Below are positions 1 to 25,167 of a stretch of 25,167 nt of DNA, piece after piece. The DNA lies in the IMG/VR virus record IMGVR_UViG_3300047678_000277, positions 1 to 25,167 of that record, one strand, 5' to 3'. The position numbers and the translations under genes were made by a program. Under the pieces are notes generated by a model that did not search any database, had not been told where the DNA came from, and worked only from the letters and a program-made list of their open reading frames with translations. The stretch's first letter is position 1; every line of letters starts with the position of its first letter. This DNA is from a virus.

Positions 1-149
1 CAGCCAGTGAATATCTTGAGTGGCTGGTGTTGTGCCAGCGATTTTCTGCGCCGGAGGCGGTGGCGTTGCTGTGCCAGCGCCGAAAACGCGGTGGCCGTGG
101 CGGTGTGCATGTGCTGCCAGACGATGCAGAGTTGCCGCAAGAAGGGTAA
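1..149 (+). CDS. 3' end of an unidentified gene (partial, cut by window edge)
   Basis: The reading frame with codons starting at base 3 is open from the window edge to a TAA at 147-149 and gives about 48 residues. The peptide has a leucine-rich helix-like start (EYLEWLVLCQRF), a basic stretch (QRRKRGGRGG) and an acidic tail. It uses mostly G/C-ending codons, unlike the overlapping frame starting at base 7, which gives a cysteine- and arginine-rich shadow. A hairpin and a strong terminator follow within 100 bases, as expected after the last gene of a transcript. I do not recognise the family. It could be the last gene of the phage left arm or of a neighbouring element. Confidence 0.45.
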   Translation, partial: ASEYLEWLVLCQRFSAPEAVALLCQRRKRGGRGGVHVLPDDAELPQEG

Positions 150-186
150 GTCTGGGGAACAATTATTAGTTCGAGCGCAGAATAAC

Positions 187-205
187 ACCGGTTTGCGAAA
201 CCGGT
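187..205. repeat. Perfect inverted repeat next to the attachment-like core
   Basis: ACCGGTTT and AAACCGGT form an 8-bp perfect inverted repeat around a GCG loop. It lies between the upstream partial gene and the terminator, 67 bases before the tRNA fragment. It could be a protein-binding site, for example an integrase arm or accessory site, or just an RNA hairpin. No function can be assigned from sequence alone. Confidence 0.4.
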
Positions 206-220
206 TCGAATGAACTCCCA

Positions 221-247
221 AACCCGCGTTTTCAACGCGGGTTTTTT
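221..247 (+). terminator. Rho-independent terminator
   Basis: AACCCGCGTT pairs perfectly with AACGCGGGTT around a TTC loop, and a run of six T follows on the + strand. The stem is GC-rich. It would end the transcript of the partial gene that stops at 149. Confidence 0.85.
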
Positions 248-271
248 CATGCGCTGAGTTCAAACGCCGTT

Positions 272-313
272 CTTCGGAACCGAAGGTTGTAGGTTCGAGC
301 CCTACCGGGTGCA
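272..313 (+). other. 3' part of a tRNA-Arg gene: probable phage attachment core (attP or att remnant)
   Basis: The block reads as anticodon loop CTTCGGA (272-278, anticodon TCG), 3' anticodon strand ACCGA, variable loop AGGTT, a perfect T arm (GTAGG-TTCGAGC-CCTAC, 289-305), 3' acceptor strand CGGGTGC and discriminator A (313), then a T run. The 5' anticodon strand would have to be TCGGT but is CCGTT, and no D arm or 5' acceptor (GCACCCG) lies upstream, so the 5' half is missing. A tRNA 3' fragment starting at the anticodon loop is the usual crossover core of tyrosine-integrase elements. The integrase gene at 1810 is on the same side. A core with no 5' tRNA half on its left fits attP in a phage genome, or the right end of another element in tandem. 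Confidence 0.7.
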
Positions 314-355
314 TTTTTACAGCGTTTTCTTCTGCCATTCGGTCGGATTCGAACG

Positions 356-694
356 ATGTGGATGACACTGGTGTACATCGTGGCGTTTGCGGTTGTAGCC
401 GTCATCGTGGCAATTGCGATGTTCTACGTCGTGGTCTTTCTCACGTTTGCTTTTCGAATCGAACGAAAACTTGACGGCGAAGAAGACCGCAAACGGAAGC
501 GGCAGAAGTCGATCGACAAAGAAGAGGACCGAGTCACCAAAAGAAAGCGGAAGAATCGCTTCTGGGACGTGCTGTATCGCGACCGCGAGCCGCCGCCAGC
601 TCCGGTCGAACCTCCAGCCATTGAGCAACAGCAAAAGCGAATCAAACGAATCGCGATGAAGCGCGAAACACCACCGGACTCAACTCCAAAGTGA
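356..694 (+). CDS. Small membrane protein with charged cytoplasmic tail, unknown function
   Basis: The product has 112 residues. Residues 3 to about 34 form one long hydrophobic stretch rich in V, A, I and F, consistent with one long or two closely packed membrane helices. The rest is very hydrophilic, with alternating Lys/Arg and Glu/Asp to about residue 75, then a proline-rich patch (PPPAPVEPP) and a basic end. An ATG at 362 could replace the ATG at 356. No clear ribosome binding site is visible. The gene lies directly after the attachment-like core, a typical place for lysogeny-associated accessory genes. I do not recognise a family; superinfection exclusion is possible but is only a guess from topology and place. 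Confidence 0.5.
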   Translation: MWMTLVYIVAFAVVAVIVAIAMFYVVVFLTFAFRIERKLDGEEDRKRKRQKSIDKEEDRVTKRKRKNRFWDVLYRDREPPPAPVEPPAIEQQQKRIKRIAMKRETPPDSTPK

Positions 695-742
695 AAAACG
701 GAAACGACAACTCACCAATCATATCGGCAATTCGCGTTCAGA

Positions 743-775
743 TGACATTGCCATTTGTCAGATAAAGGTTACAAT
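743..775 (+). promoter_or_regulatory. Promoter with overlapping inverted repeat before the HTH gene
   Basis: TTGCCA (748-753) and TACAAT (770-775) are spaced by 16 bases and resemble a sigma-70 promoter. The -10 box ends 4 bases before the ATG at 780, so the transcript would be leaderless or nearly so. TGACA (743-747) and TGTCA (756-760) form an inverted repeat across the -35 box. The same half-sites recur downstream of the gene, which suggests autoregulation by the encoded HTH protein. Confidence 0.5.
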
Positions 776-779
776 CGCT

Positions 780-1031
780 ATGGCCAAAAGATCAACCCAA
801 ACAACGGTGAACCCAGTGGACGAATTCTTCGAACAACTCAATCAGTACTTCGAGGATCGTGATTCCTTGTCAATCGCGCAGGTTGCCGCTGCGGCTGGAA
901 TTAGCCGACAGCACCTCTACGAAGTCAAGGACAGACGATCGAAGCCGTCGTGGGAATTGGTGGTGAAACTCACCGAAATTATCGGCGGAGAAGTTCATCT
1001 GAAATTTCCAAAAAAAGCCTGTCATATTTAA
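780..1031 (+). CDS. Small helix-turn-helix DNA-binding protein, probable phage regulator
   Basis: The product has 83 residues. A helix-turn-helix is visible at about residues 31-52 (IAQVAAAAGISRQHLYEVKD), with the alanine-rich first helix, the glycine turn and the polar recognition helix typical of Cro/C1 (XRE) or LacI-like folds. It is followed by a helical segment ending in a short beta-like EVHLKF. There is no ligand-binding or cleavage domain, so it is a Cro-sized or antirepressor-sized regulator rather than a full repressor. It sits between two promoter-like sequences that both contain TGACA/TGTCA inverted repeats, the probable operators. It most likely controls its own gene and the next promoter. 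Confidence 0.75.
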   Translation: MAKRSTQTTVNPVDEFFEQLNQYFEDRDSLSIAQVAAAAGISRQHLYEVKDRRSKPSWELVVKLTEIIGGEVHLKFPKKACHI

Positions 1032-1060
1032 TTGACAAGCTGTCAACTATACATTACAAA
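1032..1060 (+). promoter_or_regulatory. Strong promoter with operator-like palindrome
   Basis: A consensus -35 box TTGACA (1032-1037) is followed after 17 bases by TACAAA (1055-1060). The -35 box is the left half of the perfect palindrome TTGACA-AGC-TGTCAA (1032-1046), which matches the TGACA/TGTCA half-sites found before the HTH gene. It starts one base after the HTH stop codon. A protein bound here would block polymerase. The HTH protein encoded just upstream is the obvious candidate. Confidence 0.6.
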
Positions 1061-1061
1061 T

Positions 1062-1147
1062 CACCCCGTCAGACAGAGGGGTGGTTGAACACAACAACAA
1101 CAAACAGCCCGCTGATCTGGCATGGATCAGCGGGCTGTCTTCGTTTT
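1062..1147 (+). ncRNA. Possible small RNA between promoter and terminator
   Basis: From the promoter at 1032-1060 to the T run at 1143-1147 there is room for a transcript of about 80 bases and no credible reading frame. The segment holds a short hairpin (CACCCC 1062-1067 with GGGGTG 1078-1083), an unpaired A/C-rich linker around 1088-1103 and a strong terminator hairpin. This is the layout of many bacterial small RNAs. The expected start, about 7 bases after the -10 box, would fall near 1067 and would remove part of the first hairpin. It may equally be an attenuated leader of the following genes. Confidence 0.4.
1104..1147 (+). terminator. Rho-independent terminator
   Basis: Bases 1104-1117 pair perfectly with 1125-1138 over 14 bp around a 7-base loop, and CTTCG plus a T run follows. 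This is among the strongest hairpins in the window. It separates the HTH/promoter region from the tRNA-like gene. Confidence 0.85.
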
Positions 1148-1187
1148 TGCACTTCCAGAATAACACCCGACCGATGCTGATCCGAAT

Positions 1188-1262
1188 TGCAGGCTCGACT
1201 AACCGGATAAGTCGCGTGGCTCCCAAGGCCGCGAAATGAGGGTTCAATTCCTTCGCTTGCAA
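1188..1262 (+). tRNA. tRNA-like cloverleaf, isotype uncertain
   Basis: A complete 75-base cloverleaf can be drawn. The acceptor TGCAGGC (1188-1194) pairs with GCTTGCA (1255-1261), one G-T pair included, and the discriminator is A. The D arm is GACT/AGTC around AACCGGATA, which has the GG pair. The anticodon stem is GTGGC/GCCGC, the variable loop GAAAT, and the T arm GAGGG-TTCAATT-CCTTC has a normal T loop. The anticodon loop TCCCAAG has C where U33 is expected; read by position the anticodon is CCA, while CCC would need a badly paired stem. CCA is not encoded. It may be a phage tRNA, a decayed tRNA-Gly or a tRNA mimic. It stands alone between the terminator and the gene at 1305. Confidence 0.6.
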
Positions 1263-1304
1263 CTGCGGAATTTCGGATCTCAAATCTCAAATCGGGGGCA
1301 AACG

Positions 1305-1532
1305 ATGACAATTTTCAAAAACCCGCCAGCGCGGGCGTTCGAATGGGCGACGATCTTCTTCGCGGCTGAACAACTGAATATCGATCGTGACGCGATACAC
1401 GCGGCCATCGCGATTGACGCGATTGACAGCCAATGGATGGACTCCGGACTCCGGGACGTCCTGTGCATCGATCTGATTCAGGCGCGGAAGTACTTCGCTC
1501 ACCAGGCAAGTGAAATACCCCAGGCCGGGTAG
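1305..1532 (+). CDS. Small hypothetical phage protein
   Basis: The product has 75 residues if translation starts at the ATG at 1305, which has a GGGGGC ribosome binding site 6 bases upstream. A longer frame opens at 1236, but that would begin inside the tRNA-like sequence. The middle is alanine- and isoleucine-rich and predicted helical, with IDAIDSQWMDSGL and a C-terminal helix. There is no membrane span or signal. The 13-base sequence TCAAATCTCAAAT just before the binding site (1280-1292) recurs before the ParB-like gene at 5331-5343. I do not recognise the family. Confidence 0.55.
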   Translation: MTIFKNPPARAFEWATIFFAAEQLNIDRDAIHAAIAIDAIDSQWMDSGLRDVLCIDLIQARKYFAHQASEIPQAG

Positions 1533-1681
1533 GCCTGCTACGCGAGGCCTTGAGCGATCCAACCGGAAAAGGATAACAGGCCGAAAGTCAGTGGAGCGGA
1601 ATCCGGACAGCCGCTGAGTGCACAGGACAAGCGAATTCACGGACGCAACGGAGTTTTTGCAATGAACGAGTCACGCAAAGC

Positions 1682-1795
1682 ATGGGGGTTGACCGGCACG
1701 GACTGTTGCCGAAACCAGACAAGACCGAAGATCCTGCTCGGATTGAGTACCGAGACCGGGATTATCGGGAAATCTCCTGTTCAGGGACTGGATAG
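1682..1795 (+). CDS. Possible small hydrophilic protein upstream of integrase
   Basis: This frame gives 37 residues, is very charged (PKPDKTEDPARIEYRDRDY) and ends 14 bases before the GTG start of the integrase. The position and size suit an excisionase or other small early protein, but no helix-turn-helix can be seen, so no function is claimed. A competing ATG at 1662 opens a different frame that runs on antisense-free through the integrase and looks like a shadow. The weak binding site makes this call tentative. Confidence 0.3.
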   Translation: MGVDRHGLLPKPDKTEDPARIEYRDRDYREISCSGTG

Positions 1796-1809
1796 CAACG
1801 GCACTGTGA

Positions 1810-3156
1810 GTGTCGGCGATATCCGCCCTGGAGAACTCATCCGTGATTGCACCCGTCCCGTTGCAAGAGTCGCCAAGAATGCGACTCGAATTGAATTTGA
1901 CCGCGTCACCGGAGCTGATGGAGTGCCTGCGGATGCTGATTTCAACGACGATGACCGCCGACAGTTCGCAGATGTTGCAGTGCTCATTTACCTGGCCGCA
2001 GTTGCCGGACGAATTCGAGCCCATCGAGCGGCTGCCGGTGGCAAACAGCCGATCGGAGAAAACATTCCTGTCCCTCTTCTTATCGGAGATTCTGCCGAGT
2101 CTGGAAATCGAGGACAAGGCGTCGACGATCAGCGGATACCGCACGGCCGTCAAGCACTTTTGCGACTGGTTCGACGGGCTCAAAACACCCCGCGAAATGG
2201 AGCCGAATTCGACGTGCGCAAAAAACAACCGTCGGTCTCGGGGACCGACGGTTATGGATTTGGAAAAACACCCGACATTGCTGGCCAAATTCTACGTATT
2301 TTCCCTGAAGAATGGCGGTGTGAAGACGGCTTCGAACAAGATCAAAAGTCTGCGCACGATCTGGCGCAGAATGTTCGCCGCCGGACACATCAAAAAGCCA
2401 CTTCCAGAAATGCGATCGCGCCTCATTCGCAAGCAACAGAAAATCGAAACGGTCAAACAAGTCCCGATGCCGGCCAGCAACGAAGAAATCGACCGACTGC
2501 TGACGGCAGCCATCGAGATTCGCGACACACTGACCTGGCCGAATGTCGACGACCTGGAGCCGTTTCAGTTCTGGTGGAACGTGATCGCGATCTGCACCGT
2601 TCACGGTTTCCGGCCAGGCGACATCTGGCCCCGCGAATCCAGGAGTGGCCTGGGCTTGCTGTGGTCCGAAGTTTTCCGCAGCCCGTCGCCGCCGCTGGCA
2701 GGCGGCAATCAGTTGCAGGCCAATTGGGAATTCGGCTGGATCAAAAAGCGCACGAACAAAACCGGCGAAACGCTGATTGCGCCGATGAGTCCGCACCTGC
2801 GCTGGCTGGTCGATCAGTGCGACGGTCTCGACAAGGCTCGCGTGTTTCCGCTTCCCTACAACGGAAAGTTCTGGGATCGGGAGTTCGGCAGGATCCGGAC
2901 GCAGGCGAATTTGCCGCACGTCTCGCTCTGCGACGGCGCTCCGTCGCATTCGCTCCGAAAAACTGCCGCCACCAAATGGAAGCGCGCCGTCAATCGCGCC
3001 GCTTCGAGTCACATGATGTGTCACGCCATCGACGCGAGCGAAGACCAGGCCAGCGACATCACCGAGCGTCACTACAGCGGAGCCGACATTCTCCGCGAGA
3101 TCGTCGCCGGCTTCCCGACGCTGCTGGCAGACCTGCCAGCCAGCATTCGCTGCTGA
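1810..3156 (+). CDS. int: Tyrosine-family site-specific recombinase (phage integrase)
   Basis: The product has 448 residues. The N-terminal core-binding part runs from about residue 83 to 195 (TISGYRTAVKHFCDWF). The catalytic domain shows Arg268 in GFRPGD, a lysine around 313-317, the His-x-x-Arg box at His380/Arg383 (HSLRK), His405, and Tyr422 in TERHY as the likely nucleophile. These are the conserved residues of tyrosine recombinases that join attP and attB. The gap His405-Tyr422 is longer than the usual nine or so residues. The frame opens with GTG at 1810 directly after an in-frame TGA; ATG 1879 (residue 24), with AAGAG upstream, is an alternative start. The tRNA 3' fragment at 272-313 is a plausible substrate. 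A 16-bp palindrome follows 6 bases after the stop. Confidence 0.93.
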   Translation: MSAISALENSSVIAPVPLQESPRMRLELNLTASPELMECLRMLISTTMTADSSQMLQCSFTWPQLPDEFEPIERLPVANSRSEKTFLSLFLSEILPSLEIEDKASTISGYRTAVKHFCDWFDGLKTPREMEPNSTCAKNNRRSRGPTVMDLEKHPTLLAKFYVFSLKNGGVKTASNKIKSLRTIWRRMFAAGHIKKPLPEMRSRLIRKQQKIETVKQVPMPASNEEIDRLLTAAIEIRDTLTWPNVDDLEPFQFWWNVIAICTVHGFRPGDIWPRESRSGLGLLWSEVFRSPSPPLAGGNQLQANWEFGWIKKRTNKTGETLIAPMSPHLRWLVDQCDGLDKARVFPLPYNGKFWDREFGRIRTQANLPHVSLCDGAPSHSLRKTAATKWKRAVNRAASSHMMCHAIDASEDQASDITERHYSGADILREIVAGFPTLLADLPASIRC

Positions 3157-3161
3157 GCCGT

Positions 3162-3177
3162 CATTTCGATCGAAATG
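3162..3177. repeat. 16-bp palindrome CATTTCGATCGAAATG, copy 1
   Basis: A perfect palindrome lies 6 bases after the integrase stop codon. An identical copy is at 5302-5317, also just after a stop codon. No T run follows, so a terminator role is unlikely; a protein-binding site is more likely. Confidence 0.7.
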
Positions 3178-3194
3178 GGGGCGGCAAATGAACA

Positions 3195-3502
3195 GTGAAA
3201 AATTCTGGATGGTTCTTGGCTCTGGACCGCCACATCACAGACACCCATCTAACTCGACACGATGTCGAAGGCATCGCCGGAAGCGGCCGAGGACTGGCAG
3301 CGGCTGCTTCTCGCGGCCGTTCGCGAACTGTAACGCTCAAAATGGACGTGTACCCGCATCCGAGCGACAAAGACGACGTCCTGATTGAGCCCACCGTCAC
3401 AACGAAGACACCCGCGCGAAAGCATGCCGTATTCCGCAGCATGATCAGCGCAGGCCAGTTGCTGCTGAAAAGTTCGTCGACGACGATCAGGACGCGGCAT
3501 AA
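3195..3502 (+). CDS. Small phage gene with an apparent frame change
   Basis: From the GTG at 3195 (GGGGGCGG upstream) the frame reads NSGWFLALD, then a helical segment, then RSRTVTLKMDVYPHPSDKDD and VLIEPTVTTKTP, a convincing beta-rich small protein with good codon use. Past about 3440 this frame becomes a serine/arginine-rich run that crosses a long hairpin and overlaps csrA to 3656, which looks unnatural. The -1 frame, open from 3389, instead reads RRPVAAEKFVDDDQDAA and stops at TAA 3500-3502. The simplest reading is one gene of about 100 residues with a frameshift between 3389 and about 3460. It may be a mutation, a sequencing error or programmed; no classic slippery heptamer was found. 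Function unknown. Confidence 0.4.
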
Positions 3503-3551
3503 ACGACAGAAGCCGAGCCGGCGGCTGCCCGGCAACAAAGCCTCCCCCGAG

Positions 3552-3585
3552 ATCCGGACGAGTCGCCTCACCGACTCGTCCGGAT
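3552..3585 (+). promoter_or_regulatory. Long perfect hairpin upstream of csrA-like gene
   Basis: Bases 3552-3565 and 3572-3585 are perfectly complementary over 14 bp around the 6-base loop CCTCAC. It is followed by TTCAAAAATCC rather than a T run, so as a + strand terminator it is weak. It lies 34 bases before the CsrA-like start codon and the stem contains GGA (3556-3558 and 3582-3584), the core of CsrA-type binding sites. It could end the preceding transcript or control csrA translation. Confidence 0.55.
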
Positions 3586-3619
3586 TCAAAAATCCACTTC
3601 CAAAAAAGGAACTGCCGTT

Positions 3620-3826
3620 ATGTTGGTGCTCTCAAGACAAACCAGCGAATCGCTGACATTCTTCGTACGCGGCGTGACGTTCGAAGTCACCGTCAAAGAA
3701 ATTCGCGGAAACAAGGTGCGGCTGTCGACCGACGCGAACCCGGCAGACGTGCGAGTCGTACGTTCGGAGCTGTTTCTTCCGGCACCGCAGTTTTCAGCGG
3801 CTGATGCCTCTACTTTGAAAGGCTGA
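3620..3826 (+). CDS. csrA: CsrA/RsmA-like RNA-binding translational regulator
   Basis: The product has 68 residues, the normal CsrA length. It begins MLVLSR like almost all members, has GNKVRL at 30-35 (E. coli CsrA has GNQVRI), and VRVVRSEL at 44-51, placing Arg48 at the site of the RNA-binding Arg44; Arg6 and Leu4 are also kept. The usual GE.I.IGD turn is replaced by TSESLTFFVRGV and the usual proline after the alanine is shifted, so this is a divergent member. CsrA dimers bind GGA motifs near ribosome binding sites and change translation or mRNA stability. An AAAAAAGGAA binding site precedes the ATG and itself contains GGA, so autoregulation is plausible. The next gene starts 3 bases after the stop. 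Confidence 0.85.
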   Translation: MLVLSRQTSESLTFFVRGVTFEVTVKEIRGNKVRLSTDANPADVRVVRSELFLPAPQFSAADASTLKG

Positions 3827-3829
3827 CTG

Positions 3830-4069
3830 ATGCTGACTGCCCATCTTTGCGGCGACAAGCTGATGATTTCTGACAGCGACAAGCTGATCGCGAAACTGCC
3901 AGCGATCATGCTCAAGCGTTCCGGTGTGGAGCGTCTCTCGCTGGAGCTGGATACGCTCAACCGCGACGGCCGCCAGAAATCGCTCGACCTGTACCTGCGC
4001 GGCCTGGTCTCAGCGATCCGACTCCTGGAACCCGGCGGCATTGTCTCGCAACCGGAGGGCGAGCTGTGA
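3830..4069 (+). CDS. Small hypothetical protein, co-transcribed with csrA-like gene
   Basis: The product has 79 residues, soluble and predicted mainly helical, with many charged residues and leucines (RSGVERLSLELDTLNRDGRQ). Its start is 3 bases after the CsrA-like stop, and its stop overlaps the next start by 4 bases (a GTGA-type junction, 4066-4069), so the three genes are translationally coupled. The family is not recognised. The tight coupling suggests a function with CsrA or with the replication-like protein that follows. Confidence 0.65.
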   Translation: MLTAHLCGDKLMISDSDKLIAKLPAIMLKRSGVERLSLELDTLNRDGRQKSLDLYLRGLVSAIRLLEPGGIVSQPEGEL

Positions 4070-5298
4070 TTCCTGAAGACACCAGCGAAATCAGAATCCC
4101 GATCGGCAAGGAACTCGTCGATCTCAGCACGGAATTCGTTATATCAAACCCAAACAATGACCCGCTGCGAATCGATTGCCGATCTGCAGTTGTAAGGTTC
4201 AGAGATCACGGAAGACCGGACATGAAGTCAAACCAAAAAACTTTCGATTTTGACATCGCAACACTCAATCACTGCATTTCGAGAATCGTTCCTAAACGCA
4301 AACGGACGGTCTTTCGCGGCCTGCTGTTCGCAGCCGCGAACGAGCCGCGTCTAGTCGATGCCATTGACGAGCAGGGATTTATTCTGATGACGGTCTCGAT
4401 CGACAAGGTTGCCGCCTGGGCGAGCGTTACGCCGCGAGCCATCCGAATCAACGTCGATCGAGTCCGCGCTGAAGAGCCTGGGATTCTGGAGCAATCCGCG
4501 ACCGTCAACACGGCTGCCGAATGGATGTTCCGCATCGGCTCTGTGATCCCGGAATCGGCGATTGCGTGGTTCATAGATCTGGTCGAAAACAGCAAAAGTT
4601 CACCCCGGACGTTTGAAAAGTTCAGGGTGAACTTTTCAAAAGTTCAGGGTGAACTTTCGACAGCGCGGGGTGAACTTTCGGCAGAAGTTCACCCCAAAGT
4701 TCAGGGTGAACTTTTAGACCTCTCTTCTAATAGCATGAAGCATGCTGTACATGCTAATAAAACACATGCTCAGCATGAGTCTTTGAAAAGTTCTTCGGAA
4801 TCGCAGTCGACGAAACCGAAATCCAGCGCGGTCAGTTTCCGAAACATCACCGCCGCACACGTCGACCAGATCGTGAAACGCAGGGACGTCGAATTGTTCG
4901 ATCGGTACTTCCGCGACCTGGTCAAAAAAGAATGGGCTCGCACCGACGATTCCGACCGCGACCGCCAGCGATTGGCCGCATTGTTCCACCAGGTTGCGAG
5001 AGTTGACGAAGCCGATTGTCCTGGCAGCGTGATCTATGCTGCGTGGAAATCCCGCGACGTGATGGGCGAAGATTCCGCCGGGAAACCGCTGGGACTGCGA
5101 TTGTCGGACGACGACGAAGATTTTGCCCGCGAACTGCTGCGAGTTCGCAGCGATCCGGCCCGGTCGGCAGCCGCTCCGATGCTGAAGCCGAGCGTCAGTG
5201 AGTCGCTGACACCGGAGCAGCTCCGCAAACAGGCGGAGATTCGCGAAAGTTACCTCAAGCAAGTGGCTGTGATGCAGCGGAATGCAGCGCCGCACTAA
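4066..5298 (+). CDS. Probable phage replication initiator (lambda O-like organisation)
   Basis: The product has 410 residues. Residues about 100-140 look like a winged or plain helix-turn-helix (SIDKVAAWASVTPRAIRINV). Residues 177-217 are a repetitive low-complexity linker (FSKVQGELS, ARGELS, PKVQGELL) because the DNA there is a cluster of inverted repeats. The C-terminal part from about 265 is a charged helical domain ending in EQLRKQAEIRESYLKQ. A DNA-binding N-terminus, a linker containing the repeats, and a C-terminal partner-binding domain is the layout of lambda O-type initiators, whose binding sites lie inside their own gene. I see no ATPase or helicase motifs, so a helicase must come from the host or elsewhere. 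The start GTG overlaps the previous gene by 4 bases. The assignment rests on organisation, not on a recognised family signature. Confidence 0.6.
   Translation: MIPEDTSEIRIPIGKELVDLSTEFVISNPNNDPLRIDCRSAVVRFRDHGRPDMKSNQKTFDFDIATLNHCISRIVPKRKRTVFRGLLFAAANEPRLVDAIDEQGFILMTVSIDKVAAWASVTPRAIRINVDRVRAEEPGILEQSATVNTAAEWMFRIGSVIPESAIAWFIDLVENSKSSPRTFEKFRVNFSKVQGELSTARGELSAEVHPKVQGELLDLSSNSMKHAVHANKTHAQHESLKSSSESQSTKPKSSAVSFRNITAAHVDQIVKRRDVELFDRYFRDLVKKEWARTDDSDRDRQRLAALFHQVARVDEADCPGSVIYAAWKSRDVMGEDSAGKPLGLRLSDDDEDFARELLRVRSDPARSAAAPMLKPSVSESLTPEQLRKQAEIRESYLKQVAVMQRNAAPH
4594..4715. repeat. Iteron-like repeat cluster: candidate replication origin
   Basis: Nine copies of the half-site AAGTTCA (or its complement TGAACTT) occur in 122 bases. 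They are arranged as a single site at 4594-4606, a palindrome 4615-4637 with 10-bp arms (GAAAAGTTCA/TGAACTTTTC around GGG), a second palindrome 4638-4657, an 11-bp inverted pair 4667-4677/4685-4695 (GGGGTGAACTT/AAGTTCACCCC), and a palindrome 4696-4715. All lie within the coding sequence of the initiator-like gene and an A/T-richer stretch follows, as in lambdoid origins. Confidence 0.75.
4732..4777. repeat. CATGCT/AGCATG repeats in A/T-rich stretch beside the iterons
   Basis: Five sites occur: AGCATG (4732), AGCATGCT (4739), CATGCT (4750), CATGCT (4765) and AGCATG (4772); the last two form the palindrome CATGCT-C-AGCATG. They sit in an A/T-rich stretch directly after the AAGTTCA cluster, where an origin unwinding region would be expected. 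A further GAAAAGTTC is at about 4784-4792. Confidence 0.6.
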
Positions 5299-5301
5299 AT
5301 T

Positions 5302-5317
5302 CATTTCGATCGAAATG
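5302..5317. repeat. 16-bp palindrome CATTTCGATCGAAATG, copy 2
   Basis: This copy is identical to the one at 3162-3177 and starts 4 bases after the stop codon of the initiator-like gene, 50 bases before the ParB-like start. Given the ParB-like gene next to it, it is a candidate centromere-like (parS) or operator site. Confidence 0.7.
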
Positions 5318-5329
5318 TGTGTTCTGAAT

Positions 5330-5351
5330 TTCAAATCTCAAATTTCAAATC
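5330..5351 (+). repeat. TCAAAT tandem repeat before the ParB-like gene
   Basis: TTCAAATCTCAAATTTCAAATC holds three CAAAT units about 7-8 bases apart. Its core TCAAATCTCAAAT (5331-5343) is identical to 1280-1292, which also lies just before a ribosome binding site. A GAAAGG binding site and the ATG at 5368 follow. Confidence 0.55.
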
Positions 5352-5367
5352 CTGAAAGGTTCCCGCC

Positions 5368-7488
5368 ATGACCAACGTCAAAAACTCAAACGTCGCCACC
5401 CGCAACACGAAAGCGGCCGCCGCTCGCACGACCACCAAAACGCGCAACGAGCTCACCGTTGAGCTGGAAAAGATCATTGAGCCTTTCGGCTGGACCGTCT
5501 ATGGCCACGCAGCCTCTCACCTGCAGGCCGCGGAGCTCGACGCGATGTCGACGTGGCTGGATGAGGCCTGGACGAAAACGCCGCTGGTCGTCTGGTCGCT
5601 CATCGTCATCCCCGACGCGCAGTTGTTCGGAGCTCGCAAAAACAAAAATGACGCGATGGCGATCGTGTCGACGATCCTCACCCATCGCGGCGAGTTTGCG
5701 GCGAATCCGGAAGATCCGGTCGCGCGACTGATCGACAGCATCAACGAGTCCGGCTACTGCGAAACCCGCTTTGGCGGTCTGTTTCTGGGAACCGAACCAG
5801 AGCTGCGAATCTGGTTCGGCCGCAAAGCCGGCAAGCCACCCGACCTGTCCGGCGACGAAGCTCGCGTCGCGATTCAGCGGCTGTTCAATGTCGCCATCAC
5901 CGCTCCGCGTGATGAGCCCAAATGGCCACCCGCTGCGAGCGTCTCCGGGCCGAAGAAATCCAAACGTGGGCCCCAAACTTCCGGCGAGCGGAAGGACGTA
6001 AGTCCTCCGATGACTGTCGATCCGGCCACCGGCAAGACGATGCAGCAAATCGATATCGGTCTGATCGTTCCCGACGAAGCCAACCGATTAATCGACAAAG
6101 CGTCGATCCTGCAACTGGCCGCGAACATTCGCGAAATCGGTCTGCTGCAACCGATCACAGTGCGACCGATCGCAGACACCAGCCCGCAGCGGTACATGAT
6201 CACAGCCGGAGAACGACGCTGGCGAGCCTGCTGCGAAGCGGGCTTCAAAACGATTCCGGCGATCATCCGCGAGACCGCCGGAGAAGCAACGGCCGTCAGT
6301 CGCATTTCCGAAAACGTGCATCGGGAAAACCTGACACCGAGTGAACTGGCAACGGAGTACTCCAGGCTTCTGCAGTCGGGAATGACTCAAAAGAAAATCG
6401 GCGAGCTGTTCGACGGCATCAGCCAGGGACAAGTCAGCAATACGATTCGGTTGCTGGAACTGCCGGCTGGCATCCTGAAACACGTTGACGCCCGCATTGT
6501 CGCACCGACGCTGATTCGTGACGTGCTGTCCTACAGCGATTTGCCGCCGCTAATGGACGCCGTTGAAAAGATGATCGCAACGCGAATAAAAAGCGATCTG
6601 CCGATCGAACAAACCAGCCTGCAGGAATGCTTGAAGAACGCGATCCGAACGCACAGCCGATCGATGTCGTACGATTCTGGCTGGAGCAGCTACGCGCCTC
6701 CGGATCCGAAAAAGCGACATTTCAAAACGCTGAGCGACGAGGATCGAAAAGCGCTGGCACCGCGAAATTTCAAAGACCTGATGAACACATGGGGAGATCA
6801 GGAACGCACGTTCAATGTAAAACTGTTCGGCGAGCTCAACACAAAGCCGCTGGCCGACCGCAGAAAGAAGCACGGTGAGTACAAAGCGAAAACTCACCGC
6901 TCGCAGGCCTCCGACAAGTCGCAAAAGAAAGTGGTCAGCTACTTCGACAATGAACGCCGCGTTGCCAACGAGATTGCAGACTCGCTGGCGATAGGCCTGG
7001 CCGACGTCATTGCAAAGCACAAGGATCGTGCGACGGTATACCGCATCGTTCTGGCGATCGCATTCACATCAGACGGAGCGATCGGCGATGCGATACTAGG
7101 CCAGCGGCGGTGGGATCCGGACGAAGTCTGCAAAATGTTCGACAAACTGGATGGAACTCCGAAACAGATCGAAGACACGATCCGAACCGCTGTCGTCGAG
7201 CTGCTGCAATCCGCCGATCGGCCGCAAATCGCGATCGATTCCGTGCTGCATTTGGCGAGTCTGCTGAATGCCGATTTGCTGGCAGCCTGGAAACCGCCGA
7301 TCGACGTGCTGAATGAACTCACCGACGCAGGACGCGAGGTCTGCCGGACCGACCTGCAGGCAGCAGACGCCGAAAAGGCAACACTGCTGAACTGCTGGCC
7401 AGCAGGCTACATGCCGGAATTTCTGCGAGAAATCGTGCAGCCGAAACCAGTCAAAGCGACGAAACTGAAGAAAGGCAAGGCCGCGTGA
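5368..7488 (+). CDS. Large ParB-like protein with extra N- and C-terminal domains
   Basis: The product has 706 residues, more than twice a normal ParB. The ParB core starts near residue 228: ASILQLAANIREIGLLQPIT (245-264), the CTP-binding GERRWRA box (281-287), ENVHRENLTPSEL (315-327) and a helix-turn-helix (about 339-362, TQKKIGELFDGISQGQVSNT). Proteins of this family clamp on DNA at parS-like sites using CTP and act in partition or transcription control. Residues 1-225 are an unrecognised domain plus a basic linker, and residues 400-706 are a long unknown C-terminal region. No ParA is visible nearby, so it may serve in plasmid-like phage maintenance with a distant ParA, in regulation, or in replication. 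It ends the early operon, only 8 bp from the converging late operon. A CATTTCGATCGAAATG palindrome lies 50 bases upstream. Confidence 0.85.
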   Translation: MTNVKNSNVATRNTKAAAARTTTKTRNELTVELEKIIEPFGWTVYGHAASHLQAAELDAMSTWLDEAWTKTPLVVWSLIVIPDAQLFGARKNKNDAMAIVSTILTHRGEFAANPEDPVARLIDSINESGYCETRFGGLFLGTEPELRIWFGRKAGKPPDLSGDEARVAIQRLFNVAITAPRDEPKWPPAASVSGPKKSKRGPQTSGERKDVSPPMTVDPATGKTMQQIDIGLIVPDEANRLIDKASILQLAANIREIGLLQPITVRPIADTSPQRYMITAGERRWRACCEAGFKTIPAIIRETAGEATAVSRISENVHRENLTPSELATEYSRLLQSGMTQKKIGELFDGISQGQVSNTIRLLELPAGILKHVDARIVAPTLIRDVLSYSDLPPLMDAVEKMIATRIKSDLPIEQTSLQECLKNAIRTHSRSMSYDSGWSSYAPPDPKKRHFKTLSDEDRKALAPRNFKDLMNTWGDQERTFNVKLFGELNTKPLADRRKKHGEYKAKTHRSQASDKSQKKVVSYFDNERRVANEIADSLAIGLADVIAKHKDRATVYRIVLAIAFTSDGAIGDAILGQRRWDPDEVCKMFDKLDGTPKQIEDTIRTAVVELLQSADRPQIAIDSVLHLASLLNADLLAAWKPPIDVLNELTDAGREVCRTDLQAADAEKATLLNCWPAGYMPEFLREIVQPKPVKATKLKKGKAA

Positions 7489-7496
7489 TCACAGCC

Positions 7497-8120
7497 TCAG
7501 AGGTTCAGCGAGACGCCGAGAGCCGACCGGACGGCCTCGGGTCGGCAGCCGGCGACAAAGTTGTTTGAAAAGTGCAGGAAGCGACCGTCGCCGTCCGGCC
7601 GCGTCACATCAAACGAAATTGAACCGCCGATCGATTCCCAGTGCTGATCAAAAACCGTATTGTCGCCAATGTGCGGGCCGTCCGGTTCCTTGTTTGGGAT
7701 CGTGGGCAAAAACAACATATCGACGATCGACGCAAGAAACGACGCATCCGGCAGAAAGAGCATGCACGGATTCAGTCGATCCAAAATCGTTGGCCGGTCG
7801 AATCGATCGACGAACCAGTCGAGATCGCAGGCATCCGCAAAACGCGGATACACGTCGTAATCGAGCAGCAGCATCGGCCCCTGTGTCGTGAATGCGTCAA
7901 ATGCCAGCCACCGCAGGAAACAGGCAGCCCGATAACCGGGCGGCGTCACTTCCGGATACGATTGAAGAAGCCTGCGAAGTTCCAGGTATCGCGGATGTGA
8001 CGCAGCATCGAACTCGTCGCAGACCACTACACCAGGCCACGTTTCGCAGAACATCGACAGCAGCTCCTGTTCTTCGCTGGCGTCGATGCCCGCCACTGGT
8101 TCGAAATACGTCGCAAACAT
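7497..8120 (-). CDS. Glycosyltransferase-like protein with DxD motif, last gene of tail module
   Basis: The product has 207 residues from the ATG at 8120, which has a GGGAGGG binding site 3-4 bases before it; the open frame extends further to 8168 but that part overlaps the previous gene. The pattern LLLDYDVYP (84-92) is a DxD metal/nucleotide-sugar motif, and PHIGDNTVF (149-157) and HFSNN (183-187) resemble the acceptor-side and late motifs of small GT-A enzymes. The reaction would be transfer of a sugar from a nucleotide sugar to protein or host polysaccharide. Its place after the tail fibre genes suggests fibre decoration or host surface modification. Substrate unknown. Confidence 0.6.
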   Translation of the reverse strand: MFATYFEPVAGIDASEEQELLSMFCETWPGVVVCDEFDAASHPRYLELRRLLQSYPEVTPPGYRAACFLRWLAFDAFTTQGPMLLLDYDVYPRFADACDLDWFVDRFDRPTILDRLNPCMLFLPDASFLASIVDMLFLPTIPNKEPDGPHIGDNTVFDQHWESIGGSISFDVTRPDGDGRFLHFSNNFVAGCRPEAVRSALGVSLNL

Positions 8121-8130
8121 AATCCCTCCC

Positions 8131-9675
8131 TCAGACGTCAGCACGTTCCACGCGCAGAGCACCGCCAAGCTCGACCACCAATTTGCCTAGCGACGTCGTA
8201 CGCTGGATCTGGTACCGGTAGTCGTCGGCGATCGGCAGCGTACCGGGAATGAGGTTCCGGGGTATTTCGATCGAAATCGATGTGACATCGTCCGCATAAG
8301 TGACGCTCGAAATGGTTCCGGTAATCAGCACTTCATTTCCGCGACGCGCGCCGAACTGCAGCGACGCCGCCAGTGTGGCGGATTGCAGCCTGGCCGCCAG
8401 TGCTCCGCCAACATCAGCGACCGATCGGACAAGCCCATTCTCGGCGGCCGTGACGTAATCTTTGCCGACGATCAACGTGATGGCACCGGCTGGAGTCACT
8501 GATCCGGCGACCGAAAGACCAGCCCCGTTGATCTTCTGTGCGGCCGCCCAGGTTTCATTCAGCTTCGTTTCCTGCTCCGTTGTGAGACCACCGCCGCCGC
8601 CACCTTCCCAAGAATCCTCCCCGTGTGCCGCCGAAAGCACTTCATCGACTTTCGCCGCTATTGTCTCGCGCCCCGCGGAGTCTAGTTCCACTGCCCCAGC
8701 GGCAGACACGCGGAGTCGATTTGCGAGATCATCAGCATGGAATAAACCGGCTCGAATATCTGCGACGGAAGGCGCAGAGCCACCACCACCGCCAGCCCCC
8801 TGCGCGAGATTCGCCACCGAGCCTGTGGCTGCTGTCGTCTGACCAGTGTTGACGGTCGCGAAGCGAGCCAGCGCAGTGGAGCTGATCGCATCCAATGCCG
8901 CCGTCACCTGCGCCGGAGTCGCACGCGAGCTCATCAGAACGTCAAGATTCTGCAGCAGCTTTCCGACCGTGCCGGCCGTATCGTGATTACCGGCGAGAAG
9001 GCGATTTAGGACGGCATCCCGAACGGCGACAGCGATTGCCGCGACCGAAACGTCGGCACCGTCGAGATCGGTTTCGATTCTCGCAATGATCGAATCGACG
9101 AGAGCCGCCGTGTCCGTGTCCGAGAACAACGCCGCGAGAACCGCCGAAGTCAAAGACATTTCCGACCCGACGATCGCAAGCCCCGTCGCGGAACCGGCCG
9201 CAACGTCGGGAATTCTATCAACACGAGAAAGCCGACCCACCGTCAACTTACCATCAGCCGACTCGGACGCCGTTCTCGCCGCCGCGATTCCGGCGTTATC
9301 GGGAACCGTAGTATTAGCCGCAAAAGCTGCCGTATGACGATCAGCCGTCACCACCAGCCAATCGAAATGCACGTCGATCGCGCCAGTAACCGACAGCACA
9401 GCAGAGACGGCACCGAGTGACGCAAACAGAGCGTTCGGCACATGCCACGCATACTTCCCTATTCCGAGAGGCACGATCTTCCCGCTCGTGTATGCATCGC
9501 CTGGCGAACCGGACGAGAATGAAAGGCTGGTCTCAGTCCCACCGGCAATATTGTACTTTCCGCTAAAGTCAGAATGGACCTTTCCCGTAAGCCCTTGGCC
9601 AGTCGTAGACGATCGCAGCATGAAATGCCGGATGCGACTGGTGACGTTTTGCGGAATTAGGATGTCGCCGGGCAT
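8131..9675 (-). CDS. Tail fibre-like structural protein
   Basis: The product has 514 residues. The N-terminal 115 residues are beta-rich (DFSGKYNIAGGTETSLSF, PLGIGKYAWHVPNALF), as in base-plate attached fibre heads. The middle (about 130-370) is alanine- and aspartate-rich and helical, probably a trimeric stalk, interrupted by glycine hinges GAGGGGGSAPSVADI and EGGGGGGLTTEQETKL. The C-terminal 90 residues are beta-rich again. The motif DIRAGLFHADDLANRL occurs in the stalk. It starts one base after the previous stop and ends 10 bases before the glycosyltransferase-like gene. It is likely to recognise the host or link to a receptor-binding tip. Family not certain. Confidence 0.65.
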   Translation of the reverse strand: MPGDILIPQNVTSRIRHFMLRSSTTGQGLTGKVHSDFSGKYNIAGGTETSLSFSSGSPGDAYTSGKIVPLGIGKYAWHVPNALFASLGAVSAVLSVTGAIDVHFDWLVVTADRHTAAFAANTTVPDNAGIAAARTASESADGKLTVGRLSRVDRIPDVAAGSATGLAIVGSEMSLTSAVLAALFSDTDTAALVDSIIARIETDLDGADVSVAAIAVAVRDAVLNRLLAGNHDTAGTVGKLLQNLDVLMSSRATPAQVTAALDAISSTALARFATVNTGQTTAATGSVANLAQGAGGGGGSAPSVADIRAGLFHADDLANRLRVSAAGAVELDSAGRETIAAKVDEVLSAAHGEDSWEGGGGGGLTTEQETKLNETWAAAQKINGAGLSVAGSVTPAGAITLIVGKDYVTAAENGLVRSVADVGGALAARLQSATLAASLQFGARRGNEVLITGTISSVTYADDVTSISIEIPRNLIPGTLPIADDYRYQIQRTTSLGKLVVELGGALRVERADV

Positions 9676-9676
9676 T

Positions 9677-10750
9677 TTATTCCTCCATCACAATAACGTT
9701 ACCACCACCCGACGCAACGTCTACGACGCGAAACTGAAACGGGATATACAAGACGTTTGAGCCAAACGTCCATGAGCCACCGCCGTTGCGAGTAGCGGAC
9801 GACAAATTGAAATACCCCATACACTCACCGCACGCCGATGACGGTATAATCATTTCTATCGAGGAAAAGTTTTCACCTGAAACAAGTGGCTTTACCGCCA
9901 AGATATAGGTGTTACCAGCAGTCAGGATTACGCGGTCACTCAACACGAAAGAGCAAGGGTAGGTGTTAGTAACTCTGGTCGCCGAAGCATCTATTGTTGT
10001 TGTCGAGATAAGAGTTCCGTTTTCGTAAATAAGTATATTAAAGTCCGCATTTCTGGGATTCGTTGCGTTGATACTTGCAAGCATGTTGACGCCGTCAACG
10101 GTCATCGTAACCGGAACAGTGAATTGACACCCGCGTTCATCTGGATTAGTCGCAGCATTCCATGTCCGCGTAGTCTGTGACCCCCAAAACCAGCCACCAT
10201 GCGATAGCGTTCCAACAGTCCCATCTGTACAGATCAAAGCCACGCTCGAATGGATGTTACCACCCGTCCAGACTCCGGCAGTTTGTTTCGAGATTCCTGA
10301 AGTTGTACCAACCGACATTGGAATCGCCGAAGCTTGAAAATTGTCAGAACCTAACCTACCGGCACCGTCGTATTCTACCACCACTGCAAGCCATTCGCCG
10401 TTCACTATGGAACGGTTTGCACTTAACGCATTTGTAATCGTGAATGAGTTCGTAGCATACGCGGAATTCGCTATTGCTACAGTCTGATCCTGAACACCGT
10501 CAGGAATCGGGACTGTAGTCGACGTCAGGTCAACATCCTGCAACGAGACAGTAAGAGCACTTCCGCCGTTTTTAGTAACTGTTCCAAAACGAAATCCAAC
10601 ACGTTCGATTGATTTTCCAGACGATGCAAGTGGATGTTGAACTTGCCCAATAAAAGCGATCTTGTCGCCGGTAGCGTTGACGGAGGACGAGACGGTAGCT
10701 GAGCTAATATTTGGAATAACGCTCGGCCAATATGAGATAATTCCAGCCAT
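9677..10750 (-). CDS. Tail surface protein with atypical low G+C, probable host-recognition protein
   Basis: The product has 357 residues, rich in Ser, Thr, Asn and Gly with alternating beta-strands (FTITNALSANRSIVNGEWLA, NTYILAVKP). There is no signal or membrane span. The repeated beta-sandwich look and the position between other tail proteins suggest a receptor-binding or fibre-tip protein. Its base composition is clearly lower in G+C than its neighbours: 22 to 30 of 60 bases in lines I counted here against about 36 of 60 in the tape measure gene. Codons such as AAT, AAA and ATA are common. This points to recent exchange, as is usual for host-range genes. Family not recognised. Confidence 0.6.
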   Translation of the reverse strand: MAGIISYWPSVIPNISSATVSSSVNATGDKIAFIGQVQHPLASSGKSIERVGFRFGTVTKNGGSALTVSLQDVDLTSTTVPIPDGVQDQTVAIANSAYATNSFTITNALSANRSIVNGEWLAVVVEYDGAGRLGSDNFQASAIPMSVGTTSGISKQTAGVWTGGNIHSSVALICTDGTVGTLSHGGWFWGSQTTRTWNAATNPDERGCQFTVPVTMTVDGVNMLASINATNPRNADFNILIYENGTLISTTTIDASATRVTNTYPCSFVLSDRVILTAGNTYILAVKPLVSGENFSSIEMIIPSSACGECMGYFNLSSATRNGGGSWTFGSNVLYIPFQFRVVDVASGGGNVIVMEE

Positions 10751-10762
10751 TGAAAATACCCT

Positions 10763-11314
10763 CTATTGCTTCAGCCGAACTACAGACGCCTCAAGTGCTG
10801 TAATCAGCGCCTGTGAGTCACCTCTCGCAAGAGCTGAATTGATCCCGCAGTCGTTCAGACAGGCGACCCAACGGCTGTCCAACGTGGCTACCGACGCGAT
10901 TCTTGCGGCTTCGAGCCATGTATCGCGGCACTCGTCTGCCGTGACCAATCGTCCTAAGACAGGTTGGTTATGCACAGAAAGCCCAGTAAGCACGTTCGCT
11001 GTCGCTTGCGGCAGCGATTTAAGTGAGACCATTTTCGCGATCAAGCCAGCAGTGATGGGGTGCCCGTAATCGAGTCCCTCGTCCGCCAGCTTCGCCAGTC
11101 CGCTTCGTCCCGTGGGTGTCGTCTCGAAGACCGCAATTACAGGATCAGGGTCGATCCCTGCAGCGATCAGTGCGGCAAGCGTCCTCGCCATCGATACGGG
11201 CTGACCATCGTGGACGACGACGGAGTTTGCATTTAGCTTTGCCGCGACGGCCGTGAAGTCTCCGGACGTGGCCTCGGCGCTGCAGTGTTGCTGCATCAGG
11301 GAGAGCAGGCTCAT
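10763..11314 (-). CDS. Hypothetical tail-module protein
   Basis: The product has 183 residues, mostly helical and alanine/leucine-rich, with a middle reading GLAKLADEGLDYGHPITAGL and GLSVHNQPVLGRLVTADECR. No membrane span or catalytic motif is seen. Its ATG overlaps the stop of the 30-residue frame upstream (ATGA). Similar-sized proteins occur between tail-tip and fibre genes of siphophages, sometimes as fibre assembly proteins, but nothing here proves that. Unknown function. Confidence 0.6.
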   Translation of the reverse strand: MSLLSLMQQHCSAEATSGDFTAVAAKLNANSVVVHDGQPVSMARTLAALIAAGIDPDPVIAVFETTPTGRSGLAKLADEGLDYGHPITAGLIAKMVSLKSLPQATANVLTGLSVHNQPVLGRLVTADECRDTWLEAARIASVATLDSRWVACLNDCGINSALARGDSQALITALEASVVRLKQ

Positions 11315-11403
11315 GGGAATCTTTCAGTGTGGGCGGTGGGGTTCGGGCCTGACTGTGCAGGTCGCGCGGAAAGTTTGCCAGGATATTTTGGTCGATTGGA
11401 CAT
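11311..11403 (-). CDS. Tiny ORF coupled to the next gene
   Basis: The frame gives 30 residues, basic and proline-rich (NRPKYPGKLSARPAQSGPNP), and its TGA overlaps the ATG of the 183-residue gene by 4 bases. It starts 3 bases after the stop of the 35-residue gene. It fills the only gap between two real genes, which is why it is listed; no binding site of note is seen. Confidence 0.35.
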   Translation of the reverse strand: MSNRPKYPGKLSARPAQSGPNPTAHTERFP

Positions 11404-11406
11404 TGA

Positions 11407-11514
11407 TTAGCCGACCTGAAAGGTGGTGCCGATTGCCGTGACTCCGATTCCGCTGCTGGGAGTCGTCACCCCTTGCGGAGGTCCGATCCAGAATTTGATA
11501 GGTTGCAGGGGCAT
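11407..11514 (-). CDS. Tiny tail-module protein
   Basis: The frame gives 35 residues (PLQPIKFWIGPPQGVTT then a Gly/Thr/Val-rich end ITV-like GVTAIGTTFQVG). A GGAGAG binding site lies 6 bases before its ATG. The beta-like end and the position between two tail genes suggest a small structural piece. It has been too short for automatic calling and the family is unknown. Confidence 0.5.
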   Translation of the reverse strand: MPLQPIKFWIGPPQGVTTPSSGIGVTAIGTTFQVG

Positions 11515-11591
11515 TTTGACTCTCCGATTTGTTCCGCGTGTCTCGCGGATCAACCATCCGCGGGTCACATAAATTCAACAACGCCACGCCG

Positions 11592-13535
11592 TCACAGATT
11601 CAGCGGCTGGCCACCCAACAAACAGTCGAACGCACGAACCGAATTCCCATTGGCCTCCAGCTCGTCAACGATCGTGGCGTTCTTGAGCGTGCAGCGGCCG
11701 CCGTACATGATCAAAGACGAAAATCGCGAAGCGACGTCGGCAAACGGAGACGTCCCGAATTCGCCTTCGTCCATCACAATCGTGTTCGCCGCGTTGTCAC
11801 CGATCCACACAAAAGCCGGCAACGCGTCCGAACTCGATCCAGTGTTGCGAATCGTAATGGCCGTCGCGACGGTGCCTGTGTCGAGATACACCCGCGACGG
11901 ACCGGTACCGTTCTGAGTGCCGATCAAGACGACGCTGCAGCCAATCGTCAGTTGCTGCTCGCGATATTCGCGGTAGCCCGATCGGCTGATGTGCGGCAAA
12001 CCTAGTTTCCGATTCTGCCACGCCATTGAGATTGTCAGCGAGGCCAGCGTCACAGCAGACTGCAACAGCCCGTAAAGACAGTCGGCCCCGGTATCTTCGA
12101 AAACGACATCGTCGCCGTTCGCTGGCAATCCTGCCGGAATCCAGTTTTTCGCTTCGTCCCAATGATTCGGCCCGCTCGAAGCAACCAGTGTTCCAATTGC
12201 AAAGCCCTGGACAGAGCCCCCCGTTAATCCCACTCCATCGCCCGTCATAGAAACTTGATTCTGAGCCGCCTCAGCGCCGATGAACGTAACATCCCACGGA
12301 CCGCCAGCGGAACCCGTGACACTGCAATTCCCTGCGCCGATCGTCGCCAGCGCCTGAAGCGCGGTCGAGACAGTTGCCGCCGATGCGTTGTAGGCAATCG
12401 CCGTTGTGGTCTGTGCTTCGAACGTCAACGTAAAAGTCCCGCCCGTCGGAACGCTCGACAGCGTCACGCGCTGCACTTCGTTGATTCCCGCCGTTGCCCC
12501 GTGCCCGGCTGTAACGATCGTTACCGGAATCAAAAAAGTACCGGCCAAACCTGCGACGCTGTTCGCGATAATAAGGCCCGAGTCAAACCCGGCAAACGCT
12601 CCGAAGAATTCAACGACCAACTTGTTGCCGGAATACGACGGATTCAAATTCCGCAGGCCGCCGAAAGCTTCGTTGATCGATGAATCGACAACGGAAACAG
12701 CGTTGGCCATGGTAAACGAACCGGACGCCGGTTTTGTGGTAAATGGACCGTCCAACGTGTACGTAAACGCCGAAGAACCCGCCGCCAAAAACGTAGTGCC
12801 CGACGCCGCAAAATCGATCTGCAGAATCTGATTCTGCGAAGCCGTCCCGCGCTGCAACCGCTTCGTAACCGGACGCACGGCCGAGAGCGAACAAACCAGC
12901 GCTTGTGCGCTACCGGCCAACGCACCGGCAAACGTGCAAGTGTACGTGTCTGTTTCACCGTCGAGCTGAATTCCGTCCTGCGACGTTGTCGAACGCACGA
13001 CCGTGATGTTCCCGGCCCCGACGCTGGAAATTGCTTCGAGTGCTGTCTGGACCGTCGCCGCGTTCGCGCCCACTGCAATTGCAGAACTGGCGTTGCCAAG
13101 ATGATAAACCTTAAATGTCCCGGCATTCCCCGCCCCGTTCGCCGGAATGGTGAACTTGACGACGGCATTCACAGCGCCGCTCGGTGCCGCGCCCTCTGTG
13201 ATCGTCGTGACTGTAACGCCAGTGCTGGTGCCGTTGCTGGCCGAGGCCGTGACGACGAACGGCATACCCGCTTCATTCGCCGTCAGCAGCAGAGCAGTTG
13301 CAGGATTGCCCTCAGCCGACGCCGTGAACTCACCGAATTCCGCAATTCGTGACGCACGAATCGCAGCAATCAACAGCGCAACGACGTTTGCCACCGTCGC
13401 TTCCGTCGCAGTTATTGTGATCGATTTGCCGTTGCATGTGATGGAAAAGCTATCCCCGATTTCCACGTCACTGGGGACCACGCGAGTGACTTGAGCGATC
13501 GCAGGGGCGTCGCCGCGCCAGATCTTTTGCGTCAT
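11592..13535 (-). CDS. Large repeat-containing beta-rich phage surface protein
   Basis: The product has 647 residues, rich in Thr, Ala, Gly and Val. At least two copies of a beta-domain unit are visible: VQTALEAISSVGAGNITVV with an upstream GTFKVYHLG, and VSTALQALATIGAGNCSVTG with an upstream GTFTLTFEAQTTTAIAYNAS. The N-terminus (TQKIWRGDAPAIAQVTRVVP) is a distinct cap. The final third (from about 480) changes to asparagine- and aspartate-rich strands with repeated short turns, as in beta-helical tips. Such tandem beta-domains are common in phage fibre and surface proteins. It lies between the glycosyltransferase-like gene and fibre genes and may be an acceptor for glycosylation (inference). 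Confidence 0.65.
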   Translation of the reverse strand: MTQKIWRGDAPAIAQVTRVVPSDVEIGDSFSITCNGKSITITATEATVANVVALLIAAIRASRIAEFGEFTASAEGNPATALLLTANEAGMPFVVTASASNGTSTGVTVTTITEGAAPSGAVNAVVKFTIPANGAGNAGTFKVYHLGNASSAIAVGANAATVQTALEAISSVGAGNITVVRSTTSQDGIQLDGETDTYTCTFAGALAGSAQALVCSLSAVRPVTKRLQRGTASQNQILQIDFAASGTTFLAAGSSAFTYTLDGPFTTKPASGSFTMANAVSVVDSSINEAFGGLRNLNPSYSGNKLVVEFFGAFAGFDSGLIIANSVAGLAGTFLIPVTIVTAGHGATAGINEVQRVTLSSVPTGGTFTLTFEAQTTTAIAYNASAATVSTALQALATIGAGNCSVTGSAGGPWDVTFIGAEAAQNQVSMTGDGVGLTGGSVQGFAIGTLVASSGPNHWDEAKNWIPAGLPANGDDVVFEDTGADCLYGLLQSAVTLASLTISMAWQNRKLGLPHISRSGYREYREQQLTIGCSVVLIGTQNGTGPSRVYLDTGTVATAITIRNTGSSSDALPAFVWIGDNAANTIVMDEGEFGTSPFADVASRFSSLIMYGGRCTLKNATIVDELEANGNSVRAFDCLLGGQPLNL

Positions 13536-13612
13536 GGATTCTTCAACCTTCTAAAAAAACAGCTTCGAACAACCACATCAAATCCGGCCAATCCAGACAG
13601 CAACACGGAAAT

Positions 13613-14410
13613 TCATAGCGATTTGCGAAACCCCGTAGCATCAGCCATCAGATTAACACCCCAGGCTGCTTTCAGCATCTCGGCACCTAGAATCCATTCA
13701 GGCTGCGACCAGCCCAGCGGATGCAATTCGTGAAAGAAAAACGGCTGCTTGATCCAGTCGAATGAATAACCAAAACTGCGGAAGTGATGCGGGATCCAGT
13801 AATCCCAGGCTGGTTTCCCGAGACCGTATTTCAATGGCGGAACTGTCCTGGCCATTTCTGTGGTCATCAGAAAAGCGTCTAACCCCCATTCCTCGCGAGT
13901 CGCCAGCAACTTCCCGCGCTCGTGATTCCAGCGGATACCGATCGTCAGTGAGTCGCTGTGTGCGATCGCACGTTCCAGCAACGATGGATCGCCGCAGATT
14001 TCGATATCTGAATTGATCAACATGAAATGGTGTCCGGTACCGATGCCCGCCTGCAGGAGATTCCAGATCGGCTGCGTTGGTCGATCGTAGATCGTCGTCA
14101 GCGTTTCGTTGGTGCAGGCCTGCACGTCATTCGGCAACGACACTGTTCGCAGTTCGTCGGCAGTGTTCACGGTGATAACTTCCAGCCCGATATCAAGCCA
14201 GCTCTGCAGGCAGAGCAATTGCCGCTCGCGATTCGCTGGATTCGGACTGACCGACGTCACAGCCGTCAACCGACGGGCGAAGCGCCGTCGATCATGCCAG
14301 CGATCCGAAGGCGTGAACGTGACGGCTGGTAATGACGTCGCCTTGTCAGTCAAGTTCTGACGACGTCGCAATGCCGCGTGTCGTGTCGATATTTCTTTCC
14401 AGGTCATCAT
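13613..14410 (-). CDS. Glycosyltransferase-like protein
   Basis: The product has 265 residues from the ATG at 14410, which overlaps the TGA of the upstream gene (ATGA). The pattern FMLINSDIEICGD (129-141) has the NSDxxI form seen around the nucleotide-sugar-binding acidic motif of GT-A type enzymes; TAVTSVSPNPANRERQLLCL (49-68) resembles the first strand and helix; WDYWIPHHF (202-210) and FFHELHPLGW (225-234) are aromatic/histidine-rich late motifs. It would transfer a sugar from a nucleotide donor; the acceptor is unknown. It is the second such protein in the tail module. The upstream extension to 14458 is probably not translated because it lies in the previous gene. Confidence 0.6.
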   Translation of the reverse strand: MMTWKEISTRHAALRRRQNLTDKATSLPAVTFTPSDRWHDRRRFARRLTAVTSVSPNPANRERQLLCLQSWLDIGLEVITVNTADELRTVSLPNDVQACTNETLTTIYDRPTQPIWNLLQAGIGTGHHFMLINSDIEICGDPSLLERAIAHSDSLTIGIRWNHERGKLLATREEWGLDAFLMTTEMARTVPPLKYGLGKPAWDYWIPHHFRSFGYSFDWIKQPFFFHELHPLGWSQPEWILGAEMLKAAWGVNLMADATGFRKSL

Positions 14411-15108
14411 GCGGTCGGCACCCTCGCTGCCAACGCTTCGCGAGTGACGTCGATCCATGCCGGGAACGCGTGAGGCTCGTAGCCTTCATCATCCTGATGC
14501 ACCACGTCATCGCGTACAAAATGATTCGTACCGCGACAATTGAATGCGCCCTGAAGCCGATAGATTGCCGACCAGCCGACGCCAATTCCCCAATACGCAG
14601 GGTCAAATCCGTAACCCCAACCGTAACCCCAGCCGTAACCGTAGCCGGGATATCCAGCACCGTAGAATGCGCCGTTGTCGCAGTCGTTTCCGCTGCCGGG
14701 TCCAAGCTCTGACCAGTACCAGCCGTTGTAACCCGATTCGCCGTACAGGCCGTGATAGTAGCCCCAATCCCAGGCGAACCGTGACACGTAAATCACCCAC
14801 TCCCAAATGCCGTCGCCAGTACGAAGTCGCGCCAACTGCCAAGAGCTGGCGATGTCGTACCAAACCGCCTGAGCGTTGTACGTGCCGCTTGTGTCGCGCC
14901 CGTGATCTCCGATGTAGTTGATCCAGACGCAGTTGCAGACGCCTGGATAGCGCATCAGTCGATTCACGTCCAGGAATCGACGCTCGATCGTGCCCCACAT
15001 GATCGACTGCAACGCCTCAGGCGACACAAGCCGCCAGGTGAACGAATGCCAGTCGGTCTCAGGGCACCCGTTGCAGCGGGCCACTGAGCATGGATTTTTA
15101 CAACACAT
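14407..15108 (-). CDS. Cys- and Gly/Tyr/Trp-rich phage protein
   Basis: The product has 233 residues. The N-terminus has five cysteines within 15 residues (CC at 2-3, C7, C12, C15), a likely metal or Fe-S-like site. The middle is full of Trp, Tyr and Gly, with a run of GYGWGYGWGYG-type repeats near residues 150-170, encoded by a 12-base DNA repeat at 14609-14644. Such a Gly/aromatic segment is found in sticky structural proteins. It lies between tail-tip genes and the glycosyltransferase-like gene. A cysteine cluster at the N-terminus also occurs in some phage tail-assembly proteins that bind metal or iron, so a tail-tip role is plausible. Family not recognised. Confidence 0.6.
   Translation of the reverse strand: MCCKNPCSVARCNGCPETDWHSFTWRLVSPEALQSIMWGTIERRFLDVNRLMRYPGVCNCVWINYIGDHGRDTSGTYNAQAVWYDIASSWQLARLRTGDGIWEWVIYVSRFAWDWGYYHGLYGESGYNGWYWSELGPGSGNDCDNGAFYGAGYPGYGYGWGYGWGYGFDPAYWGIGVGWSAIYRLQGAFNCRGTNHFVRDDVVHQDDEGYEPHAFPAWIDVTREALAARVPTA
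14609..14644 (-). repeat. 12-base tandem repeat, three units, coding for Gly-Tyr/Trp repeats
   Basis: CCGTAACCCCAA, CCGTAACCCCAG and CCGTAACCGTAG follow each other on the + strand. They encode the glycine/aromatic repeat of the protein above. Slippage could change its length. Confidence 0.7.
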
Positions 15109-15114
15109 TGAAAA

Positions 15115-15792
15115 CTACCCCGGATAAAATCGAAACTCGCGACACTGCCATTTTTCGACGAGCCAACCGACTGAGCTCGAATACCGCGCAATCGCAATCG
15201 CCCCCGGCTTGACCTCGCCCTCAGCGAATGGAATTGCATCCACAACATCCAGCAGATCCAGAGTGCCATCGCCCTTATCGACGGACACCCAGCCTTCGAG
15301 CGTCACGACCAATCCGCCGCGAAATGAAACGCCATCAGCCCCGTTTCCCTGACCCGGTTCTGCCGACATTTCCGGTGCCAATTCGCGAAACGCGAACTCC
15401 CAAAGTCCGGGGAACGCCGTCACGCGACAGTACGACAGATCGAACCCCAGCCACTCCCGCAATTCTTCAGTCCCAAGCTGGCAATTCGTGTGATACACCT
15501 GGCCGTCAATCCACAGATCGATAAAGCCGGCCAAATCGTCGCCGAACATTTCGATCGTAATAGTTTCCCGCGTCAGGTCCCGGGCGAAGTAGGCGACCTG
15601 CCGAGTCGTGCGCGGTGAATAGATCGGATAATCGGGACCAAGGATCATCACCCGCAAAGCGTCGTAGCCAGTTTTGTTGTGCTTCTTTTCAACGCCAACA
15701 TACGGCAACCGAGTCGTACGCGCATCCAGAACAACGCCGCTGATTTCGCGCCACTGCTGTGGGTTGATTCCAATTAGATCTTCATTGCCCAT
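15115..15792 (-). CDS. Hypothetical tail-tip protein
   Basis: The product has 225 residues, soluble, mixed alpha/beta with many Trp, Tyr and Asp, including YFARDLTRETITIEMFGDDL and IDLWIDGQVYHTNC. It starts 42 bases after the previous gene and is followed after 6 bases by the Cys/Gly-rich gene. In siphophages this place is used for distal tail or baseplate hub proteins. I see no lysozyme, peptidase or NlpC/P60 motif. The family is not recognised, so the call rests on context. Confidence 0.6.
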   Translation of the reverse strand: MGNEDLIGINPQQWREISGVVLDARTTRLPYVGVEKKHNKTGYDALRVMILGPDYPIYSPRTTRQVAYFARDLTRETITIEMFGDDLAGFIDLWIDGQVYHTNCQLGTEELREWLGFDLSYCRVTAFPGLWEFAFRELAPEMSAEPGQGNGADGVSFRGGLVVTLEGWVSVDKGDGTLDLLDVVDAIPFAEGEVKPGAIAIARYSSSVGWLVEKWQCREFRFYPG

Positions 15793-15834
15793 CTTCGTTT
15801 AACCCGACTCGCAGAGGAGGCGATTCTCCCGGCA

Positions 15835-16755
15835 TCACAGCGGCAGAACCCCGTTGAACGGTCGTTCCTTCTGAATGTTGAACGTCAAAGAAATCACTTT
15901 CGATTTGTCGACCGTGCTGGTTTCGCCGATCGAATACGCGTCGATGATCTCCTGCCCGTCGTAGTCCAGAAATCGCGGTTCATCGACCGGAGCTGGCGGA
16001 GTTCCCGACGTGATCGGCACCGGCACCCAGACCTTCCGCATTCGTAAAACAAGCTTGTTCCCTTCACGCACCCATTGAATCCGGTCCTGCTGATCTAGTC
16101 GCACCGTGCCACGGTTCCAGACTTCCGAATGCCACCCGCGATAATCGCCCAACAGCGAAAGCTTGATTTCCGTGTACGTCGTATTGTTCTCGTTGACGAT
16201 CGGGCCGCCGCTGCCGGAAACGACCAGAAGCGTTTTTGGCTGCCAGGTGATTCCGCGAATCCGCACGACGTCGGAATTCACAGCCCCGAAGTGAGTCAGA
16301 ATCCAGTCTGGATCCCGAGGTTTATTCACCGTGATCGAGTAGTCGACCATCGGTATTCGCTGCATCACGCCGGTAATGCCTTCGCCCGCCGTGTTGCAGA
16401 TGAAGCGGCCCTGATTGTCGAAGTCCGTCGGCTGCTCGACCAGGTTCGTAGACCAGACGATATCAACAGGCCGCGAAAGCGGATTCGGCGAAACTGGATC
16501 CGGCTTGAACGGCAAATACTCGAGCTGAACTTCCCAATACGTTTTCTTCAGATGCTGCGGCCGTCGGGAATCCAGAAAGAATCCGGGCTCGTGCGGATGT
16601 TCGCCGCCAAAACGAGGCATGAACGATTCGGATCTGATCGCCGTCCAGCTCATTCGATCGCTGGTCTCAATGTGCAGCGAATCGCGGACGGAGTTGATGC
16701 CGTCCGCCTTGTCTTCCATTTCAGACTTTGAAATCCACCAACGTGTAACGGCCAT
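15835..16755 (-). CDS. Hypothetical minor tail or distal tail-like protein
   Basis: The product has 306 residues, beta-rich and tryptophan-rich, with WWISKSEMEDKADG near the start and TYTEIKLSLLGDYRGWH in the middle. It lacks a signal, membrane span or enzyme motif. It follows the tape measure by 9 bases. The gene directly after tape measure in siphophages normally encodes the distal tail protein, which connects tube and tip, and the length and beta content suit this, but no diagnostic motif is seen. Confidence 0.6.
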   Translation of the reverse strand: MAVTRWWISKSEMEDKADGINSVRDSLHIETSDRMSWTAIRSESFMPRFGGEHPHEPGFFLDSRRPQHLKKTYWEVQLEYLPFKPDPVSPNPLSRPVDIVWSTNLVEQPTDFDNQGRFICNTAGEGITGVMQRIPMVDYSITVNKPRDPDWILTHFGAVNSDVVRIRGITWQPKTLLVVSGSGGPIVNENNTTYTEIKLSLLGDYRGWHSEVWNRGTVRLDQQDRIQWVREGNKLVLRMRKVWVPVPITSGTPPAPVDEPRFLDYDGQEIIDAYSIGETSTVDKSKVISLTFNIQKERPFNGVLPL

Positions 16756-16764
16756 TTTTGTACC

Positions 16765-19521
16765 TTAACCCCTTGCAAATTCCGCAGGCCGTAGCTTTGG
16801 CCCTTGTGTATTACGTGCGATTTCAGCCGCGAAAACGGCGACTTTCTGCGTTGCAACGGCCGTCGTTTTCGCGTCGTTGTTTTTTAACGTGCCGCGCAGC
16901 AAATCAGCCAGGGCCTGCTGGCCCTCAGAGCTCCGCACTTCGGTAGCTTTGTTTTCCGCGTGCTTCGCTTTGGCCGTCGCCTCGCCAGCGTCGGGCGGAG
17001 GAGGATCTTCATGCTGATCGTCGAGCTTTGGCGGCTTGTAGTTCGCCTGAGCTGCTTCGAAGTCTGCCAGCATCTGCATATTCGCGTCGATCGCTTCAGC
17101 CAGCGAACCGCCCAGCGATTCGCCCAGGCGTGCGCTTTCGGCCGCCAGCTCGCGTTCCAGTTCGCCGATCGCACGTGGCGGAATGTCCGGCAGTTGCGAC
17201 ACTGTGTTTTCAAATCCCTCAAGTAACGGAGTCCAGGCGACCGAGAACGATTTCTTTCCACCGCTCGCGATGTAGTCCCAAATCGCCTTCATCTGCGCGA
17301 AGATGTTTTTGCCCATGTTCAAGAAGACCGAACTCACGAAGCTGGCTGCCGTCGTGAACAACTGAGACCAATTGTCGCCGAACCAACTGAAGAGCGCTGG
17401 CATGACACCGCTAAACAGATGCGCAAAGTCCGCACCAAACTGTACCAGCGAAAGACCCACATTCACAAAAGCGAGCGTCGCAATGTCCGGCCATTCGTTG
17501 AACGCCCAGGTTGCGATCGCCGCCCACTCGAAGAACGTCTTCATCCAGTTGCCACCGGTCAAGCCGAGAGCCCCTGTGATCGCACTGAATGTAACCGTCA
17601 CGATTTCCCACGCCGCACCGAATGCCGCTTTCACGACGGTTGCGGTGGCCGTGAATGCCGGCATCGCCGCTGCGAGCCAGCCCTTCAGATTCACAAAGAA
17701 GTCCGTCGCCTTTGACATGATACCCTTGAAATCGAAAGCGATGCCGAGATTCTCGCCGAGCTGCCGAGCTGCGAAACCCGCTTTCGAAACGAGCGTCTTC
17801 CACATTCCGATCGACGTCTTGCCGACGTTGTCGATCGCACCGGCATAAATGCCGGTTCCGGTTGTAAGGTGTTCAATCGCGGCGTTCATCTGCGCCGGTC
17901 CGATTTTGCCGTCCTTGATCATTTCCTTCAGCGCGAGACCGCTGACACCAGTCGCATGCGCGAGGCCTTCATAGATCGCAATCCCGCGATCGCTGAGCTG
18001 ATTGATTTTGTCCTGCTGAAACGCGCCTTGATTCATGCCCTGCTGATACACGCGGGCAAGATCTTCGATCGGCGTTTTTGTCGCCGCCGCGATGTTGCCG
18101 AGCTGGTCCAGCTTCCCGACGATGCCACCGGCAGCGATGCCGGCTTTGTACAGCAGCGTTCCAGACAGTTGGATCTGATCCGGATCAAACAGCGGAGCGC
18201 CTTTCCAGCCTTCCAGTTCGCGCTGCAACGCCTGGCCCTTCGACATATCCTTCAACATCGTGCCGAACACCACCGCGGCCAGCTCCGCTTTCGCTGCCAG
18301 CTTGATTCCCCACCCGGCAGCCGCCACGCCAATCGCCAGCAATGCCGTCGCCCCGGCCTTCGCCGCGCCGACGATCTTGCCAGCAATCGAACCGACAACA
18401 CTCACCGCCGCGCTGCCGACCGACGTTGCCAGTTTATAAAAACCGCTGGCAGCTCCGCGAGCCATGGATCCGGCGAACATCACAGCCCGCCCCGCAAGAT
18501 TCGCAGCCGATCGCAATGCCGCCATCGGATTCCGAATGAGCTGAATCGGAATCAGCAGCAACTGCACTGCCGTCGCTGCGACCCGGGCCGCAACGCTGAA
18601 GACTCGCAGAGCCAGCGCACCCGCCTTGCCGGCGAGACCGAGAGCCAACAAACCGACAACCAGCATCCGCAGCTTTGGCGGCAACATGCCAAGCCACTGG
18701 TGCAGCACTTTCAACGCACCGATCCAGCCTTTGAAAATCCACCACACTTTGAACACAGTCAGCGCGACGCTCGCCAACGGCTGAACGATCGCCCAAATGA
18801 CGCGAGCCAGCCCGGAGAGCCCCGCCCATAACAACCGCACCGGCAAAAGTACTGTCTTCAACGCCACAGTCATCAGCCGAAACACAGTGACGGCCGCCTG
18901 ACCGATCCAGCGCAGCGGCACAATCAACATGCGAAACGCCGTCGACAGCAAATCGACAGCGATTTGCAACGCGTGCACCATGTGCAGAAAATGCAGCAGC
19001 CCGTTCGCCGCTCCGCGCACAAACACCGCCACCGTCGAAAAGATCGAACCGAGAAGACCGGCGAACGTCGCGACTGTGCGAAAGCTTGACGCAACAATCG
19101 TTAATGTTCTCGAAAGACCGCCGAACACCGGAGCCGCCGAACCTGCGACAGTGACGGCGGTACCGACCGCCCCCGTCGCAAGAACAACCGATTTGTCGAG
19201 AGCCGCGAGGCCGGCACTGGCGGCCGTCGCCGCAACACTCATTCGCGCCAACGTCCCCGCCCCGACTTCGGCCGCAAACGCGGCTGAATGCACAGCATGC
19301 TCCACGACTTCGGCAGCGGCTGCCGCCGTCTCCAATGTCGTCGCAAATGTCGTGGCCTTCGATTCCAGTTCCGTAAACGATGTCGCTCCGTCGGCAATGC
19401 CGGCCACCGAACTGCGAATCCCATCGACGGCAACCGCCGTCTGCGTTCGTGCGACCTGCAGCCCGGACGTCAAATTCCCGTAGTTGGCCTGCAGGTGCAC
19501 GACGAGTTTTGCCAGCGACAT
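16765..19521 (-). CDS. Tape measure protein
   Basis: The product has 918 residues, the longest in the window and in the expected place after the tail assembly chaperones. The N-terminal 100 residues are alanine-rich and coiled-coil-like. Residues about 140-380 contain many hydrophobic helices (FRLMTVALKTVLLPVRLLWA, MLVVGLLALGLAGKAGALAL), as usual for this family, which inserts into the host membrane. Residues about 470-590 match the tape_meas_nterm-like pattern (LDQLGNIAAATKTPIEDLAR, IYEGLAHATGVSGLALKEM, DGKIGPAQMNAAIEHL). The protein sets tail length and is ejected with DNA. At about 1.5 angstrom per residue it predicts a tail near 140 nm, if not processed. Confidence 0.92.
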   Translation of the reverse strand: MSLAKLVVHLQANYGNLTSGLQVARTQTAVAVDGIRSSVAGIADGATSFTELESKATTFATTLETAAAAAEVVEHAVHSAAFAAEVGAGTLARMSVAATAASAGLAALDKSVVLATGAVGTAVTVAGSAAPVFGGLSRTLTIVASSFRTVATFAGLLGSIFSTVAVFVRGAANGLLHFLHMVHALQIAVDLLSTAFRMLIVPLRWIGQAAVTVFRLMTVALKTVLLPVRLLWAGLSGLARVIWAIVQPLASVALTVFKVWWIFKGWIGALKVLHQWLGMLPPKLRMLVVGLLALGLAGKAGALALRVFSVAARVAATAVQLLLIPIQLIRNPMAALRSAANLAGRAVMFAGSMARGAASGFYKLATSVGSAAVSVVGSIAGKIVGAAKAGATALLAIGVAAAGWGIKLAAKAELAAVVFGTMLKDMSKGQALQRELEGWKGAPLFDPDQIQLSGTLLYKAGIAAGGIVGKLDQLGNIAAATKTPIEDLARVYQQGMNQGAFQQDKINQLSDRGIAIYEGLAHATGVSGLALKEMIKDGKIGPAQMNAAIEHLTTGTGIYAGAIDNVGKTSIGMWKTLVSKAGFAARQLGENLGIAFDFKGIMSKATDFFVNLKGWLAAAMPAFTATATVVKAAFGAAWEIVTVTFSAITGALGLTGGNWMKTFFEWAAIATWAFNEWPDIATLAFVNVGLSLVQFGADFAHLFSGVMPALFSWFGDNWSQLFTTAASFVSSVFLNMGKNIFAQMKAIWDYIASGGKKSFSVAWTPLLEGFENTVSQLPDIPPRAIGELERELAAESARLGESLGGSLAEAIDANMQMLADFEAAQANYKPPKLDDQHEDPPPPDAGEATAKAKHAENKATEVRSSEGQQALADLLRGTLKNNDAKTTAVATQKVAVFAAEIARNTQGPKLRPAEFARG

Positions 19522-19530
19522 AGCGAGGAC

Positions 19531-20270
19531 TCAGCGAAAAAGGTTCTGTTCTGCAATGTCGCGCAGAACGTCCGCACTGGAAGGCCCGGATTCGTCGCTG
19601 TCTTCAAGCGTTTCGTCGCTGTCATCCCGTTCGACCGGCGATATTTCGGGCGAAATGCCTTTGATGTCGTCGGCCGAATAGGCTTTCGAGGCACTCAAAA
19701 ACGTGCAGATCCAGGACGCCAGCACTTTGAACCGTTTGTCGTCGTGAGCGTCTCCGAACGGCTCAATCCGCTCGAAGGCCATCCATTCACTGATGACCCT
19801 GGGCTCTATGCGGTCAAGCCAGGCGTCAACGTCGGCGTCTTCAATGCGGAATTCTTTGGCGAGTCGGAAGCAGAAGAGTCGCCGCCGATCGCTCCTGAGT
19901 TTTTTACCGCGTCTTCAACCTCGGCGTCCGTGATGCCGCAATGCTCGCAGGCCTTGCCGTAGATGAACGCCACCAGACGGCCGTCGGTTTCTTCCATTTC
20001 CAGAACGTCGGCTTCGTCGCAACACAAATTCCCGTCAGCATCGCACATCGTTTTGACGACCAAAAGCCGTTTCGCTTCCAGCAGTCGTTCGCGAACGAGC
20101 CCGCCTTTCTTCGAAAGGTTCGTGATCTCGTATTCTCCGTGTTCTTTCGCCGTGAGGTTCCGCAGCCGTACGCTGCGTCCCTCATCATCGAACGGGACCG
20201 GCACAGTCAGAAAACGCCGCCGCGAAGATTTGCCGCCGACAACGTCGGAGCGGCCAAACAGTTTGGACAT
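19531..20270 (-). CDS. Tail assembly chaperone fusion (GT-type) made by -1 frameshift
   Basis: Reading from 20270 to the slippery site at 19905-19899, then shifting by -1, continues without a stop to 19531 and gives 246 residues (124 + 122). The shifted part reads LFCFRLAKEFRIEDADVDAW then EWMAFERIEPFGDAHDDKRF, a natural-looking globular sequence with the EWMAF-type motif seen in tail chaperone T domains. The frame starting at the internal ATG at 19782 has no reason to be a separate gene. In lambda, gpG and gpGT chaperones made this way assist tail tube assembly on the tape measure. The gene lies 10 bases upstream of the tape measure. Confidence 0.8.
19806..20270 (-). CDS. Tail assembly chaperone (G-type), unshifted product
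   Basis: The product has 154 residues: an N-terminal beta part (RFLTVPVPFDDEGRSVRLRN), a helical core (LTAKEHGEYEITNLSKKG, ERLLEAKRLLVVKTMCD) and an acidic DEADVLEMEETDGRLVAFIY region with a late GITDAEVEDAVKN. The 30 residues after the slip site are a serine/proline/threonine-rich tail that looks unstructured, as would be expected if only the shifted frame is under protein-level selection. It ends at 19806, inside the T-type frame. It is the shorter of the two chaperone products and should be more abundant. Confidence 0.8.
   Translation of the reverse strand: MSKLFGRSDVVGGKSSRRRFLTVPVPFDDEGRSVRLRNLTAKEHGEYEITNLSKKGGLVRERLLEAKRLLVVKTMCDADGNLCCDEADVLEMEETDGRLVAFIYGKACEHCGITDAEVEDAVKNSGAIGGDSSASDSPKNSALKTPTLTPGLTA
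19899..19905 (-). promoter_or_regulatory. Programmed -1 frameshift slippery heptamer A AAA AAC
   Basis: In the minus-strand frame the codons GTA AAA AAC contain the heptamer A AAA AAC in the exact X-XXY-YYZ phase required for -1 slippage. The GT fusion frame continues from here. No clear downstream pseudoknot was worked out. Confidence 0.8.
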
Positions 20271-20294
20271 GATTCAGGTTCCAGAGGGAGAAAA

Positions 20295-20717
20295 CTATTT
20301 AACAGCGTCGCTCACCGACGCCTTCAACTTTCCAGCAGACTTCGAGTCACCCGACGGCAACAGGCCGTAAGCCCGGCCGAGCTGCTTCAATCGATTGCGA
20401 TGCCCTTCGTCCTGAATCAAATCAATCTGATCGAGCTGCGCTTTGATCGCCGCAATGCCGGCAGGACGTTTTTCCGTCATCCAGACGCGCACCGCTTCAC
20501 GGCATTCGTCGTCGACCGGTTCCGCAATCGGATCTGCGTTGCTGTCGCCGGGACAGCAATGAATCCACGCCTGTGGATCCTCAATGATAAATCCGGCTTC
20601 CACCGTCACTTGTCGCGGAACATCGTAAGGCGTCCCAGCGTCGCGAGCCGCTTCAAAGGCGTGATGCGAAAACGTCGGATTCGCGACAACCACAGCATTG
20701 AGAAATCGGCACTTCAT
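20295..20717 (-). CDS. Hypothetical protein between tail tube and chaperone genes
   Basis: The product has 140 residues. The N-terminal half is beta-like (MKCRFLNAVVVANPTFSHHA, DVPRQVTVEAGFIIEDPQAW) with Cys-Cys in HCCPGDS, and the C-terminal half is a helical, charged segment (AAIKAQLDQIDLIQDEGHRN) rich in Lys and Ser at the end. It is likely a minor structural or assembly protein. It lies 41 bases after the tail tube-like gene and 24 before the chaperone. No family recognised. Confidence 0.6.
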   Translation of the reverse strand: MKCRFLNAVVVANPTFSHHAFEAARDAGTPYDVPRQVTVEAGFIIEDPQAWIHCCPGDSNADPIAEPVDDECREAVRVWMTEKRPAGIAAIKAQLDQIDLIQDEGHRNRLKQLGRAYGLLPSGDSKSAGKLKASVSDAVK

Positions 20718-20758
20718 AACATCAATTCCAGAGAGGGAAAGAAGAATCGTCGAACAGA

Positions 20759-21187
20759 TCAGACAAGCGTCGGTTTTCGAGTCACAGTGATTTCGCCGTC
20801 ACTGATCAGCGCCGAACCGCGTTCAGCTTTGCGGTTCTGTTTCACGAGCGTGCCGCTGAATAACTGCGTCGCGGCGGGATTGCATGACCAAACAATCGCC
20901 CAGGCCGTTGGGACATACACGCCGGCAGTCTTGATCGGTGCGTTGTAAAGAGCGATCAGTGCCGCGCAGCTTGCCGAGGCCGGATCGTAGAAGTACGAAA
21001 ACTTCACGCTCCCGCCCTTGCTGCGACCAGTCGGATCCTGCTCGACATAGTCGGAAGAAAGATCATCGACATCGACGAGCTCCAGTTCCGGACACTCGAA
21101 ATCGAGGTCGCGAACACCAGCAACCGCTGTCAACACCGTCGCGATCGTCAACTGCAAAATTGTGCCAAGACTCGAATACTTTGCCAT
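20759..21187 (-). CDS. Major tail tube-like protein
   Basis: The product has 142 residues. It begins MAKYSSLGTILQLTI and continues with ELELVDVDDLSSDYVEQD and KGGSVKFSYFYDP, the pattern of a siphovirus tail tube subunit (a beta-sandwich with a loop that contacts the next ring). The C-terminus SDGEITVTRKPTLV fits the last strand. Its ATG overlaps the previous stop by one base (TGATG). It is followed by the hypothetical and chaperone genes, the usual order. It would form the hexameric rings of the tail tube. Confidence 0.75.
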   Translation of the reverse strand: MAKYSSLGTILQLTIATVLTAVAGVRDLDFECPELELVDVDDLSSDYVEQDPTGRSKGGSVKFSYFYDPASASCAALIALYNAPIKTAGVYVPTAWAIVWSCNPAATQLFSGTLVKQNRKAERGSALISDGEITVTRKPTLV

Positions 21188-21672
21188 CAGACAATCCCCA
21201 TTCCTAAATCAAATTCCACGCTGAAAGAACCCTGTACTATCCAGTACATCCTGTCCGACTTGTCATTGGGCTCGAACGTGTCTTCGAGGATGTTCGTCAG
21301 TCGAATTGCCTGCAGCCCGTTTCCTGAGAAATTCCTGTAACCGTCCAGACCGGATAGCAACCGGGTCTCGTCGTCCGGCTCGCCACCGTTCCACGCCGCC
21401 GCCTTCAAAAGATTCCAGGACTGATCGCAGTCCAGCGAGATGCAGCGAACTTCCAGAGTCGCCGTCGAGAATCCGCCGCGTCCTGACAATGCGGAATCGT
21501 TGTTCGTGTTCGGCAGCGCAAGGACGATGCCCGGATACGGATCCAGTTCGTGAAGGCGACCAGGCCGAATCGCGTACTGATCGTCAATCGCTGCGAACTT
21601 CGTGTTTTTCCCGACGGCATCAGTCACAGTGCCAAACGTCAAAAGAGCAGCTCGCAGTTTCGCGTAAATCAT
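21187..21672 (-). CDS. Tail terminator-like protein
   Basis: The product has 161 residues with mixed alpha/beta character: IYAKLRAALLTFGTVTDAVG at the start, PYPGIVLALPNTNNDS in the middle and a beta end (YWIVQGSFSVEFDLGMGIV). The N-terminal helix, the strand after YPGIV and the C-terminal strand fit the DUF3168/gpU-type tail terminator fold, which caps the tail tube. Its position between the gp10-like and tail tube genes is the typical one. It starts with a 4-base overlap (ATGA). Confidence 0.65.
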   Translation of the reverse strand: MIYAKLRAALLTFGTVTDAVGKNTKFAAIDDQYAIRPGRLHELDPYPGIVLALPNTNNDSALSGRGGFSTATLEVRCISLDCDQSWNLLKAAAWNGGEPDDETRLLSGLDGYRNFSGNGLQAIRLTNILEDTFEPNDKSDRMYWIVQGSFSVEFDLGMGIV

Positions 21673-22172
21673 TCGGCCACCTTAAATTCATGCATCACCG
21701 CCTGGCTGATGAAATGCCGCAAAATCGACAGCCCGCCCGCCCGCTCCACTAAAACCGAAATCGGTTCCGACTGAGCTGGCATCCGTCCTGTACGATGAGA
21801 CTCTGTCCGCCGTTCGCTTGTGCCCAAAAACCACCAGTGCACATTCCGCGAATCTATTCCGACGCCGGAACGGTTTCCTCGCTGACCACTGACTCGCGAC
21901 GATGCGCCGCCACCGACGGCAGCTCCTATCTTCGCTTCCACGTCCGCAGCATTCTGAGCAACAAAACGCCAGCCGATTGCGCGGCGAACCGATGGGTGTG
22001 AAATCTGCGATCGAACGCCACGCACAATCTCAGGCGTCGCTTTCGCAACTGCTCTGGCAACCACGCGCGGCATGTCGTCTGCAAACCACTTCATCACGCG
22101 CATCAACTGTGCATCGCCAGTGACTGCCCGCTCGTCGGTGCCGAGTGGATACCCAAAACGATCGACACTCAT
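21669..22172 (-). CDS. HK97 gp10-like head-tail connection protein
   Basis: The product has 167 residues. HWWFLGTSERRTESHRTGRM followed by PAQSEPI resembles the HK97 gp10 signature (aromatic/H-GTS-...-R-M-P-A). The N-terminal part has a helical segment (MRVMKWFADDMPRVVARAVA) typical of this family. It starts with an ATGA overlap with the joining protein and overlaps the terminator gene by 4 bases. It takes part in neck assembly, where the tail joins the capsid connector. Confidence 0.75.
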   Translation of the reverse strand: MSVDRFGYPLGTDERAVTGDAQLMRVMKWFADDMPRVVARAVAKATPEIVRGVRSQISHPSVRRAIGWRFVAQNAADVEAKIGAAVGGGASSRVSGQRGNRSGVGIDSRNVHWWFLGTSERRTESHRTGRMPAQSEPISVLVERAGGLSILRHFISQAVMHEFKVAE

Positions 22173-22531
22173 TTCGGCACCGCTCTTTCAGTGCAACGAA
22201 GTTGGAGCTCCGTTCCTTTATCGTCGCCATCGACGATTGATTCAATGTGCAGAATCCGAGGCAAATCATCGACAACGCGAGACAAAACGCGCACTCGCAT
22301 TTCCTGTTTGATGGTCGCCGTCAGCGAATCGCGACGCAGCTCGACAACGTGCGTTATCAATACGACGTTCTGCGTGTCAGTGCTCTGCTGATCCCGAACA
22401 CCAGCAACGCGGACTTTCGCCCGCCGAGCCAGCCAGCTCGACCAGACGTCGACCGTTCCACCGCTCGCATTCGTTTCGGGCTGCGTTCGGTCGATCGAAA
22501 TCAACGTGCGATATTTGCCGGCGTCCGCCAT
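22169..22531 (-). CDS. Phage head-tail joining protein (H_T_join family)
   Basis: The product has 120 residues of the usual length. It follows the family pattern: GKYRTLISIDRTQPETNASG, then VWSSWLARRAKVRVAG, VVLITHVVELRRDSL, MRVRV, RILHIESIVDGDDKG and a final ELQLRCTER. This short beta-rich protein stops the capsid connector and couples it to the tail. It overlaps the gp8-like gene by 1 base upstream and the gp10-like gene by 4 bases. Confidence 0.88.
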   Translation of the reverse strand: MADAGKYRTLISIDRTQPETNASGGTVDVWSSWLARRAKVRVAGVRDQQSTDTQNVVLITHVVELRRDSLTATIKQEMRVRVLSRVVDDLPRILHIESIVDGDDKGTELQLRCTERAVPK

Positions 22532-23142
22532 TATTCGTACACCGTCAACCTTTCGTCGCGGATCTCGATCGCCTCAAGTAACGCGTTGACGGTCCCTAAA
22601 TCGGCAGCCGCTGGTTCGCGAGTCCGGTAATAATCGCCAACCAGCAACCGCACAGCATGCAGCAGGACTGAAGGAAAATCCGCCTCTGCGTTGCCGTAGC
22701 CTGCCGTGTAATTGATGTGGACAGCGTCGGGACGATCGTACAGAGACGGACAGTTATAGATTTCGATTTCAACGACGTCGCAGTTGCCATCAAACGCCCA
22801 GTCGTCCGTCGCAAGCGTCTGCAGCGTATTGTCTTCGTCGTAGTACTCAACGGATTCAATCGAAACGACCTGCGGACGTGGCAGCGGAATCGTCGAACAC
22901 TTGAACCGATACGACTCGCCGAAATTCACAAACCAGCCCCGCAGCGAAAGACAAAGCTGCTTCGTCAACAGCGTGCGCCAACTGTACCGCTCGCAGTAAT
23001 CCCAGGCGACCTGACAATACGTTGCGATCAACGCATCGTTATCAGTGACGTCGGCCGCTTCGTTGACGTGTTGCTTCAAACTGGCAAGGCCCAGCACGTC
23101 GATCGGTGCGACTGTCGGAGGTGTGACGATCCTGATTCCCAC
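22531..23142 (-). CDS. Head-tail connector protein, phiE125 gp8 / HK97 gp6-like
   Basis: The product has 203 residues. The pattern LASLKQHVNEAADVTDNDAL, IATYCQVAWDYCERYSWRTL and LPRPQVVSIESVEYYDEDN is characteristic of phiE125 gp8 and gp6-like connectors (four-helix start, then a beta region with P..V..I..V.Y.D). The end PSVLLHAVRLLVGDYYRTRE is the last helix. It forms the ring below the portal. Start is a GTG at 23142; the stop overlaps the joining protein ATG by one base (TAATG). Confidence 0.88.
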   Translation of the reverse strand: MGIRIVTPPTVAPIDVLGLASLKQHVNEAADVTDNDALIATYCQVAWDYCERYSWRTLLTKQLCLSLRGWFVNFGESYRFKCSTIPLPRPQVVSIESVEYYDEDNTLQTLATDDWAFDGNCDVVEIEIYNCPSLYDRPDAVHINYTAGYGNAEADFPSVLLHAVRLLVGDYYRTREPAAADLGTVNALLEAIEIRDERLTVYE

Positions 23143-23196
23143 GGGCTTCGAGCCTTTCCAGAGGTTTGTCCGCCGTGCGGACGTTTGCCGGTAACT

Positions 23197-23565
23197 TCAC
23201 GCGATTGACGCCTTTCGACCGTTGCCGGCTGCGTTCGATTTTGGCGAGTCATCCATCAGTCTCCGCAATTCGCGAGTAAGGTCATCGAGATTGTCGGCAA
23301 TCCGCGACGCCGCTTCGTGACCGCCCTTTGCCGCTTCAGCCCGCGTCACGGCCTGTACCTCGAGCGCGTCAATGAATTGCTTGCGAGATGTCGCCTCGTT
23401 TTCACGGCCTGAATGAATCAGCTCTGAAACAAGAGTAAACGCGCGAGGAAATCCGCGAGTGATGGTCCAAAAAAAACCAACGACGAACACAATGATCAAC
23501 GCCCCGACAACCGTAAGGTTCGCCAGTGCCATGTATTCGCCGAGGCCGTTTGAAGTTTCGTTCAT
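23197..23565 (-). CDS. One-span membrane protein with coiled-coil tail in the head-tail module
   Basis: The product has 122 residues. Residues about 14-35 are a clear membrane helix (NLTVVGALIIVFVVGFFWT) followed by R-G-F-P-R (positive inside) and a long helical, charged region (about 50-110, ALEVQAVTRAEAAKGGHEAA, DNLDDLTRELRRLMDD) likely to coil. The C-terminus is basic and disordered. A single-span protein in the middle of head-connector genes is unusual; a holin-like or spanin-like role is conceivable but the span count and place do not prove it. Confidence 0.65.
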   Translation of the reverse strand: MNETSNGLGEYMALANLTVVGALIIVFVVGFFWTITRGFPRAFTLVSELIHSGRENEATSRKQFIDALEVQAVTRAEAAKGGHEAASRIADNLDDLTRELRRLMDDSPKSNAAGNGRKASIA

Positions 23566-23569
23566 GGTG

Positions 23570-23962
23570 CTACTCGAGTTCTGCAGCGATCTTCTTAGCC
23601 GCCGCTGGTGTGATGCCAGGAATGCCCGCCAAATCGCCGTGAGCCTTCACGTCCGCAATCGTCAGCAGGCCCGCATCTTTCAGCGCCTGGATGTAACGCG
23701 GAGCAACCTCGAGCGCATCAACGCTGTCGGCATCGTCAACGGCCGAAAGCCCGTCGCCTTCTGCTTCGCTGTCTTCATCGCCTGCAGCCGGTACCGGCTT
23801 CGCTGGCGCCCCGTCGTAAACGACTCGGCAGCCGCGATCCTTCACCAACTCCGCAACGTCCTGACGATTCTCGTCAGTCACTGCGATTTCGTCGCCAGGC
23901 TGGCCCTGAATCGCTCCGGATCCCAGCCAGGCCGTCAATACAATTTTCGAATAACTACGCAT
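23570..23962 (-). CDS. Hypothetical head-module protein with helix-hairpin-helix-like C-terminus
   Basis: The product has 130 residues. The N-terminus is a small beta-like domain (SKIVLTAWLGSGAIQGQPGD ... RGCRVVYDGAP), the middle is an acidic, disordered linker (GDEDSEAEGDGLSAVDDADS), and the C-terminus reads LKDAGLLTIADVKAHGDLAG then IPGITPAAAKKIAAELE, close to a helix-hairpin-helix of the kind that binds DNA non-specifically. It follows the capsid gene and overlaps nothing. It may aid DNA packaging or connector assembly, but this is inference. Confidence 0.6.
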   Translation of the reverse strand: MRSYSKIVLTAWLGSGAIQGQPGDEIAVTDENRQDVAELVKDRGCRVVYDGAPAKPVPAAGDEDSEAEGDGLSAVDDADSVDALEVAPRYIQALKDAGLLTIADVKAHGDLAGIPGITPAAAKKIAAELE

Positions 23963-23971
23963 CAGAGGGTC

Positions 23972-24022
23972 TTTCGATTCACAAAAGGGACATTTCGATT
24001 CGAAAAAGGGACATTTCGATTC
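23972..24022. repeat. Three 21-base-spaced direct repeats TTTCGATTC in the capsid downstream gap
   Basis: TTTCGATTC occurs at 23972, 23993 and 24014, each followed by AAAAGGGACA-like sequence, with an exact period of 21 bases. They fill the gap between the capsid stop and the next start (23963-24092). They resemble the CATTTCGAT half of the 16-bp palindromes near 3162 and 5302. Confidence 0.65.
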
Positions 24023-24092
24023 CTTGCGAGAAGAGCGACAGAGACCGCAGCGCGAAGCTGCTGACGTCTCCGCCGCTTCCCCTCTGGCTTCA

Positions 24093-25167
24093 CTATGCCA
24101 ATTTCAAATACGTGATCGGCGGTGTGCCGGCGTTCTGAATCTTGCCGTCCGATCGCAGGAACGCCTGAACCGATTCCTGATCGGTGTCCGCGTGCAGCTC
24201 GACGTTGCGTCGGAGACGCAGCGTATTGACCTGACGCAGCACGAACTTCTTGTAATCGCCAAACGTGACGAGCTTCTGGCCGGTCGTCAGTGCACTGGCC
24301 ATGTGATTGTTGACCTGGACCTGACGCCCGTTGATCGTGCCGTTCGAGCCCTTGTCGAAATTGAAAATGTATTCACCGCTGCCGGCGTATTTCAGTTTTC
24401 GAACAAACGCCAAAATCGTGTCGTGCATCATGTAAGCCGCATTCGTGCGGTACGCGACGTCAACACTGTGTTCCAGGTTGATCAGCTCGTCAGACGTAAA
24501 GACAGTGGCCGAGGCCGCAGTCACTCCCAAAGCTGCACCAATGACGATTCCCTGATGCTGGCCGGTACCGGTCCCAGTCGTGCAATAACGGTTTTCGCCG
24601 CGTCCAATACGTTCGCCGCACATACCGCCAAGCAGAGAAGGCAGATCAAACATTGAATCTTCTTCCACTTCACTGCTGTACACCGTACGCTTCGAATTGA
24701 TCTTGTAGGCACCCCAAACCTGTTCACCGATGGTTGGGTCCACAAGAGTTGCCACCGACGCCGCTTCAGCAACGATTGCCCCTTCGTTCGCCGTGTCATC
24801 GGCATAAGGCGCGGTCATCGGACGACCGTTATCGGTTCGAAGGATCGTGCAAATCTGTTGAACGGATCCAAACGCCAGCATGTTCAGCTCGAGCGCGTTC
24901 ACGAATCCATCAGGGCCGAGAGCTTGGGCATTGCCTGCACCCGATCCAAACGCCAACGCTCGTTGCTGCTTCGAAAACTCCTGCCGGTTGCTGAGTTTAA
25001 TCGCCAGCTCGCGACCCTTCACGCCGACAACCCCCTGGCGTTTTGCCTTTTGCATCGCTTCGCGAGTGTCCGGAGCCAGCGCCAACGCCTCCCCCACCAG
25101 AAACCGCAGCAAAAACCCGGTGACCGCCGTATTGCGTTCTTCGGTCGTCAGCGGTGCGTCCGGATTC
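24093..25167 (-). CDS. Major capsid protein, HK97 fold (5' end cut by window)
   Basis: About 358 codons are visible; the frame is open to the window edge (NPDAPLTTEERNTAVTGFLL precedes residue Leu-Arg-Phe-Leu), so the start lies outside. It matches the HK97 major capsid pattern: TGTGTGQHQGIVIGAA, the E-loop and spine helix around AYMMHDTILAFVRKLKYAG, NGRQVQVNNHMASALTTG, VTFGDYKKFVLRQ and the C-terminal QAFLRSDGKIQNAGTPP. It builds the icosahedral head. Its N-terminal part may be a scaffold (delta) domain, of which about 60 residues appear. It is the first gene of the visible late operon. Confidence 0.93.
   Translation of the reverse strand, partial: NPDAPLTTEERNTAVTGFLLRFLVGEALALAPDTREAMQKAKRQGVVGVKGRELAIKLSNRQEFSKQQRALAFGSGAGNAQALGPDGFVNALELNMLAFGSVQQICTILRTDNGRPMTAPYADDTANEGAIVAEAASVATLVDPTIGEQVWGAYKINSKRTVYSSEVEEDSMFDLPSLLGGMCGERIGRGENRYCTTGTGTGQHQGIVIGAALGVTAASATVFTSDELINLEHSVDVAYRTNAAYMMHDTILAFVRKLKYAGSGEYIFNFDKGSNGTINGRQVQVNNHMASALTTGQKLVTFGDYKKFVLRQVNTLRLRRNVELHADTDQESVQAFLRSDGKIQNAGTPPITYLKLA

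Follow-up and report, generated by a model that had tools for sequence, protein, structure and literature searches.

A candidate lambda-O-like replication origin inside the gene of a putative, very divergent winged-helix initiator

Introduction

What is the role of a dense cluster of inverted repeats inside the coding sequence of a phage protein? A 25,167-base fragment of a virus record—the whole stretch of DNA analyzed here, referred to as the window—raises this question by a 410-codon gene (Table 1). We propose that its product is an origin-binding replication initiator made of an N-domain, a DNA-encoded linker and a C-domain, and consider it quite likely that this is a strongly diverged winged-helix initiator whose gene harbors, at positions 4596 to 4780, a lambda-O-like origin with iterons and an unwinding element.

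The window carries a tRNA-Trp gene, a tyrosine-integrase-like gene, a CsrA-like gene, a 79-codon ORF, the 410-codon gene and a ParB-like gene; tail and capsid genes lie on the other strand. The 410-codon gene begins with GTG at 4066, overlapping the stop codon of the ORF before it. The tRNA-Trp (1188–1263) and the subsequent distant tyrosine-integrase-like gene (1810–3156) likely mark a prophage attachment site. The CsrA-like protein (3620–3826, 68 amino acids) is encoded two genes upstream of the initiator gene in the phage early region, and positions 5368–7488 directly downstream encode a 706-amino-acid protein with ParB_N and HTH_ParB domains.

The 410-amino-acid protein has no match in Pfam, PHROG, NCBIfam or PDB and no relatives by direct homology in viral contigs, genome contigs or phages, the latter including a tblastn search with E-values up to 10; its C-domain matches nothing in these searches either. 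The ParB-like and integrase neighbors as queries gave no relatives, and the capsid gene gave two distant ones. No helicase loader was recognized near the gene.

Table 1. Features of the 410-codon gene and of the repeats it contains
Feature	Positions	Strand	Basis
410-amino-acid protein, GTG start	4066–5298	+	ORF; initiator role inferred from repeats and profile alignment
Predicted winged-helix DNA-binding domain, recognition helix S-V-T-P-R-A-I-R-I-N	4231–4560	+	profile alignment and guided model
Iteron array, nine AAGTTCA/TGAACTT half-sites	4596–4713	.	motif counts
Palindrome AAGTTCAGGGTGAACTT, copy 1	4618–4634	.	palindrome search
Palindrome AAGTTCAGGGTGAACTT, copy 2, 22 bp past copy 1	4640–4656	.	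palindrome search
Palindrome AAGTTCAGGGTGAACTT, copy 3	4697–4713	.	palindrome search
11-bp inverted pair GGGGTGAACTT ... AAGTTCACCCC	4667–4695	.	inverted-repeat search
A/T-rich stretch with six CATGCT/AGCATG sites	4716–4780	.	composition and motif count

A repeat array constrained as DNA

The initial annotation had described nine half-sites within 122 bases of the 410-residue coding sequence, three full palindromes and one 11-bp inverted pair among them. All of these elements are present and embedded in the ORF, with a measured span of 118 bases. AAGTTCA starts at 4596, 4618, 4640, 4685 and 4697, and TGAACTT at 4628, 4650, 4671 and 4707. The array thereby holds nine of the 13 such half-sites of the whole window, for which shuffles of the window give a mean of 3.2 and a maximum of 7. 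Six of the nine pair up as three exact palindromes, which face outward (AAGTTCA-GGG-TGAACTT); a palindrome search allowing up to two mismatches finds four matches, a number reached in 0 of 100 shuffles. The arms of the inverted pair (4667–4677 and 4685–4695) are 100% complementary. Adjacent half-sites are spaced by 10–14 or 21–22 bases—about one or two helical turns. Within six of the nine lies the perfect heptamer GGTGAAC/GTTCACC (4598, 4626, 4648, 4669, 4687 and 4705); the linker contains six GTTCAC/GTGAAC hexamers at 4598–4711.

When synonymous codons were shuffled with the protein kept (20,000 shuffles), on average 0.98 half-sites remained, at most five, and none of the shuffles reached nine. 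In addition, each of the three frames of the gene contains AAGTTCA. Hence, the constraint acts on the DNA, and the linker SKSSPRTFEKFRVNFSKVQGELSTARGELSAEVHPKVQGELL is a by-product of it; the earlier view that the linker is of low complexity owing to constrained DNA is borne out. The gene thereby agrees with what the lambda and SPP1 layout calls for, a repeat cluster in coding sequence under constraint as DNA.

The same word in the linkers of other phage initiators

As protein families and homology are silent on the 410-amino-acid protein, the search was run with the DNA repeat, scanning 2.9 million viral contigs with repeat patterns. The unit GGGTGAACTTT occurs twice within 30 bases in 12 of them. 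About half of these 12 encode winged-helix initiators with the unit inside the linker region or at its end: contigs L015, L016/L018, L017 and L023 have it in the linker of small proteins that mostly show a clear helix-turn-helix at the N-terminus, and L024 has it just beyond the end of such a helix-turn-helix frame. In the latter contig (3464–3720), the winged-helix frame ends just before AAAGTTCACCC repeats, which might reflect a frameshift, an assembly error or a split gene. In the remaining contigs, the setting of the array is unclear or the unit falls in a large structural gene. L014 (1730–1779), L021 (218–400), L022 (5275–5460) and L020 (3755–3890) have arrays with as many as nine GTGGGAAAAGTTCACCCCTCC units that adjoin structural genes, outside initiator linkers, and may be origins of another kind. 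In L007 (13150–13400), alternating TTGAAC/AAGTTCAA half-sites lie outside any long ORF.

In the initiator linkers, the sites are often arranged as GTGAAC-NNN-GTTCAC, i.e., facing inward. The doubled palindrome GTGAACNNNGTTCAC, twice within 30 bases, is found in 42 contigs, and the reversed-pattern control in one, a repetitive protein. By our own count, the 42 comprise 25 initiator linkers—several near-identical copies included—15 collagen-like Gly-x-Gln proteins and two others. All 20 iteron-carrying proteins tested from both scans match PHROG replication-initiation or DnaD-like families, and six of ten match HTH_36 (Pfam) at E < 0.01, of which four pass the curated cut-off. These proteins have little sequence in common, and the repeat is read in different frames (VNKVHP, GEQSSP, SEPGSP); hence, the word is kept as DNA. 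A scan with the outward form of the palindrome found no relative that carries it, and the outward palindrome plus a third half-site as query gave only chance or intergenic matches. Three copies of AGTTCACC as query returned 91 stretches, a good many of which were tandem or Ser-Ser-Pro repeats; this query was replaced by the palindrome with its reversed control.

That the repeats are a meaningless expansion has hardly any probability left: linkers do tolerate repeats, and 15 of the 42 palindrome contigs encode collagen-like proteins, but copies in either orientation and in three frames are not what slippage of a coding repeat produces, and the hexamer is common to independent initiators. Action in the mRNA, either as hairpins for the CsrA-like protein or as a pausing signal, strikes us as very improbable. 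The palindromes would indeed form RNA hairpins, and the CsrA-like gene lies close by. However, CsrA prefers GGA in the loop, and the loop is GGG here; among the relatives, the hexamer is seen in both orientations and in varied arrangements, which suits DNA binding, and an mRNA role does not predict the association with initiators.

The main rival, in our judgment unlikely, is a parS-like centromere for the ParB-like protein, by which a plasmid-like prophage would be partitioned. The domains of this protein speak for it, and the canonical parS, TGTTTCACGTGAAACA, is likewise a palindrome with TTCA/TGAA arms. Against it, the array contains no canonical parS within three mismatches, and the one match that the window does contain, at 9869, is no better than chance. 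The repeats sit in the linker of another gene rather than in the ParB-like gene, and elsewhere the hexamer goes with O-like initiators, ParB being encoded in only three of 18 hexamer contigs—several of which are fragments.

The A/T-rich stretch downstream of the array

Directly after the array follows the A/T-rich stretch that the initial annotation had pointed out. It is 60% A+T (gene average 46%), a richness that only 1.6% of windows of equal length attain; within the first 60 bases past the array, A+T reaches 63%. The CATGCT/AGCATG sites in it number six rather than the five counted before (4732, 4739, 4741, 4750, 4765 and 4772; 20 in the window), those at 4739 and 4741 overlapping within AGCATGCT. 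We propose that 4716–4780 is the unwinding element, by analogy to the layout of lambda and SPP1 (PMC7466680, PMC6316719), in which an A/T-rich tract adjoins the repeats as it does here. Perhaps the stretch is also a second protein-binding site: the CATGCT/AGCATG sites between 4732 and 4777, AGCATGCT included, may bind a second factor.

The same order recurs among the iteron relatives, 22 of 26 having A/T-rich DNA downstream of the iterons, i.e., 60 bases richer than the gene (P = 1e-5). The upstream side is A/T-richer as well, less strongly than the downstream side. For lambda, the corresponding values are 68% A+T downstream of the iterons versus 52%.

These features also bear on whether the array is not an origin but an operator, at which the 410-amino-acid protein or another regulator controls transcription of the operon. 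Dimeric regulators go well with palindromic sites, and many initiators also repress their own genes. Yet an array of nine sites that lies 530 bases into the coding sequence beside A/T-rich DNA fits an origin better, as does the association with replication-initiation families, which an operator does not predict; we therefore regard the operator as quite improbable. A GC-skew shift, suggested earlier as a check on the origin, is uninformative: the skew shows no turn at the array.

A predicted winged helix and its recognition helix

With a profile built from 34 O-like winged helices, the window ORF ranks first among all six-frame ORFs of the window. In this alignment, SIDKVAAWASVTPRAIRINVDR falls on the helix-turn-helix in the register to be expected, and SVTPRAIR on the recognition helix. 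The match is weak (hmmsearch E 0.34; hhalign P 0.0024 at a probability of only 12%; two of 2000 shuffles score as high) and is, as a sequence comparison, suggestive of a winged helix. Lambda O itself barely scores with this profile.

The predicted recognition helix of the window protein carries T-P-R-A-I. Of 25 iteron proteins, 22 have R as the third residue of the motif [ST]-x-R, versus three of 12 O-like relatives that were identified by protein and lack a hexamer cluster (Fisher P 0.0003), in sets that are not phylogenetically independent and with helix positions assigned by eye. The combination of GTTCAC/GTGAAC iterons in the linker with an [ST]-x-R helix—a subgroup trait seen here—is thus present in the window protein. 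O-like relatives without the hexamer cluster often carry other linker repeats. Examples within L155–L168 are ADSTGMP in S1249, NDPKIGI in GF-2 and GWGENHHGG in B40-8, as if every recognition helix had its own iteron.

A single-sequence structure model of the whole protein is poor (pLDDT 38.9). Guided by the alignment of iteron proteins, the model adopts a winged-helix topology with a core pLDDT of 76–87. Its best fold matches are the replication-initiator N-domains 4pql, 4pt7 and 5kbj (E 0.007–0.025), and it also matches a viral 'replication initiator protein' (E 0.002). Since the alignment steers the model, this counts as weak support. The earlier statement that the protein bears no known initiator signature hence holds at the level of databases and gives way at the level of alignment, where a winged helix with a matching recognition helix can be placed. 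A new initiator family, as also put forward earlier, is not established by this; it is more likely that the protein belongs, though highly diverged, to the known O-like winged-helix initiators.

Proposed mechanism and implications

Binding, melting and helicase recruitment by the 410-amino-acid protein are what we infer from this arrangement. First, the N-terminal winged helix would bind the GGTGAAC/GTTCACC half-sites, whose 10–12 and 22 bp spacing would line these molecules up along the same side of the helix. The array might then fold into a nucleoprotein complex, which would strain and open the A/T-rich stretch directly downstream. Finally, the C-domain could recruit the host helicase, either directly or via a loader not seen in the fragment. 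The linker between the two domains would be free to vary and could, hence, carry the DNA sites. Against this reading count the weak profile match, a structure model steered by the very alignment it should test, the outward palindromes where the relatives have inward ones, the searches that found neither a close relative nor a recognizable helicase loader nearby, and a GC skew that does not turn at the array. Of the lambda-O-like phage origin claimed initially, the arrangement is retained—iterons followed by A/T-rich DNA—and gains the hexamer in the linkers of recognized initiators, while origin activity is a prediction.

The layout is known and the 410-amino-acid protein is new. Possibly new is also that one iteron core is common to unrelated phages; a search of the open-access literature found no report of a shared GTTCAC/GTGAAC iteron core. 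We see an even chance that the GTGAAC/GTTCAC core is common to initiators of differing phages and read by a helix of the form [ST]-x-R-[GAS]-[VIL], with the window protein as an outlying member bearing outward palindromes. If so, the sequence of an origin could be predicted from the recognition helix. Once confirmed, such a core would make it directly testable how initiators recognize origins and why so many use one word, and would render origins readable from metagenomic phage sequence. With the layout being ordinary, the shared core and the candidate recognition rule are the part worth following. For the uncharacterized phage itself, the analysis provides a concrete candidate origin and initiator, and it indicates that an initiator without any matching protein family can still be identified by a DNA word in its linker.

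Comparison with known systems

In ori-lambda and its equivalents in Stx phages, inverted-repeat iterons lie in the middle of the initiator gene O, followed by an A/T-rich unwinding tract (PMC7466680). As in the window, the iterons encode the linker of the initiator and the A/T-rich tract comes after them. The iteron differs (ATCCCTC...GAGGGA in lambda versus AAGTTCA...TGAACTT), with no lambda-type iterons in the array; the proteins share no detectable similarity, and no P-type loader gene is recognized next to the window gene. By sequence, the protein stands outside the lambda O family proper. N15 RepA and lambda O were considered as bearers of the core or the fold and dropped, N15 and lambda being without a hexamer cluster.

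In SPP1, oriL lies within gene 38, and gp38 binds repeats there, beside an A/T-rich unwinding element (PMC6316719). The likeness is one of layout: repeats in the initiator's own gene next to A/T-rich DNA. Unlike in the window, the SPP1 repeats are described as direct, and the phage has a second origin and a separate loader, gp39.

Comparable as well are the initiators to which the iteron proteins belong, i.e., PHROG 678 and 391 ('O-like'), PHROG 270, 428 and 1032 ('replication initiation protein') and Pfam HTH_36, found on contigs L015, L017, L040, L110, L118, L125, L127, L134, L136, L143, L150 and others. They share with the window protein the GTTCAC/GTGAAC linker repeats and the A/T-rich DNA downstream, and their N-terminal winged helix with its [ST]-x-R recognition helix has a predicted counterpart in it. 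The window protein differs by its outward palindromes, by a C-domain without match and by the lack of a family match, including to the profiles of PHROG 678, 391, 270 and 428 and of HTH_36.

The satellite phage P4 (L153) shares the core in another setting. Its ori/crr type I repeats (4314–4405 and 9310–9413), bound by the alpha protein, are annotated as GTTCACC, which equals the core of the window half-site. Unlike in the window, these repeats lie outside the gene, and alpha is a primase-helicase. As a candidate bearer of an O-like winged helix, alpha was rejected: the core is present, and no winged helix of this kind is recognizable. As nothing in alpha resembles the winged-helix profile, we treat the core match as unexplained. 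It may reflect convergence or a common code; if the shared core of the initiators is real, the P4 repeats would hint at a wider common code or at repeated convergence on one word.
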